DNA of 64,000 nucleotides from Polynucleobacter sp. CS-Odin-A6 (GTDB lineage: Bacteria; Pseudomonadota; Gammaproteobacteria; Burkholderiales; Burkholderiaceae): the NCBI RefSeq assembly GCF_018882095.1, contig NZ_JACVPD010000001.1:1-64000 (forward strand), read 5' to 3'. A program made the position numbers and the translations under genes. Below, piece after piece: positions 1-64,000 of the stretch. Under the pieces are notes generated by a model that was not told the origin of the DNA, made no database searches, and was given only the letters and a program-made list of their open reading frames with translations. The stretch's first letter is position 1; each line of letters opens with the position of its first letter.

Positions 1-83
1 ACTACAACCATGATCGAATCAAAGAAAAGCTAAAGGGATTAAGCCCGGTGCAATACCGAACTCAATCCCTCGTGCTAACCTAA
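1..83 (+). CDS. IS3-family transposase (OrfB), C-terminal fragment
   Basis: The first 83 bases, read from base 3, encode a 26-residue C-terminus containing the run LKGLSPVQYRTQ, followed by TAA. This is the characteristic end of the DDE integrase-type OrfB transposase of IS3-family elements. The N-terminal part and the catalytic residues lie outside the window, so intactness cannot be judged. The terminal inverted repeat follows closely. Identification is by the conserved tail only. Confidence 0.8.
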   Translation, partial: YNHDRIKEKLKGLSPVQYRTQSLVLT

Positions 84-114
84 CTAAACTGTCCAACTAC
101 TGGGGGTCAGTTCA
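1..114 (+). mobile_element. Right end of an IS3-family insertion sequence
   Basis: The transposase stop is followed after about 7 bases by a sequence from about 91 to 114 (gtccaac, then a G-run, then ggtcagttca). It looks like the right terminal repeat of IS3-group elements, which often end in TCA. The left end is outside the window, so neither the mate repeat nor the target-site duplication can be checked. It marks the left boundary of the window as a past insertion site. Confidence 0.6.
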
Positions 115-212
115 TGAGGGTGGCTTTTTCATTTGGGCTGGCAGATGAGATTCTTTAGGTCGGGATGATTTAGATACACTAATACTATCTTCTTCAACTC
201 AACAGGCAGCAG

Positions 213-533
213 ATGATCAAAGTGCTTAAATTATTCATTGTTTGCCTTGCGGCTCTCTTGAGCTCTTGCGTTAATCCACCTCCTGCTGAGCAAAGCAATA
301 CTGGCATTCAGGGCGACAAGTTTTGGACTTTAGATTTCTTTCATTTTTACAAGGGCAAGCAAGCCCATACAGAAAGCCTAAAGTTTGCTAATAGAAGAGA
401 TTGTTTTGATGCCTTGTATCAAATGCAGGTCGACTCTAAAAAACAAAGCGGCCATAGTGGAGCAGGAATTTGCACTAAGCGCTTCGTGGAGGGGCAAAAG
501 CGAACCCAGGACGACTTATTAGGCTATCGCTAA
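213..533 (+). CDS. Small putative lipoprotein of unknown function
   Basis: This is a 106-residue protein with a hydrophobic signal sequence ending in a lipobox (LSSC, Cys19), so it should be lipid-anchored on the periplasmic side. The mature part is hydrophilic and carries two further cysteines (in RRDCFDA and GICTKRF), which could form a disulphide. I recognise no family. There is no clear Shine-Dalgarno sequence before the ATG. It sits about 100 bases downstream of the IS3 end and converges on the DUF4399 gene, with a terminator hairpin between them. Confidence 0.6.
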   Translation: MIKVLKLFIVCLAALLSSCVNPPPAEQSNTGIQGDKFWTLDFFHFYKGKQAHTESLKFANRRDCFDALYQMQVDSKKQSGHSGAGICTKRFVEGQKRTQDDLLGYR

Positions 534-601
534 ATCAGTCTTGTCCAGAGTAAGTCATCATAGGCCCTGGTCGATTTCGCCCCGGGCTACCAAGAAACAA
601 T

Positions 602-623
602 AAAACCACCCTAGGGTGGTTTT
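602..623. terminator. Bidirectional intrinsic terminator
   Basis: A perfect palindrome, aaaaccacccta followed by its complement, ends in a T-run and is preceded by an A-run, so it can terminate transcription from both sides. It lies between two convergent genes, the lipoprotein on plus and the DUF4399 gene on minus. Confidence 0.8.
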
Positions 624-645
624 TCATGTGCTTGGGTTGATAAGT

Positions 646-1041
646 CTATTTGACAACTACATCAATCGATTTAGATAGTTGGGAACCATATGACTGATGA
701 GCACCATTTGCAAACTGCATAGTTAACTTATATTTACCAGGCGGAAGATTTACTACAGTTTCAGTTTGGCCTTTACCGAAATGAATATGTTTTTCATCCG
801 CTGGGATCACAGCCCCACTTGGAATATTCTCAGCATTAATGAGTAAGTGATGGTGACCCGTATTGGCGGTCATATCACCTGCAGGCTGAACCGTCATTCC
901 TGTTACAGCAAAAACTACTTTGAATGGGCTGGTAACAGTTGCGCCATTCTTGGGCTCAACAAAATCAACTGACTGTGCAAAGGCTGAATGGCTCGAAAGA
1001 ATTAAGAGTGCGCCCGTAAATAATAAAGAGTGAAGTTTCAT
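646..1041 (-). CDS. DUF4399-domain periplasmic protein
   Basis: This 131-residue protein has a clear Sec signal peptide (to about residue 22, cleavage after AFA). The mature domain contains the GHHHLLIN motif and an IHFGKGQTET segment, which match the DUF4399 family. The function of this family is not established; the histidine-rich core suggests metal binding, but that is inference. It is monocistronic, ends at a shared terminator, and has a long AT-rich upstream region facing the peroxiredoxin gene. Confidence 0.75.
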   Translation of the reverse strand: MKLHSLLFTGALLILSSHSAFAQSVDFVEPKNGATVTSPFKVVFAVTGMTVQPAGDMTANTGHHHLLINAENIPSGAVIPADEKHIHFGKGQTETVVNLPPGKYKLTMQFANGAHQSYGSQLSKSIDVVVK

Positions 1042-1228
1042 TAAAAGTCCTTAAGAATATTTTTGAATTAATGGATAATTTACATAGTACTGTTTTTTAG
1101 AAAAGTACGTTAGCGCTTACACAAAAGCCTTTTTAGTGATTAGAAATCCTCGTTCCTAGTCGATTCTGTCCAAATAAACATTGTGGCGTAGTATGGCTAT
1201 AGCGTGACAACCATCCCAGGGAACGAAT

Positions 1229-1885
1229 ATGACATTACGAATTAACGATCTTTCGCCAAACTTTACGGCAGATTCTACGGCTGGTAATTTGACCTTACAT
1301 GATTGGATCGGCGATAGCTACGCGATTTTGTTTTCTCATCCAAAAGACTTTACGCCTGTGTGTACAACAGAGTTTGGCGCGGTGGCAAAACTTGCCCCAG
1401 AGTTTGCCAAGCGAAATACCAAGGTAATGGGCGTTTCCGTAGACAGCGTGGACGATCATCAGAAGTGGAAAAAAGATATTGCTACCTTTGCTGGGGTGCC
1501 TGCAGATTTCCCAATTATTGATGACACTTCATTAAAGGTAGCCAAGCTCTACGACATGCTGCCGGCTGATGCCTATTTACCCGATGGCCGTACTCCTGCC
1601 CATAGTGCAACTGTGCGCACTGTGTTTATCATTGGGCCGGATAAAAAGTTACGCTTAACAATGGCCTACCCAATGTCGGTTGGCCGTAATTTTGCTGAAA
1701 TTCTAAGGGTGCTTGATGCCATTCAGATTACTGATGGCGTTCCATTGGCAACTCCAGCAAACTGGGTTCCCGGCCAAGATGTAATAGTGGGCTTAGCTTT
1801 AAATGATGCGGAAGCCAGCGCTCGATTTGGCTCATTAGATATGAAGTTACCCTACTTACGTTACGCCAAAAATCCAAAAAAGTAA
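1229..1885 (+). CDS. 1-Cys peroxiredoxin (Prx6 type)
   Basis: A 218-residue thiol peroxidase that reduces H2O2 and alkyl hydroperoxides, probably in the cytoplasm. The peroxidatic Cys45 lies in HPKDFTPVCTTEFG; no second catalytic cysteine is visible. Length and the C-terminal extension (after about residue 160, with WVPGQDVI) are those of the Prx6 subgroup rather than AhpC. The ATG follows a gggaacga Shine-Dalgarno-like stretch. It appears to be a single-gene unit with a weak GC-rich hairpin just after the stop. Confidence 0.9.
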   Translation: MTLRINDLSPNFTADSTAGNLTLHDWIGDSYAILFSHPKDFTPVCTTEFGAVAKLAPEFAKRNTKVMGVSVDSVDDHQKWKKDIATFAGVPADFPIIDDTSLKVAKLYDMLPADAYLPDGRTPAHSATVRTVFIIGPDKKLRLTMAYPMSVGRNFAEILRVLDAIQITDGVPLATPANWVPGQDVIVGLALNDAEASARFGSLDMKLPYLRYAKNPKK

Positions 1886-1894
1886 GTTACTTTA

Positions 1895-1915
1895 AAGCCC
1901 CCTCTAACAGGGGCT
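1895..1915 (+). terminator. Weak terminator-like hairpin
   Basis: aagcccc and ggggctt form a 7-bp stem with a 7-base loop immediately downstream of the peroxiredoxin gene. The following sequence is not a true T-run, so termination may be inefficient or Rho-assisted. Confidence 0.45.
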
Positions 1916-1951
1916 TCTCGCAAAAGCAGAGCCATGTTGAGCTAGCAAGAC

Positions 1952-2308
1952 TTATTGATTGACTAGTAATTCATATCCCGATAAAGCGGGTGACACCACT
2001 GATATAAAGATCAGCGGCTCGGTTCCGGTGTTCAGGACGCCATGGGTTTCGCCTGCATGGGCGACTACAACATCACCGGCTTTAATGGCCTTTGTCGAAC
2101 CAGCATTGTCTGTCTGATACTCGCCAATACCCGATTGAATAATCCAAGTGTCTTGTCCGTGAGGATGAAAATGGGCGCTAATTCGTTGCCCGGGATTAAC
2201 GTGCCAAGCAATAACAGCAGAATCCCCTGATTCAGTGATAACTGAGCGAATAGGTTCGCCGATATTGGACTCTAGAAAGTTGCTACTTTTAAAAACCCGC
2301 TCCTTCAT
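1952..2308 (-). CDS. Cupin-domain protein
   Basis: A 118-residue single-domain cupin. Motif 1 is visible as ISAHFHPHGQDTWIIQSGIGE and motif 2 as GDVVVAHAGETHGVLN; together they supply the usual His/Gln/His metal ligands. No signal peptide is seen, so it is cytoplasmic. Small cupins serve as isomerases, dioxygenases or sensors, and nothing here singles out a substrate. It lies on the same strand as the cytochrome c gene just upstream (about 28-base gap), so the two may be cotranscribed. Confidence 0.75.
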   Translation of the reverse strand: MKERVFKSSNFLESNIGEPIRSVITESGDSAVIAWHVNPGQRISAHFHPHGQDTWIIQSGIGEYQTDNAGSTKAIKAGDVVVAHAGETHGVLNTGTEPLIFISVVSPALSGYELLVNQ

Positions 2309-2336
2309 TGATCTCCCCCAATGTGATGAGTGAAAA

Positions 2337-2702
2337 CTAAGACTTTGACGACTTTTTAGCTATTCGCTTATTAATATCTTTGAGCATGGCTTCGTCTGGC
2401 TCTCTCCAATTAGCCCCAACTTGATTTGCCATATAAACGACTGCGGATGCAAATTCAGTCACAGTGAGATCTGGCTTCCCGCCTTTTGCTGGCATCGCCC
2501 CTACACCGTGATAGCCATCAGAAGTAATGTGCGCTTGACCTTCTTTAATCAGCTTGCCCCACTGTTTTTTATCGCCCACCATGGGGGCCTTGTTCAGGCC
2601 AGTAGCATGACAGTTAGAACAAACCGCTTTATAGGTCTCTTCGCCGCCGGCAATGGAGCTTAGACTAAAAAAAGATAGGCAGAAGAATAGTAGATATTTC
2701 AT
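2337..2702 (-). CDS. Cytochrome c5-type monohaem cytochrome
   Basis: A 121-residue exported protein with a Sec signal peptide (cleavage near residue 18, SSIAG). It has one haem c site, CSNCH at about residues 33-37, and a probable distal Met in GAMPAKGG, the pattern of cytochrome c5/c-555 proteins. It probably shuttles electrons in the periplasm. The C-terminal tail is Lys/Ser rich. A cytochrome b gene starts about 350 bases away on the opposite strand, so a functional link is possible but unproven. Confidence 0.85.
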   Translation of the reverse strand: MKYLLFFCLSFFSLSSIAGGEETYKAVCSNCHATGLNKAPMVGDKKQWGKLIKEGQAHITSDGYHGVGAMPAKGGKPDLTVTEFASAVVYMANQVGANWREPDEAMLKDINKRIAKKSSKS

Positions 2703-3050
2703 AGTTGCTTGAGGTAAAAGTAAGTTATGTCGAGTTTATATTTGAATCATTATTTTTGCTGAGCCTAGCTAAGGCCTCAGCTTGATTCAGTGTCTCGTAG
2801 ATCAAAAGCTATTTAAAACGACATTTCACTCTTATTTGACTGAAATCAAGCAATCAGCAACTTATTATTTTTAAAACAGCATTATCCATTGTATTGGGCG
2901 CATACTGAATTGATAAGTAAGCGAGGTGCATCGTCATGATGAAAAGACAGTTCTTAGTTTCAGCGCTATTCAGTTTTGCAGAGTTAGCATTTTCTGCAAC
3001 CCCCGCGGATTACTAAGGGGCCATGAAGCCTATATGAGGACGCTCGTAAA
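2703..3050. other. Intergenic region, 348 bases
   Basis: An AT-rich region between the cytochrome c gene (minus) and the cytochrome b gene (plus), expected to hold both promoters. A gctgag/ctcagc hairpin lies at 2758-2781, without a T-run on its 3' side. A 26-codon open frame at 2936-3016 is described separately. No recognised regulatory motif was seen. Confidence 0.5.
2936..3016 (+). pseudogene. Signal-peptide-only ORF, possible gene remnant
   Basis: ATG at 2936 opens 26 codons ending in TAA at 3014-3016. The product is MMKRQF followed by a hydrophobic stretch and a FSATPADY end, which is a complete-looking Sec signal peptide with almost no mature protein. It is followed after 34 bases by the cytochrome b gene. 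The simplest reading is the 5' remnant of an exported partner, such as a cytochrome c, lost by deletion. A short leader ORF is the alternative. Confidence 0.35.
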
Positions 3051-3698
3051 ATGAATACTTCCAATCCAAAAAAACCAGTCCTAGTTTGGGACTTTCCGGT
3101 CAGAGTTTTTCATTGGCTATTAGTGATTTCTTTTGCGGGAGCATGGTTCACTTCAGAAGGCGAGTCACAACAAATGGTTCACTATGCTTTTGGCTATTCA
3201 GCCTGCGCATTAGTTCTCTTTAGAGTCATTTGGGGGATGGTGGGCACAAGGTATGCTCGCTTTACCGAGTTTATTAAAGGTCCCACAGAAACTCTGCATC
3301 ATCTCAAGTCGTTATTCACAGGCAATCAACATCTTGGACTTGGGCACAATCCTGTAGGTGCATTAGTAATGATTTCACTAATGATCTTGATCTTGCTAAT
3401 CGGTTTAACCGGCTATTGGAGTGTTAAAGAATACCTCGGGGAATATATGACTGGGGCACATGAAGCTATTTCTAGCCTAGCTTTGGGGTTTGTTGCTATT
3501 CACGTGGCCGCCGCAATCATTATGAGCTTTTTACAAAAAGAAAATTTAGTTAAATCAATGATAACGGGTACAAAACAGGGCGCCCCAGAACAGGCTATTC
3601 GTTATCCAATGTATTTGGTTGGCCTAAGCCTTGTGATCGCGTGGGCCTATTCTTTTTATTTAGTAGTTAACGGATCTTTGCAGGGCTTGACGCAATAG
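3051..3698 (+). CDS. Cytochrome b561-like membrane protein
   Basis: A 215-residue integral membrane protein with about four strongly hydrophobic helices: near residues 15-35, 45-65, 100-122 and 137-160, plus a C-terminal helix around 185-208. VWDFPVRVFHWLLV near the N-terminus and the later HVAAA helix carry candidate haem-ligating histidines, as in the CybB / Ni,Fe-hydrogenase cytochrome-b group. It probably moves electrons from the quinone pool to a periplasmic cytochrome c. A soluble cytochrome c is encoded divergently, but the immediate upstream partner looks lost. Confidence 0.8.
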   Translation: MNTSNPKKPVLVWDFPVRVFHWLLVISFAGAWFTSEGESQQMVHYAFGYSACALVLFRVIWGMVGTRYARFTEFIKGPTETLHHLKSLFTGNQHLGLGHNPVGALVMISLMILILLIGLTGYWSVKEYLGEYMTGAHEAISSLALGFVAIHVAAAIIMSFLQKENLVKSMITGTKQGAPEQAIRYPMYLVGLSLVIAWAYSFYLVVNGSLQGLTQ

Positions 3699-3752
3699 AT
3701 GGCCAACATCTAGCGATCTGAACATTTCATGTGAGTTTGATAATATCTTCGG

Positions 3753-4649
3753 ATGAATGAAAATCTAGTAGATCACGAATCACAAACGCCAGAAAAGCAG
3801 GGGGCCGCTAAACGTAGCACTTTAGTGAGCGTGGTTGTAAATATCGGCTTAACAGTTTCACAAGTGTTCGCCGGTATTGTGTCTGGCTCCCAAGGCTTGA
3901 TTGCCGATGGCATTCATTCTGCAACAGATTTAGTGGCTGATTTTGTTGTGCTTTTTGCTAATCACCATAGCGCTAAAGATGCAGATGAAGACCATCAATA
4001 GGGGCATCAACGATATGAAACTGCAGCCTCTCTATTTTTAGGAATTTCTTTATTGGCTGTTGGTGCAGGGATGCTGTTCAAGGCCGGAGAAAAAATTATC
4101 GACCCTGTGCCTGCCGGGCAAATTCAAATTCTCGCTTTGTATGTGGCCTTGGCCTCCTTGGTAGCGAAAGAGTTACTGTTTAGATACATGTTGGCCGTAG
4201 CCAAGCAAGTTCGATCGTCTATGCTGGTAGCGAATGCCTGGCACGCAAGATCTGATGCTGCCTCTTCATTGGTTGTTTCCATTGGTATTGTTGGCGCCTT
4301 ATTAGGGCACCCCATCTTTGATGCTATTGGTGCTTTAGTGGTTGGCTTGATGGTCGCTAAAATGGGTTGGAAATTCGGTTGGGATGCCTTACATGATTTG
4401 ATGGATAGAGCTATATCGGAAGAAGAGCATATGCAAATAGTGAAAATCATTCAATCTACGGATGGCGTTCGAGGCTTTCATGATCTCAGAACACGCAAGA
4501 TGGGCGATATGATTCTGGTTGACGTGCATATTGATGTCGATGCAAATGCCTCTGTCCAGGTTGGACATGACATTGCTCTTAGGGCTGGAAATCAAATCAA
4601 GAAAGAGTTGCCAGTTCTCAATGTCATGACTCATATTGACCCCGTATAG
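3753..4649 (+). pseudogene. Cation diffusion facilitator (CDF) transporter interrupted by an in-frame amber codon
   Basis: One continuous reading frame from 3753 to 4649 encodes a FieF-type CDF divalent-metal efflux protein, interrupted only by TAG at 3999-4001. Before the stop are TM1 and TM2 with the metal-site motif DGIHSATD; after it come GHQRYETAAS, the remaining helices with HARSDAASS (second HxxxD site) and the cytoplasmic dimer domain ending HIDPV. The stop falls in the conserved loop that normally reads DEDHPYGHQRYE, so Tyr has probably become amber, with a neighbouring Pro to Gln change. No frameshift is present. An internal ATG at 4053 could start a 198-residue C-terminal fragment, but it would lack the first metal site. 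It is a recent pseudogene, a sequencing error, or a read-through gene. Confidence 0.8.
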
Positions 4650-4823
4650 AAAATATCTAAAACAGCAAAATAGATTTGCGATTGTTGCGTCATTCGACAC
4701 CTGACAGTCAAGCTATCGCGTCCCGGATTCAGGGGTAATCCCTAGGCTGACGATTTTTAAGCTCGTGTTAGATTCTTATCCAGAGCAAAAATTTCAATCA
4801 TCAGCATTCAATCTGGAGAGACT

Positions 4824-5849
4824 ATGAGCAATCAGCGACGTGAATTTCTAAAGGTATCTGCCCTCGCTGGCGGAGCGGCTTTGACAACTCCTTTTATTGC
4901 AAATCAGGCTGAGGCTGCTGGCCCGGGGGCAGGCGCTGTGAGGATTGCTAATCCAGAGATGGCTAAGAATCTGACGGTGCTTAACTATAAAGCCAATAAT
5001 CAATATGTTTTAGGCGTAAAGACTGGGAGAGGAATCTTAGATGTTGCTAAAGCAGCTAAACAATTTAAGGTAAAGGCGCCAACTACGACTGATGATTTGA
5101 TTCAGAATGGTGATCAGGGCTTAGGCAAGTTAGTTAGCTTGGCATTGAGTAAAGGCGGACCAAATTTGTTTTTAGATGAAAGCAAAATTGAATTTGCGCC
5201 TGCGGTTACGAATCCAGAGAAGATCATCTGCGTGGGATTGAACTATGCCAAACACGCTAAGGAAACGAACAATCCCATACCAACGTTACCCATTTTGTTT
5301 AATAAATTTAATAACACCCTCAATAGCCATAATGGCGTTGTAAGGGCATCATTAGTCAATGCAGAAAAGTTTGACTACGAGGCAGAGCTAGTGATTGTGA
5401 TGGGCAAGCGTGCATACAATGTTAGTGAGGCCGACGCTTTGTCCTATGTTTTTGGTTATGCTACCGGGCAAGACTTCACCGCAAGAGAACTACAACAACG
5501 CAGTAGCCAGTGGATGATTGGTAAAACCAATGATGGTTTTGCACCCATAGGCCCGTACATTTTGACCTCAGACCTAGTCGGCAATCCAAATCAACTCAAG
5601 ATTGAACAATACGTTAATGGCGAAGTGCGTCAGTCATCGAATACGAACGACATGGTCTTTAATTGTGCTCAGATTGTGAGTTACACATCGAAGATCTTTA
5701 CGCTAGAACCAGGTGACATTATTTTCACGGGCACCCCAGAAGGCGTAATTACAGGCTATCCCAAAGATAAGCAGGTTTGGTTAAAGCCCGGCGATAAACT
5801 TGAAACGCGTATTGAGAAGTTAGGTAACCTCAAATTTACTGTAGCTTAA
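4824..5849 (+). CDS. Tat-exported fumarylacetoacetate hydrolase (FAH) family protein
   Basis: A 341-residue protein. The N-terminus NQRREFLKVSALAGGAAL is a twin-arginine signal peptide ending near EAAG. The FAH fold begins around residue 135 (ICVGLNYAKHAKE), with typical signatures DYEAELVIVMGKRA, GYATGQDFTAR and GDIIFTGTPEGV. Family members hydrolyse or decarboxylate acyl-pyruvate and catechol-derived oxo acids using a divalent metal. Periplasmic export is unusual, because most FAH enzymes are cytoplasmic. The substrate cannot be read from the sequence. It starts 174 bases after the broken CDF gene with a tctggagag ribosome-binding site. Confidence 0.85.
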   Translation: MSNQRREFLKVSALAGGAALTTPFIANQAEAAGPGAGAVRIANPEMAKNLTVLNYKANNQYVLGVKTGRGILDVAKAAKQFKVKAPTTTDDLIQNGDQGLGKLVSLALSKGGPNLFLDESKIEFAPAVTNPEKIICVGLNYAKHAKETNNPIPTLPILFNKFNNTLNSHNGVVRASLVNAEKFDYEAELVIVMGKRAYNVSEADALSYVFGYATGQDFTARELQQRSSQWMIGKTNDGFAPIGPYILTSDLVGNPNQLKIEQYVNGEVRQSSNTNDMVFNCAQIVSYTSKIFTLEPGDIIFTGTPEGVITGYPKDKQVWLKPGDKLETRIEKLGNLKFTVA

Positions 5850-5905
5850 GCCAGCAGAAAGAGATGTGGCTGCTGGCTAGGCCTAACCTTACTTCTCGCT
5901 CCAGG

Positions 5906-5937
5906 TAGGCTCAATCCCTCAATCAAGATTGAGCCTA
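5906..5937. repeat. Inverted repeat between convergent genes
   Basis: taggctcaat and attgagccta form a perfect 10-bp stem with a 12-base loop, between the FAH gene (plus) and the molybdenum hydroxylase gene (minus). There is no T-run on either side. It could be a Rho-independent-like 3' hairpin for either transcript, or a decayed repeat. Confidence 0.55.
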
Positions 5938-5951
5938 GCTCTGGTACCTCA

Positions 5952-8186
5952 TCACGCCAGGCTGAGATTTTCTTTATAAAGCGGAAAGTTTCTAACAGGT
6001 CTGCCAATCGCAGCAGAAATAGCATTTGCTACGGCCGGACCAACAACACAAATGGTGGGCTCGCCGACCCCGCCCCAGAAGTCATAGGTAGGAACAAGGA
6101 CTACTTCAACACGAGGCGTTGAGGACAGCTTGAGCAGCGGATAAGAATCTAAATTCTGTTGTTTGATGCGCCCATTTTCTACCGTGATCTCTGGACTGAA
6201 AATGGCTCCTAGTGCCATTACCACCGATCCTTCGATCTGTTCACGAGTCAAATAGGGATTCACAACATGTCCCGAATTCAAAGCAAATACCAATCGATTG
6301 ATGGTGACGATGTTGCCCTTCATGGATACTTCAGCAACTGCGGCAGAATAACTTGCATAACCCATAAACTGAGCAATACCACGGTGAACTCCGGGCGCCG
6401 TAGGTTTACCCCAATTACCCATCTTGGCGGCTGCATTTAGGACTCCAAGATGTTTCGGATGGTTTTGCATTAGGGCTTGGCGGAACTGCAAGGGATCTTT
6501 ATTGGCTGCTTTGGCGCACTCATCCATAAAGCATTCCATAAAGATGCCATTTTGATTTGTATTGACGCCACGCCATGGACCAACTGGCACGTGCGAGTTT
6601 TTCATTACATACTCAGTCAATAGGGTTGGGAATTGATAGCCCAACTGCGCATCGGGACCCTTCTCATAAAGGCCTTGTAATTGACGCTCATCTTTACCAT
6701 TTTTAATTGCTGATGGTGTAGCCCTGGCATTGATGGATGGACCGGCAACTTTAATATGCATGCCGGTCAAGTTACCAGCGACATCAAAGCCAGCCGTCAT
6801 CTTAGCCATGGCAGTCGGGTGATAGAAGTCGTGCGTCATATCCTCTTCCCGACTCCAGATCACCTTCACCGGCACGCCAGGATATTGTTGTGCAACCTTA
6901 GCTGCGTAGCTCACAAAATCTTGAGTTGAGCCACGACGACCCAGTCCAGTACCTGAGTCTAATTTATATACTTCACACTTCTCTAAAGGGATGCCGGTAG
7001 CTTCGGATAGGGCGGCAAGAGAGCCTTCGCCATTTTGTGTTGGTACCCAAGCCTCTACTCGATCGCCAGTGATTTTGACGGTGGTATTCATGGGCTCCAT
7101 ATTGACGTGAGCACAATAGGGTGTGAAATAAATCGCCTCAACCTTTTTAGCGGAGGATGCAATTGCACCTACAGCATCACCTTCCTTGCGTTGCCAAAAA
7201 TCCCCTTGTTCATCTAGTCCATCACGCATGGTCTTATTAATATTGGACGAGGAGATATTTGCACCTGCACCTTCATCCCATACGATTGGTAAAGCATTCA
7301 GTGCGGTATTGGCACGCCACCAAGTATCAGCGACTACTGCGACTATGCTGTCGTTAATTTTGACAACGCCTTTGACGCCACGCAAATTCTTTACTTTTGC
7401 TTCGTCATAGCTCACTAACTTACCGCCAAATACCGGACAAGCTTTGATGGAGGCGCAGAGCATTCCTGGAAACTGCAAATCCAGTCCATACACTTTAGTG
7501 CCATTAACCTTATTTGCTGTGTCAATGCGAGCATAGGGTTGTCCGGCAACCTTCCAAGTTCTTGGATCCTTTAAGGTAATCGACTTTGGGTCGGGAGGCG
7601 TCAGGGTTGAAGCACGCTCAGCCACTTTTCCATAAGTTGTTTTACGACCTGTTGGTACGTGAGTAATTACTCCCTTATTGACTGTTAATTCTCCAATAGG
7701 AACGTTCCAATTGTCTGCTGCTGCTTGTACCAGCATGATGCGTGCAGCTGCAGCGCCGCGACGTACATAATCCTCGGAGATCCGAATGCCTCGGCTACCA
7801 CCAGTGCCATGCTCTCCCCAAACCCGCTTACGCGCCAAACTTTGTCCTGGTGTAGGAGATTCTGTAGTGACTTTCTTCCAGTTGCACTCTAATTCTTCCG
7901 CAACTAATTGTGCCAAACCGGTACGGGTACCTTGACCCATTTCTGAGCGGGCAATTCTGATCACCACAGTATCATCGGGCTTAATAGATACCCAGGCATT
8001 TACCTCGGGCTCGCCCGTTTTCATGGGGGTGTTTTGGTCGTATGTACTATTGGCTTGCGCCAGCGCAAGATCTGGCCAAGCCCCAAGCCCCAGCATCAAG
8101 CCGCCACCTACAAGGGACCCCTTGATGATGAAATCACGACGAGAAGCACTTGCCAACAGGCTGGTATTTTCTGTATTAGTTGTCAT
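5952..8186 (-). CDS. Molybdopterin-binding aldehyde dehydrogenase/oxidoreductase, large subunit
   Basis: A 744-residue large subunit of the xanthine oxidase superfamily, closest in layout to isoquinoline 1-oxidoreductase beta (IorB-type): there is no FAD subunit gene nearby. A Tat signal peptide (ASRRDFIIKGSLVGGG) implies folding with cofactor and export. Mo-pyranopterin contacts are visible as GRRGSTQDF, PVGPWRGV and, near the C-terminus, GGVGEPT, whose Glu is the catalytic base position in this superfamily. It lies 11 bases after the 2Fe-2S subunit gene, in one operon. The physiological electron acceptor is probably a cytochrome c. Substrate unknown (aldehyde or N-heterocycle). Confidence 0.88.
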   Translation of the reverse strand: MTTNTENTSLLASASRRDFIIKGSLVGGGLMLGLGAWPDLALAQANSTYDQNTPMKTGEPEVNAWVSIKPDDTVVIRIARSEMGQGTRTGLAQLVAEELECNWKKVTTESPTPGQSLARKRVWGEHGTGGSRGIRISEDYVRRGAAAARIMLVQAAADNWNVPIGELTVNKGVITHVPTGRKTTYGKVAERASTLTPPDPKSITLKDPRTWKVAGQPYARIDTANKVNGTKVYGLDLQFPGMLCASIKACPVFGGKLVSYDEAKVKNLRGVKGVVKINDSIVAVVADTWWRANTALNALPIVWDEGAGANISSSNINKTMRDGLDEQGDFWQRKEGDAVGAIASSAKKVEAIYFTPYCAHVNMEPMNTTVKITGDRVEAWVPTQNGEGSLAALSEATGIPLEKCEVYKLDSGTGLGRRGSTQDFVSYAAKVAQQYPGVPVKVIWSREEDMTHDFYHPTAMAKMTAGFDVAGNLTGMHIKVAGPSINARATPSAIKNGKDERQLQGLYEKGPDAQLGYQFPTLLTEYVMKNSHVPVGPWRGVNTNQNGIFMECFMDECAKAANKDPLQFRQALMQNHPKHLGVLNAAAKMGNWGKPTAPGVHRGIAQFMGYASYSAAVAEVSMKGNIVTINRLVFALNSGHVVNPYLTREQIEGSVVMALGAIFSPEITVENGRIKQQNLDSYPLLKLSSTPRVEVVLVPTYDFWGGVGEPTICVVGPAVANAISAAIGRPVRNFPLYKENLSLA

Positions 8187-8197
8187 CTCAGGCCCCC

Positions 8198-8695
8198 TTA
8201 TCCACGTGTCTTAGTTGAGGCATCATATTGCGCGAGAACTTCTTCAAGCTTCTTCTGCCCAGATGCCACATGAATACCATCGCGTACTTTTTGATAAGTG
8301 CCGCAACGACAGACATTAGTCATTGCATTATCAATATCGGCATCAGTAGGCTTAGGAATTTTTTTGAGTAAAGCTGCGGCTGCCATTACTTGACCAGACT
8401 GACAGTAGCCACACTGAGGTACATCCAAAGCAATCCATGCTTTTTGTACCGGATGAGAATTATCTTTTGAGAGTGCTTCGATTGTGACGATTTTCATACC
8501 ACCTACCGCTGAAACGGGAATGGAGCAAGAGCGCACAGGTTCACCATTCATATAGACGGTGCAGGAACCACACTGTGCAATCCCGCAACCATATTTAGTG
8601 CCCGTAAGTCCAACGACTTCACGAATCGCCCACAACAAAGGCATATTAGGCTCCACATCGATATTGTGGATTTCCCCATTAATGGTTAATTGCAT
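8198..8695 (-). CDS. 2Fe-2S subunit of molybdenum hydroxylase (IorA/CoxS type)
   Basis: A 165-residue iron-sulphur protein with two clusters. The plant-ferredoxin cluster is CGIAQCGSC with a later Cys in EPVRSC; the second, in the alpha-helical domain, is CGYCQSGQ plus CRCGTY. It passes electrons from the Mo cofactor of the adjacent large subunit. It has no signal peptide of its own, so it probably travels with the Tat-tagged large subunit. It is the first gene of a two-gene minus-strand operon. Confidence 0.92.
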   Translation of the reverse strand: MQLTINGEIHNIDVEPNMPLLWAIREVVGLTGTKYGCGIAQCGSCTVYMNGEPVRSCSIPVSAVGGMKIVTIEALSKDNSHPVQKAWIALDVPQCGYCQSGQVMAAAALLKKIPKPTDADIDNAMTNVCRCGTYQKVRDGIHVASGQKKLEEVLAQYDASTKTRG

Positions 8696-8872
8696 TGCTG
8701 TCTCCTTGAGTGCCTTAAGATGCTTTTTAGTTATTAATTGCCTTATTTATTTCAAATGACTATAAATCATTCCTTGAATAAATTCAGTAGTTGATTGGCG
8801 CTGCAGTAAAAACCCTCAGTAAGCGCTAGGATCGCTTTAAACGGCGAATTCCATCTGACTCTAAAATGAAGG

Positions 8873-9439
8873 ATGAAATGGCTTTTCTCCCTAATGCTGG
8901 TTTTGTTTGTCACCCTGAGTCATGCTGAAGAAAATGCAAACCCGTTTGATATTCAGGTGAGCATAACTCCAATAAATGGCCGATTTCAAATTAATGCCAG
9001 TTACGTTGTTCCTATCAATATCTGTAGTGCTTACAGTTTTATTACAGACTATGAGGGCTCAAAAAATATTCCGGGAATTATCGAGGCGACCGTGATTTCA
9101 AGGGCTGGTAATAAGGTACGCGTCCGCAGGGTAATTGAGGAGGAGGTGCTTTTTTTCCACATCTCGATGAAGTCCCTTGTCGAATATACCGAGACTCCAA
9201 ATGAATTGGTCAGCTTTGAGCAGCTGAGTGGTGATGCTAAGTTTTATAAGGGTGCTTGGAAATTGGTGCCAAATGGCAACAAAACAACCTTTAAGTACAA
9301 CAGCTTGCTGGAGCTGGACTCCATCATTCCATCAGTCATAGTCGAATACTTTATGAAAAATAATATGCGCGGGCGATTGGGCTCGATGGCTCTCAGAGCC
9401 TCTCAACAAAGACCTGCTGAAGTGGGAGCTTGTAAATAG
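8873..9439 (+). CDS. Exported SRPBCC/START-like (polyketide cyclase/Coq10-type) protein
   Basis: A 188-residue protein with a Sec signal peptide (cleavage after SHAEE-region, about residue 18). The mature domain (SYVVPINICSAYSFITDYEGSKNIPG at the start, then an alternating strand pattern and a C-terminal amphipathic helix MRGRLGSMALRA) matches the SRPBCC lipid/ligand-binding superfamily. Periplasmic ligand binding is inferred. The gene is divergent from the molybdenum hydroxylase operon, with 178 bases between. Confidence 0.7.
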   Translation: MKWLFSLMLVLFVTLSHAEENANPFDIQVSITPINGRFQINASYVVPINICSAYSFITDYEGSKNIPGIIEATVISRAGNKVRVRRVIEEEVLFFHISMKSLVEYTETPNELVSFEQLSGDAKFYKGAWKLVPNGNKTTFKYNSLLELDSIIPSVIVEYFMKNNMRGRLGSMALRASQQRPAEVGACK

Positions 9440-9566
9440 CCCTCCTAGTTCACTTGAACCTGGTTTTATTTAGCGCGGTGGATTGGGCTTGTTCGCCAGA
9501 AAAAATTTCTCTGGTAATAGGGTTTTAAACGACAATAGAAATTAACTATAAAAATAAGGGGACAGT

Positions 9567-10250
9567 ATGTACAAGCTAATCGCTTTTGATGCCTATGGAA
9601 CATTGTTTGATGTGTATTCCATGGGGCAATTAGCAGAAGAGCTGTTTCCAGGGCATGGTCAGGCCTTTGCTTTGATGTGGCGTGATCGTCAAATCGAATA
9701 CACCCGCTTGGTGACAATGAGCGACCCCAATCCGAAAGGCAGCAAACACTACCTTCCATTTTGGGAGCTGACGATTCGTTCTTTGCGGTACGTCTGTAAG
9801 CGAATGAGTTTAAATCTCACGCCAGAATATGAACAGCGACTGATGGATCAGTATGCCAAGCTCACTGGTTTTGAAGATAGCATCACTGTTCTCAAGGCAA
9901 TTAAAGAAAAGGGTATTGCTACGGCTATTTTATCTAACGGCAGTAGAGAGATGTTGGCGACCGTGGTTGAGAGTAATGGCCTGAAACCCTATTTAGATCA
10001 AGTCGTCACGATTGAGGATATACGGTTATTTAAAACGGACCCACAAGCTTACGCGCTTTTACTAAAAGCATTCCCCGTCAAAAAAGAAGAAATTCTGTTT
10101 GTCTCTAGCAACGCTTGGGACGCTTTAGCGGCCAAGTGGTTTGGCTTTGATGTGTTTTGGGTCAACCGGCTCGGACATCCTTTTGAAGAGATTGGGGAGA
10201 AGCCCAATTACGAAGGAAATTCTTTATCTGCAGTATTAAAAGTAGTTTAA
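9567..10250 (+). CDS. (S)-2-haloacid dehalogenase, type II (HAD superfamily)
   Basis: A 227-residue HAD hydrolase. The nucleophile motif is FDAYGTLFDV at residues 7-16 (first Asp), motif II is AILSNGS, the motif III lysine is in FKTDPQAY, and SSNAWDALAAKWFGF is the type-II haloacid dehalogenase signature. The expected reaction is hydrolysis of L-2-haloalkanoic acids to D-2-hydroxy acids in the cytoplasm. The start is set by an aaggggac ribosome-binding site. The HPP-family membrane protein follows 6 bases later, suggesting cotranscription. Confidence 0.88.
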   Translation: MYKLIAFDAYGTLFDVYSMGQLAEELFPGHGQAFALMWRDRQIEYTRLVTMSDPNPKGSKHYLPFWELTIRSLRYVCKRMSLNLTPEYEQRLMDQYAKLTGFEDSITVLKAIKEKGIATAILSNGSREMLATVVESNGLKPYLDQVVTIEDIRLFKTDPQAYALLLKAFPVKKEEILFVSSNAWDALAAKWFGFDVFWVNRLGHPFEEIGEKPNYEGNSLSAVLKVV

Positions 10251-10256
10251 TTTGTC

Positions 10257-10766
10257 ATGGGAAAAATTCATGTACTGCGTCTATTGTGGGTGCTGACTGG
10301 CTCTACAGTAGCCATCTCATTGGCACTCTATTGCACTCATGCATCCTCCCCGCTACTGCTCGCATCTCTTGGTGGAACCACTTTATTTTTATTTGTCCTC
10401 TCCACGATTCCAGCTGCTCAGCCTAGGGCTGTATTTGGAGCCCACTTGTTCAGCAGTCTCATTGGGGTTATTGCATTTCAATTATTTGGCGATGGACTTT
10501 GGGTAATGGTGGTGGCAGTAGTGATTACGATTGGTGTTTTATTATTGACGAGAACTGTTCATCCTCCAGCAGGCGCTAACCCACTCATTATGATTCAGGC
10601 GCACGCTAATTTTTCGCATATCGGATTTACCGTTTTATTCGGAGTTCTCATTATTTCAGCAGTCGCTTTTATTTGGAGTCGCCTGGGAGTTGGTAAAAAG
10701 AAGTATCCCGTCTCATGGACTCAGCCCTCGCCACCCTCTCTGAATTGGAGTATTTGGGGAGATTAA
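10257..10766 (+). CDS. HPP-family integral membrane protein
   Basis: A 169-residue protein with about four hydrophobic helices and the RTVHPPAGANPLI motif that names the HPP family. Plant and cyanobacterial members have been linked to nitrite transport across membranes; whether that applies here is unknown. The last 20 residues are a short Pro/Trp-rich cytosolic or periplasmic tail. It follows the dehalogenase gene by 6 bases, so translational coupling is likely. Confidence 0.85.
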   Translation: MGKIHVLRLLWVLTGSTVAISLALYCTHASSPLLLASLGGTTLFLFVLSTIPAAQPRAVFGAHLFSSLIGVIAFQLFGDGLWVMVVAVVITIGVLLLTRTVHPPAGANPLIMIQAHANFSHIGFTVLFGVLIISAVAFIWSRLGVGKKKYPVSWTQPSPPSLNWSIWGD

Positions 10767-10865
10767 CAAAGTATGTTTTTGTATCAAGGCCCCAGGACCA
10801 TGCAATGACTCTTTTTGTGCGTGATGTTTTCTTTGTGACAGCAAGATGATGAGCCATGGATTACT

Positions 10866-11486
10866 ATGAGAACTCCTAAAAGCACTAATAAAAGTATATT
10901 AATGAGTTGGTTCAGCCGAATAATCGCCCTGATTGTTTTTATGATGAGCAGCCTCTTTTCTGTAGAGCAGGCAATGGCGTCTTTGGCTGGTGACTTACAA
11001 GATGGCCAACATGTTCTGCTAATGCGCCATGCTGATGCTCCGGGATATGGTGATCCTGCAGGATATGTACTTAGCCAGTGCTCAACCCAGCGCAATTTGG
11101 ATGATTACGGTAAAAAGCAATCAAGGGTTATTGGAAATTGGTTAAGTAATCAGGGTCTCCAGAATGCCCAGGTCTTTAGTAGTCCATGGTGCAGATGTCT
11201 AGATACGGCAACCCTTCTCAATAAAGGCCCAGTCAAGATTGAGCCCGCATTAGGATCGTTTTTCGATAACATGAGTCTTGAAAAGAAACAAACCAAAGAG
11301 TTAGAAGCGCTCATCAAAAATATATTAAGTCAGCAATCAAAGAAGCCCACTATTTTTGTAACTCATCATGTGAATATTCAGGCTTTCACTGGTAAGGTCG
11401 TAGGGGTGGGCGATATGGTTTTAGTAAAAGTGAATAAAAATGGGGAATATCTTTCACACGTGATGTATCCAAGCCCTACGCCCTAG
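10866..11486 (+). CDS. Exported histidine phosphatase family protein
   Basis: A 206-residue protein with a signal peptide or N-terminal anchor (FSRIIALIVFMMSSLFS, ending about EQAMAS). The phosphatase domain begins HVLLMRHADAPG, where the RHA motif holds the nucleophilic His. It ends with FVTHHVNIQAF, supplying the second catalytic His. This resembles small periplasmic phosphoglycerate-mutase-like phosphatases; the substrate is unknown. An in-frame ATG at 10902 would give a shorter, more typical signal peptide. Confidence 0.75.
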   Translation: MRTPKSTNKSILMSWFSRIIALIVFMMSSLFSVEQAMASLAGDLQDGQHVLLMRHADAPGYGDPAGYVLSQCSTQRNLDDYGKKQSRVIGNWLSNQGLQNAQVFSSPWCRCLDTATLLNKGPVKIEPALGSFFDNMSLEKKQTKELEALIKNILSQQSKKPTIFVTHHVNIQAFTGKVVGVGDMVLVKVNKNGEYLSHVMYPSPTP

Positions 11487-11519
11487 GGTATCAATTAATT
11501 AATTTAAAAAGGCTTTTTT

Positions 11520-11966
11520 ATGAAACATTTTTTATTGATCTTTTTATTGGCCCTCTCCTTAATTGGGTCGTCTCAAGCGGCAGATTCAACGCCAGCCAAA
11601 TCCGACCCAACTTGGTTAACGGAATCACGCGCAAGCATTAAAGCTGAAAAATACGATCAGGCCATTAAGCAATTGCAGAGCGCTAACGACACAAGCTCCG
11701 CAGACTGGAATAATTTGATGGGCTACAGTCTGCGTAAGAAGCAGCCACCTGATTTGGTTGGGGCAGAAAAGTACTATCAAGCCGCATTAAAAATAGATCC
11801 GAATCATCGGGGTGCTCTTGAATATTATGGAAAGCTAAAGTTAATCAACAATGATCTACCTGGAGCTGAGGCTCTATTGGCTAGGCTAGACAAGGTCTGT
11901 ACTTTTGGGTGCGAGGAATACTCCGACCTGAAGGCGGCCGTACAAAAATATAAGTCCAGCAAGTAG
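11520..11966 (+). CDS. Exported TPR-repeat protein
   Basis: A 148-residue protein with a Sec signal peptide (LLIFLLALSLIGSSQAA). Residues about 35-125 form two to three tetratricopeptide-like helical hairpins (AEKYDQAIKQLQSA; GAEKYYQAALKIDPNHRGALEYYGKL). Two cysteines near the C-terminus (CTFGCEEY) could pair. TPR domains scaffold protein interactions, and no specific partner is evident. It lies 33 bases after the histidine phosphatase gene and before a strong hairpin, so the two may form one unit. Confidence 0.75.
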   Translation: MKHFLLIFLLALSLIGSSQAADSTPAKSDPTWLTESRASIKAEKYDQAIKQLQSANDTSSADWNNLMGYSLRKKQPPDLVGAEKYYQAALKIDPNHRGALEYYGKLKLINNDLPGAEALLARLDKVCTFGCEEYSDLKAAVQKYKSSK

Positions 11967-12000
11967 AGTCATGCAGATTGGGCTCTAGCATTGGATTTGC

Positions 12001-12052
12001 GGAGCATATTGATCTACATTGTTGAGATCAATGTGCTCCCGTTGTGTTTTAT
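12001..12052 (+). terminator. Strong intrinsic terminator after the TPR gene
   Basis: ggagcatattgatct (12001-12015) pairs with agatcaatgtgctcc (12025-12039) through 15 positions, one of them a T-G wobble, with a 9-base loop. A T-rich stretch (gttgtgttttatt) follows. The stem is unusually long for a terminator. Confidence 0.65.
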
Positions 12053-12161
12053 TAAGCGCGATGGGAGCTCAATTTAAAATTCATTCAGTAGCCCGCGCCT
12101 GAAATAAAACGATGAATTACCCTTGTTATGAGCGTAAAGTATCTATATAAAGCGAGGGACT

Positions 12162-12689
12162 ATGACTGCACTGACACCCACCACTAAAGAATTACAAGTA
12201 CTAGAGGCGCTGCGGGCTCATAGAAGAAGGCATCGCCAAGATTTTCCTAGCAAGATTTCTAGTCATGTTTCAGATGAGGTTTTAGGGCTTACGACGGGCC
12301 AGAAAATTTCTGATGTCGTTGCTAAGATGGTGGGCTCATGGAAATTTATCATTATTCAGAGCATCTGTATTCTTGCTTGGATTAGCTACAACTCTATCAA
12401 TAATGGAAATACATGGGATCCATACCCCTTTATTTTGTTGAACCTGATGCTATCTTTTCAGGCAGCATACACCGCCCCAGCAATTATGATGAGCCAAAAT
12501 CGACTGTCAGAAATTGATCGTCAGCAGGCTAGTAATGACTTTGAGATCAATGTGAAAGCGGAGTTAGAAATTGAGCTACTGCATCAAAAAATTGATTTGA
12601 TGAAAGAAAAAGAGCTATTTGCATTAACGCAAGCAGTAGAAATCTTAAGTCAGAAGCTCGATAATATGAGAGGCCGCACCAATAGTTAA
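12162..12689 (+). CDS. DUF1003 membrane protein
   Basis: A 175-residue protein with two central transmembrane helices (about 65-83 and 92-112; WKFIIIQSICILAWISYN and PFILLNLMLSFQAAYTAPAIMMSQNR), followed by a charged helical tail likely to form a coiled coil. The SQNR-x-DRQ-type boundary (here SQNRLSEIDRQQASND) is the DUF1003 hallmark. Function is not established. The start follows a gcgaggg ribosome-binding site. It precedes the peroxiredoxin gene by 18 bases. Confidence 0.85.
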   Translation: MTALTPTTKELQVLEALRAHRRRHRQDFPSKISSHVSDEVLGLTTGQKISDVVAKMVGSWKFIIIQSICILAWISYNSINNGNTWDPYPFILLNLMLSFQAAYTAPAIMMSQNRLSEIDRQQASNDFEINVKAELEIELLHQKIDLMKEKELFALTQAVEILSQKLDNMRGRTNS

Positions 12690-12707
12690 GATAAAAAATA
12701 AGATAAA

Positions 12708-13277
12708 GTGACGACTATGACCAATCTCAATCAATTGCCCACAGACTTACCTATTCCCCAAGATGACGGGGCTGCCAATCACTTGGTTGGTATGCGATTA
12801 CCCAACATGCTGCTAGCTTCAACCACTGGTAAACAGTTGAACTTGGGCGAGATCTCCGGTCGGCTAGTCATCTACTGCTATCCAATGACAGGTCAGCCCA
12901 ATGTTGCCTTGCCAGATGGGTGGGATCAGATTCCTGGTGCAAGGGGATGCACGCCGCAAAGCTGTTCATTTCGGGATCATTACCAAGAACTTCAGGCGCT
13001 TGGTGCAGAAGTCGTCGGGCTGAGTGTGCAATCTACCGAATATCAACAAGAGATGGCGGATCGTTTGCATTTACCATTTCCGATAGTCAGCGACCTTGAT
13101 TATCAATTTCAGCGGGCACTGCAATTGCCTACGTTTGTTGCTGCCGGCATGACTTTATTAAAACGCATTACCTTAATCGCGAATGATGGCGTGATCGAGG
13201 CTGTTCATTACCCAATATTTCCAAGTGACAGTGATCCAGCATGGGTAATCAAGCATTTAAAAAATATCCCCGCTTGA
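12708..13277 (+). CDS. Peroxiredoxin-like (redoxin domain) protein
   Basis: A 189-residue thioredoxin-fold peroxidase of the AhpC/TSA superfamily. The catalytic region is GARGCTPQSCSFRDHY, with a Cys pair spaced as CxxxxC, the BCP/PrxQ-like arrangement in which the resolving Cys lies five residues on. The remainder (VVGLSVQSTEYQQEMADRLHLPFPIVSD) is typical of the fold. The start is GTG at 12708, or ATG at 12717 three codons in. It is probably cotranscribed with the DUF1003 gene. Confidence 0.8.
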   Translation: MTTMTNLNQLPTDLPIPQDDGAANHLVGMRLPNMLLASTTGKQLNLGEISGRLVIYCYPMTGQPNVALPDGWDQIPGARGCTPQSCSFRDHYQELQALGAEVVGLSVQSTEYQQEMADRLHLPFPIVSDLDYQFQRALQLPTFVAAGMTLLKRITLIANDGVIEAVHYPIFPSDSDPAWVIKHLKNIPA

Positions 13278-13327
13278 TATTTTGAATCTGTAATAGCTTT
13301 GGCAGGTAATCCAATTTGGACTACATC

Positions 13328-14080
13328 ATGAGACTTGTTCGCCTAATCATCTCCTCGCTAGCGATTCTATTGATTCTTGGAGCCTGCTCCAAAGAGGAGC
13401 AATCCAATGTAATCAAAGTGGCCGTATCTCCCGCGATTCCACCAATGCTGTTTGAGAAAGATGGCAAATACACTGGGATGGACCTGGAGATATTTGAGGG
13501 ATATTGCAAGTCGCGGGGCTGTACATTTAAAATGACCGCTTACGATTGGCTCGGCATGTTAGGTGCAGTCACTAGCGGACAAGCAGATGTTGCCTTCTCG
13601 GGAATCTCAATTACTGACAAGCGCAAAGAGGTCATGGATTTTTCTAATCCCTATTTCACCAGCACTTGGCAGCTCATTGGATTAAAAAATCGCAATATCA
13701 AAATCACTGATTTATCACAGCTCAAGAAATACTCTATTGCCTATCCAAGAGGTAGTGTGTTTGATGATTACGTAAAAACCATATTGCAGCCTAAGGGCTA
13801 TTACTCAGTCGACCAAGTCAAGTTATATCCGTCTCCGGCAGAAGCCTTAATTGCATTACAAAACGGGAACGTGGATTTAGTATTTGTTGACAGTGTCATG
13901 CTGGTTAATTATCAGAAAGCATTAGATCTGCCAGTGAGTAGCAGCTACCAAGTGGTGGGATTCGACAACCTCGGTTTTGCTTTTAAGAAGGGCTCAAATT
14001 TGCGAAATGACTTTAATCTTTATCTCAAAGAGCTGGGGCCAGAAAAGCTGAATATGATGATGAATCGTTGGGCACAATAA
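13328..14080 (+). CDS. ABC-transporter substrate-binding lipoprotein, family 3
   Basis: A 250-residue solute-binding protein with a lipobox (LILGACSKE) anchoring it to the membrane. VAVSPAIPPMLFEKDGKYTGMDLEIFEGYC and GQADVAFSGISITDKRKEVMDFSNPYF are the amino-acid-binding (SBP_bac_3) signature. No permease or ATPase gene is adjacent, so it is an orphan that must dock to a remote transporter or act as a sensor. I chose ATG 13328 over an in-frame TTG at 13316, because it gives a standard lipoprotein signal peptide. Confidence 0.85.
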   Translation: MRLVRLIISSLAILLILGACSKEEQSNVIKVAVSPAIPPMLFEKDGKYTGMDLEIFEGYCKSRGCTFKMTAYDWLGMLGAVTSGQADVAFSGISITDKRKEVMDFSNPYFTSTWQLIGLKNRNIKITDLSQLKKYSIAYPRGSVFDDYVKTILQPKGYYSVDQVKLYPSPAEALIALQNGNVDLVFVDSVMLVNYQKALDLPVSSSYQVVGFDNLGFAFKKGSNLRNDFNLYLKELGPEKLNMMMNRWAQ

Positions 14081-14153
14081 ATACAGTCGATGACATATTA
14101 ATAGGTTAAAGTGCAACTTAAGCTAATTAATTCAATAATTTATAAGGAGATGT

Positions 14154-14393
14154 ATGTCCCATCATGACAAATTAATTGCCGCTTTTGAGGCCTATCAATC
14201 AGAGAATGAAAAGTTTCAGGGAAAAGGAGTTAAAGCTTCTGCAGCCCGGGCTCGTAAGGCTTTGCAAGAAATTGCTGGTTCTTGCAAAGAGCGCCGTAAA
14301 GAAATTACTGCTGAAAAAGAAGCGCTCGAGGGTAAGCCAAAGGGCGAGGGAATGTCACAAGATGCTGCGCGTCACGCGCACATCAGAAAGTAA
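14154..14393 (+). CDS. Small basic histone H1-like protein
   Basis: A 79-residue, lysine- and alanine-rich helical protein. The segment KGVKASAARARKALQEIAGSCKERRKEI resembles the conserved N-terminal helix-pair of bacterial H1/Hc1-like proteins. It may bind DNA or act as a nucleoid-associated protein; this is a similarity-of-style call, not proven. An excellent aaggaga ribosome-binding site sits 4 bases before the ATG, suggesting strong translation. A bidirectional terminator follows directly. Confidence 0.6.
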   Translation: MSHHDKLIAAFEAYQSENEKFQGKGVKASAARARKALQEIAGSCKERRKEITAEKEALEGKPKGEGMSQDAARHAHIRK

Positions 14394-14411
14394 GCTTCTT
14401 TCTGAAAAGCC

Positions 14412-14439
14412 AAAAATCACCTTCACGAAGGTGATTTTT
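14412..14439. terminator. Bidirectional intrinsic terminator
   Basis: aaaaatcaccttc and gaaggtgattttt pair perfectly with a 2-base centre. There is an A-run on one side and a T-run on the other, between convergent genes (H1-like on plus, phosphatase on minus). Confidence 0.9.
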
Positions 14440-14441
14440 TA

Positions 14442-15089
14442 TTAGAGGTCCACATTTTCTAAGGCGGGACCCTCGAGGTGTCGGGTGTCACCCCATTGCT
14501 CTACTGACCAGCCACTATCTTGCTGATAGGTAATCCAATTGAATGAGGCGTTTGGGACTGAGGCCACACGTTCAGTATTTAAAGCTTGATTGCTGGCAAT
14601 GCGAAACATCATATCGATCGTGCCGCCATGACTCACAATCACAACGGTTTTACCAGCATGTTGTTCCTGAATCCAATCTAAGATCTGTTGGACTCGTGTG
14701 GCAAGTTGCTGAATACTTTCACCACCCTCGAGTTCATGGTCTAGGTCGCGAGTAATGTGCGCCTGCCAAAGATCTGGCCTGAGTGCGGGCGCCTCACTAA
14801 TCGATAGCCCCTGAAGTGCTCCAAAATGACGCTCTCTTAAAGAGCTATCAACCTGAGCCTTTACGGCAAATAATTCAACAACTGCATTAGCGGTGTCAGC
14901 TGCTCTTTTAAGATCGCTGGTATAAAGTGCATCAAATGTGACTTCTGCATCTTTTAGTGCTTGGGCCATTTGACGTGCCTGTCTTTCCCCTTTTACATTC
15001 AGAGGGATATCAGTATGCCCTTGGAGGCGCTGCTCAGAATTCCATGCGGTCTCTCCATGGCGGATAAGGCAAAGTCTTGTTGTGGTCAT
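14442..15089 (-). CDS. Histidine phosphatase / phosphoglycerate mutase-like (GpmB-type)
   Basis: A 215-residue cytosolic phosphatase. TTRLCLIRHGETAWNSEQRLQG holds the RHG nucleophile motif near residue 9, ERHFGALQG has the acid/base Glu region, and VIVSHGGTID has the second catalytic His. It resembles GpmB, CobC and related broad phosphatases. I chose ATG 15089 rather than 15104 because it gives a 4-base ATGA overlap with the stop of the upstream GNAT gene. It is third in a minus-strand MOSC-GNAT-phosphatase operon. Confidence 0.85.
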   Translation of the reverse strand: MTTTRLCLIRHGETAWNSEQRLQGHTDIPLNVKGERQARQMAQALKDAEVTFDALYTSDLKRAADTANAVVELFAVKAQVDSSLRERHFGALQGLSISEAPALRPDLWQAHITRDLDHELEGGESIQQLATRVQQILDWIQEQHAGKTVVIVSHGGTIDMMFRIASNQALNTERVASVPNASFNWITYQQDSGWSVEQWGDTRHLEGPALENVDL

Positions 15090-15481
15090 TTTTTCATCAT
15101 CCATGCCCTTGGGTTGTGCTCGAAGCCAAGATGTTCATAGTAGGCATTTGCTTTCGGAGCGGCGAGAAGCACAATCATGCAACTGAGCCCCAAGCGCGCC
15201 TTAGTTTCTTCAATCAAACGCTTTCCTATTCCTTGTCGCTGATACTGTTCATCCACAGCAAGGTCAGCTAAATAAGCAACATAGGCAAAGTCTGTCAGAC
15301 TGCGGCTAATTCCTACCAATTGCTCCCCATCCCATGCTGAAATGATGAGGTTAGCATTGGCCAGCATGGCTGCAAAGGTATCTACATTGTCGATTGGACG
15401 ACGCTCCCCAAGAGTCGATCGAGTGTAAAGGTCGATTGCTTGCTCGGGGCTGATGCTTGCATGCTCGGTATAGGTGATCAT
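15086..15481 (-). CDS. GNAT-family N-acetyltransferase
   Basis: A 131-residue single GNAT domain. The acetyl-CoA binding motif A is visible as LADLAVDEQYQRQGIGKRLIEETK (Q/RxxGxG/A), and the C-terminal YYEHLGFEHNP is motif B. The acceptor substrate is unknown. The start overlaps the stop of the MOSC gene by 4 bases, and its own stop overlaps the phosphatase start by 4 bases. Confidence 0.85.
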   Translation of the reverse strand: MITYTEHASISPEQAIDLYTRSTLGERRPIDNVDTFAAMLANANLIISAWDGEQLVGISRSLTDFAYVAYLADLAVDEQYQRQGIGKRLIEETKARLGLSCMIVLLAAPKANAYYEHLGFEHNPRAWMMKK

Positions 15482-15984
15482 TTGTTTCCAGCAGTGGGAA
15501 GAGTAAGAAGATCTTTGGCAGTAATAGATCCAGACTCCAGCGCTTCGGCCCTAATTCCGCCACGAGCTTTAAAGGCGTTTATGAAATCAGGTCTAGCTAA
15601 TAATTTAGCAGGTCTTTGGCAGGGTTCGCATAGCTCAGTACCTTTGAATGCGAGCCCACCTAAATAAAAAATCTTTCCAACTAGGCTATTGAGCTCATCA
15701 GAAGAAAGATGGTCGATCACAATATTTCTACGTGTATCGCCTACACTAAAGAGAGTATGTTGATTAGCCAGTAATTGGAGATTCGCATCTGCTATGCCTG
15801 AGAGGGCGATGAGAGAGACATGACGTATTTTTGGTTTAGAGATGGAGAATGCTCCAATACCTGCCGCATAGCGATCTCCAACGATTCCCTGACCAGTAAC
15901 GATGTCGGCCCGTTCTATCTTCATCATCGGTTGACCGGCTAGACTGGCAATATAGAGTGAGTGGATGTGTGGAGATGCTTTCAT
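15478..15984 (-). CDS. MOSC-domain protein
   Basis: A 168-residue protein matching the MOSC (molybdenum cofactor sulphurase C-terminal) domain. It includes GQGIVGDRYAAGIGAFSI near the N-terminus and LCEPCQRPAKLLARPDF towards the end, where the conserved Cys (here in EPC) lies. MOSC proteins carry or bind Mo cofactor or reduce N-hydroxylated compounds. The window also encodes a molybdenum hydroxylase about 7 kb away, but no direct link is shown. It is first in a three-gene operon. Confidence 0.85.
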   Translation of the reverse strand: MKASPHIHSLYIASLAGQPMMKIERADIVTGQGIVGDRYAAGIGAFSISKPKIRHVSLIALSGIADANLQLLANQHTLFSVGDTRRNIVIDHLSSDELNSLVGKIFYLGGLAFKGTELCEPCQRPAKLLARPDFINAFKARGGIRAEALESGSITAKDLLTLPTAGNK

Positions 15985-16008
15985 TATGAGAGCATATTAC
16001 ATAAGAAA

Positions 16009-16031
16009 AAGCCCCGGTAATTTCGGGGCTT
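16009..16031 (-). terminator. Intrinsic terminator for the minus-strand 64-residue gene
   Basis: On the minus strand aagcccc-ga, a short loop and the complementary ggggctt precede a TTTTT run. The hairpin lies 13 bases downstream of the small gene's stop. Confidence 0.8.
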
Positions 16032-16043
16032 AATGCTTAGTGC

Positions 16044-16238
16044 TTACGCGGCGACTGGGGCTGGAGTTGGACCAGCTTTATTGAGGGCCCTTTGAATCTT
16101 CGCCTTCTCTTTGGGCTTAGTGCTTGAGTCAAGAAGCTTGGTTAATTGAGCAACATTGAGCGGCCCTAATCTGGCTTTGCCAGTTTTGGTGACCATGGAG
16201 TCATTTTTTCTATTTCTTTGGTTTTGGCCAGCAGCCAT
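16044..16238 (-). CDS. Small basic protein of unknown function
   Basis: A 64-residue, highly basic protein (NQRNRKNDSMVTKTGKARLGPL, then LTKLLDSSTKPKEKAKIQRAL, Ala/Pro-rich tail). A taggaa ribosome-binding site 6-7 bases before the ATG and a dedicated terminator support it as a real gene. The charge pattern suggests nucleic-acid or ribosome association, but that is inference and I recognise no named family. Confidence 0.65.
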   Translation of the reverse strand: MAAGQNQRNRKNDSMVTKTGKARLGPLNVAQLTKLLDSSTKPKEKAKIQRALNKAGPTPAPVAA

Positions 16239-16414
16239 ATAGATTCCTAGAGTATTGGAATGATGAATCTTTGAGCATGCTCGGCAGATTCCCCTATCTA
16301 GGGCGCAGAATAGTGATCACAAATCAGAATAACAGTTAAGTGGTCTAGGCGCTATGATTGCAGTACGTCGAACATCCTTATTTTCCTAGCCCCAATTTGT
16401 TGAATGTTGAAATC

Positions 16415-16642
16415 ATGATTAATATCCCCAATCTTATTTTTGCTGTGATCATGGGCGGCCTGATGTCCTTGAGCATCACATTAGCAACAACCTTAGTTCG
16501 AGTAGGGGCAGCCCACGATTTCTTTTGGGTATGGCTTGAGGTTTGGTCCATAGCCTATCCTGTCGCAATTATTTGTATTCTGATTTATCGCCCTTTTGTC
16601 AGCAAGGCCACTACTGTTCTAGTGAATAAATTAAAGCGATAA
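16415..16642 (+). CDS. DUF2798-like two-helix membrane protein
   Basis: A 75-residue protein with two hydrophobic helices (NLIFAVIMGGLMSLSITLA and a second ending YPVAIICILIY) followed by RPFVSKATTVLVNKL. This is the short Pro-bearing layout of DUF2798 proteins. Function is unknown. I preferred ATG 16415 to an upstream in-frame TTG (16358), which would add 19 non-conserved residues. Confidence 0.65.
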   Translation: MINIPNLIFAVIMGGLMSLSITLATTLVRVGAAHDFFWVWLEVWSIAYPVAIICILIYRPFVSKATTVLVNKLKR

Positions 16643-16679
16643 GACCATGCAATCGATGTATCAAACAAGAAGATTTTTA

Positions 16680-16928
16680 ATGAAACACCTAAAATGGATT
16701 GCCTTACTAAGCATTCTCAGTTTGAGTGCTTGCGCTGCCGTTTATACCGATGCTTCAGATGCAAATCAGGTGACTTTTCTCAATAGTGATGGTGAATCCA
16801 TAGCATCACTAACGCAAAAAGCAAATGCGTATTGTGCGCAATATGGCAAGACCGCATCCTTTAGAAAGAGTGCTACCCAGCTCGTGGCTGTATTTGATTG
16901 CAATTGGCCGCAAGCCAGCCCGCGTTAA
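16680..16928 (+). CDS. Small putative lipoprotein
   Basis: An 82-residue protein with a lipoprotein signal (ALLSILSLSACAAV, lipobox LSAC). The mature domain of about 60 residues contains two cysteines (AYCAQYGK and VFDCNW), a pattern seen in many small proteobacterial lipoproteins of unknown role. The in-frame upstream ATG (16647) would place 11 residues before a normal signal peptide, so 16680 is preferred. It ends 1 base before the convergent prfC stop. Confidence 0.65.
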   Translation: MKHLKWIALLSILSLSACAAVYTDASDANQVTFLNSDGESIASLTQKANAYCAQYGKTASFRKSATQLVAVFDCNWPQASPR

Positions 16929-16929
16929 T

Positions 16930-18564
16930 TTAACCAGCTAGGTCTGATTGATAGATTAGGCCGGCGTGCTCTCTTAAAGCATGGAATTGAATCGATTCCC
17001 AGCGTTGTTGGGCAACATCTAACTCAGATTTATGACTGGCTAAAAATACCGATGCACCCACAACGTCTTCGGCCATACGGTGAATATTTTCTTGAATGAA
17101 TTTTTTTAGTGCTACCGGATCTTCTGAGCTTACCCAGCGTGCCAGGTTGTAGCGCGCAGGAAGCAAGCGAACCTCAGCGCCGTATTCAGTTTGCAAGCGA
17201 TGGCTAACTACCTCAAACTGTAGCTGACCAAATGCGCCCAGCAACATCGTGCCACCCATCATGGGGCGAAATACCTGAATCGCCCCCTCTTCGCCGAGCT
17301 GCATTAAGCCAGTCCGTAACTGTTTAGAGCGTAATGGATCTGCCGACTCTACCATGCGGAAAATTTCTGGTGCAAAAAATGGTAAGCCGGTGAATTGCAG
17401 CTGCTCACCTTCAGTGAGCGTATCACCGAGCCTCAGGAGACCATGGTTTGGTAGGCCAATGATATCGCCGGGAAAGGCCTCATCCAAGATGTCGCGTCGT
17501 TGCGATAGAAAAGACAAGGCATTATTGGTCCGCACCTCTTTGCCGTTACGACAAATCTTAAGTTTCATGCCACGCTGAAAATGCCCAGAGCAAATACGTA
17601 AGAAGGCAACACGATCTCGATGGGCTGGATCCATATTCGCCTGAATCTTAAAGACAACTGCAGAGAATTTATTTTCAGCCGGGCTAACTTCCCTTTGTAA
17701 AGCCTTGCGCGATCCCGGTGATGGTGCAAGCTCAACTAAAGTATTGAGAATTTCTCGTACACCGAAATTATTAATAGCTGAGCCAAAGAAAACGGGTGAC
17801 TGACGCCCGGCTAAAAATGCCTCACGATCAAACGCAGGCATCGCATTTTTAATTAAGTCTACTTCCGCAAGTGCATTTTCAAGATCAGTCCCTAAACGCT
17901 CTTTTAATGCAGGGTCGTTGATATCAACGATCGCATGCGAGTCTTCCGTTACGCGATCTTCACCCGCTTTAAACATGCGCATTTGGGAGTTAGCAATATC
18001 GATTACGCCGGCAAATGATTTACCCATACCCACAGGCCAAGTAAACGGCACCACCTCAATACCGAGCGCAGTTTCAATCTCGTCCATTAACTCCATGGGC
18101 GGCTTTACCTCGCGGTCCATTTTGTTGATGAAGGTGACGATTGGAGTGTTGCGTGCACGGCAGACTTCAAGTAGGCGCAGGGTTTGTGATTCAACGCCAT
18201 TGGCGGCATCAATCACCATGAGCGCTGAATCCACTGCAGTAAGCACACGATAAGTATCTTCCGAGAAATCTTGGTGCCCTGGCGTATCTAGAAGATTAAT
18301 AATGCAATCGCGATATTCCATTTGCATTACAGAGCTTGCTACTGAAATACCCCGTTGCTTTTCAATCTCCATCCAGTCTGAAGTTGCGTGCCGACTGGCC
18401 TTACGAGCCTTCACACTGCCAGCGATTTGAATGGCGCCTGCGTAGAGCAAGAGTTTCTCTGTGAGGGTAGTTTTGCCCGCATCTGGGTGAGAGATGATAG
18501 CAAAGCTACGGCGCCTTAAAACTTCTGCGCCAGGAGTGCTGGGGGTAATAGTGTCGATGGGAAT
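16930..18564 (-). CDS. prfC: Peptide chain release factor 3 (RF3), no canonical start codon visible
   Basis: This is the translational GTPase that removes RF1/RF2 from the ribosome after termination. The G1 motif ISHPDAGKTTLTEK (codons around 18496-18457), the ATSDWMEIEKQRGISV switch region, DTPGHQDF (G3) and TFINKMDRE (G4) are all present, and the C-terminal half is complete. Reading back from G1, the frame is open to a TAG at 18577-18579 but contains no ATG, GTG or TTG. The only candidate starts are ATT (18576, 18564, 18549) or ATC (18558). I place the start at ATT 18564, 6 bases after an AGG, with low certainty. The first in-frame TTG (18450) would delete the P-loop and cannot be right. 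It lies 45 bases behind the pseudouridine synthase gene. Confidence 0.9.
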   Translation of the reverse strand: MPIDTITPSTPGAEVLRRRSFAIISHPDAGKTTLTEKLLLYAGAIQIAGSVKARKASRHATSDWMEIEKQRGISVASSVMQMEYRDCIINLLDTPGHQDFSEDTYRVLTAVDSALMVIDAANGVESQTLRLLEVCRARNTPIVTFINKMDREVKPPMELMDEIETALGIEVVPFTWPVGMGKSFAGVIDIANSQMRMFKAGEDRVTEDSHAIVDINDPALKERLGTDLENALAEVDLIKNAMPAFDREAFLAGRQSPVFFGSAINNFGVREILNTLVELAPSPGSRKALQREVSPAENKFSAVVFKIQANMDPAHRDRVAFLRICSGHFQRGMKLKICRNGKEVRTNNALSFLSQRRDILDEAFPGDIIGLPNHGLLRLGDTLTEGEQLQFTGLPFFAPEIFRMVESADPLRSKQLRTGLMQLGEEGAIQVFRPMMGGTMLLGAFGQLQFEVVSHRLQTEYGAEVRLLPARYNLARWVSSEDPVALKKFIQENIHRMAEDVVGASVFLASHKSELDVAQQRWESIQFHALREHAGLIYQSDLAG

Positions 18565-18588
18565 TCTGCGCCTAATCTAGTAAACAGA

Positions 18589-18594
18589 ATTATA
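18589..18594 (-). promoter_or_regulatory. Possible -10 element before prfC
   Basis: On the minus strand this reads TATAAT exactly. A transcript starting about 7 bases downstream (near 18582) would have only about 18-33 bases of leader before the candidate ATT/ATC starts of prfC. No good -35 hexamer was found at 16-18 bp spacing. Confidence 0.35.
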
Positions 18595-18609
18595 AGCGGG
18601 CAGCGCCTT

Positions 18610-19365
18610 TTAGAATTGCTCTTCAGGCCTGACAAAGCGCCATTTGCCGGGAGGCAGGGCGCCAAGAGAAAGTTTACCCATGCGTACCCGTTTCAGCCCC
18701 AGCACTTTGAGGCCTACCATCTCGCACATTCGACGAATTTGACGCTTACGCCCCTCACGCAAAACAAAGCGGAGTTGATCTTCATTTTGCCAACTTACTT
18801 GAGCTGGCTTTAGTACGACACCATCCAATTCCAGACCATGTTTTAACCGGTCTAGATCTGCAAAAGAGAGTGCACCTTCAACGCGGACCAAATATTCCTT
18901 CTCGATGGGGCTATTTTCTCCAATGAGGAGTTTTGCAATCCGCCCATCTTGTGTCAAGACCAACATTCCAGTGGAGTCAATATCAAGACGACCAGCAGGC
19001 GCGAGACCGCGAGTATTAAATCGAGGATTTCGACCTTTATCCAGCGGACTGGCAAAGTAGTTTTCTGGGGTGATCAATGAGGCAGCGGGTTGGTACTCTT
19101 GCTCATCATCAAAGTGGGAGATAAAGCCCACCGGCTTATTCAGAATGACGGTAATCCGGGATGCTTGTTGTGCTTTAGCACCAGACTGCAACTCAATCTT
19201 CTGATGACGAAATGCCCGAGAGCCCAACTCATTAACTACTTCGCCGTCAACTGTAACCAAGCCTTGTTCAATGTAAGAGTCTGCTTCCCGACGGGAGCAG
19301 AGACCTAGCTCAGAAAGTAGCTTAGAGACGCGTATTTTTTCTTCCATCACCACATTATCGGGCAA
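18610..19365 (-). CDS. rRNA pseudouridine synthase, RsuA/RluF-like
   Basis: A 251-residue enzyme that isomerises uridine in rRNA. The N-terminal S4 RNA-binding domain is IRVSKLLSELGLCSRREADSYIEQGLVTVDG (about residues 11-41). The catalytic Asp is in PAGRLDIDSTGMLVLT. The C-terminal EGRKRQIRRMCEMVGLKVLGLKRVRMG is typical of the RsuA group. Layout fits RluF (23S U2604) best, but the site cannot be fixed from sequence alone. It lies upstream of prfC on the same strand, and both act on the ribosome. Confidence 0.85.
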   Translation of the reverse strand: MPDNVVMEEKIRVSKLLSELGLCSRREADSYIEQGLVTVDGEVVNELGSRAFRHQKIELQSGAKAQQASRITVILNKPVGFISHFDDEQEYQPAASLITPENYFASPLDKGRNPRFNTRGLAPAGRLDIDSTGMLVLTQDGRIAKLLIGENSPIEKEYLVRVEGALSFADLDRLKHGLELDGVVLKPAQVSWQNEDQLRFVLREGRKRQIRRMCEMVGLKVLGLKRVRMGKLSLGALPPGKWRFVRPEEQF

Positions 19366-19426
19366 TTGCCCGAGTAAAGACTAGGTTCTGATGATAGGAG
19401 CGCTACAAGTAACCGCTTCTGAGGCT

Positions 19427-20314
19427 CTAATAAGGACTAGCCTCGTTGAAAGGCCTATTCTTAAAACGCTTATGTACCCAATAGTATTCGGCAGGCCGAA
19501 GCCGTATTTCTTGTTCAAAAATCTGGTTTAGCCTTGCAGTATCCTCTTCAGGGTTGTCGGTGGGGAAGTTCTCTAGGGGCTTGCTAATCTTACAGAGATA
19601 TCCAGCTTCATTTTCTTTCAAGGTTGTAATCATCATGCAGACTTGTGCGCCCGTGATTTTTGCAAGGCGTGATACCGCCGTGATGGTATTGGTTTGAATA
19701 TTAAAGAAGGGGGCGAATGTAGAGTCCTTGATGCCCAAATCAATATCGGGCGCGATGATGATGAAGCTGCCTCTCCGGATTTCTCGAATGAGCTCAAGAG
19801 AGTGCCCTTGTCGATCAATAGAGTTGCCACCAAAACGATTACGCCACTCAATAATTTTCTGGTTGAAAAATGGACTTTTCATTCTCTGGAAAAAACCAGA
19901 GGTGCGTGGCCAACCTTTGTCTTTTGCTAGAGCGCTCAAAATAATACTGCCCTCAATGCCGATGAAGTGCATATTTACTAAGATGCGGGGTTGTCTATCG
20001 CTGAGGTTTACCTCCGATTGAATTTCGATCATATCTGCTAACTGCTGTTTGCTACCAAGCCAAATAATGCTTTTTTCTACAAGGCTACGACCCAGTAGTC
20101 GCCAATGTTGTTTTCTGAGTTGATTGATCTCTAGTGCCCCGAGTTCCGGGAAGCAGAGTTCTAGATTTTTTTGAACTACGCGATTGCGACTATTGGGAAT
20201 ATGTGCTGCTAGGTATCCTAATCCATAGCCTAGTGAGACTAGGGTCTTGTAAGGAAGAGATGCCAAAAATCTGAGTAAAGCGACTCCAGACCAGTTTGAA
20301 AAGTTTTTAAGCAA
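19427..20314 (-). CDS. LpxL/HtrB-family lipid A late acyltransferase
   Basis: A 295-residue inner-membrane acyltransferase that adds secondary fatty acids to Kdo2-lipid IVA. The HX4E catalytic motif is HFIGIE near residue 116. [16 protein letters not shown] and the C-terminal [12 protein letters not shown] are family signatures. It is a clear paralogue of the gene at 42536-43435, sharing long stretches ([23 protein letters not shown] vs [10 protein letters not shown]). It starts 8 bases downstream of the carbonic anhydrase stop on the same strand. Confidence 0.88.
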   Translation of the reverse strand: MLKNFSNWSGVALLRFLASLPYKTLVSLGYGLGYLAAHIPNSRNRVVQKNLELCFPELGALEINQLRKQHWRLLGRSLVEKSIIWLGSKQQLADMIEIQSEVNLSDRQPRILVNMHFIGIEGSIILSALAKDKGWPRTSGFFQRMKSPFFNQKIIEWRNRFGGNSIDRQGHSLELIREIRRGSFIIIAPDIDLGIKDSTFAPFFNIQTNTITAVSRLAKITGAQVCMMITTLKENEAGYLCKISKPLENFPTDNPEEDTARLNQIFEQEIRLRPAEYYWVHKRFKNRPFNEASPY

Positions 20315-20322
20315 GGCTAAAT

Positions 20323-20988
20323 TTATTCGGCGTCAAAGCGGGATAAAGATTTGGTGTAGCGCAGATTCATTTCTTCGGTGGAGCTAATCGACATCCCCAA
20401 ATCATTTACCAGACCAGTTTCAAGGCGATAGGCCCAACCATGAATCGTTAGCTCCTGGCCCCTCGCCCAGGCATCTTGCACGATAGTAGTCTCACAAACA
20501 TTGACAACTTGCTCAATGACATTGAGTTCGCATAAGCGATCTTGACGTTTCGGAGTAGAAAGAAGATCTCCGAGGTAACGCTCATGTTTTTGATGAACAT
20601 CTTTTACGTGGCGCAACCAGTTATCAGCAAGACCAATGCGTCTATCAGTGAGGGCGGCATGAACACCAGAGCAACCATAGTGACCCACTACTAAAATATG
20701 CTTCACCTTAAGCAGGTCAATTGCGAACTGAATGACTGATAAGCAATTGAGGTCAGTGTGTACCACTACGTTAGCAACGTTGCGGTGAACAAAGAGCTCG
20801 CCTGGAAGTAGGTTCACAATCTCATTTGCCGGAACTCGACTATCGGAGCAACCAATCCAAAGATATTCTGGCGCTTGCTGAGAAACTAGGCGCTTAAAAA
20901 AATCGGGATCTTTGGCAATCTTGGCCTCAGCCCATTCGCGATTATTTGCAAATAACTGGTTTAAGGCGCTGGAGTTCTTCATAATCAT
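20323..20988 (-). CDS. can: Beta-carbonic anhydrase
   Basis: A 221-residue beta-class carbonic anhydrase interconverting CO2 and bicarbonate. Zinc ligands are visible as CSDSR (Cys47, with the Asp49/Arg51 dyad) and HYGCSG (His103, Cys106). Length matches E. coli Can. The annotated start gives MIMKN; a start two codons later is equally possible. The LpxL-type gene follows, suggesting cotranscription. Confidence 0.93.
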   Translation of the reverse strand: MIMKNSSALNQLFANNREWAEAKIAKDPDFFKRLVSQQAPEYLWIGCSDSRVPANEIVNLLPGELFVHRNVANVVVHTDLNCLSVIQFAIDLLKVKHILVVGHYGCSGVHAALTDRRIGLADNWLRHVKDVHQKHERYLGDLLSTPKRQDRLCELNVIEQVVNVCETTIVQDAWARGQELTIHGWAYRLETGLVNDLGMSISSTEEMNLRYTKSLSRFDAE

Positions 20989-21010
20989 GCTTTGAGTTTA
21001 AAGGACTTTA

Positions 21011-21307
21011 ATGGCGCCAATCTGGTTAAAACAAACCCCAACTGGTATTGCCCTTAATTTGCATTGCCAGCCAGGCGCAAAGCTGACGAGGGTGGTTGGT
21101 TTGCATGATGGTTGTCTCAAGATATCGCTTCAAGCTCCCGCCCAAGACAATAAGGCGAATGAGATGCTTTTGGCCTGGCTTTCCCAGCAGTTGCGGGTGC
21201 CTCAAAAACAGATTCAGTTGTTATCCGGACAAAGTAGCCGTGTTAAGCGAGTCGAAATCTGGGGTTCAATCACCCCGGAGCAAATTATTGAAGCACTAAG
21301 CCCCTAA
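21011..21307 (+). CDS. DUF167 (YggU) family protein
   Basis: A 98-residue cytoplasmic protein with the family pattern LNLHCQPGAKLTRVVGLHDGCLKISLQAPAQDNKANEML and the downstream LLSGQSSRVKRVEI. The biochemical role of the family is not established. It is divergent from the carbonic anhydrase gene (22 bases) and convergent with the LpxO-like gene (3 bases apart). Confidence 0.9.
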   Translation: MAPIWLKQTPTGIALNLHCQPGAKLTRVVGLHDGCLKISLQAPAQDNKANEMLLAWLSQQLRVPQKQIQLLSGQSSRVKRVEIWGSITPEQIIEALSP

Positions 21308-21310
21308 TGC

Positions 21311-22225
21311 TCACCAAAATACGGCCCACAAAATGCCTAAAATTAAAACCCATTTACCGACGTAGTAAATGCTCCGATGCCTTGCTTTGAGCTTTTTTGC
21401 TTGCGCCCGTAAGTGATAAAAATACTTAAACAGAATATTGACCAGCCCAAGCTTTTCTCCTGCCACATTCTGAGAGGCGGCGGCGCTCATGATGTAGCGC
21501 CCAAACCAGCGATTTAATAATTGCATCAATTTGGTGTGGACTGGGCGTTCCACATCGCAAAATAAGACGATACGTTGATGATCAGTTTCATTTGCGGCAT
21601 AGTGAATATAGGTTTCATCGAACATGACCGGCTCACCATCCTTCCAGTAATAACGCTCACCATCTACGTCAATAAAGCATTTAGGGTCATTGGGAGTAAC
21701 TAAGCCAATGTGATAGCGGAGCGAGCCTGCATAAGGGTCTCGATGACGTACCAAGGTTGCTCCCGGCGGCAAGGATGCGAACATCGCGGCCTTGATGGAG
21801 GGGATGGATTTCAGTAATGCTACCGTTTTAGGGCAACTCGCTTGTGCTGAAGACATTTCCTTACCGTACCAATAGAGATGAAAACGCTTCCAGCCTGTCC
21901 GAAAAAAGGAGTTAAATCCAATATCGTTATATCCCGTTGCCACCGCAATAGCGCCATCTGCGTTCAAGGCAAGCGCCTCATCACGAATGACTTGCCAATG
22001 ATCTTGTAGAGACTTTAGTTCGGGAAAGTCCCTGGCTGGAATAAATGCTCCAGCCTTAGTTTTTGAGAATAAGTAGAGTAAACAATTGATTGGCGCTAGA
22101 AGCACTTGATAGTCTGTTAGTGAGCGCACCAAGCCAAATCGTACCTTGCCTCTAAAGTAGACATAAAGAGCGGAGACAACAAAAACGAGAAAGATGGCGT
22201 GACGAATTTCCATAAGATTGACCAA
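21311..22225 (-). CDS. Aspartyl/asparaginyl beta-hydroxylase family protein, LpxO-like
   Basis: A 304-residue protein. The non-haem iron/2-oxoglutarate dioxygenase domain has LVRHRDPYAGSLRYHIGL (His ligand and substrate Arg), DETYIHYAANETDHQRIVLFCDVERP (second His and 2-oxoglutarate Arg). Hydrophobic segments at both ends (residues 6-24 and the C-terminal LILGILWAVFW) anchor it to the membrane, as in LpxO, which 2-hydroxylates the lipid A secondary acyl chain. An LpxL-family acyltransferase is encoded 1 kb away, which supports a lipid A role by context. Confidence 0.82.
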   Translation of the reverse strand: MVNLMEIRHAIFLVFVVSALYVYFRGKVRFGLVRSLTDYQVLLAPINCLLYLFSKTKAGAFIPARDFPELKSLQDHWQVIRDEALALNADGAIAVATGYNDIGFNSFFRTGWKRFHLYWYGKEMSSAQASCPKTVALLKSIPSIKAAMFASLPPGATLVRHRDPYAGSLRYHIGLVTPNDPKCFIDVDGERYYWKDGEPVMFDETYIHYAANETDHQRIVLFCDVERPVHTKLMQLLNRWFGRYIMSAAASQNVAGEKLGLVNILFKYFYHLRAQAKKLKARHRSIYYVGKWVLILGILWAVFW

Positions 22226-22376
22226 TTAGCATTAACACCGCTATTTTAATTTGGATGGAGTGCTATTTCTCGCCTATTTCTATCATGATTATGCTCAAAT
22301 AGAAGTTAAGGTCAGAGCAGACCACAGAGAATGCACCGAATGAGTGCTGTCGGGACAAATTGTTAAGGAAAAACAC

Positions 22377-22757
22377 ATGAACAGATTCGTAAAATGGCTT
22401 TTAAGCCTGGTATTCATTGGTTTGGCTGGTCTGGCGGCCTACACTTGGATTATGTTTAGCTGGAGCTACGGCAGTGGTGAGCGAGCTGGTTATGTACAGA
22501 AATTTTCCAACCGAGGGTATATTTGTAAAACTTGGGAGGGTGAGCTGGCGATGGTCTCTATGCCCGGAACCATGTCCGAAAAGTTCTTTTTTACAGTGCG
22601 TGATGATGCAGTAGCACAAAAAATTAATGACAATTTAGGCAAAAAAGTTGCTCTTAAATATGAACAGCACATTGGATTGCCTACAAGCTGTTTAGGAGAT
22701 ACCGAGTATTTTGTATCTGGCATTGTAGTTTTAGAAGAGAAAACAATGGGTAATTAA
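22377..22757 (+). CDS. Conserved hypothetical protein with N-terminal membrane anchor
   Basis: A 126-residue protein with one N-terminal hydrophobic helix (LLSLVFIGLAGLAAYTWIMFSWS). The extracytoplasmic domain of about 95 residues contains CKTWEGELAM, FFFTVRDD and two cysteines (in YICK and TSCLG). I recognise the general form but no named family. An aaggaa ribosome-binding site at 22365-22370 selects ATG 22377 over the upstream in-frame codon at 22344. Confidence 0.7.
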   Translation: MNRFVKWLLSLVFIGLAGLAAYTWIMFSWSYGSGERAGYVQKFSNRGYICKTWEGELAMVSMPGTMSEKFFFTVRDDAVAQKINDNLGKKVALKYEQHIGLPTSCLGDTEYFVSGIVVLEEKTMGN

Positions 22758-22811
22758 AAAAATTACTTCAACGTAGCTTTATTTTTATAATTTTTTGTGG
22801 TTAAAATCACA

Positions 22812-22830
22812 TAAGCGCGATGTGCGCTTA
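22812..22830 (+). promoter_or_regulatory. Leader hairpin upstream of the HU gene
   Basis: taagcgc and gcgctta form a perfect 7-bp stem with the 5-base loop gatgt, 25 bases before the TTG start of HU and 13 bases before its ribosome-binding site. A possible -10 (tataat, 22786-22791) would put it inside the 5' leader. It could be an RNA hairpin or a protein operator. Confidence 0.45.
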
Positions 22831-22855
22831 CATCAATATCTATAAGGAGCTTCAC

Positions 22856-23140
22856 TTGAACAAAGCAGAACTAATCGCAGCTATTGCTGACGACGCTGAG
22901 ATCTCAAAAGCCAAAGCTGAATTTGCATTGAATTCTGCTATTGACACAATCATCAAGGCTGTTACTAAAGGCGATTCAGTACAGCTGATCGGTTTCGGTA
23001 CATTCTCATCTGGCAAGCGTGCTGCACGTATGGGCCGTAACCCAAAAACTGGCGAGCCACTCAAAATTGCTGCTGCTAAAACTGTCAAGTTTTCTGCTGG
23101 TAAAGCATTTAAAGATTCAGTTAACAAGCGTAAGAAGTAA
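22856..23140 (+). CDS. DNA-binding protein HU, TTG start
   Basis: A 94-residue histone-like nucleoid protein, dimeric and DNA-bending. [21 protein letters not shown] starts the helical dimer region, and [42 protein letters not shown] is the beta-arm with the intercalating-Pro region. The start is TTG at 22856. An aaggag ribosome-binding site at 22844-22849, 6 bases upstream, decides this, and the protein then begins MNKAELI as HU should. Use of TTG in a highly expressed gene is notable. A strong terminator follows. Confidence 0.95.
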
Positions 23141-23157
23141 TTTTTGCTTTGTTAATG

Positions 23158-23184
23158 AAAAAGCCCGGCATGCCGGGCTTTTTT
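23158..23184 (+). terminator. Intrinsic terminator of the HU gene
   Basis: aaaagcccggca and tgccgggctttt form a perfect stem followed by a T6 run. Because A's precede it, it can also act for the minus strand (rodA side). Confidence 0.93.
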
Positions 23185-23234
23185 AATTTCCTGGCCTTGC
23201 CCAAGAATGTTGGGTAGCTTTGCAGGCTTATTTA

Positions 23235-24386
23235 TTAGCTCTGTACTAGGCGTCGATGGCGATGAATGCTCATCAAAATACCAGCGCCAAATCCTAGTGT
23301 AACTAATGCGGTACCTCCGTAGCTAATGAAGGGCAGGGGAACGCCTACAACTGGTAGCATGCCAGTCACCATTCCAACATTGACGAAAGCATAGGTGAAG
23401 AAAATCAGGGTTACCGACACCCCTAATAGGCGAGTAAATAGATTGGGCGCACTGGCCGAAATAGCTAAGCCTCTTTTAATGAGCGCGAAGAAAAGTGCTA
23501 ACAACACCAAATTACCTAGAAAACCAAACTCTTCAGAAAACACAGCGAAGACAAAGTCAGTATGTTTTTCTGGAATAAATTCTAAATGTGCTTGAGTCCC
23601 CTGAAACCAGCCTTTGCCAAAGAAACCACCAGAGCCGATGGCAATCATGGATTGAATCGTGTGAAAACCTTTTCCAAGCGGATCACTACTGGGATCGAGC
23701 AATGTGCACACTCGATTTTTCTGGTAGTTATGCACAAATGGCCAAGCAACGTCCTGGGCGCAAATAGTGTTGCCAAAAATAATAATGAGAATAATTCCAA
23801 ATGCGCCAATACCTATAAATGGCAAAATCCATTTCCAAGGAAGTCCTGCGAGAATGATCACATACATGCCCGCAGCAAAAACAAGAAGGGCAGTGCCCAA
23901 GTCAGGTTGACGTGCGATTAGCAATACTGGAATGCCGAGAATGATCGCTGCTACTCCATAGTCCCAGGATTTTTGAAGGCCCTCTCGCTTCTGGAAGTAC
24001 CAAGCCAGCATCAGTGGCATAGCAATCTTCATTAGCTCTGATGGCTGAATTACAAATCCAATATTGAGCCACCGTCTCGCACCTTTTTTAATCAAACCAA
24101 ATACAGCTACTGCAATGAGTAGTGCAACTCCTATTCCATAAATCCAAACGGCTGCCATTTCTAACCACTTTGGTGGGATACGAGAAACCAGCCACATTAC
24201 AATAAAGGAGAGTGCTAGATTGCGAAATTCATCTTCAAATCGGACGGGTGTGTTTTGACTGGCAGATAAAAAGGTAATCAATCCAACCGTTGCTAGACCA
24301 AGCAAAATAAGGCCTAGCTGGCGATCAAGTCCGCTGAAAATACTAAGGAATATTTGCCTTACCTTGATTAAGGCGCTCTTTTCCAT
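23235..24386 (-). CDS. rodA: Rod-shape SEDS glycosyltransferase RodA
   Basis: A 383-residue polytopic SEDS-family peptidoglycan polymerase with about ten helices. Family signatures include RRWLNIGFVIQPSELMKIAMP, LIARQPDLGTALL (catalytic Asp) and the C-terminal GVPLPFISYGGTALVTLGFGAGILMS. It works with the transpeptidase PBP2 in the elongasome. Its start overlaps the mrdA stop by 19 bases, the last step of the mreBCD-mrdA-rodA operon. Confidence 0.95.
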   Translation of the reverse strand: MEKSALIKVRQIFLSIFSGLDRQLGLILLGLATVGLITFLSASQNTPVRFEDEFRNLALSFIVMWLVSRIPPKWLEMAAVWIYGIGVALLIAVAVFGLIKKGARRWLNIGFVIQPSELMKIAMPLMLAWYFQKREGLQKSWDYGVAAIILGIPVLLIARQPDLGTALLVFAAGMYVIILAGLPWKWILPFIGIGAFGIILIIIFGNTICAQDVAWPFVHNYQKNRVCTLLDPSSDPLGKGFHTIQSMIAIGSGGFFGKGWFQGTQAHLEFIPEKHTDFVFAVFSEEFGFLGNLVLLALFFALIKRGLAISASAPNLFTRLLGVSVTLIFFTYAFVNVGMVTGMLPVVGVPLPFISYGGTALVTLGFGAGILMSIHRHRRLVQS

Positions 24387-26275
24387 TCAGGAACCTCCTT
24401 AGGCCATTTGCCTTCAAGATAAAAATCAAGCGCTTTTCTAGCGATGGGTGCTGCGTACTGCGCACCAAACCCCGCATTTTCAACCACCATCGCGATGACG
24501 ATAGTAGGCTTTTCTGCGGGAGCAAAAGCTATATATAAAGCGTGGTCACGTAAAAATTCTGCAGTAGCACCGTGTTTATATTCTTTGGAATTCAAGCTAA
24601 ATACTTGTGCTGTTCCAGTTTTACCCCCTACTTGATAGCCCGTACCTTTAAAAACAGTAGCTGAAGTTCCTGAGTTATTTACCTCGATCATCGCCTTTTT
24701 AATGATTTCAATATTCTCAGGAACAAGGTCAATCCGATAGCTTTCTTTGGGTGTCGTGAGAGTTCGATTTCTTGTAAAGGGATCTTCAATGGCTTTTACT
24801 AAGTGCGGCTTCATCACAATGCCATTGTTTGCCATATTGGCCATAGCATGTGCCAGTTGTAAAATAGTGAAGGCGTTGTAGCCTTGACCAATCCCTAGAG
24901 AGATTGTTTCGCCCTCGTACCATTTTTGCTGCTCTGGTTTCTTGAAGGTATTTTTCTTCCATTCTGTAGAAGGCAGAACACCTTTTGATTCACCCTGTAA
25001 ATCAATCCCCGTAATTTGACCAAAACCAAATGGCTTCATAAAATCGTACATCATGTTGACGCCCATATCCCGCGCCAACAGATAGTAGTAGGTGTCGCAT
25101 GACTCTACGATAGACTTTTGCATGTCGACAATCCCATGCCCGCCTTTTTTATCATCACGAAAAGTATGATTACCAAAATCAAAATATCCAGGATCGGAAA
25201 TCGTTTGAGACGGGGTACGTTTTTTTGTCTCTAAAGCAGCAAGGGCCATAAATGGTTTATAGGTCGACCCTGGTGGATAGATTCCCTTGAGCGGACGGTT
25301 GTAGAGCGGCTTTTGTGGAGAGTCATTTAATTCTTTCCACGTCACCGAATCAATTCCTTCAACAAAGTCATTGGGGTTAAAGTTTGGCTTAGAGACGAAC
25401 GCTAAAATATCACCGGTTTCCGGCTCGATTGCAACAAATGCCCCACGAAAGTTTCCGTAGAGTTGCTCAACTAAATATTGCAGCTTAATATCGATAGAAA
25501 GAACGATATTTTTTCCTGGCACGGAGGGCGAACTAGAAAGTGTGCGGACGGGTTTACCGCCAGCCGTAATTTCTACTTGATCATATCCCGGTATGCCGCG
25601 AAGAATCGTTTCATAGCTTTGCTCTAAGCCAATCTTTCCTACATATTGAATTCCCGGTAAAAAAGAGGTCTGTAATGCATCAGGATCATCTGCTTTAGAG
25701 TTCTCTATCTCAGCCTGCATGAGCTCTTTATCGCGCTGGGAAACGCGCCCAATATAGCCAATTAAATGTGAGGCAAGTTCGTTGTAGGGATACTCGCGAA
25801 AGCTCCTAGCGCGGATTTCCACCCCTGGGAAGCGGTGACGATTAGCCATAAATCGAGCTGTTTCCGCCTCAGTGAGCATCGACCTGAGTGGAAAAGTACC
25901 CATTTTTCTGGAATCTTCAAGTGATCTTTTGAAATTGCGGCGATCTCTTGGTGAAATCAGCACTACCTGAGAGAGCTCATCGATCAGATCGTCAACATTG
26001 CCGTTGACTTCTTCAGCATTCACATCCAAGGTGAGTGCAGAGTAGTTTCTACCGATCACAATCCCGTTACGATCTATTAATAGACCACGATTGGCTGGTG
26101 CAGGCACAAGTGCAATACGATTGTTTTCAGCGAGGAGTGCGTACTTACCATGACTTACTAGTTGAAGCCATACTAGACGCGTCACTAGCAATAGGAAACA
26201 GAATGTGACAAACAAAGTCGCAATATAAATGCGCTCTTGAAATGAGTCGAGATCGGGTTTTTTAAATGAAACCAT
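24368..26275 (-). CDS. mrdA: Penicillin-binding protein 2 (elongation transpeptidase)
   Basis: A 635-residue class B PBP with one N-terminal TM helix (IATLFVTFCFLLLVTRLVWLQL), a dimerisation/pedestal domain, and a transpeptidase domain. The active-site serine is in YPPGSTYKP (SxxK), the SxN-type motif is VESCDTYYY (S-C-D variant as usual for PBP2), and KTGTAQ is the KTG motif. It cross-links side-wall peptidoglycan with RodA. The end WPKEVPEWKRAP is shared with the overlapping rodA start. Confidence 0.95.
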   Translation of the reverse strand: MVSFKKPDLDSFQERIYIATLFVTFCFLLLVTRLVWLQLVSHGKYALLAENNRIALVPAPANRGLLIDRNGIVIGRNYSALTLDVNAEEVNGNVDDLIDELSQVVLISPRDRRNFKRSLEDSRKMGTFPLRSMLTEAETARFMANRHRFPGVEIRARSFREYPYNELASHLIGYIGRVSQRDKELMQAEIENSKADDPDALQTSFLPGIQYVGKIGLEQSYETILRGIPGYDQVEITAGGKPVRTLSSSPSVPGKNIVLSIDIKLQYLVEQLYGNFRGAFVAIEPETGDILAFVSKPNFNPNDFVEGIDSVTWKELNDSPQKPLYNRPLKGIYPPGSTYKPFMALAALETKKRTPSQTISDPGYFDFGNHTFRDDKKGGHGIVDMQKSIVESCDTYYYLLARDMGVNMMYDFMKPFGFGQITGIDLQGESKGVLPSTEWKKNTFKKPEQQKWYEGETISLGIGQGYNAFTILQLAHAMANMANNGIVMKPHLVKAIEDPFTRNRTLTTPKESYRIDLVPENIEIIKKAMIEVNNSGTSATVFKGTGYQVGGKTGTAQVFSLNSKEYKHGATAEFLRDHALYIAFAPAEKPTIVIAMVVENAGFGAQYAAPIARKALDFYLEGKWPKEVPEWKRAP

Positions 26276-26283
26276 ATCGCTGT

Positions 26284-26808
26284 TTAAATGGGGCGATTAT
26301 GGTCTACGTCAATCGGGCGACGTTGGGGCGAAAGCAAGATGTAAGTTGCCATGGGCCACAATAATGCTTCAATTACTGCTTGAATGGCGCCGGTCAACGC
26401 CCACCAATAAATTTCCCCACTCAACAACCAATGCGCCAAAACTGGGAACAGCGTAACCAATAAGAAGATAGGCAAAAGATGAAGAGCCTGAGTCAGAACA
26501 GATAAAGCAATAATTCTTCGATGCCAAGAGATCGCAAGATAAGCAACCAATGAATAGGTAAAGGCGTGTAGACCCAATATGTCGGAGTTGTGAACATCCA
26601 TTAACAAACCGAGGATAAATGCGATGATCACACCTACATAGCGATGCTGGTGGATATTCCAAAAAACGATACAAATAATGAGCCAGTCTGGTACCCAGCC
26701 GTAGTTGCCAATTGGCAAGAAATTGAATAGCAGCGCACAAAACAAGCTGAGGTAAATAAAAACGGGATTGACTGGGCGCAATATATAGCCGCTTTGAAAA
26801 TCAATCAT
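26284..26808 (-). CDS. mreD: Rod-shape-determining protein MreD
   Basis: A 174-residue inner-membrane protein with about five hydrophobic helices and little else. IDFQSGYILRPVNPVFIYLSL at the start and FILGLLMDVHNSDILGLHAF (the conserved DxxxxxxLG region) match MreD. It is part of the MreBCD elongasome. Its start overlaps the mreC stop by 4 bases and it ends 8 bases before mrdA. Confidence 0.93.
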   Translation of the reverse strand: MIDFQSGYILRPVNPVFIYLSLFCALLFNFLPIGNYGWVPDWLIICIVFWNIHQHRYVGVIIAFILGLLMDVHNSDILGLHAFTYSLVAYLAISWHRRIIALSVLTQALHLLPIFLLVTLFPVLAHWLLSGEIYWWALTGAIQAVIEALLWPMATYILLSPQRRPIDVDHNRPI

Positions 26809-27734
26809 TGCATTCCTCGCGCACGAGTTTGGCGACGACCTGGAGTATTTGTCAGTGGCGCATCAGATTTACTGATTGCAGTAGATGCTTTAGCATCCCA
26901 CTGCGGATCGTAAAGCAGGGCTAAGGCCTGGCGATAGCGATTTACCGGAGCGACCGGGACGCAGAATACGTTTGAAGAGTTTTTATCTGCATTGCGTTCA
27001 ATTCGACTAATAACCGCTACCGCAAAGCCTGGGGGATAAACACCGTCAATTCCAGAGGTGATGAGTACATCACCTACCTCGAGGTCACTAGCCACCGGAA
27101 GATATCGAAGTTCCAGAGGATTGCCCCGCCCCGTTCCAAATACAGCAGCTCTCAAACCATTGCGAGCTACTTGCACAGGGACAGCAAAGTCACGATCTTC
27201 TAGCAATGAAACTTCTGCTGAGCGATCGTAGATGCGAACCACTTGACCCAAGATACCTGAGTCGTTTGCGATAGGATTACCAAGCTTGAGGCCGTCATTG
27301 CTTCCACGATTAACCACAATACGCTGAGAAATCGGATTGGGTGGATTAAATAAAATTTCAACCGGCAATGTTTTGAATGGAGTTTGTTTTTGCAAATCCA
27401 TGAGCTGGCGTAAATTCTGATTTTCTACGAGTAGTAGTTCCGATTGATTCGCAAGCAAAGAGAGTTCTGCTTGACGCACTTTCATTACTTGATTTTCTTT
27501 GTCGAGTGAGCCGCGTGTTGTGAAGTATTCCGAAGTCGCTTCATACACATTTCGCGGCATCATCATCACATACTCTAGTGGACGTAATAACCAGTTGATA
27601 TTATTGCGAATTGGATCGAGCGTTTTAAATCGAAAATCGACCAACATCAATGCGATGCTGATCGATAAACAGACAATGAGTTTTACTAAAGCTGGAACGC
27701 CTTGTCTGAAAAGAGGAGGAGCGCTATGTTGCAA
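26805..27734 (-). CDS. mreC: Rod-shape-determining protein MreC
   Basis: A 309-residue bitopic periplasmic scaffold. One TM helix (ALVKLIVCLSISIALMLVDFR) is followed by a coiled-coil segment (STEYFTTRGSLDKENQVMKVRQAELSLLANQSELL region) and a beta-rich domain with ILFNPPNPISQRIVVNRGSNDGLKLG. The last 25 residues are a Pro/Arg-rich tail. It bridges cytoplasmic MreB to PBP2 and lies 24 bases behind mreB. Confidence 0.94.
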   Translation of the reverse strand: MQHSAPPLFRQGVPALVKLIVCLSISIALMLVDFRFKTLDPIRNNINWLLRPLEYVMMMPRNVYEATSEYFTTRGSLDKENQVMKVRQAELSLLANQSELLLVENQNLRQLMDLQKQTPFKTLPVEILFNPPNPISQRIVVNRGSNDGLKLGNPIANDSGILGQVVRIYDRSAEVSLLEDRDFAVPVQVARNGLRAAVFGTGRGNPLELRYLPVASDLEVGDVLITSGIDGVYPPGFAVAVISRIERNADKNSSNVFCVPVAPVNRYRQALALLYDPQWDAKASTAISKSDAPLTNTPGRRQTRARGMQ

Positions 27735-27758
27735 TACCCTAATCGACGCTTAAGTCAA

Positions 27759-30671
<2,913 letters not shown>

Positions 30672-30672
<1 letters not shown>

Positions 30673-32141
30673 TGCAATGGGAAATCGTGATTGGTCTAGA
30701 GACCCATGCGCAATTACAAACGCAATCAAAAATTTTTAGTGGGGCAAGCACTCGCTTTGGAGCCGGTCCTAATACGCAAGCTTGCGCGGTAGACCTGGCA
30801 CTACCTGGAGCCTTACCAGTATTAAATCGTCAAGCAGTTGAGCATGCCATTCGTTTTGGGTTAGCAGTAGGTGCGAAGATTTCACCGGCGAGCATTTTTG
30901 CGCGTAAGAATTACTTCTATCCTGACTTACCGAAGGGGTATCAAATCAGTCAGATGGAGCTGCCTGTGGTTGTTGGTGGCCAAGTTGAAATTTTGGTTGG
31001 TGACGAAATAAAAGTAGTTGAGCTCACCCGCGCCCACATGGAAGAGGATGCTGGCAAATCAGTTCATGAAGAAGGCTTTCTAGGCCCGCACGGTGAGGCA
31101 TCTAGTGGCATCGACTTAAATCGCGCGGGTACACCTTTGTTAGAAATTGTGACTGAGCCAGTCATGCGCAGCGCTGCTGAAGCGGTAGCTTATGCAAAAG
31201 CGCTACATAGACTAGTGGTCTGGCTTGGGGTATGCGACGGAAATATGCAAGAAGGCTCCTTCCGCTGTGATGCGAACGTTTCTGTTCGTCCATTGGGTCA
31301 AAAAGAATTTGGTACGCGTTGTGAGATTAAGAACTTAAATTCTTTTCGGTTTCTAGAAGAGGCAATTCAGTATGAAGTGCGTCGGCAAATTGAATTAATC
31401 GAGGATGGCGGCAAAGTCATTCAGGAAACCCGTTTGTATGATCCTGATCGTCAAGAAACTCGTAGCATGCGTAGTAAGGAAGACGCAAACGACTATCGCT
31501 ATTTCCCTGATCCTGATTTATTACCAGTCGTGATTGACGACGCTTGGATTGGAGAGGTGCGTAGCAAAATGCCGGCACTTCCTACACAGCTTCGAGAACA
31601 ATGGCAAAGCGAGTTTGGCTTAAGTGCTTACGATGCAGAATTACTTACCCAAGATCGCGATATCGCAACCATATTTGAAGGGTTACTCGCAATTGTTGAT
31701 AAGTCATTAGCAAAGGCAGCGGCTAATCTTATTGCCGGAGAATTTGCCTCAGCACTGAATCGTGCAGGTATTGCCCCGGCAAACGCTCCCTTAAAAGCAA
31801 AGCATTTAGCCCCATTGCTGACGCGTGTTTCTGATGGCACTATATCTAACAAAATCGCAAAAGATATCTTCGCGATTCTGTGGGAGGAGGCCATCACAGG
31901 AGAAGAGATTAGCACCGTTGATCAAGTGATTGATGCTAGAGGGTTAAAGCAAATTAGTGATAGCGGTGAGCTAGAAGCCATGATCGACAAGGTATTGGCT
32001 GCCAATCAGAAATCAGTTGAAGAGTTCCGCTCGGGTAAAGAAAAGGCATTTAATGCTTTGGTGGGCCAGATCATGAAGGCATCTCAGGGCAAGGCGAATC
32101 CGGGCCAGGTAAATGATCTACTTCGCAAAAAGCTAGGCTAA
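30672..32141 (+). CDS. gatB: Glu/Asp-tRNA amidotransferase subunit B
   Basis: A 489-residue kinase/amidotransferase subunit that activates tRNA-bound Glu or Asp. [49 protein letters not shown] and the C-terminal YqeY-like tail ([24 protein letters not shown]) are all typical. Two adjacent ATGs occur; the gagg ribosome-binding site at 30661-30664 favours 30672. Presence of gatCAB implies an indirect route to Gln-tRNA and/or Asn-tRNA. Confidence 0.96.
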
Positions 32142-32167
32142 TCAACCATTAAACAAGAAAGAAATAC

Positions 32168-32842
32168 ATGAGTGCAATTGATCCCAAGCAGGCTGAACAA
32201 GAAGAGTTGGTTGCGGAATGGTTACGAGCTACTCCAGGCTTTTTTGAGCGTTACGCCAATCTCTTAAACGAAGTTCGCTTAAAGCATCCACATGAAGATC
32301 GTGCAATTTCATTGCAAGAGCGTCAGATGACTTTGCTGCGCACACAGAATCAAGAACTCAATCGCCGTTTAAGTGAGATGCTGCACTTTGGTAGCCGCAA
32401 TGATAAAACTCAGCAAAGCTTAGTCGCTTGGCTACTATGTTTGATGCGAGCCAACAGTAAGACAGATGTGGAGTCTGCAGTCACGACTGGTTTGGCTGAA
32501 GTCTTTGAGGTAGAAGCTTCAAAGCTCTTAGCACCCAACGCGGCATTTGGTCCATGGATAGATACGCCTTTGTGCGGCTCGGCTAAGGAGTTGGCCTCTG
32601 CCAGTGTTGATCTGTTGGCAACTCAAGTCAAGATTGATTCTGAATGGCAAAGCATGGTGGCTATTGGCTTGCCATTGGGCAAAAGCATTGGTGTAGCTCA
32701 ATCCCCGGCAGTACTGCTCTTGGCCAGTAAAGATGAAACCCGTTTTACAGCAGACATGGGGGCATTCTATTTACGTCAGATTGCTGAGTTAACCGCTGCA
32801 GCTTTGGATCGCATCCAGGCTTATGAGCCAAACGCCAGCTGA
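32168..32842 (+). CDS. DUF484-family protein
   Basis: A 224-residue protein matching DUF484, a GAF-like domain family. VAEWLRATPGFFERYANLLNEVRLKHPH is the N-terminal signature, followed by a coiled-coil segment (SLQERQMTLLRTQNQELNRRLSEML) and a GAF-like half. In many proteobacteria this gene precedes xerC, as here, where the overlap is 20 bases. Its molecular role is not settled. Confidence 0.9.
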   Translation: MSAIDPKQAEQEELVAEWLRATPGFFERYANLLNEVRLKHPHEDRAISLQERQMTLLRTQNQELNRRLSEMLHFGSRNDKTQQSLVAWLLCLMRANSKTDVESAVTTGLAEVFEVEASKLLAPNAAFGPWIDTPLCGSAKELASASVDLLATQVKIDSEWQSMVAIGLPLGKSIGVAQSPAVLLLASKDETRFTADMGAFYLRQIAELTAAALDRIQAYEPNAS

Positions 32843-33836
32843 ACTTCATCCTCTCATGCAAGAGTATTTGCAGGAGCTGCATGTATTAAGGCAACTCTCG
32901 CCGCATACGCTTAAGGCGTATCGCCTTGATCTAAATGAGCTACAGATATTTGCCGCTGACGATGCTGTTGAATTGCTCAGAGTGAGTAATGCTCATGTGC
33001 GTCGTTGGGCCGGCCGTTTGCATGCAAAAGGAAAATCATCTCGTACCATTGCAAGAGCACTTTCAGCATGGCGAGGTTGGTATGACTGGCTTACCGAGAA
33101 AGATGCGCGGCGTGATGCACAGGCTGGGCGAGCTACCGCGAATCTAGTTGCTAACCCAGTCGACGATGTGAAGGCGCCAAAGCGTTTGAAGTCTTTGCCT
33201 AAAGCACTTTCGGTTGAGCAAGCCATTGCTTTAGTTAGTCAAGCAGTGAAAGAGGCTAAAGAAAGGAAAGATCTGGAGGCGGTTCGTGATGCAGCCATTA
33301 TTGACTTACTCTATTCCTCCGGCCTGCGTTTATCAGAACTCTTGGGTATTGATGTGATGCAGAGCAAAGACCGTCAGCACGAGTCGGCCGGCTGGTTAGA
33401 TTGGGATGCTGCAGAAGTTACCGTTTTAGGTAAAGGCGGAAAACGCCGCTCCGTCCCTATTGGAGTACCTGCTATGGAATCGCTTAAAGCTTGGCGAGAG
33501 ATGCGAGATCAGGCTGAGCTAGCGATAGACTCGATTGCTTTGTTTATTTCAGCAACGGGTGCCCGTTTATCCCCTCGCACCGTTCAGGCACGCCTACGTA
33601 CCCTCGCTATGCGTGCAGGTCTTCCTACCCATGTTCACCCGCATATGATGCGTCATAGCTTCGCCAGCCATGTTTTGCAGTCTTCTCAGGATTTACGTGC
33701 CGTTCAAGAGATGCTGGGGCATGCCAGTATTGCCAGCACTCAGATTTACACTTCTTTAGATTTTCAGCACCTAGCACAAGCATACGATAAAGCCCATCCT
33801 CGAGCAAAGGCTGGTAAAGACTCAGGAACTCGGTAA
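32823..33836 (+). CDS. xerC: Tyrosine recombinase XerC
   Basis: A 337-residue site-specific recombinase that, with XerD, resolves chromosome dimers at dif. The N-terminal SAM-like core-binding domain covers about 1-110. In the catalytic domain, Arg is in SSGLRLSEL, Lys in GKGGKRRSVP, HxxR in HPHMMRHSFASH, His in LGHAS and the Tyr nucleophile in QIYTSLDF. About 25 residues longer than usual, with linker inserts around 120-135 and 195-205. It overlaps the DUF484 gene. Confidence 0.93.
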   Translation: MSQTPAELHPLMQEYLQELHVLRQLSPHTLKAYRLDLNELQIFAADDAVELLRVSNAHVRRWAGRLHAKGKSSRTIARALSAWRGWYDWLTEKDARRDAQAGRATANLVANPVDDVKAPKRLKSLPKALSVEQAIALVSQAVKEAKERKDLEAVRDAAIIDLLYSSGLRLSELLGIDVMQSKDRQHESAGWLDWDAAEVTVLGKGGKRRSVPIGVPAMESLKAWREMRDQAELAIDSIALFISATGARLSPRTVQARLRTLAMRAGLPTHVHPHMMRHSFASHVLQSSQDLRAVQEMLGHASIASTQIYTSLDFQHLAQAYDKAHPRAKAGKDSGTR

Positions 33837-33845
33837 GATGTCAGG

Positions 33846-33861
33846 TTTCCCATTTGGGAAA
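33846..33861 (+). promoter_or_regulatory. Perfect palindrome upstream of the CobW-family gene
   Basis: tttccca-tt-tgggaaa is a 16-base palindrome with 7-bp arms, 30 bases before the ATG of the GTPase gene and 10 bases after the xerC stop. No T-run follows, so a repressor-type operator or an RNA hairpin is more likely than a terminator. It does not look like a classic Zur box. Confidence 0.4.
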
Positions 33862-33890
33862 AGTGGGACTAGATTTTGATAGGATCGATG

Positions 33891-34925
33891 ATGGCGTTAA
33901 TTCCAGTAACAATTCTCACGGGCTTTTTGGGTAGTGGCAAAACCACCTTGCTCAAACATATCCTGACCGAAAACCATGGCAAAAAAATTGCTGTGATTGA
34001 GAACGAGTTTGGCGAAGAGAATATCGATAACGATATCTTGGTTCAAGACAGCCAAGAAAACATTGTGCAAATGAGCAATGGCTGTATTTGCTGCACCATT
34101 CGTGGTGATTTAGTCGAAGCGCTGAATACGCTTTGGGAGCAACGAAAAGATAAAAAGATTCACTTTGAGCGTGTGGTGATTGAGACTACTGGCGTCGCTA
34201 ATCCAGGCCCCGTAGCCCAAACCTTTTTTATGGACGACGATGTTGCAGATCACTATGTCTTAGACGCTGTGGTGACCTTAGTCGATGCCAAGCATGGGCC
34301 GCAGCAACTGACAGAGCATGAAGAAGCGCAGCGCCAAGTTGGCTTTGCGGATCAAATCTTCATCACCAAGACGGATTTGGTGACGCCTGCTGAGGTAGAT
34401 GCTCTCCACAACCGCTTGATGCACATGAATCCCCGCGCGCCGATTCAGGGTATATCTAAGGGGATCGTACCTTTGGATGCGGTATTAGATCTCAAGGGGT
34501 TCAATTTAAACGCCAAGCTCGATATTGACCCTCACTTTTTAGAACAGGATGACCATGGTCACGATCATCATGATCACAGTGACTGCGGTCACGACCACAG
34601 CCATGATCACCATGGTCACGCCGGCCATACAGACCGCATTCAATCCTTCGTTTTTCGTAGTGATAAACCCTTTGATCATAAAAAATTAGAGGACTTCTTA
34701 GCGGGTATTTTGGAGGTCTTTGGAGAGAAGATGTTGCGTTACAAAGGCGTCCTCTATGTGAAGGGTAGTAACCGAAAAGTCGTGTTCCAGGGCGTCCATC
34801 AGATGATGGGGAGCGATTTAGCAGGTTTATGGGGCGCTGAACCCAAGCAAACGCGGATGGTCTTTATTGGCATCGATTTGCCCAAGGACACACTGCTGGC
34901 TGGGCTTGAGGGATGTTTGGTTTAA
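33891..34925 (+). CDS. CobW/COG0523-family G3E GTPase, putative metallochaperone
   Basis: A 344-residue GTPase. Walker A is [11 protein letters not shown], the metal-binding signature is [10 protein letters not shown] (CxCC), and FITKTDLV is the G4 region. Between the GTPase and C-terminal CobW_C domains, around residues 220-250, lies a histidine-rich stretch with about 14 His, a likely metal reservoir. Members deliver or manage zinc or other metals. I chose ATG 33891, 6 bases after agga, over 33888 and the TTG at 33876. The next gene is a DksA lacking most zinc ligands. Confidence 0.9.
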
Positions 34926-35011
34926 GAAATTTAAAGTAAAATCCGACGCCGCAGCTAGTATTGATCAATATTGGTTAAAGCGTAACAAAACTTTGGCAGA
35001 ATGAAGCAATA

Positions 35012-35041
35012 ATGGCTAAATCCATGGAAAGAATGAAATGA
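35012..35041 (+). CDS. Possible 9-residue leader ORF overlapping dksA
   Basis: ATG at 35012 opens MAKSMERMK, ending in a TGA that overlaps the dksA ATG in the form ATGA. This is the geometry of translational coupling. It is preceded by gaag rather than a strong ribosome-binding site, so it may be fortuitous. Confidence 0.25.
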   Translation: MAKSMERMK

Positions 35042-35511
35042 CGGTAAAAACACCAGCAAAATCTTCGGCTACGACAAAAGCAAGTACTAAGGTTCCAAAA
35101 GGCGCGCCTTTAACAGAATCTGAATTGCTTAAGATGTCCGAAAAAGATTATATGAGCGCTGCTCAGTTAGATTTTTTCCGTCAGAAGCTCACGACCTTAA
35201 AGAATGACATTCTGAAAAATGCTTCTCAGACGACAGAGCATCTTCGCGAAAATATTTTAGTTCCCGATCCAGCGGATCGGGCAACGATTGAAGAAGAGCA
35301 TGCTCTTGAACTGCGTACTCGTGATCGTGAGCGTAAGCTGTTGAAAAAAGTAGAGCAGGCCCTAGCCCGCATTGAGTCTGGCGATTACGGCTGGTGCGAG
35401 GAAACTGGCGAACCTATTGGCCTAAACCGTCTGATTGCCCGTCCCACAGCCAACTTATCTCTTGAGGCCCAAGAGCGTAGAGAACTTCGTCAAAAGTTAT
35501 TTGGTGATTAA
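35038..35511 (+). CDS. dksA: RNA polymerase-binding transcription factor DksA, cysteine-poor
   Basis: A 157-residue secondary-channel factor that works with ppGpp in the stringent response. The coiled-coil tip DPADRATIEEE carries the Asp/Asp/Ala residues needed for activity. The C-terminal region is YGWCEETGEPIG followed by ARPTANLSLEAQER: only one of the four zinc-finger cysteines remains, so it probably folds without zinc. The N-terminus is an Ala/Lys/Thr-rich tail of about 25 residues. It lies downstream of a zinc-type COG0523 GTPase gene with 112 bases between. Confidence 0.9.
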   Translation: MTVKTPAKSSATTKASTKVPKGAPLTESELLKMSEKDYMSAAQLDFFRQKLTTLKNDILKNASQTTEHLRENILVPDPADRATIEEEHALELRTRDRERKLLKKVEQALARIESGDYGWCEETGEPIGLNRLIARPTANLSLEAQERRELRQKLFGD

Positions 35512-35538
35512 TTTACTAGGCAGAACATAAAAGTAGTG

Positions 35539-36453
35539 ATGACTAAGCAATTAACTAAGCAATCCCCATCGATTAGCGAAATCCCTCCTTTATTAAAGGC
35601 GGAAATTTTGGCCGAGGCTTTGCCTTATATCCGCGCGTATCACGGTAAAACAATTGTGATCAAGTACGGCGGAAACGCCATGGTTGAAGAGCGCTTGAAA
35701 GAAAGCTTTGCTCGCGACGTTATTTTGCTCAAATTGGTGGGCATGAATCCTGTGGTTGTCCACGGTGGCGGTCCTCAAATCGATGAAGCATTAAAGAAAA
35801 TTGGCAAAGCGGGTACCTTTATTCAGGGGATGCGCGTAACCGATGAAGAAACCATGGAAGTAGTGGAGTGGGTTCTGGGTGGAGAGGTTCAGCAAGACAT
35901 CGTGATGTTGATTAACCACTTTGGGGGTCAGGCTGTTGGCCTGACTGGCAAAGACGGTGGTTTGATTCGCGCCAAGAAAATGTTGGTTGCGGACCAAAAT
36001 AAGACTGGCGCCACGATTGATTTGGGCTTTGTTGGCGAGATCGATGCAATCAATCCCGCGGTGGTAAAAGCCTTGCAAGATGACGCATTCATTCCGGTAA
36101 TTTCCCCTATTGGATTTAGCGAAGAAGGTCAGGCATACAACATTAATGCTGACTTGGTTGCTGGAAAAATGGCAGAAATTTTACATGCAGAGAAATTGGT
36201 CATGATGACGAATATCCCCGGGGTAATGGACAAGAGCGGGACCTTATTAACTGATCTGACAGCGCGTGAGATTGAGGGTTTGTTTGCTGATGGCACAATT
36301 TCTGGTGGCATGTTGCCCAAGATTTCTTCAGCATTAGATGCGGCAAAAAGTGGTGTGAATTCAGTTCATATTATTGACGGACGAATTGAGCACTCTTTAT
36401 TGTTAGAGATTCTGACTGAGCAGGCATTTGGAACGATGATCCGCTCGCGTTAA
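35539..36453 (+). CDS. argB: Acetylglutamate kinase
   Basis: A 304-residue kinase for the second step of arginine synthesis. [13 protein letters not shown] is the phosphate-binding Lys/Gly-rich loop, [17 protein letters not shown] binds substrate, and [18 protein letters not shown] is the C-terminal signature. An N-terminal helix (residues 1-30) of the type seen in arginine-inhibited forms is present, so feedback inhibition is likely but inferred. GTG at 35536 or ATG at 35539 may be used. Confidence 0.95.
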
Positions 36454-36475
36454 GAGTTGAACAAAAGAGATAACT

Positions 36476-37132
36476 ATGCGTGATTCTTTAGACCCCAAGC
36501 CATCAGAAATCGAAGCTAGTGTTGCCGAAGAGGGTAGGCCACGTAAACGCCCGCGTCCAGGCGAGCGTCGCCTCCAGATTTTGCAAGTACTGGCAGAGAT
36601 GTTGCAAAATCCTAAGGGTGAGCGCGTCACCACCGCAGCCTTAGCGGCAAAAATTCAAGTCTCAGAAGCGGCGCTTTATAGACACTTCGCCAGTAAGGCG
36701 CAGATGTTTGAGGGTTTGATTTCATTTATTGAGCAAACTATTTTTGGCCTGATTAATCAGATCAACCAAAAAGAAGAGTCTGGAATTGCCCAAGCACGCG
36801 GTATTTTGCAGATGTTGCTATTCTTCGCTGAAAAGAATCCTGGTATGACACGTGTGCTTTTAGGTGATGCTTTGCTGCAAGAAGACGAGCGCTTGCAAGG
36901 GCGCATTACTCAAGTGTTAGATCGCGTCGAGGCATCCTTAAAGCAGGCTTTACGTATTGCTCAAACTCAGGGTGGTGCTTTGGCAAATGCAAGTCAAGAT
37001 GAGGTGAGTATTCGGGCGGCAATGTTGATGAGTTATGTCTTAGGGCGCTGGTATCGTTTTGCTCGTAGCGGCTTTAAAAAGCTACCTACTGAAGCATCTG
37101 ATATTAGCCTTCGTATTCTTCTTTCAGAATGA
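36476..37132 (+). CDS. slmA: SlmA-type nucleoid occlusion factor (TetR family)
   Basis: A 218-residue TetR-fold protein. The N-terminal [22 protein letters not shown] leads into the helix-turn-helix [31 protein letters not shown], which matches SlmA closely. SlmA binds specific chromosomal sites and blocks FtsZ assembly over DNA. Its stop overlaps the metX start (ATGA), an arrangement that places it in one transcript with methionine genes. The alternative is a diverged TetR regulator of the same operon. Confidence 0.82.
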
Positions 37133-38268
37133 CTGAGCTTCACCTCTCTAGAAACACGATCCATTTTGTCGAGCCCTTGCCTTTGCAAAGTGGCGCCATC
37201 TTATCTGGCTACGATTTAGTCATTGAGACTTACGGCAAACTGAATGCCGATAAAAGTAATGCCGTATTGGTTTGCCACGCCTTAAACGCATCACACCATG
37301 TAGCAGGTCCTAATCCTGATGATTCCAAAGATATTGGTTGGTGGGATAACATGATTGGCCCTGGCAAGCCAGTAGATACAGATCACTTCTTTGTGATTGG
37401 CGTTAATAATTTGGGCTCTTGTTTTGGATCCACTGGACCAAAGAGCATTAATCCAGCTAGCGGCAAGCAGTATGGCGCAGATTTCCCCGTTATTACAGTT
37501 GAGGATTGGGTAAATACCCAAGCACGTTTAGCTGACAAGCTAGGCATTCGTCGCTTTGCTGCAGTGATGGGTGGCAGTTTGGGTGGCATGCAGGCATTAG
37601 CTTGGTCAATCCAATTCCCAAAACGTTTAGTGCATTGCCTAGTAATTGCCTCTACGCCAAAGCTGAGTGCTCAGAATATTGCCTTCAATGAGGTAGCTCG
37701 CAATGCTATTTTGTCAGACCCCGACTTTCATGGCGGTAACTATTACGAGCATGGCGTAGTTCCTAAGCGCGGTCTAAGGTTGGCGCGCATGGTGGGTCAT
37801 ATCACCTATCTGTCTGATGATGACATGGCAGAAAAATTCGGACGCGAGTTACAAAGACCTCATGGGGAATCCCACGATTACCGTTTCAGCTTTGATGTGG
37901 AATTCGAGGTTGAAAGTTATTTGCGTCATCAAGGGGATAAGTTCTCCAATTATTTTGATGCCAACACATATTTGCTCATTACGAGAGCGCTAGATTATTT
38001 TGACCCTTCCCGCCGTTATGGGGGTAGTCTGAACCGCGCCTTGGCCGAAGTGCAAGCCAAGTTTTTAGTTGTGAGCTTTTCTACAGATTGGCGCTTCCCG
38101 CCAAATCGTAGTCGTGAGATTGTGGAATCTTTACTCAGCAATAAGAGCGAAGTGAGCTATGCGGAAATCGATGCGCCTCATGGCCATGATGCTTTCTTAT
38201 TAGATGATCCTCGTTATCACAACCTGATCCGTGCTTACTTCGAACAAATGCTAGAGGGCAAATCATGA
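37129..38268 (+). CDS. metX: Homoserine O-acyltransferase (MetX)
   Basis: A 379-residue alpha/beta-hydrolase that acylates homoserine for methionine synthesis; in betaproteobacteria the acyl donor may be succinyl-CoA rather than acetyl-CoA. The nucleophile elbow is [14 protein letters not shown], the Asp is in [13 protein letters not shown] and the His in DAPHGHDAF. It overlaps slmA and metW by 4 bases each. Confidence 0.94.
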
Positions 38269-38846
38269 TGCGCGCAGATTTTGCTGCGATCGCGAATTGG
38301 ATTACACCCAATAGCGAAGTGCTTGACCTCGGTTGTGGCGATGGCAGTTTTCTGGAGTATTTGAAAAAACAAAAACCAGTACAAGCTTATGGTGTTGAAA
38401 TTGATGATGCCCGCGTGCTTTCCTGTGTGCGAAAAGGCTTGAATGTTATTCAGCAAAACTTAGAGGGCGGTTTAGCGCTATTTGAGAACAATAGCTTCGA
38501 TACCGTGGTGCTTTCACAAACCTTGCAAACAATCCACGAAACTGAAAAGATTTTGCGTGAAGTCGCTCGAGTAGGTAAGGAGTCGGTTGTCTCCTTCCCA
38601 AATTTTGGCCATTGGTCACATCGCTTGGCCGTGGGTCTGGGCCGGATGCCCGTGTCTAAAAGCTTGCCATACCAGTGGTACAACACGCCTAATGTTCGTG
38701 TTCTTACTGTTGCCGACTTTGAGAAGTTAGCCTCGAGCTTGGGGCTGCAGATTCTGGATCAGTGCATATTGCACGAGGGTCGGCAGGTGACTTTGATGCC
38801 CAATCTTTTTGGAAGCCTAGCGCTGTTCCGCGTTCGACGTGCTTAG
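38265..38846 (+). CDS. metW: Methionine biosynthesis protein MetW
   Basis: A 193-residue class I methyltransferase-fold protein. Motif I is [16 protein letters not shown], followed by [16 protein letters not shown] and [20 protein letters not shown], which is the MetW hallmark. It is needed with MetX for homoserine acylation in several proteobacteria. It sits in the slmA-metX-metW-ampG run, overlapping metX by 4 and ampG by 8 bases. Confidence 0.95.
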
Positions 38847-40173
38847 TACAATTGCGTCCTGGCTGAAAGATTTTCGGGTGTATCTCGAATGGCCTTGTCT
38901 GCGCATGCTCTTCTTGGGCTTTTCTGCAGGCCTCCCTTTGCTACTGATTCTAGGAACCCTGAGCTTTTGGTTGAGAGAGGCAGGCATTGATCGTAGTACC
39001 ATTGGCTATCTGACTTGGATTGGTTTGATCTATGCCTTTAAGTGGGTGTGGGCGCCCTTGATCGATCGCCTGCCTATCCCTTTACTGTCGAAATTATTTG
39101 GCAGAAGACGGAGTTGGCTTCTATTTGCACAATTACTGATTGTTCTTGGTCTAGTAGGCATGGCCAGTATTGATCCTCGAGTTCAGCTTACTCCGATGAT
39201 ATGGTGCGCACTTCTTGTCGCTTTTGGTTCTGCAACACAAGATATCGCTTTAGATGCCTTTCGTATTGAGTCGGCTGATAGTGATCATCAAGCCGCTTTG
39301 GCTGCGACCTACCAAACCGGTTATCGGCTCGCTTTAATTTGGTCGGGTGCGGGTGTTCTGTGGCTAGCAGCTCGAGCCGAGGCTGGTGTTGTTGGATACG
39401 ATGCCAGTGCTTGGCAATTTGCCTACCTCTGTATGGCGTTGTCGATCGGGGTTGGCGTGATCACTACCGTATTTAGCAAAGAGCCGGTACCTATTGAATT
39501 TCCAAAGGCGCGCAATGCTAAAGACTGGCTAGATCAAACCTTGATCCAGCCATTTGCGGATTTCATTAAACGCTATGGCTGGCATGCTATTTTGATTTTG
39601 TCGCTGATCGCAATTTATCGCATTAGCGACATTGTGATGGGCATCATGGCAAATCCTTTTTACGTTGATATGGGATATACCAAGGACGAGGTCGCCGCAG
39701 TGAGCAAAGTATTTGGTGTGATTATGACTTTGGTGGGAGCCTTTTTAGGTGGGGTGCTCACTTTACGCTTTGGAGTGATGCGCATCTTATTTTTAGGTGC
39801 GTTTCTTTCGGCTATCAGCAACCTATTGTTCGCTTGGTTGACCACGCAGGGCCATGATTTACAGGGCTTAATATGGGTGATCTCGGCAGACAATCTGAGT
39901 TCTGGCATTGCTACGGCGGCTTTCATTGCATTTCTATCAGCCCTAACTAATATCCAGTATTCCGCAACACAGTACGCTTTGTTTAGTTCGATGATGCTTT
40001 TATTGCCAAAGTGGTTGGCTGGTTTTTCGGGCGTCTTTGTAGATTCTTTTGGCTACCAAAGTTTCTTTATTGGTACAGCTATTATTGGCGCGCCAGTGTT
40101 GATTCTGATTTGGCTCGCCATCCACTTTAAAGTCGTTGAATTTAAAAGGCACGACTCAGAAGTCGTTAAATAG
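38839..40173 (+). CDS. ampG: AmpG-type muropeptide permease (MFS)
   Basis: A 444-residue major facilitator with about 12 helices. FSAGLPLLLILGTLSFWLREAGIDRSTIGYLTWIGLIYAFKWVWAPLIDR is the AmpG N-terminal signature. It imports anhydro-muropeptides for wall recycling. The start is GTG at 38839, overlapping metW by 8 bases. It ends 8 bases inside the convergent xthA gene. Confidence 0.9.
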   Translation: MLSTIASWLKDFRVYLEWPCLRMLFLGFSAGLPLLLILGTLSFWLREAGIDRSTIGYLTWIGLIYAFKWVWAPLIDRLPIPLLSKLFGRRRSWLLFAQLLIVLGLVGMASIDPRVQLTPMIWCALLVAFGSATQDIALDAFRIESADSDHQAALAATYQTGYRLALIWSGAGVLWLAARAEAGVVGYDASAWQFAYLCMALSIGVGVITTVFSKEPVPIEFPKARNAKDWLDQTLIQPFADFIKRYGWHAILILSLIAIYRISDIVMGIMANPFYVDMGYTKDEVAAVSKVFGVIMTLVGAFLGGVLTLRFGVMRILFLGAFLSAISNLLFAWLTTQGHDLQGLIWVISADNLSSGIATAAFIAFLSALTNIQYSATQYALFSSMMLLLPKWLAGFSGVFVDSFGYQSFFIGTAIIGAPVLILIWLAIHFKVVEFKRHDSEVVK

Positions 40174-40948
40174 ACCAGTCGTAATCTACTGTGAGTGGCG
40201 CATGATCTGAGAACCGCTCCTCTTTGAAGACCGAAGTACTCATAGCGCTACTAGCAATTCCTGGGGTGGCGATGTGATAATCGATTCGCCAACCCACATT
40301 CTTAGCATATGCTTGTCCACGATTGCTCCACCACGTGTAACAGGCGTCGCTAGCATTGGGCTCTAGTTTGCGATAGACGTCCACATAACCTTCTTTTCCA
40401 AAGAGGTTAGTAAGCCAGGCACGCTCCTCAGGTAAAAATCCAGAGTTCTTCAGGTTGCCCTTCCAATTCTTCAAATCAATTTCGTGATGAGCAATATTGA
40501 CGTCGCCACACAGCACAATTTCGCGCCCTGATTTTTTGAGCTCAACTAAGTGTGGCAAGAAAGAATCCAAATAGCGATATTTTGCTTCCTGTCTTTCTGG
40601 TGAGCTTGAGCCCGAGGGCATATATACCGAAATCACTGAAAGCGTTTTATATCGAGCCTCAACATACCGACCCTCAGCATCAAACTCTGCATTGCCATAG
40701 CCGTAAAGCACCTCGTCTGGTTGATGGGGCGTATAGATGCCACTGCCGCTGTAGCCCTTTTTTTCAGCATGATGAAAGAAGCCGTGTAAGCTATTAGGAT
40801 TAAGAATCGCATCCTCAAGATCATCTTGTTGGGCTTTTAGCTCTTGCATGCAAACGAAGTCTGCTTTTTGCTTAATAACCCACGGTAAAAACCCTTTTTT
40901 GACTGCAGAACGGATACCGTTGAGGTTGGCAGAAATGATGCGTAACAT
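40166..40948 (-). CDS. xthA: Exodeoxyribonuclease III
   Basis: A 260-residue AP endonuclease/3'-5' exonuclease. SANLNGIRSAVKKGF, CMQELKAQ (metal Glu), LCGDVNIAHHEIDL (Asp/Asn) and the C-terminal ERFSDHAPLTVDYD (catalytic His) are all in place. It repairs abasic sites and 3'-blocked ends. The 3' end overlaps the convergent ampG by 8 bases; the start lies 8 bases from pyrE, divergently. Confidence 0.94.
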   Translation of the reverse strand: MLRIISANLNGIRSAVKKGFLPWVIKQKADFVCMQELKAQQDDLEDAILNPNSLHGFFHHAEKKGYSGSGIYTPHQPDEVLYGYGNAEFDAEGRYVEARYKTLSVISVYMPSGSSSPERQEAKYRYLDSFLPHLVELKKSGREIVLCGDVNIAHHEIDLKNWKGNLKNSGFLPEERAWLTNLFGKEGYVDVYRKLEPNASDACYTWWSNRGQAYAKNVGWRIDYHIATPGIASSAMSTSVFKEERFSDHAPLTVDYDWSI

Positions 40949-40956
40949 ATAGGCCT

Positions 40957-41625
40957 ATGAGCTCAAAAAATTCTAATCAAGATAACTTTATTCAATTTGC
41001 CTTAGAGGCAAATGTTTTGTCATTTGGTGAGTTTAAAACCAAAGCAGGACGGCTTTCTCCTTATTTCTTCAATGCGGGCAAATTTAATGATGGCGCTCGT
41101 TTAAGTGCTTTGGGCCGTTATTACGCCAAAGCCTTGCAGGATTCCGGCATGGATTACGACATGCTTTATGGACCCGCCTACAAGGGGATTGCCTTGGCTG
41201 CAGCAACCGCAATTGCACTGACTGATACTGGACATAATGTGCCCTTTGCCTATAACCGCAAAGAAGCTAAAGACCATGGCGAGGGCGGCTCCTTAGTGGG
41301 CGCTCCAGTCAAGGGTAAGGTGGTCATTATTGATGATGTGATCTCTGCCGGAACTTCAGTAAGGGAGTCTGTGAAACTTATTCGAGATGCAGGTGCAGAG
41401 CCTGCAGCAGTATTAATTGCACTTGATCGGATGGAGAAGTCTGGCACTGCAACGGAGATTGGTGAAAAGTCAGCAGTCCAGGCAGTTGAAGAAGAGTTTG
41501 GGTTGCCTGTAGTTGCGATTGCTAACTTAGCTGATGTGATGGCTTTCTTAAGCGCTTCGAGCAATAGCGAGCTAACAAATTATTTGCCTGCAGTCAAAGC
41601 CTATCGTCAGAAGTATGGGATTTAA
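40957..41625 (+). CDS. pyrE: Orotate phosphoribosyltransferase
   Basis: A 222-residue enzyme making OMP from orotate and [25 protein letters not shown] is the N-terminal signature, and [17 protein letters not shown] is the PRPP-binding motif. It overlaps the convergent dapF by 4 bases. Confidence 0.95.
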
Positions 41626-42518
41626 ATGCTGGTTTCACCCTCAAACACGGTAATAGCCGGACCGGTCATGATCACGGGATGAGCAACTTCATTGGTGATG
41701 CCACCCCAGGCGATTTGTAAGTCACCACCAAGGGTACTTACTGTAACGGGCGAGTCGAGCATGCCACGACGAATGCCAGACACTACTGCAGCACAGGCAC
41801 CAGTACCGCAAGCCAGCGTTTCGCCAGCACCCCGTTCAAAGACGCGTAACTTGATTGCATTTCGATTCAGAACTTGCATATAGCCCGCATTCACTCTGTT
41901 CGGAAATACAGGATTTTTCTCGATCGACTTACCTTCCTCTTGAACCATCGCGCTCTCAATATCGCCTACTACTTGAACAGCATGAGGATTTCCCATTGAG
42001 ACCACACCAATCCAGCTGTCATGGGTCGCAGGAGTTTCAATGGGAAGGGCATAAAGTACTTCATGAAACTCTTGCTTACTCGCTAAGCCATCTGCAATAA
42101 AGGGAATTTTGCTGTGCTCAAAAATAGGTGCGCCCATGTCCACTTCAACTTGCCCGTCCTCATGAGATTTGAGGGTCAGTACCGTATGCGCTACTTCTAC
42201 ACGCAATGGATTCTTAGTCGATAAGCCCTGATCAAGCACAAAGCGCACAAAGCAGCGTGATCCGTTGCCACATTGCTCGACTTCACCACCATCCGCATTG
42301 AAAATACGATACCGGAAATCAGCGTCAGGGCGTGTTGCTTTTTCAACTAATAGGATTTGGTCAGCACCGATACCCAATTGGCGATGGGCTAGTTTTTGCC
42401 ATTGCTCACGCGTCACACCGCTGAGATCTTGGTCAATGCCATTAAGCACAATAAAGTCATTACCCGCACCATGCATTTTGGTAAAGCGGAGTTTACGAGT
42501 GGACTGAACTGAATTCAT
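41622..42518 (-). CDS. dapF: Diaminopimelate epimerase
   Basis: A 298-residue enzyme converting LL- to meso-diaminopimelate for lysine and peptidoglycan. [16 protein letters not shown], the first catalytic Cys in [11 protein letters not shown] and the second in [12 protein letters not shown] are visible. I chose ATG 42518, with ggaaa 10 bases upstream, over the in-frame TTG two codons earlier. It follows two LpxL-family genes on the same strand. Confidence 0.95.
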
Positions 42519-42535
42519 GCTCAAAAGATTTCCAA

Positions 42536-43435
42536 TTAACTATAGAGGTTGGGCTCACCAGGTGGTCTGTGTTTAAAGCGTTTGTGTACCCAATAGTACT
42601 CCGCCGGTCTTTTACGAACAAGCGCTTCGATATATTCGTTGAGGCGCGCAGTATCTGCCTCAACGTTATCGGTAGGGAAGTTTGGAAGGGGCTCGCTGAT
42701 ATTGCAGGTATAGCCCCTGCGATCCGAATTCAAGGTGGTAGTCATTAAGCAAACCTCGGCACCACTGAGTCTGGCTAGGCGCGAGACCGAGGTGATCGTA
42801 TTGGTTTGAATTCCGAAGAAAGGGACAAAAACAGAATCACGCGGCCCAAGGTCGATGTCGGGCGCAATAAAAATAAAATTTCCTGTTTGAATCTCACGCA
42901 GTAAATCGCGCAGGCGACTTTGCCTTTCAATGGATTTTCCGCCAAACCGATTTCTCCATTCAATCATCTTTTGATTGAAAAAAGGATTCTTCATGTTTTG
43001 ATACAAGCCCGCGCCTCGAGGCCAATCATGTTGATTTGCCAAAACGGAAAGTGCCATGAAGCCCCCTTCAAGCCCTACAAAGTGGGGGTTAATTAAGAGG
43101 CGTGGCTTGCGGTCACCTAGAGTAATGGCAGAGTTGATCGTGACGATATCAGTAATTTGATTGCCGCTGCCAAGCCAAATCCGGCTTCTCTCAATGACAC
43201 TACGTCCAAATAGCTTCCAGTGCTCTAACGCTAGGTCATCAACCTGACTTGTACTCAGATTGGGGAAGCAGAGGCGCAAGTTGGTTTTGACAACCCTGGC
43301 ACGATCATTGGGGATATGCGCTGCCAGCCATCCTAAACCATAGCCGACATGGATGGTGAGGGAGTAAGGTAAAAAAGCAAAAAGACGCAATAGGTTGAGC
43401 GCCAGAAAATTGAATGCGTTTTGTACCCAAGTCAT
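42536..43435 (-). CDS. LpxL/HtrB-family lipid A late acyltransferase
   Basis: A 299-residue acyltransferase with HX4E as HFVGLE, then [27 protein letters not shown] and [12 protein letters not shown]. It is closely related along its whole length to the protein at 19427-20314, so the pair arose by duplication. The pair may add different acyl chains or work on different positions. It is in an LpxL-LpxL-dapF run on the minus strand. Confidence 0.88.
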
Positions 43436-43460
43436 GTTAAATAAATTATAAATTTATTAA

Positions 43461-44321
43461 CTAATTGCCCGGTGGTAATTCTGCTCCTGCAGGATGCTTA
43501 TATCGGTTGTATGACCAGATAAATTGTTCCGGGGCAAGCAGGATTGCATCTTCAATTGCAGTATTTAATTCCTTGGCTGCACTATTTGCATCACTCGAAA
43601 ACGAATTCAATCGTTTAGCGTCGATGATCCAACCTTTACCAAGAGCCCGCCTTTTCGCTGTAAACATCACTGCAGGTGTATCGTGACGATTCGCAAGGCG
43701 AATGGGTAGAGTGGTGGTGTAAGCAGGTCGGCCAAAAAAATCTGCCCAAATGCCATCACCCCCACTAGGAACTTGATCAGGAAGAATGGCAATTGCCTCA
43801 CCTTTTGAAAGGGCTCTCGTCATTTGGCGTACGCCATTGAGATTGGTTGGCACAAAGTGCATATTTGGGTAGGCGCGCCCCGCTTCTACTAACTCATTCA
43901 GCCATGCTTGGCGAGAGGGGCGATACATGATCGTTGCAGGGAAGTGACCCGCAAGAAAGCGGGGAATGATTTCAAAGCCGCCTAAATGTGGGCAGAGGAT
44001 AATCATTCCCTTACCTTCGGACATCGCATCCTGCACTACTTTCCAGTTATGAACGATGGTTGTGGCTAAAGCCTTTTTAGAGTTACGCCAGATCCATAAG
44101 CTGTCTGAAAATAGCATTCCAGAGGCTGTAATAGCGGTCCAAAGTCTGGATTGAAGGCGGTAATGGTGAATCACTGCGCCATATTGGGATTTAAATAGTT
44201 GGCGATATTGTTTTGATCCAACATAAGCCAAACCCCCCAAAAAACCCCCAAGAACCTGAACTACTCCAAGGGGAAGGGAGGCAATGGTTTTGAGGCTTAG
44301 CTTAAGAAATAGTTTTCGCAC
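43461..44321 (-). CDS. LpxL/HtrB-family acyltransferase, divergent
   Basis: A 286-residue member with HX4E as HLGGFE, PDQVPSGGDGIWADFFGRPAYT as the second conserved block, and a C-terminal WSYNRYKHP. It is much less similar to the other two copies, suggesting a different acyl position or donor. The start is GTG at 44321. It is the first gene of the minus-strand run leading to dapF, and divergent from metK. Confidence 0.87.
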   Translation of the reverse strand: MRKLFLKLSLKTIASLPLGVVQVLGGFLGGLAYVGSKQYRQLFKSQYGAVIHHYRLQSRLWTAITASGMLFSDSLWIWRNSKKALATTIVHNWKVVQDAMSEGKGMIILCPHLGGFEIIPRFLAGHFPATIMYRPSRQAWLNELVEAGRAYPNMHFVPTNLNGVRQMTRALSKGEAIAILPDQVPSGGDGIWADFFGRPAYTTTLPIRLANRHDTPAVMFTAKRRALGKGWIIDAKRLNSFSSDANSAAKELNTAIEDAILLAPEQFIWSYNRYKHPAGAELPPGN

Positions 44322-44370
44322 GCTCTAATGATATTCAATGCGGACAGAAGGGCCAAATTTCTCAGAAGGA

Positions 44371-44400
44371 TTGATAAATAAGGCGATTTTCGGATAGAAT
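44371..44400 (+). promoter_or_regulatory. Predicted sigma-70 promoter of metK
   Basis: TTGATA (44371-44376) and TAGAAT (44395-44400) are separated by 18 bp. The predicted transcription start (about 44406-44408) coincides with the first base of the riboswitch-like P1 stem, which strengthens both calls. Confidence 0.65.
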
Positions 44401-44406
44401 GGCTTT

Positions 44407-44464
44407 ATCGCTGAGTTAAGGCAACTTGCAGGGCGATTCATAAATTCTGCTAAAGCGTCGCCGT
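44407..44464 (+). promoter_or_regulatory. SAM-II-like (SAM-II/SAM-V) riboswitch candidate, metK leader
   Basis: P1 is atcgct (44407-44412) with ggcgat (44432-44437), closing a 19-base loop. The loop carries gttaa and cttgca, and the 3' strand carries cataaattctgctaaa (44439-44454). These match, in order and spacing, the SAM-II core blocks as I remember them (UUAA, UUGCA, AUAAAU, GCUAAA). The pseudoknot pairing next to GCUAAA is less clear than in canonical examples, so SAM-V or a diverged form is possible. It sits just downstream of the promoter and about 60 bases before the metK start. SAM-II is known mainly from alphaproteobacteria. Confidence 0.6.
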
Positions 44465-44525
44465 TGTAATTCCTGGCACGTCGAGTTGTCCTATAGATCG
44501 TGTTAATTTTTTAAAGGAATATGCA

Positions 44526-45692
44526 ATGGCAAATGATTACTTCTTTACCTCAGAATCCGTTTCTGAAGGCCATCCCGATAAAGTAGCAGACCAAATTTCT
44601 GATGCAATCTTGGACTCCATTCTGGCCCAAGATCCTACTGCACGGGTTGCTGCAGAAACGTTATGTAATACTGGCCTAGTAGTTTTGGCCGGTGAAATTA
44701 CTACTAACGCAAATGTGGATTTCATCCAGGTGGCCCGTAATACCTTGCGTGAGATTGGTTACGACAATACCGACTACGGCATTGACTACAAAGGCTGCGC
44801 GGTATTGGTGGCCTATGACAAACAGAGTCCCGACATCGCTCAGGGTGTTGATAAGGCGCATGACGATGGACTAGATCAAGGTGCCGGCGACCAAGGCCTG
44901 ATGTTTGGTTACGCTTGTGATGAAACGTCCGAGCTCATGCCCTTGCCAATCCATTTATCACACCGCTTAGTAGAGCGCCAATCGCAATTGCGCCGTGATG
45001 GTCGCTTAAACTGGTTACGTCCTGATGCAAAGTCCCAGGTGACATTGCGTTATGTTGATGGCAAGCCCGATTCGATTGATACGGTTGTACTTTCCACTCA
45101 GCATGACGAGGAAATTTCTCTTGAGAAATTACGTGAAGCAGTGATTGAAGAGATCATCAAACCCGTATTACCTAAGCACTTAATTAAGGGCGCGATCAAC
45201 TTCTTAGTCAACCCAACTGGTCGATTTGTTATCGGCGGCCCGCAAGGCGATTGTGGTCTGACTGGCCGTAAGATCATTGTAGATACCTATGGCGGTGCAG
45301 CCCCTCATGGCGGTGGCGCCTTTTCTGGTAAGGACCCTTCTAAAGTCGATCGTTCAGCCGCTTACGCAGGCCGATACGTTGCTAAGAATGTGGTTGCAGC
45401 CGGTTTAGCGAGCAAGTGTTTAATTCAGATCTCTTATGCTATTGGTGTAGCTAAGCCCACGTCAGTGATGGTGAGTACTTACGGCACAGGAAAGATCTCT
45501 GATGAAAAGATTGCCCAATTGGTATCAGAGCACTTTGACTTACGTCCAAAAGGAATTGTCAAGATGTTGAATCTCTTGCGTCCGATTTATCGCAAGACTG
45601 CTGCTTATGGTCATTTTGGTCGTGAAGAGCCAGAATTCACTTGGGAGCAGTGCGATAAGGCACCTGCATTGCGTGCCGCTGCTGGCTTGTAA
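44526..45692 (+). CDS. metK: S-adenosylmethionine synthetase
   Basis: A 388-residue enzyme making SAM from methionine and [25 protein letters not shown] is the N-terminal ATP/methionine motif, [14 protein letters not shown] the hexapeptide region and [19 protein letters not shown] the phosphate loop. An aaaggaat ribosome-binding site precedes the ATG. It is the first gene of a metK-ahcY-metF block, and its leader contains a SAM-II-like RNA. Confidence 0.97.
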
Positions 45693-45741
45693 CCTGCTTT
45701 TAGGTATTAAATACGCAGTATGAAGTTGTATTGAAGCCAAA

Positions 45742-45771
45742 TATGGAGAAATTGATTACAATTTCTCCATA
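45742..45771 (+). repeat. Perfect 13-bp inverted repeat between metK and ahcY
   Basis: tatggagaaattg (45742-45754), loop atta, then the exact complement caatttctccata (45759-45771). It lies 49 bases after the metK stop and directly abuts P1 of the SAH riboswitch. There is no downstream T-run. It may be a 3' stabilising hairpin of metK mRNA, a processing site, or a protein operator. Confidence 0.75.
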
Positions 45772-45880
45772 CCTTCAAGGAGCGTTGCAAGGAATACTGA
45801 GAACCAGTGTTTCCCAGGCTTGAAGGGAGTGGACTCTGAGGTAACCCTGGGGTTTGCTAATTGCAACTGCGCTCGCTAAC
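45772..45880 (+). promoter_or_regulatory. SAH riboswitch, ahcY leader
   Basis: P1 is an 8-bp stem: ccttcaag (45772-45779) with cttgaagg (45819-45826). Inside are gagcgttgca and a cccaggct core plus a small actg/cagt hairpin. The long-range pseudoknot is gagcg-ttgcaa (45780-45790) with ttgcaa-ctg-cgctc (45861-45874). This order is that of the S-adenosylhomocysteine riboswitch, which turns on SAH recycling when SAH accumulates. It sits upstream of ahcY, the standard gene for this class in beta- and gammaproteobacteria. Confidence 0.92.
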
Positions 45881-45942
45881 CCATGATTCAATGGCTAGCG
45901 AGTTTCTACTCCAGCATTGGATCGTATTTAGCTGGAGCATTC

Positions 45943-47388
45943 ATGAATACCGTTTCCGATTTAAATAACTTTGTTGCAACCCGTTGCGCTATTGCTGATA
46001 TTTCTTTGGCCGATTTCGGTCGTAAGGAAATTGCAATTGCCGAAACTGAAATGCCAGGCCTGATCGCTATTCGTGACGAGTTCGCAGCGCAACAGCCCTT
46101 GCGTGGCGCACGCATTACGGGTTCTTTACATATGACCATTCAAACAGCAGTATTGATTGAGACTTTGGAGGCTCTCGGTGCTGAAGTGCAGTGGGCATCT
46201 TGCAATATCTTCTCTACCCAAGATCACGCTGCTGCTGCGATTGCCGCTAATGGCACACCCGTGTTTGCGATTAAAGGTGAAACCCTTGAGCAGTACTGGG
46301 ATTACACCCATCGTATTTTTGAGTGGGCTGATGGTGGCTTTACTAACATGATTTTAGATGACGGTGGCGATGCTACTTTGTTATTACACCTTGGTGCACG
46401 CGCTGAGATAGATCAGGCTTGCTTAAATAATCCAACAAGCGAAGAAGAGACGATTTTGTTTTCGGCTATTAAGAAGAAATTAGCCCAAGATCCAACTTGG
46501 TATTCCACCCGCTTAGAAAAAGTGAAGGGCGTTACCGAAGAAACGACTACAGGCGTTCACCGCCTATATCAAATGTTTGCTAAAGGCGACTTGAAGTTCC
46601 CGGCTATTAATGTGAATGACTCTGTCACTAAGAGTAAGTTTGACAACCTCTATGGTTGCCGTGAATCCTTGGTAGATGCGATTAAGCGCGCTACCGATGT
46701 GATGGTTGCCGGTAAGGTTGCAGTGGTTTGTGGTTATGGCGATGTGGGTAAAGGTTCTGCACAAGCACTGCGCGCTTTATCTGCTCAAGTTTGGGTGACT
46801 GAAGTGGATCCAATTTGCGCATTGCAAGCCGCTATGGAAGGTTATCGTGTTGTTACGATGGATTACGCTGCTGATAAGGCGGACATCTTTGTTTCAGCAA
46901 CAGGTAACTACCATGTGATTACTCATGACCATATGATTAAGATGAAGAATCAAGCCATCGTTTGTAACATTGGTCACTTTGATAACGAGATTGATGTTGC
47001 TGGCATCGAAAAGTACAAGTGGGAAGAGATCAAGCCACAAGTGGACCATGTGATTTTCCCGGCAGCGAATGGTCATCCAGAGAAGCGCATCATCCTATTG
47101 GCTAAGGGTCGCTTAGTTAACCTCGGTTGCGGTACCGGTCATCCTTCCTATGTCATGAGTTCTTCATTTGCAAACCAAGTGATTGCGCAGATTGAATTAT
47201 GGAATGCAGTGGGTACGGACAAATACCCTGTAGGCGTTTACACCTTGCCTAAGCATTTAGATGAGAAGGTAGCCCGTTTGCAGCTGAAGACTTTGAATGC
47301 GCAGTTAACAGTGCTGTCTGATCAGCAAGCGTCTTACATTGGTGTGACGAGGGAAGGCCCATACAAGGCTGACCACTACCGTTATTAA
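45943..47388 (+). CDS. ahcY: S-adenosylhomocysteine hydrolase
   Basis: A 481-residue NAD-dependent enzyme splitting SAH into adenosine and homocysteine. [22 protein letters not shown] is the N-terminal signature, [28 protein letters not shown] the NAD fold, and the C-terminal [10 protein letters not shown] is typical. The frame is open from ATG 45883, but ATG 45943 has a ggag ribosome-binding site 7 bases upstream and gives the family N-terminus. The SAH riboswitch precedes it and metF follows by 48 bases. Confidence 0.97.
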
Positions 47389-47436
47389 TTTGCATCGTTG
47401 CTAGACATTGTTCAATAGAGATACAGGCCCGAAATC

Positions 47437-48267
47437 ATGGAATTAAGCGTTGAATTCTTTCCTCCAAAAACACCTGAAGGTGAGAGTAAGTTACATCTCG
47501 TGCGCGAGCGTTTTAGTGAAAGGCTCAAGCCCGCTTTTTATTCCGTGACTTTTGGTGCTGGTGGCTCTACTCAATCTGGCACATTAAAAGTGGTGAGCGA
47601 TATTCATGCTGCTGGTGCAGCAGTTGCTCCACACTTATCTTGCGTGGGCAGTTCGCGTGAGAGCGTGCGTGAAATGTTGAAGCAGTACCAAGCATTAGGT
47701 ATTAAACGGATAGTGGCCTTGCGTGGCGACTTACCATCTGGCATGGGTCAGTATGGTGAGTTCCAGAATGCGAATCAATTAGTGGAATTTATTCGTACAG
47801 AAACAGGTGATTGGTTTCATATTGATGTGGCTGCCTATCCAGAAACCCATCCCCAGGCTAAATCACCTGCAAGTGATGTCGGTTTCTTCGCACAGAAAAT
47901 GCAAGCAGGCGCCAATTCAGCAATCACTCAATATTTCTACAATACCGATGCGTATTTCCGCTTTGTAGATGAGGCATACAAGTTGGGCGCTACTCAGCCT
48001 ATCGTTGCTGGAATCATGCCTATAACCAACAGTAGTCAGCTAATCCGTTTTTCAGATGCTTGTGGAGCGGAGATCCCGCGCTGGATTCGTTTACGTCTGC
48101 AGTCTTACGGAGATGATAGTGCGTCGATTCGCGCTTTCGGTGAAGAGGTTGTTACCGATCTTTGCGACCAGCTTCTAGTGGCTGGTGCACCTGGTCTACA
48201 TTTTTATTCACTCAATCAGGCGAATGCTGTGCTGGCGATTACTGATAATTTAAGTCTGAATAAGTAA
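47437..48267 (+). CDS. metF: 5,10-methylenetetrahydrofolate reductase
   Basis: A 276-residue FAD-dependent enzyme making 5-methyl-THF for homocysteine remethylation. ELSVEFFPPKTPEGE is the N-terminal signature (catalytic Glu), YSVTFGAGGSTQ binds FAD, and LRGDLPSG is conserved. It follows ahcY with 48 bases, so it is probably under the same SAH riboswitch. Confidence 0.95.
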   Translation: MELSVEFFPPKTPEGESKLHLVRERFSERLKPAFYSVTFGAGGSTQSGTLKVVSDIHAAGAAVAPHLSCVGSSRESVREMLKQYQALGIKRIVALRGDLPSGMGQYGEFQNANQLVEFIRTETGDWFHIDVAAYPETHPQAKSPASDVGFFAQKMQAGANSAITQYFYNTDAYFRFVDEAYKLGATQPIVAGIMPITNSSQLIRFSDACGAEIPRWIRLRLQSYGDDSASIRAFGEEVVTDLCDQLLVAGAPGLHFYSLNQANAVLAITDNLSLNK

Positions 48268-48302
48268 GCAATCCATCAGTAAGCAACCAGCTTACCTCTG
48301 AG

Positions 48303-48929
48303 TTAACGCAGTAATCCCGTTTCAGTCAAAATGGCATCTAAAGGCTCATCATGCGTTTGAGCCTGCCATTGAGAATCATCTAATTTTTGCCAATTAAACC
48401 CAATGCCTACGCAAAGCAAATTTGGTTTGGTAGTGCGTAATTGGGCCAGCGTGCGGTCAAAATACCCGCCGCCATAGCCAAGCCGCCAATAGTGCTTTTT
48501 ACCTCCCTCTGACGACTCTGACCAACCTACACAGGGCATCAAAATACAGTCTGGTATCACTTGAGATCTGCGAGGGTTGTTTGGATCCGGTTCCAGCACT
48601 CCATGGCGACTGGGGATCAGTAGGTCAGTCTCTTGCCAAGCATAAAAATCGAGATGTTTGTCAGGGCGCGCAAAGGGGAGTGCAAGGGTTTTTTCGCTGT
48701 TATTTGCAACCCATTTCAGTAGAGGTGGCCGCAGATCAAGTTCATTTTGAATCGGACAATACAAGGCAACAGATTGAATCTGACCATCGTAATCCGCAAG
48801 AAAGCGACTTAGGCCAGCCGATATCACTTCTTGGCTAGTGAGATAGCCTGAGCTGGTCACAAACTGTTTCCTTTGGGCCAGTAAGTCCTGTCGAAGAGTT
48901 TTTAGAGATTTGCCGTGCATATCGAGCAT
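48303..48929 (-). CDS. 5-formyltetrahydrofolate cyclo-ligase
   Basis: A 208-residue enzyme (YgfA/MTHFS family) converting 5-formyl-THF to 5,10-methenyl-THF. LRQDLLAQRKQF at the N-terminus, DLLIPSRHGVLEPDP and the ATP motif LGYGGGYFDRTLAQL are all present. The frame is open to ATG 48995, which would overlap slt, but ATG 48929 or 48920 gives the usual length. It is divergent from slt. Confidence 0.92.
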   Translation of the reverse strand: MLDMHGKSLKTLRQDLLAQRKQFVTSSGYLTSQEVISAGLSRFLADYDGQIQSVALYCPIQNELDLRPPLLKWVANNSEKTLALPFARPDKHLDFYAWQETDLLIPSRHGVLEPDPNNPRRSQVIPDCILMPCVGWSESSEGGKKHYWRLGYGGGYFDRTLAQLRTTKPNLLCVGIGFNWQKLDDSQWQAQTHDEPLDAILTETGLLR

Positions 48930-48974
48930 TATCAGGCGAAAATTAGGGGATATAGTAAATCGACAAGGTAAACG

Positions 48975-50933
48975 GTGAAAAAGAGGTTTGATCATTTAGT
49001 CAGGCGGAAAAAAATGGTGGGCGGAATGTTATTTCTGGCCCTCGCCATTTCTGCGCCGAGCATTGCAGCTGATAAGACCAAGAAAGCAATCCCCGTTGCA
49101 GAAAGCAGAATTGCTGCTTTTGAGATTACAGACGGTGACCGCACTTTTATTGAACTACGTGAGGCAGCCAAGAAAAATGATGTTGCTCGAACACAGACCT
49201 TAGCAGCAAGCCTCTCTAATTATCCCTACGATGATTATGTAGCGTATTTCCGCATTAAACCTCAGCTCTTTGACAGCGCTGGCGGTGCTCGAGCAGACAC
49301 CAATGCAGACTCCCAGGTGCTTGCTTTTCTGAATCAATATCAAGGAACTGCTCTAGCAGATCGGATGCGCAATGATTGGCTTTTGGTATTGGGAAAGCGT
49401 AAGGATTGGTCCCGTTTTGATATTGAATATCCTAAATTCGTTTTGGATGACGACACGCAAGTAAAGTGCTACTCGCTGCAATCGAAGTTGGCACAAGGTG
49501 AGAATCCAACCAAGGTTGGGATCGATGCGCGCGCCATCTTATTGGATCCGCGCTATTTCGGGCAGGCCTGTCAAGAATTGGTCTCCGCCTTAGTGAATTC
49601 CGGAGGCATGACGCCGAGTGAAGCGAGGGCTGTAGGCCGAGCTGCTGGTGAAATGGGCTTGGATACCATGGCGCGTCGCTTAGGAGGGGAAGATCCCACT
49701 GCGGATATTGTAAAGGCTGCCAAAGCCGATCCTGCAAAGGCGTTTAAAGATTTTTCACAAAACGCATCACGCTATAGCAAAGAGAACCAAGCTGTCGCTT
49801 GGGGTGTGATTGGGCAGTTCCTGGCCAAGAAACTGGACCCCAATGCGGATGATGCCTATCGTCTTCAGCAAGATTTAGGCTACAACGAGCTGCTTTCCAC
49901 TGAAGGTCAAGAATGGAAGGTACGCGCAGGCTTGCGCGCCAAAGATTGGACCTTGGTAAAAAATGCGATTGAGGGCATGAACCCAGCAGTGCGAAGTAAA
50001 GATCCTGCTTGGACCTATTGGTATGCACGCGCACTAAAAGTGGGGGGTCAAAATGACAGGGCACGCGAGAGTCTTGAGCTGATAGCCGATCAATACAACT
50101 TCTATGGTCAATTGGCCCGTGAAGATTTAGGAAAATCCAATCATGCACCCGCCCGCACCAAGGTGAGCGATGCAGAAATCGAGACCATGGCAAATCGTAA
50201 AGGATTTATTCGGGGCGAACGTTTGTATGCCATGAATTTACGCTTTGAGGGCAATCGCGAGTGGAACTGGGAGTTGCGTAATATGAGCGACAAGCAGCTC
50301 CTAGCTTCCGCTGAATATGCCAAACGCATTGGCTTGTACGACCGTGTCGTGAACACAGCAGATCGTACTAAGCAGGAGCATGACTTTAGCTTGCGCTACC
50401 CAACCCCTTATCGTGATGAACTCTCTCCGATAGCAAAGCAAATTGATTTGAACTTGGCTTGGACTTACGGATTGATTCGCCAAGAATCTCGTTTCATTAT
50501 GAATGCCTCTTCTTCAGTGGGCGCCTCTGGTTTGATGCAAGTCATGCCTAACACCGCTAAATATGTGGCAAAGAAAATTGGTATGACTTCTTACACCAAT
50601 GACAAATTGAACGATACCAACACCAATCTCACCTTGGGCAGCAATTATTTGAATATGGTCTTAGTGGATCTTGATGGCTCATGGGTGCTGGCATCAGCAG
50701 CATATAACGCGGGCCCTTCGCGTTCAAAGTCTTGGCGTGAAAAACTCACCAGCCCTACTGAGGGTGCTATTTTTGCAGAAACAATCCCATTTAATGAGAC
50801 GCGAACCTATGTGAAGAATGTGCTCGCGAATGCAACGTACTATTCATCAGTGATCAACGGTCAACCGCAATCTTTAAAGCAGCGTTTAGGGGTCATTGCG
50901 CCTAAAGCAGCAAGCGCATCTGAGCTACCTTAG
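48975..50933 (+). CDS. slt: Soluble lytic murein transglycosylase
   Basis: A 652-residue Slt70-type enzyme. A signal peptide (MVGGMLFLALAISAPSIAA) leads to a long superhelical TPR-like region, then an SLT catalytic domain from about residue 490. The catalytic Glu is in LIRQESRFIMNASSSVGASGLMQVMPNTA. It cleaves peptidoglycan to anhydromuropeptides, which AmpG could import. The start is GTG 48975 (aagg 6 bases upstream) or ATG 49014. Confidence 0.93.
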   Translation: MKKRFDHLVRRKKMVGGMLFLALAISAPSIAADKTKKAIPVAESRIAAFEITDGDRTFIELREAAKKNDVARTQTLAASLSNYPYDDYVAYFRIKPQLFDSAGGARADTNADSQVLAFLNQYQGTALADRMRNDWLLVLGKRKDWSRFDIEYPKFVLDDDTQVKCYSLQSKLAQGENPTKVGIDARAILLDPRYFGQACQELVSALVNSGGMTPSEARAVGRAAGEMGLDTMARRLGGEDPTADIVKAAKADPAKAFKDFSQNASRYSKENQAVAWGVIGQFLAKKLDPNADDAYRLQQDLGYNELLSTEGQEWKVRAGLRAKDWTLVKNAIEGMNPAVRSKDPAWTYWYARALKVGGQNDRARESLELIADQYNFYGQLAREDLGKSNHAPARTKVSDAEIETMANRKGFIRGERLYAMNLRFEGNREWNWELRNMSDKQLLASAEYAKRIGLYDRVVNTADRTKQEHDFSLRYPTPYRDELSPIAKQIDLNLAWTYGLIRQESRFIMNASSSVGASGLMQVMPNTAKYVAKKIGMTSYTNDKLNDTNTNLTLGSNYLNMVLVDLDGSWVLASAAYNAGPSRSKSWREKLTSPTEGAIFAETIPFNETRTYVKNVLANATYYSSVINGQPQSLKQRLGVIAPKAASASELP

Positions 50934-50956
50934 CATTTCAACTACATTGGAGTCTT

Positions 50957-51865
50957 ATGAAGTATGACATTTTACTGATCGGCGGTAATGGTTTCGTAGG
51001 GAGAGTCTTAGCTGCGCAATTGCAAGCCGAGGGATATTCTGTTTTGTTGCCCACGCGTCACTTAGCGGCTGCTCGTGAATTACGAATGTTGCCCAAGGTG
51101 CATCTAGAGGATGCGGATGTGCATGAGTTTGATGCACTACAAGAGCTCTGTGCGCGTATCAAGCCGCAGGGTGCCATTATTAATTTAGTAGGCGTATTGC
51201 ATGACAAACCCGCAGAGCCGTATGGAAAAGTATTCCAAGCGGCGCATGTTGAGCTTCCTAAAAATATTATGACGGCTATGCAAATGCATGGCTTAAGGCG
51301 TTATTTACATATGAGCGCTCTGGGTGCAGATTCAAATGGCCCATCTATGTATCAGCGCAGCAAGGGTGATGGTGAGGCAGCTGTTAAGGCTAGCAATGTA
51401 GATTGGACTATTTTTAGACCGTCCGTCATTTTTGGTGAGCAAGATCAATTCATTAATTTGTTTGCCAAGCTCACCAAACTGTTTCCGGCGATGCCTTTAG
51501 CAAATTCAGATGCGCAGTTTCAGCCAGTGAGCGTGGATGATGTAGCAAGCGCATTTACAAAAGCTCTAAAAATGCCTGCGACGATTCATCAATCTTATGA
51601 TTTGGTAGGCCCGACTGTTTATTCCATGAAAGAGATTGTGGAGTTTGCGGCCCGTAAGTCGCATACTCATTGCGCTATTATTCCCGTGCCCGAATTTGTA
51701 GGATATCTGCAAGCATTAGCATTTGAGTTTTTGCCCGTCCCAACCTTAATGTCACGTGACAATATTGCCTCCATGAAAGTTCCAAATATTTTGCCGCTGA
51801 ATGGACTTGATGGATTGCCTTCTGTATTTGGCATCAGTCGCCGCACACTAGAAGGCATGAAATAA
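50957..51865 (+). CDS. NAD(P)-binding protein, NDUFA9/complex I-associated SDR type
   Basis: A 302-residue atypical short-chain dehydrogenase. The N-terminal [18 protein letters not shown] is the GxxGxxG dinucleotide loop, with [16 protein letters not shown] and [18 protein letters not shown]. This layout matches bacterial NDUFA9-like proteins; no Tyr-xxx-Lys catalytic pair is convincing. The role is probably quinone/complex I-related or housekeeping redox, but is not proven. It lies 23 bases after slt and before cca. Confidence 0.83.
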
Positions 51866-51869
51866 GCGC

Positions 51870-53009
51870 ATGAAGATCTATGCAGTCGGTGGCGCCATTC
51901 GCGATACCCTCATGGGTCTGCCAGTCCACGACATTGATTATGTGGTTGTTGGCTCTAGCGTTGAAGAAATGATTGCCCGGGGCTTTCGTCCCGTTGGCAA
52001 AGATTTTCCAGTCTTCCTGCATCCAGAGACTCAAGCTGAATACGCACTTGCACGGACAGAGCGTAAAACAGGGAAGGGCTATAAAGGCTTTCTGTTTTAT
52101 GCTGACCCTACTATTACTCTGGAGCAAGATTTAGAGCGTCGTGATCTGACGATCAATGCGATGGCGCAGGAAATCGATAGCGATGGAAAATGGATCGGAC
52201 CTATTCTCGATCCATACAATGGCCAACAAGATTTGGCGCGCAAAATATTCCGGCATGTTTCAGATGCTTTTGCAGAAGATCCATTACGCTTATTGCGCAT
52301 CGCCCGTTTTGCTGCGCGCTTCCCTGAGTTCACGGTAGCGCCAGAAACTATGGATGCCTTAAAAGCCATTGTGGAGTCGAATGAGTTATCGGCGCTATCT
52401 GCTGAGCGAATTTGGCAGGAACTTGCTAGAGGTTTAACTGCTCATCAGCCAATGCACCTGTTTCAGGTGTTATTGGATACTGGGGCAGCCAAAGCGCTGC
52501 TGCCATCAACTCTCACAGCCAATTTGGCTGAAGAGGCATATCGCGAGCAATTGATCGCTCACTTGCGTGCGGCGGATGACCGTATAGAAGACCGCTGTGC
52601 ATTAGTGCTGATGCATTTGCCTGCTCATGACATTCGTTCATGGGCAGAGTGTGTGCGCATGCCAAATGAGGTACGCGATTTCAGTGAGCTATTTAGTGAG
52701 CTCAATCTCCTGATTGAAAAATCTACCAACACATCAGATGCTAAATACCAATCCGCTGATGTGTTGGCTTGGTTTAATCGTGCTGATGTTTGGCGCAAAC
52801 CTGAGCGTGGAAACGCATTGTTGTCGCTTGCTCAGCAGATTGGTTTAAATGTGGCTGTATTGAACGAGGCGCTGCAAAAGACCCAATCCTTAAATATGGC
52901 AGAAATTATTGCGAGCGTTCCTGCTGAGGATCGATCGAATGGTGAAAGAATTCGTAGCGCTGTAGATACGGCTAGATTATCAGCCGTTGCTGTAGCACTA
53001 AAAAACTAG
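51870..53009 (+). CDS. cca: CCA-adding tRNA nucleotidyltransferase
   Basis: A 379-residue class II nucleotidyltransferase that builds the tRNA 3' [30 protein letters not shown] carries the GG and DxD metal motifs, [12 protein letters not shown] is motif B, and [21 protein letters not shown] binds the tRNA/nucleotide. No HD phosphohydrolase motif of the multifunctional E. coli enzyme is visible in the C-terminal half. It starts 4 bases after the preceding gene. Confidence 0.93.
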
Positions 53010-53011
53010 CC

Positions 53012-54199
53012 CTAGAATCGGTTCCTGCCCCTCAGTCCAGGTAAGTCTTCAAGTGTGTGACCTGGTAACACAGCATTCAAATTCTTTGTAAAAGCAAAGA
53101 CCTTAAATAACTCTCCCATTTCTGCTTCTGATAAAAGCTTTTGTAGTGCATTAGAAATGGGCAAGAATGTTTCTGGATTGCTGGGGTCGCCAATCTCGAG
53201 AGCAAGATCGCTAATTCCTGCATCCAGCAAGTAGCTTGCTTGATTGCTTAGATAGACATCATCGGTTTGCTCTACAAGTGCGCTGCGTCCAATCTGGGAC
53301 CACTCCACATGAGTGGTTACATCAGATAGACCAGGAAGATGGAATGGATCTTGAATAGCATGATGTCGATGGTGTGCCATGAGGGTGCCCTCCAGTCTTT
53401 GGGGATGGTAGTACTCGTTCTCAGGAAAGCCATAGTCAAAAGTGAGAAATAAACCGATATCCAAACACTGGGCTACTTGCCTCATCCAAGAATTTGCAGA
53501 TGGATGCAATTCAGTAACGTAGCCTTCTGAAAAATGACCTGTTAGCAGGACTTCAGGAAGCAAAGATTGCTCTACTAGTTTGCCTGTTGCCCAGGTGAGT
53601 TTTCCCTCAATGACAGCAACGCCCCGCTGGTACCAAAATCCATTTTGATAAATGATGACATCACAAGGCATGGCATCAAGGACTTCATTAGCCAGAATGA
53701 TGCCCTTAAAGTGATTGGGTAAAGAGCCCAGCCATTGATATTGGGTAGAGAGTTGCAGTCTTTCAGAGAGCATCGTTAAGCGCGCTTCTTGCCTTTGTGC
53801 CAGATCAGGCGAGATCTCAAGAATGTCGTAGCGATCCAAAGAGAATCCTAGGTCATGCAATCGGGTCAAAATAGATTCAGCCAACTTACCGGTGCCGGCA
53901 CCAAATTCCAAAATATGGGTAGGAAGTCCCTGGGCTTTAAGGCCCTCAAGAATAGGTAGCAGAGTAGAAACCATGGCAGCACCAAATAAAGGGGATAGCT
54001 CTGGGGCGGTCGTAAAATCCCCGCCAGCACCTAATTTGTGGGCGCCAGCACTGTAATAACCCATACCCGGCTCATATAAAGCCATTTCCATATACCTTGA
54101 AAAGGGCATCCAGCCCGCTTCAGAGGCAATTTCTGCCAATATTTTTCGAGTAAGAAGCTCAGTATGAGCCGTTTCAGGGCTGGTCAAGGTAATATCCAT
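53012..54199 (-). CDS. NDUFAF7-like SAM-dependent methyltransferase (DUF185)
   Basis: A 395-residue class I methyltransferase. GWMPFSRYMEMALYEPGMGYYS is the family N-terminal signature, HILEFGAGTGKLAESIL is motif I, and LANEVLDAMPCDV the post-II block. In mitochondria NDUFAF7 methylates a complex I arginine; the bacterial substrate is unknown. It is convergent with cca (2 bases apart) and divergent from the SDR. Confidence 0.88.
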   Translation of the reverse strand: MDITLTSPETAHTELLTRKILAEIASEAGWMPFSRYMEMALYEPGMGYYSAGAHKLGAGGDFTTAPELSPLFGAAMVSTLLPILEGLKAQGLPTHILEFGAGTGKLAESILTRLHDLGFSLDRYDILEISPDLAQRQEARLTMLSERLQLSTQYQWLGSLPNHFKGIILANEVLDAMPCDVIIYQNGFWYQRGVAVIEGKLTWATGKLVEQSLLPEVLLTGHFSEGYVTELHPSANSWMRQVAQCLDIGLFLTFDYGFPENEYYHPQRLEGTLMAHHRHHAIQDPFHLPGLSDVTTHVEWSQIGRSALVEQTDDVYLSNQASYLLDAGISDLALEIGDPSNPETFLPISNALQKLLSEAEMGELFKVFAFTKNLNAVLPGHTLEDLPGLRGRNRF

Positions 54200-54224
54200 A
54201 GCTCCCTAGTCTAAGAGAATTTAA

Positions 54225-55046
54225 GTGAACGTGAGTTCAAATACTTCCACCCAGAAAAATAAAGCGGTTTTAGTGACCGGCGCTGCAAAGCGTCTTGGTC
54301 GCGACATTGCCTTGGAGTTTGCCCGTCAGGGCTGGGATGTAGCGATCCATTATGGGCAATCAGAAGCCGATGCTCAGGCTACCGTGGCAGAAATCCAGGG
54401 TTTAGGGAGTAAGGCCGTGGCATTCAAGGCGGACCTAGCTAACGAAGCAGCAATAAAGCACTTTTTTGCCGGTGTCGCCAGTGAGTTTCCAAGCCTCTCC
54501 TGTTTAGTCAATAGCGCCTCGATATTTGAATATGATCGGGCTAATTCCGATACGCCGCTAAGTGCTAGCAGTTTGCAAGACCATATGATGGTCAATTTAA
54601 CCGCACCAATCTTGTTATCCCAATTGATGTTTGAATATCAAAAACATCATGCAAGAAAATTAGTCGATACCGATGCATCTATTCCCTCGGTGATTCAATT
54701 GCTCGATCAAAAGTTAATTAACCTTAATCCGGATTACCTGTCCTACACCTTATCAAAAGCAGCGCTCCTTACTTCGGTTGAAGTGTTGGCAGTCGATTTT
54801 GCTCCCCATCTGCGAGTAGTTGGATTAGCTCCTGGCATCACCCTGACTTCAGGTGATCAAACTGATGAAGGATTTTCTAAAGCTCATCAAATGACACCGC
54901 TAGGCAAGTCATCCACTTCGAGTGATATTGCTAAAGCCGCTGTATTTTTAGCCAGTGCGAGTGCAATTACTGGCACCACGTTATATGTAGATGGCGGACA
55001 ACATCTACTTCCATCGACACGTGATGTCATGTTTAAAACACACTAA
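54225..55046 (+). CDS. Pteridine-reductase/FolM-like SDR
   Basis: A 273-residue short-chain dehydrogenase. AVLVTGAAKRLGRDIALEFARQGWDV is the NADP loop, CLVNSASIFEYDRA and SYTLSKAALLTSVEVLA give the catalytic Tyr-xxx-Lys. FolM-type enzymes reduce dihydromonapterin or dihydrofolate; the adjacent folB supports a pterin role. The start is GTG at 54225. The C-terminal part has an insertion with LDQKLINLNPDYL. Confidence 0.82.
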   Translation: MNVSSNTSTQKNKAVLVTGAAKRLGRDIALEFARQGWDVAIHYGQSEADAQATVAEIQGLGSKAVAFKADLANEAAIKHFFAGVASEFPSLSCLVNSASIFEYDRANSDTPLSASSLQDHMMVNLTAPILLSQLMFEYQKHHARKLVDTDASIPSVIQLLDQKLINLNPDYLSYTLSKAALLTSVEVLAVDFAPHLRVVGLAPGITLTSGDQTDEGFSKAHQMTPLGKSSTSSDIAKAAVFLASASAITGTTLYVDGGQHLLPSTRDVMFKTH

Positions 55047-55098
55047 GTATTGCAATACAAAATACATCATTCAAAAAGAAAGAGTTAATACCTTACTT

Positions 55099-55494
55099 AT
55101 GCACAATGTTCTTTCTCATCCTGCTCTAGTGAATTGCCGTCGCTTATTCTTATCCAACTATGAAATCTATATCAATATTGGTGTTCATGATTTTGAGAAA
55201 AAGGGTGAGCAGCGTGTCATTCTGAATGTAGACCTATACATTCCTTTGGATATGAGTACCCCTTCCCAAGATTTGTTAGAAGAGGTGGTGGATTATGACT
55301 TCATGCGTGAAACCATTAAGGGGCTGTCCTCTCAGGGCCATATCCATTTGCAAGAAACCTTTTGTGATGACATTGTCGCAGCCATGTTGCGACATCCCAA
55401 GGTCGTTGCTGCGTGTGTAAGCACGGCTAAGCCAGATGTCTATCCAGATTGCCACTCCGTTGGTGTTGAAGTGTTCCGCATGAAGCAAGCCTAA
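55099..55494 (+). CDS. folB: Dihydroneopterin aldolase
   Basis: A 131-residue folate-pathway enzyme cleaving dihydroneopterin. LFLSNYEIYINIGVHDFEKKGEQRVILNVDLYI is the signature, with the catalytic Lys region near the C-terminus (STAKPDVYPDCHSVGVEVFRMK). ATG 55099 begins the conserved part. An earlier in-frame ATG (54991) would overlap the SDR gene and adds unrelated residues. Confidence 0.9.
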   Translation: MHNVLSHPALVNCRRLFLSNYEIYINIGVHDFEKKGEQRVILNVDLYIPLDMSTPSQDLLEEVVDYDFMRETIKGLSSQGHIHLQETFCDDIVAAMLRHPKVVAACVSTAKPDVYPDCHSVGVEVFRMKQA

Positions 55495-55524
55495 GAGCAG
55501 TAAGGTGAAAAGAATTTAACCGCT

Positions 55525-56433
55525 ATGAGTGATATTCGTAAAGTTGTTTTTGAAGAAAACAAGCTGGAGAAAAAATTATGTCGCTTGGTTGGTCAAGCGA
55601 TTGGTGACTTTGGCATGATTGAAGATGGCGATAAAGTCATGGTGTGTCTGTCGGGTGGCAAGGATAGTTACGCCATGCTCGATATTCTTTTGAAGTTACG
55701 TGAACGTGCCCCCATCAATTTTGAGATTGTTGCTGTCAATCTCGATCAAAAGCAGCCCGGATTTCCGGCAGAGACTTTGCCAAATTATTTAACTGCGCTA
55801 GGCGTGAAGTTTCATATTGAAAATCAAGACACCTATAGCATTGTGAAGCGCGTTATTCCTGAAGGCAAAACTACCTGTGGACTGTGTTCGCGTTTACGTC
55901 GCGGAATTTTATATCGCGTAGCCGATGAGTTAGGTGCTACTAAGATTGCTTTAGGCCATCATCGCGATGATATTTTAGAAACTTTAATGCTAAATATGTT
56001 CTTTGCTGGCAAGCTCAAGGGAATGCCGCCAAAACTGCGTTCAGACGATGGTAAGCACATCGTGATTCGCCCTCTCGCATATGTTCCAGAAAAGTTGCTC
56101 GAACGGTATGCCGTGGATATGAACTTCCCGATTATTCCGTGCAATCTTTGTGGCAGTCAGCCCAATTTACAGCGAGGCGCCATGAAAGAGATGTTGCGTG
56201 AATGGGAAAAAAAGCATCCCGGCCGAGTTGAGAATCTATTTCGATCAATGCACCATATCGTTCCCTCCCATTTAATGGATGGCGAAGCTTTTGATTTCAA
56301 AAACCTGGAGATCTCGACGGAGTTATCTGGTATTGCCGCGAGATCCGCTGGCGATAAGGCAATTGATGAAACAGAAATCGATGAATTAGCCTGCGGAACC
56401 CTGATTCAGGGGACTTATAATCCCTCCTTATGA
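55525..56433 (+). CDS. ttcA: tRNA 2-thiocytidine synthetase TtcA
   Basis: A 302-residue enzyme thiolating C32 of tRNAs. [16 protein letters not shown] is the PP-loop, with [13 protein letters not shown] and [13 protein letters not shown] supplying the cysteines of the iron-sulphur cluster. It overlaps glmU by 4 bases. Confidence 0.95.
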
Positions 56434-57893
56434 ACATCGTTATTTTGGCTGCTGGGCAGGGAAAGCGGATGAAATCCGCATTACCCAAGGTTCTTCAAAC
56501 CTTGGCCGGGAAGCCGCTTCTCCATTACGTTCTCAATACGGCCCTGGTCTTACAGGGTAAAAATACCAAAATTGGCCCTATCGTAGTGGTAGGTCATGGT
56601 GCTGCTGATGTGAAGCAATTCCTGCAGGTCGCCAGTGAGCAGGATTCAAACTTGACTAGGGTGAGTACGGTATTGCAGGCCGAGCAAAAAGGTACAGGCC
56701 ACGCCTTATTGCAGGCTCTGCCGAAATTGGATGTGAACGAGCCCACTTTAGTTCTGTACGGGGATGTTCCGCTCACAGGCAAAAAGACGCTGACTAAATT
56801 AGCCAAATTGGCCGACGGTGTGCGTGGCCAAGATGCTGCTGTAGCGCTACTCACTCAACACCTTCAAAATCCAACTGGCTATGGTCGCATCGTGCGCGAT
56901 ATTGAAGGCTCAGTAAAAGCCATCGTTGAAGAAAAAGATGCGACTGCTGAGCAAAAGCGCATTCAAGAAATCAACACCGGCATCATGGTATTGCCAACGA
57001 ATTCATTGAAGAAGTGGTTGAAGGCTTTGCGCGCCAGTAATGCCCAGGGTGAATACTATTTAACGGATGTCATCGCGATGGCTGTTAAAGATGGTGTACC
57101 CATTCGTACATCCCAAGCTGATGCTGAATACGAGACTGTGGGTGTGAACAGCCGCGATCAGTTGGCTGCGTTGGAGCGTGTACATCAAATGAATCAAGCA
57201 AATGCAATAATGGACGCGGGTGTTTCTTTAGCAGACCCAGCGCGCATCGATATCCGTGGCACATTAGAGTGTGGCACCGATGTATTTATTGATGTTGGTT
57301 GTGTATTCGAAGGTTGTGTGACTTTAGCTGCTGGAACAACAATTGGCCCTTACTGCGTGATTCGCAATAGCGTGATTGGTAAGAGCGTCACGATTCATCC
57401 CTATAGCCATATTGATGGTGCTAAGGTTGGTGCCAATTCATTGATTGGGCCTTATGCTCGTTTACGTCCGGGAGCTGATTTAGCAAACGATGTGCATATC
57501 GGTAATTTTGTTGAAGTTAAGAACAGTAAGATCGCTGCTAATAGCAAAGCCAATCACTTGGCTTACGTGGGTGATGCCATTGTGGGCTCTAGAGTCAATA
57601 TCGGTGCCGGCACAATTACTTGCAACTATGATGGTGTGAATAAGCATCAAACGATTATTGAGGACGATGTCTTTATCGGTTCTGATACTCAGCTGGTTGC
57701 CCCGGTCCGCGTAGGGCGCGGGGCTACTTTGGGTGCAGGAACTACTCTAACTAAAGATGCGCCACCGAATCAGTTAACGGTATCTCGTGCAAAGCAAATT
57801 TCTTTACAGTGGCAGCGACCAGTCAAGAAGACAACCCCAAAAGCGGCGGCAAAAAAAGCCAGCATTAAAAAATCCGTTAAGGCTAAAAAATAA
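56430..57893 (+). CDS. glmU: Bifunctional GlmU (acetyltransferase/uridylyltransferase)
   Basis: A 487-residue enzyme making UDP-GlcNAc. [27 protein letters not shown] is the pyrophosphorylase motif; residues about 255-455 form the left-handed beta-helix acetyltransferase domain. The C-terminus (after about residue 465) has a 20-residue lysine/alanine-rich tail not normally present. It overlaps glmS by 1 base, so the two steps are coupled. Confidence 0.96.
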
Positions 57894-59725
57894 TGTGTGG
57901 CATTGTTGGCGCAGCATCGCGCAAGAATATTGTTGATGTGTTGATTGAAGGCCTACGTCGTCTTGAATACCGTGGTTATGATTCCTGTGGCTTTGCAGTG
58001 ATTAATGGGGATGATGCTAAGCACCCGATTGAGCGCGCCCGCACTACTGCACGGGTTTCTGAACTAGCAGAGCAGGGTAAAGATTTTCACGGCACCCTCG
58101 GGATTGCCCATACCCGTTGGGCAACGCATGGCAAGCCAGACACCCAAAACGCGCATCCCCATATCTCTGGTGGACTCATTGCTGTCGTGCATAACGGCAT
58201 TATTGAAAACTACGAATCCCTGCGTACTGAACTCAAGGCTGCAGGATATCTCTTTACTTCAGAAACAGATACTGAAGTGATCGCCCATCTGGTTCATCAG
58301 GCTTATACATCTAGCAAACAAGTGGACTTAGTAGCTTCAGTGCGCTCTGTATTGCCAAGATTGCATGGTGCCTATGCAATTGGCGTCATTGCGCAAGATC
58401 ACCCTGATATGTTGGTAGGTGCGCGTGTTGGCTCTCCATTGGTTGTAGCACTTGGTGAACATGAAAATTTCCTCGCCTCCGATGCCTTAGCTCTGGCTGG
58501 CCGCGCGCATTCGATGATGTATCTGGAAGAAGGTGATGTTGCCATCCTGAAAGCGGATGGTGTAGAGATCGTTGATCAAGCTGGTAAGAGTATGCAAAGG
58601 GAGCATAAGGCAATGCCCGCACAAGCTGACTCTGTAGATCTAGGCCCTTATCAGCATTACATGCAAAAAGAGATCTTTGAGCAACCAAGAGCCATTGCCG
58701 ATACGTTGGCTAATATTGCCCATTTTGGTCCAGAGCTTTTTCATGCCGATCCAAAGCAATGGGAGCAGTTTGATCAAATATTAATTTTGGCTTGTGGTAC
58801 CAGCTATTACTCTGCCTGTGTTGCTAAGTACTGGTTAGAAGATCTTGCGGGAATTCCGACCCAAGTGGAGATCGCGAGTGAATATCGTTATCGCACCTCT
58901 GTACCGAATCCTAAGACATTAATCGTAGTGGTGTCTCAGTCTGGTGAGACTGCAGATACTTTAGCCGCCTTGCGTCATGCGCAAGCCTTGGGCCATCAGT
59001 ACACCTTAGCCATTTGTAACGTAGCAAGCAGCGCGATGGTTCGTGAAACGAACTGGAATTTTTTGACGAAGGCCGGCACCGAGATTGGTGTGGCTTCTAC
59101 TAAAGCATTTACAACTCAGCTCGTTGCACTTTATCTGTTGGCAGTGTCATTGGCTAAGCGTGCGGGTAAGGTGAGCCCCGAGCAAGAAAAGGCGCTGCTT
59201 AGAGAATTACGTCATCTCCCTAAGGCCTTACATGCCGTCTTAGCGCTAGAGCCGCAGATCATGGCATGGAGCACGGCATTTGCTAAATGTGAAAACGCTC
59301 TGTTTTTAGGTCGTGGCATGCACTATCCTATTGCACTTGAAGGCGCACTAAAGCTCAAAGAGATTTCTTATATTCATGCTGAGGCTTATCCAGCAGGAGA
59401 GTTAAAGCATGGACCTCTCGCACTTGTGACGGAAAAGATGCCAGTAGTTACTGTGGCTCCAAAAGATGACTTGCTGGAGAAGCTCAAGTCCAATATGCAA
59501 GAAGTCAAAGCTCGTGGTGGTAAGTTGTATGTCTTTGCTGACCACGATACCGATATCACTAGTAGTGAGGGCATTAACGTCATCCGTCTGCCGGAACACT
59601 ACGGCAATCTTTCCCCAATCTTGCATGTTGTTCCCTTGCAGCTCCTGGCGTATCATACTGCTTGTGCCCTAGGTACTGATGTGGATAAACCGCGTAATTT
59701 AGCGAAGTCGGTTACGGTCGAGTAG
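57893..59725 (+). CDS. glmS: Glucosamine-6-phosphate synthase
   Basis: A 610-residue glutamine amidotransferase. It starts [31 protein letters not shown], with Cys2 the N-terminal nucleophile, and has two SIS domains ([69 protein letters not shown]). It feeds GlcN-6-P into the UDP-GlcNAc path with GlmU. There is no room for a glmS ribozyme, because the gene shares a base with glmU. Confidence 0.97.
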
Positions 59726-59820
59726 TTATTTGTAGCAATACGACAATTGCGTAGCTGTAACAATTCGGCTGAATTAAAACGTTTACAACTTTGCTTAAAG
59801 ACCAAGATGGTTAACTATTT

Positions 59821-60372
59821 CTAAATCATCCCTATTTTTTGATTGAGTACGACCAACCAATGTGGGTCAGCTTTGCCTGTCCCGGCGAAGATTACTTCGG
59901 GGTGTAATTTAAGTATTTGCTGTAAAGCCAATTCCTGACTGGGGTATAGGTCTATATAAAAGACATGTAAACCATCTTTTAAAACCTGCTTAAACTTTCC
60001 AAAAAGTGTGTTTTTCCTTTGGATGCCAATAAAACCACCCTCCCAAACACAAAACCAGAACAAGATTAGCGCAAGAAATATAAATGGTACCCAACCAGCA
60101 CCAGATTTATACCAACCTAAATATTGTGTAAGCATTAGTACAGCTGAAAAAATACAGGCACCAACTGCAGCACCTATGAAGCCAGAACGAACTATGTCTA
60201 GTTTCATGAATGATCCAACTCCATAAAGGTGAGGGTGCTCTAGAACTCCTTCAACGTCATTGCTCAGTACGTGAATTTGTATGGGGGAAATAGCTTCTTT
60301 CCCAAGCTGTTTTTCGAATAGATCTAGATCGTCTAAGTTATTACTAATAAAGTAATGTCTTAATAATTTCAT
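59821..60372 (-). CDS. Two-helix membrane protein of unknown function
   Basis: A 183-residue protein: an N-terminal soluble part (KLLRHYFISNNLDDLDLFEKQLGKEAISPIQIHVLS), two TM helices (FIGAAVGACIFSAVLMLTQYL; WVPFIFLALILFWFCVWEGGFIG), and a soluble C-terminal half ending GTGKADPHWLVVLNQKIG. The two-helix hairpin between soluble halves resembles DUF1269-like proteins, but I would not assign it. A ggag ribosome-binding site 6 bases upstream selects ATG 60372 over the in-frame TTG (60384). Confidence 0.6.
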   Translation of the reverse strand: MKLLRHYFISNNLDDLDLFEKQLGKEAISPIQIHVLSNDVEGVLEHPHLYGVGSFMKLDIVRSGFIGAAVGACIFSAVLMLTQYLGWYKSGAGWVPFIFLALILFWFCVWEGGFIGIQRKNTLFGKFKQVLKDGLHVFYIDLYPSQELALQQILKLHPEVIFAGTGKADPHWLVVLNQKIGMI

Positions 60373-60384
60373 GATGCACTCCAA

Positions 60385-60788
60385 GTTGAATTAACCTGAT
60401 CTCATCTTTAAGTCTTGATGTGGCCTTGCAAAAGTTAATGAAAAAATAAAAAGGAATGGAGATTTGGCGATTACAAGCTGTAAGTTGGAAAGCAGAAAAA
60501 CTTCTTACTTATCGTTTCCTCTGATGTCTGCTTGACCACCCCTGAATTGACTTTATAGGTTTTGTTTGAAAACAAGGGTTCTACAGCACACATAGCCAAT
60601 CTTTTATATTTTTCTCCAGGCTGTGAAAAAACAGCAAAATCACCTTCGGGCGGCGTTTACTATTTTTGTAGAGGTCCGTATAACTAGCTTACCTGTACGT
60701 TGAATTAATTTAAGCTGATAAATCAGGGCGTTAGAAGGCTGTGAATTGAAATCTGTGTTCAAATAACTCTTGTAAAAGAGGATATTTT
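60385..60788. other. Intergenic region, about 400 bases
   Basis: A low-GC, mostly non-coding stretch between the two-helix protein (minus) and the efflux operon (plus). It should hold both promoters. A 40-codon minus-strand ORF at 60471-60593 sits in a longer 61-codon open stretch, described separately. I see no convincing terminator or riboswitch. Confidence 0.5.
60471..60593 (-). pseudogene. Short ORF, possible gene remnant
   Basis: ATG at 60593 opens 40 codons (MCAVEPLFSNKTYKV to FFCFPTYSL), TAA at 60471-60473. The frame is open for 21 codons further upstream (to TAA at 60657-60659), and the extension (EGDFAVFSQPGEKYKRLA) also looks protein-like. No family is recognised, no good start is seen, and no ribosome-binding site is clear. 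It may be the 3' end of a decayed gene, or chance. Confidence 0.25.
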
Positions 60789-62339
60789 TTGCAATTCATG
60801 TTTCTTTCAAAGGTAGCCCCATTCTCACGTTTGCATTTACTTGCGTTGATTTGCGTAGGTACGCTATCAGCATGCGCAGTGGGCCCAGACTTTAAGCAAC
60901 CCGATCCGCCCAACACCTCTACCTATACAGAAACTACCCTTTCTCAAAAATTAGCTACTGCACCTGGCGTACCCGGAGGAACGGATCAAGAATTTGTCGT
61001 GGGCGCGGATATTGAGGCTCAGTGGTGGGAATTATTTAAGTCTCCCGAGTTAGATGCTCTGATCAAAAAAGCACTACAGCAAAATCCGAACTTGGGTGCT
61101 GCTGATGCAGCCTTGCGCGCAAGCCAAGAGAATGTGAGTGCACAAATTGGCGGGCGATACCTCCCGGCAATTGGTTTAAATGGGGGTGTTACGCGACAGT
61201 TGCAGCCTGCGGCTATTTACGGCCTACCTTTTGGCTCCGATACCTACAACCTTTATAACGCTTCAGTCAATGTTACTTACAAGCTAGACGTCTTTGGTGG
61301 CGCTCGCCGCGCGGTGGAAGGGGCAAGAGCCCAGGCAGAAATTGCCCAATTTCAATTGGAGGGCGCTTATCTTTCTTTAACGGCCAATATTGTTACTGGC
61401 GCTGTTCGTGAGGCAGCCTTACGCGCTCAGATGCAGGCTACGGAAGAAATCCTTAGTGCGCAAACTAATCTGGCTGAAGTCACCGAAAAACAATTAATCA
61501 TTGGAACAGTTTCTAGAGTGGACGTGACATCACAAAGAACACTGGTATCGAATTCTCAAGTAGATTTATTTACCTACGAGCGTAATCTCGCATTTGCTCG
61601 TAATCAGCTGGCAGTCTTGGTTGGAGAGCTTCCAAGTAACGCCAATATTACCAAGTTTGATTTAAAGTCATTACAGTTGCCGGAGAAGTTGCCGCTGTCA
61701 GTTCCTTCCAGTTTGGTTCTTCAACGCCCCGATGTGCGCGCAGCCGAAGCGCAACTGAAAGCAACGAATGCTTTGGTAGGGGTTGCCACTGCGAACTTGT
61801 TGCCACAATTTAATATCACAGGAGCCATTGGCTCTGCAGCCTTAACCAGCTCAGCCTTGTTTGGGCCAAATGCCGCCTTATGGTCAATTGCTGGTGGTAT
61901 CTTTCAGCCACTTTTTCAGGGTGGTCAGTTATTGGCGCAACGCCGTGGTGCTGTAGCCAATTACGAACAAGCTGTCTATCAATATCAAGCCACAGTACTC
62001 AAAGCATTTCAAGAGGTTGCTGATGCATTACGTGCTTTAGAGACCGGTGCGCAAGCCTTGAAGTCCGCATCTGATGCAGAGCGTTATGCATACGAAACTC
62101 TCGATTTAGTTCAGCAACAATATAAGTTAGGTACTGCCAGCTATCTGGCTGTTCTTTATTATCAGAATCAGTATCAAATTGCTAAAGTCAAATCCGTGTC
62201 TGCGCAAGCAACCCGTTTCTCTGATACGGCAGCATTATTTGCAGCATTGGGTGGTGGTTGGTGGAATCGCACCGGCCCAGCCTTTCAACCAAAAGCCATA
62301 GCGAACAAAGATCAAAATGAAACTTCTGGAAACAATTAA
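60789..62339 (+). CDS. NodT-type RND outer-membrane efflux lipoprotein
   Basis: A 516-residue TolC-like channel. The signal ends in a lipobox (GTLSACAVGPDF, Cys). The DFKQPDPP start and two repeats of about 200 residues (WWELFKSPELDALIKKALQQNPNLGAADAALRASQENV; LQRPDVRAAEAQLKATNALVGVATANLLPQFNITG) are family hallmarks. The start is TTG at 60789, chosen because agagg lies 7 bases upstream; ATG 60798 is the alternative. It is the first gene of the efflux operon. Confidence 0.9.
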   Translation: MQFMFLSKVAPFSRLHLLALICVGTLSACAVGPDFKQPDPPNTSTYTETTLSQKLATAPGVPGGTDQEFVVGADIEAQWWELFKSPELDALIKKALQQNPNLGAADAALRASQENVSAQIGGRYLPAIGLNGGVTRQLQPAAIYGLPFGSDTYNLYNASVNVTYKLDVFGGARRAVEGARAQAEIAQFQLEGAYLSLTANIVTGAVREAALRAQMQATEEILSAQTNLAEVTEKQLIIGTVSRVDVTSQRTLVSNSQVDLFTYERNLAFARNQLAVLVGELPSNANITKFDLKSLQLPEKLPLSVPSSLVLQRPDVRAAEAQLKATNALVGVATANLLPQFNITGAIGSAALTSSALFGPNAALWSIAGGIFQPLFQGGQLLAQRRGAVANYEQAVYQYQATVLKAFQEVADALRALETGAQALKSASDAERYAYETLDLVQQQYKLGTASYLAVLYYQNQYQIAKVKSVSAQATRFSDTAALFAALGGGWWNRTGPAFQPKAIANKDQNETSGNN

Positions 62340-63645
62340 AACAAAAGTAACTGCTGTCGCAGTTGCTTCCTGGGCTTGGGTTCTTGCCAAAGAAGAAGAG
62401 TGGAAGCTACGCGAGAGGTTGGGCGGGCTATGGACACGGATTGGACAAAAATTGCGTCCACGCGAACGCTTTATAAAAACGAAGGCCTACGCGAAGTTGC
62501 AGGCCATGACTCCCCTACGTCGCCGCATGACCATCATGTTATGTGGGGTATTTTTATTGCTTGGATTGATCTTTGGTTTTAATCAACTGAAGACTTTTAT
62601 GATTAAGTACTTTATTTCTGGGATGGGATTGCCTCCTGCAACTGTATCGACAATGGTGGTTGCTACTTCTGAATGGCAACCTCAGCTTTCTAGTGTTGGC
62701 AATGTTCGCGCTTACAGAGGGGTTGAGCTGAGTACTGAAATCGGTGGCCTTGTGCAAACGGTGCCTATTAAGTCCGGTATGGATGTGAAAGAGGGCGAGC
62801 TGCTGATTAAGTTAAATGATGCTTCTGATGTTGCGCAATTGAATTCATTAAAAGCCTTAGCAGATTTAGCTAAAGTAATTAATGAGCGCGATAGACAGCA
62901 ATTAGAAATTCAGGCGATTAGTAAAAATGTCTTTGATACTAGTAAAGCGGATGCTAAATCTAAGCAAGCTCAGGTCGAGCAACAAACCGCGCTAGTGGCG
63001 AAGAAGAATTTAAAGGCCCCCTTCAGTGGACGCGTGGGCATTGTCATGATTAATCCTGGGCAGTATGTCAATTCAGGGGATAAATTACTCACTCTACAAA
63101 CCTTAGATCCTATTTTTGTCGACTTCAATTTGCCACAAAGCAATGCCTCACAGATTCAGGTTGGGCAAGAAATCGTGGTCACCACAGATGCATTTAAGGA
63201 CGCCAGTTTTGTTGGTAAGGTCACTGCAGTCAGCCCAAAGATTGATACTAATTCGCGCAATATTCAGATTGAAGCGCAGTTGGCTAACCCCGATAAAAAG
63301 ATCCTGCCGGGTATGTTTGCTAATGTGAATATCAAACTGGGTGGTGAAGTAAAGCTTCTGACCTTGCCGCAGACAGCGGTGACGTATAACCCCTATGGAT
63401 CTACAGTATTTATTGCGAAGACCACAGGTAAGAAAGACAAGCAAGGTAAGCCTGTCCTAGAGGCGCAGCAGGTCTTTGTTACTACAGGATCAACCCGTGG
63501 CGATCAAGTAGCTATTTTGAAGGGCATTGAAGAAGGTGCAACCGTAGTGACGAGTGGGCAGCTCAAGCTGAAGAATGGCACACCACTAATTGTGAACAAT
63601 AAAGTGCAGCCTGCGAATTCTCCTAACCCACAGCCACAGGAATAA
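62317..63645 (+). CDS. RND efflux periplasmic adaptor with long N-terminal extension
   Basis: A 442-residue membrane-fusion protein. The TM/signal anchor is at about residues 73-92 (MLCGVFLLLGLIFGF), after about 70 residues that are Lys/Arg/Trp-rich and probably cytoplasmic. The periplasmic part has a biotinyl-lipoyl-like half (VQTVPIKSGMDVKEGELLIKLND; NLKAPFSGRVGIVMINPGQYV), an alpha-hairpin and a beta-barrel. The start at 62317 overlaps the outer-membrane gene by 23 bases and has no clear ribosome-binding site. ATG 62506 would remove the extension. Confidence 0.88.
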   Translation: MKLLETIKTKVTAVAVASWAWVLAKEEEWKLRERLGGLWTRIGQKLRPRERFIKTKAYAKLQAMTPLRRRMTIMLCGVFLLLGLIFGFNQLKTFMIKYFISGMGLPPATVSTMVVATSEWQPQLSSVGNVRAYRGVELSTEIGGLVQTVPIKSGMDVKEGELLIKLNDASDVAQLNSLKALADLAKVINERDRQQLEIQAISKNVFDTSKADAKSKQAQVEQQTALVAKKNLKAPFSGRVGIVMINPGQYVNSGDKLLTLQTLDPIFVDFNLPQSNASQIQVGQEIVVTTDAFKDASFVGKVTAVSPKIDTNSRNIQIEAQLANPDKKILPGMFANVNIKLGGEVKLLTLPQTAVTYNPYGSTVFIAKTTGKKDKQGKPVLEAQQVFVTTGSTRGDQVAILKGIEEGATVVTSGQLKLKNGTPLIVNNKVQPANSPNPQPQE

Positions 63646-63652
63646 GTCCTAG

Positions 63653-64000
63653 ATGAATTGGACTGATATCTTTATTCGCAGGCCAGTGCTATCGCTGGTA
63701 GTTAGTGCGGTTGTCTTGGTATTTGGCTTGAAGGCAGTGGGCTCTTTGCCGGTTAATCAATATCCTCAAACGCAAAATGCCATCGTTACGATTACGACGG
63801 CGTATTACGGTGCCGATCCAGAAACGATTGCCGGATTCATTACGCAGCCACTGGAGACTGCAATTGCCCAGTCTCAAGGCATTGATTACTTATCTTCAAC
63901 GAGTGTCAGTGGAGTGTCCACCATCATCGCTACCTTGAAGTTGAACTATGACTCCAATGCAGCGTTGACGCAGATCCAGACGCAAATTAGCTCGGTGAAG
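63653..64000 (+). CDS. RND efflux permease, N-terminal part (cut by window end)
   Basis: At least 116 residues of an HAE-1 type proton-antiport pump, open to the last base. NWTDIFIRRPVLSLVVSAVVLVFGLKAVGSLPVNQYPQ is TM1 and the periplasmic entry, and TTAYYGADPETIAGFITQPLETAIAQSQGIDYLSS is the porter-domain start. It lies 7 bases after the adaptor. The rest is outside the window, so substrate class cannot be predicted. Confidence 0.93.
   Translation, partial: MNWTDIFIRRPVLSLVVSAVVLVFGLKAVGSLPVNQYPQTQNAIVTITTAYYGADPETIAGFITQPLETAIAQSQGIDYLSSTSVSGVSTIIATLKLNYDSNAALTQIQTQISSVK

Follow-up and report, generated by a model that had tools for sequence, protein, structure and literature searches.

Polynucleobacter sp. 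CS-Odin-A6 very probably has, in the leader of metK, a riboswitch of the SAM-II kind that responds to SAM and acts on translation. It lies in the window, the stretch of 64,000 nucleotides that was analysed. The leader can hide the start signal of metK, so that abundant SAM probably lowers metK expression. That SAM is the ligand, which way the switch works and that the ON state is kinetic are what we infer. The earlier note had proposed a diverged SAM-II-like riboswitch here, and this is borne out, as far as sequence allows, by covariation in P1 and P2, a pocket that appears to be kept, methionine genes downstream and tandem arrangements with Rfam SAM-II elements. Several points stand against this explanation: the Rfam cutoff is missed, the third strand has a G, the fold is only weakly unusual, the competing hairpin is only partly conserved and the calculated energies favour the masked state even in the absence of ligand.

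The betaproteobacterial elements that we retained (105 matches at 85 loci) are of two forms. Those with CAGCUUGC, 29 in number, are called type B and the 76 without it type A. The window element belongs to type A, and type B is near-canonical SAM-II.

The metK locus and the architecture of the leader

There are 204 bases between metK and its divergent neighbour, whose 5' side ends at 44321 in the list of open reading frames. We take the gene to be metK from its protein sequence. The consensus-like promoter of the earlier note is present with 10 of 12 consensus matches; a 401-base scan contained two promoter-like sites against 0.7 expected from shuffles. A -10-like TAGAAT or TAAAAT stands directly before P1 in many leaders of the genus. 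Downstream of the promoter come P1, with GAGUUAA and GGCAACUUGCAG in its loop, then ten bases of linker and CUGCUAAAGCGUC. The features of the locus and the putative aptamer are as follows.

44371 to 44400, + strand: sigma-70-type promoter (TTGATA, 18 nt, TAGAAT)
44398 to 44473, + strand: sub-cutoff match to Rfam SAM_alpha, 12.9 bits
44404 to 44462, + strand: candidate SAM-II-kind aptamer (type A), extent of the match to model R1 (65.9 bits, E 2.7e-11)
44407 to 44412, + strand: P1, 5' strand, pairing with 44432-44437; two-sided changes in relatives
44413 to 44419, + strand: third strand GAGUUAA; of the SAM-II UUU, the last two pyrimidines are kept (44416-44417) and the first is G (44415)
44420 to 44431, + strand: P2, 5' strand, GGC-AA-C-UUGC-AG; UUGC in 76/76 type A sites
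44432 to 44437, + strand: P1, 3' strand (covariation)
44447 to 44459, + strand: P2, 3' strand, CU-GC-U-AAA-G-C-GUC (covariation and invariance)
44526 to 45692, + strand: metK, S-adenosylmethionine synthetase, 388 aa (open reading frame)

The four conserved blocks that the earlier note picked out are where it placed them between 44415 and 44454 (gttaa, 44415-44419; cttgca, 44425-44430; cataaat, 44439-44445; and gctaaa, 44449-44454), and P1 is intact as it said, with six pairs of which one is U-G. It had called the pseudoknot partner weak, but the partner is strong, with P2 pairs that covary in relatives. The 3' positions usable in P2 are 44447-44450, 44452-44453, 44455 and 44457-44459. As a single sequence the leader has a weakly unusual fold (z -1.83; 8 of 200 shuffles fold as well). 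In one leader (L030, genome G023) there is a direct duplication of AGTTAAGACA within the aptamer loop and the model match is lower, at 55.2 bits; this may be a damaged copy or may show, as a natural experiment, how much change the loop tolerates.

An SAH riboswitch (RF01057; 45771-45881; 48.4 bits, cutoff 37) precedes ahcY, the next gene, which suggests that metK and ahcY of the window each have their own leader sensor. The start of ahcY as listed, 45883, may be too early, and there is an in-frame alternative about 20 codons on.

Rfam scans

When the whole window was scanned at gathering level, the SAH riboswitch before ahcY was the sole match. The earlier note had suggested scanning the leader with the SAM-II and SAM-V covariance models, and the outcome was divided. 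SAM_alpha (RF00521) was the only family listed in scans of 136 and 86 bases of the leader, but with E values of 0.73 and 0.46 and a score far below the cutoff of 36, and a 501-base scan gave no SAM family at E≤10, only families at chance level. Neither SAM-V (RF01826) nor SAM-II long loops (RF01726) was matched at E≤10 in any of these three scans, and the SAM/SAH and SAM-Chlorobi families were not listed for the leader at the same threshold.

The relatives behave similarly. The 36-bit gathering cutoff of SAM_alpha was reached by 0/44 type A metK loci scanned at that level (three batches of 20, 20 and 4). In a narrow-set scan of 12 leaders, SAM_alpha was listed at the type A place in three, with 16.3-19.2 bits (L046, L050 and L058); in L130 it was listed further upstream, apart from the type A place, with 25.5 bits. 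The 501-base Rfam scan alone would have given a negative verdict. In all that sequence can show, the element appears to fit SAM-II, yet it fails the Rfam score. Type A is a concrete gap for Rfam to close.

Distribution among relatives

A search for metK (E≤0.001) found the gene in 58/61 genomes of the genus. The conserved block is present in 58/58 primary metK leaders (L001-L058) and in 0/2 divergent second copies (L059 and L060), and model matches extend across the order; the element is therefore more than chance. The two second metK-like genes, in two genomes of the genus, have 68% and 67% identity and no leader element. All 19 leaders from other genera of the family carry the block, three of them as GGUUUAA...UUAC...GUUAAA.

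A covariance model, R1, which contains P1 only, was built from 31 of 45 distinct leaders and used with a cutoff of E≤0.1. It has a single match in the window's own genome, the metK leader. R1 picks up type B too, so its genome counts are for both types: 59/61 in the genus, 112/120 in the family (22/25 genera) and 165/300 in the order (93/134 genera). In the wider samples they drop to only 20/229 for the class, of which three belong to the same order, and 19/249 for the phylum.

The earlier note held SAM-II to be unusual in betaproteobacteria. It is common: SAM_alpha is found in 136/300 genomes of the order at E≤0.001 (51/300 over the cutoff), and Meyer et al. (2009) name Alpha-, Beta- and Gammaproteobacteria as groups in which SAM-II is common (PMC2704228). 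Bordetella bronchiseptica is among the SAM-II examples of Corbino et al. (2005) (PMC1273637). Leyn et al. (2014) report SAM_alpha only from Rhizobiales and Rhodobacterales (PMC4239095).

Type-A-like elements also stand before genes for AAA/MoxR-type ATPases (L189 and L194), an unexpected target for a SAM sensor. In one gammaproteobacterial family (L204-L208) they precede an open reading frame of about 106 aa, opposite a greB-like gene. The small protein begins MTCPN... in three of the five and the one that was tested had no NCBIfam match. A GCCUC/GAGGC pairing with the Shine-Dalgarno sequence is visible at these loci.

Covariation of P1 and P2

The earlier note had proposed that the metK leaders of relatives be aligned. 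In two alignments, with 31 and 104 distinct rows, the pairs of P1 and P2 covary. Alignment A1 has 31 leaders chosen from 45 distinct ones. Alignment A2 has 108 rows (104 distinct) and was fitted to P1, not to P2; its covariation counts include three spurious rows (two antisense and one fragment) that were dropped from later counts. Two-sided changes occur in 6/9 P1 pairs and 2/6 P2b pairs of A1, where the GAC/GUC helix has none in the 31 rows, and in 9/9 P1 pairs and 5/10 P2 pairs of the 104 distinct rows of A2, including 2/3 of the GAC/GUC pairs. The covariation score is 0.184 in A1 against 0.103 when shuffled (0/500 as high) and 0.220 in A2 against 0.088 (0/500), and with the partners slid it is at most 0.064. 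Further pair types in A1 do not exceed the shuffles (296/500). The two helices of SAM-II, P1 and the pseudoknot P2, are thus both present and both covary.

In three leaders UUGC/GC-U-AA of P2 is swapped for UUAC/GU-U-AA, which on the predicted structure preserves the pair beside the adenine-binding bulge. A different P2, in which GUUGUC (44485-44490) pairs with GGCAAC and an inserted hairpin is added, was considered and rejected because it is present in only 4/36 clusters, whereas the GUC directly after GCUAAAGC pairs across the set. GUUGUC may instead serve as an anti-P2 strand within the genus.

Within the genus the leader is almost unchanged over much of its length, as would be expected if only DNA or a coding overlap were conserved and the RNA shape were incidental, although such invariance is by itself silent on RNA. 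The two-sided P1 and P2 changes across genera and the leader-specific anti-Shine-Dalgarno pairing described below already contradict that explanation, which we find scarcely credible.

The SAM pocket

In SAM-V, U47 pairs with the adenine of SAM and is supported by U8, and the pocket also has A50 and the triple U20:A48.U9 (PMC6061858). By position, U44451 would correspond to U47, A44452 to A48 and A44454 to A50. The SAM-II core (UUGC, GCUAAA and a U tract in the third strand) is found in the window with one exception, the first U of the tract, which is G here and in 49/76 type A sites. UUGC, GC and UAAA are kept in 76/76 type A sites, and the third-strand U residues equivalent to 44416-44417 in 75/76 and 74/76.

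The exception bears on the ligand. A SAM-II-kind aptamer whose preference the third-strand G has helped to shift, for example towards a different adenosyl compound or towards binding SAH as readily as SAM, would account for a G at the adenine-facing position in those 49 type A sites against U in 27/29 type B sites. The U8 that occupies the corresponding place in SAM-V supports the U that pairs with adenine (PMC6061858), and an SAH riboswitch of its own stands before ahcY, the next gene. Against this, the residues at the sulfonium and the amino-acid end (the U-A-U triple and the A50 equivalent) are unchanged, U is kept at the position in 25/76 type A sites and metK is a gene of SAM synthesis; we consider the shift unlikely and SAM the probable ligand. 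Few positions separate type B from type A and the pocket is common to both, so comparing the two allows a direct test of the role of the third-strand G.

Type A and type B elements and their tandem arrangement

Clear SAM_alpha matches among the type B elements are those before metZ-like genes (L124, L136 and L138) and those upstream in tandems (L105 and L148). An intrinsic terminator follows 27/29 type B elements (shuffles, 3/145) and 4/76 type A elements (shuffles, 2/380). metK or other methionine genes stand downstream of the elements, metZ and metX having been called by eye from their sequences without a family-library test. The loci taken up after the order-level R1 search were picked by hand, so fractions such as the following describe this sample: metK lies within 450 nt downstream of 48/76 type A and 0/29 type B sites. 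Type B is not excluded from metK, as two type-B-like elements outside the sample (L210 and L222) precede it.

There are 20 tandem loci with one element of each type and in 20/20 type B is upstream of type A. This points to a division of one kind of aptamer, in a single lineage, between a form that terminates transcription and one that masks the start site, used singly or in series.

Open reading frames of 95-114 aa that start MYDC or MFDC follow the aptamers at 19/33 loci scanned (L119, L120, L146, L148 and others), including 15/19 tandem loci scanned. The four that were tested had no Pfam match and no convincing NCBIfam match. A MatE transporter follows the MYDC/MFDC frame (tested with Pfam in L119 only).

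A conserved RNA that pairs with the ribosome-binding site would also fit a structured leader that has no small-molecule ligand and is instead bound by a protein, or autoregulated through MetK or a small RNA. However, the residues that do not vary are the SAM-holding ones of SAM-II and SAM-V, and SAM-II copies of Rfam grade stand in tandem with type A. Control of this kind is very unlikely in our view, and the SAM-responsive riboswitch remains the preferred explanation.

Expression platform

The features downstream of the aptamer suggest that a SAM-responsive leader would act on translation.

44455 to 44481: predicted ON hairpin, about -6.9 kcal/mol
44460 to 44473, + strand: anti-Shine-Dalgarno strand GCCGUUGUAAUUCC of the predicted OFF helix, pairing with 44516-44530 (RNAfold MFE)
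44475 to 44481, + strand: GGCACGU, alternative partner of 44455-44458 and 44460-44463 (energy and motif count)
44485 to 44490, + strand: GUUGUC, complementary to the P2 5' strand at 44420-44425 and perhaps a second anti-P2 strand, found mostly in the genus
44516 to 44530, + strand: region hidden in the predicted OFF helix (RNAfold), comprising the Shine-Dalgarno sequence of metK, its AUG and its second codon

For the comparison of leaders with their own genes, 36 clusters were formed from 131 metK leaders (112 distinct). Between the segment after P2 and the leader's own ribosome-binding site the duplex energy is -18.76 kcal/mol, against -13.64 (SD 0.50) when partners are permuted (0/5000 as good). 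The same duplex without the constant GCC and all coding bases gives -13.14 against -9.85 kcal/mol (0/5000). A control with the segment reversed was not significant in the 36 clusters (689/5000). These data show that the post-P2 segment of type A co-varies with the gene's own ribosome-binding site.

Support for the ON hairpin is moderate. The competing strand, GGC-N0/1-ACGY, is able to pair with GCGU-C-GCC and is present in 15/36 clusters against a shuffled mean of 0.75 (maximum 4 in 500). Within the linker without the Shine-Dalgarno sequence, GCGUC pairs better than in shuffles in 27/36 clusters (p=0.003). GYTGTC is found in the linker of 54/112 distinct leaders, which represent only 4/36 clusters. 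Plain base shuffles were used for the tests of RBS pairing, terminators, the ON hairpin and linker motifs.

The calculated energies favour masking even when no ligand is present (MFE -35.3 kcal/mol against -23.7 with the ribosome-binding site forced open; -29.8 masked against -14.6 open when the P2 strands are reserved). This suggests that the switch, if real, is kinetic and that the ON state must be kinetic too. Transcription would start a few bases before P1, and SAM would, as it does in SAM-II and SAM-V, lie in the major groove of P2, the pseudoknot helix formed by 44420-44431 and 44447-44459. By stabilizing P2, SAM would keep GCGUC (44455-44459) out of the competing hairpin at 44455-44481; 44460-44473 would then be free for the Shine-Dalgarno sequence and AUG (44516-44530) and MetK synthesis would fall. 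Without SAM, the competing hairpin, formed first during transcription, would hold GCGUC and the anti-Shine-Dalgarno strand, and metK would be translated.

The window fold also contains GGCACGUC/GAUCGUGUU followed by AAUUUUUU at 44475-44511, as would be needed if a SAM-II-type aptamer acted here by terminating transcription and not on translation. However, the T run is broken in relatives (e.g. L014 and L016, AATTATTAAAGG), a scan of the window gave no terminator-like site and terminators are as rare after type A as reported above. A terminator model for the window is thus weak and we judge termination highly improbable.

Comparison with known systems

The leader resembles SAM-II (RF00521) in its P1 stem-loop, its H-type pseudoknot P2 and its UUGC and GCUAAA core. 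In SAM-II, transcription starts just before P1 (PMC1273637), as it probably does here, and both RNAs precede genes for methionine and SAM. It differs in that type A has GAGUUAA for GAUUUGA in the third strand, GACAAC for CAGC before UUGC, a GUC strand of P2a and, in many genera, inserts between P1 and GCUAAA. Additionally, type A is mostly without a terminator and appears to mask the ribosome-binding site, whereas a terminator is the commonest SAM-II platform.

With SAM-V (RF01826) the leader shares the pocket, the pseudoknot and a probable translational mode of action. SAM-V stands behind a terminating SAM-II element in tandem (PMC9481103), as type A stands behind type B here. The final 3' pairing that most SAM-II RNAs have is missing from SAM-V (PMC2704228), whereas the GAC/GUC pairs of P2a covary in type A. 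The short P2a of SAM-V includes the Shine-Dalgarno sequence (PMC6061858), whereas the Shine-Dalgarno sequence of metK lies 56 bases beyond P2 (44516 against 44459). The P3 hairpin of SAM-V is absent in the window, where the linker has 10 nt, and other genera have inserts of up to about 60 nt.

It is unlikely that type A forms a betaproteobacterial class of its own within the SAM-II superfamily, distinguished by its pocket change, its platform, its fixed tandem place downstream of a terminating SAM-II copy and a ligand range unlike that of classical SAM-II. If this were true, P2 and the hairpin that guards the anti-Shine-Dalgarno strand would share one strand and the pocket change, a G facing the adenine-binding U, would set the ligand range. 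A diverged SAM-II-kind riboswitch is the reading that we prefer.

In the open-access literature, with most subscription journals outside the scope of the search, we found no paper describing a SAM-II element before metK in betaproteobacteria. A survey of tandem riboswitches reports 44 pairs of SAM-II elements in tandem, and in some of them a terminator comes first and RBS control second (PMC9481103). Pairs described here may be among them, in which case type A copies may already be present in the SAM-II collection of the survey authors. metK is absent from the main text of a Breaker-laboratory search of a Polynucleobacter genome (PMC8632094). The SAM/SAH and SAM-Chlorobi motifs likewise precede metK, in other taxa (PMC2864571).

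Finally, Leyn et al. (2014) describe a metXZ element of betaproteobacteria, a leader with a possible pseudoknot before metX and metZ that is followed by terminators (PMC4239095), as type B is. Going by that description, the two are probably the same. In that study the metXZ element is not reported before metK, unlike type A, and among its roughly 200 proteobacterial genomes betaproteobacterial metK is left without a known regulator after a search that failed (PMC4239095). Type A would supply that missing metK regulator for much of the order, with R1 matching 165/300 genomes for both types together and metK following 48/76 of the type A sites sampled.
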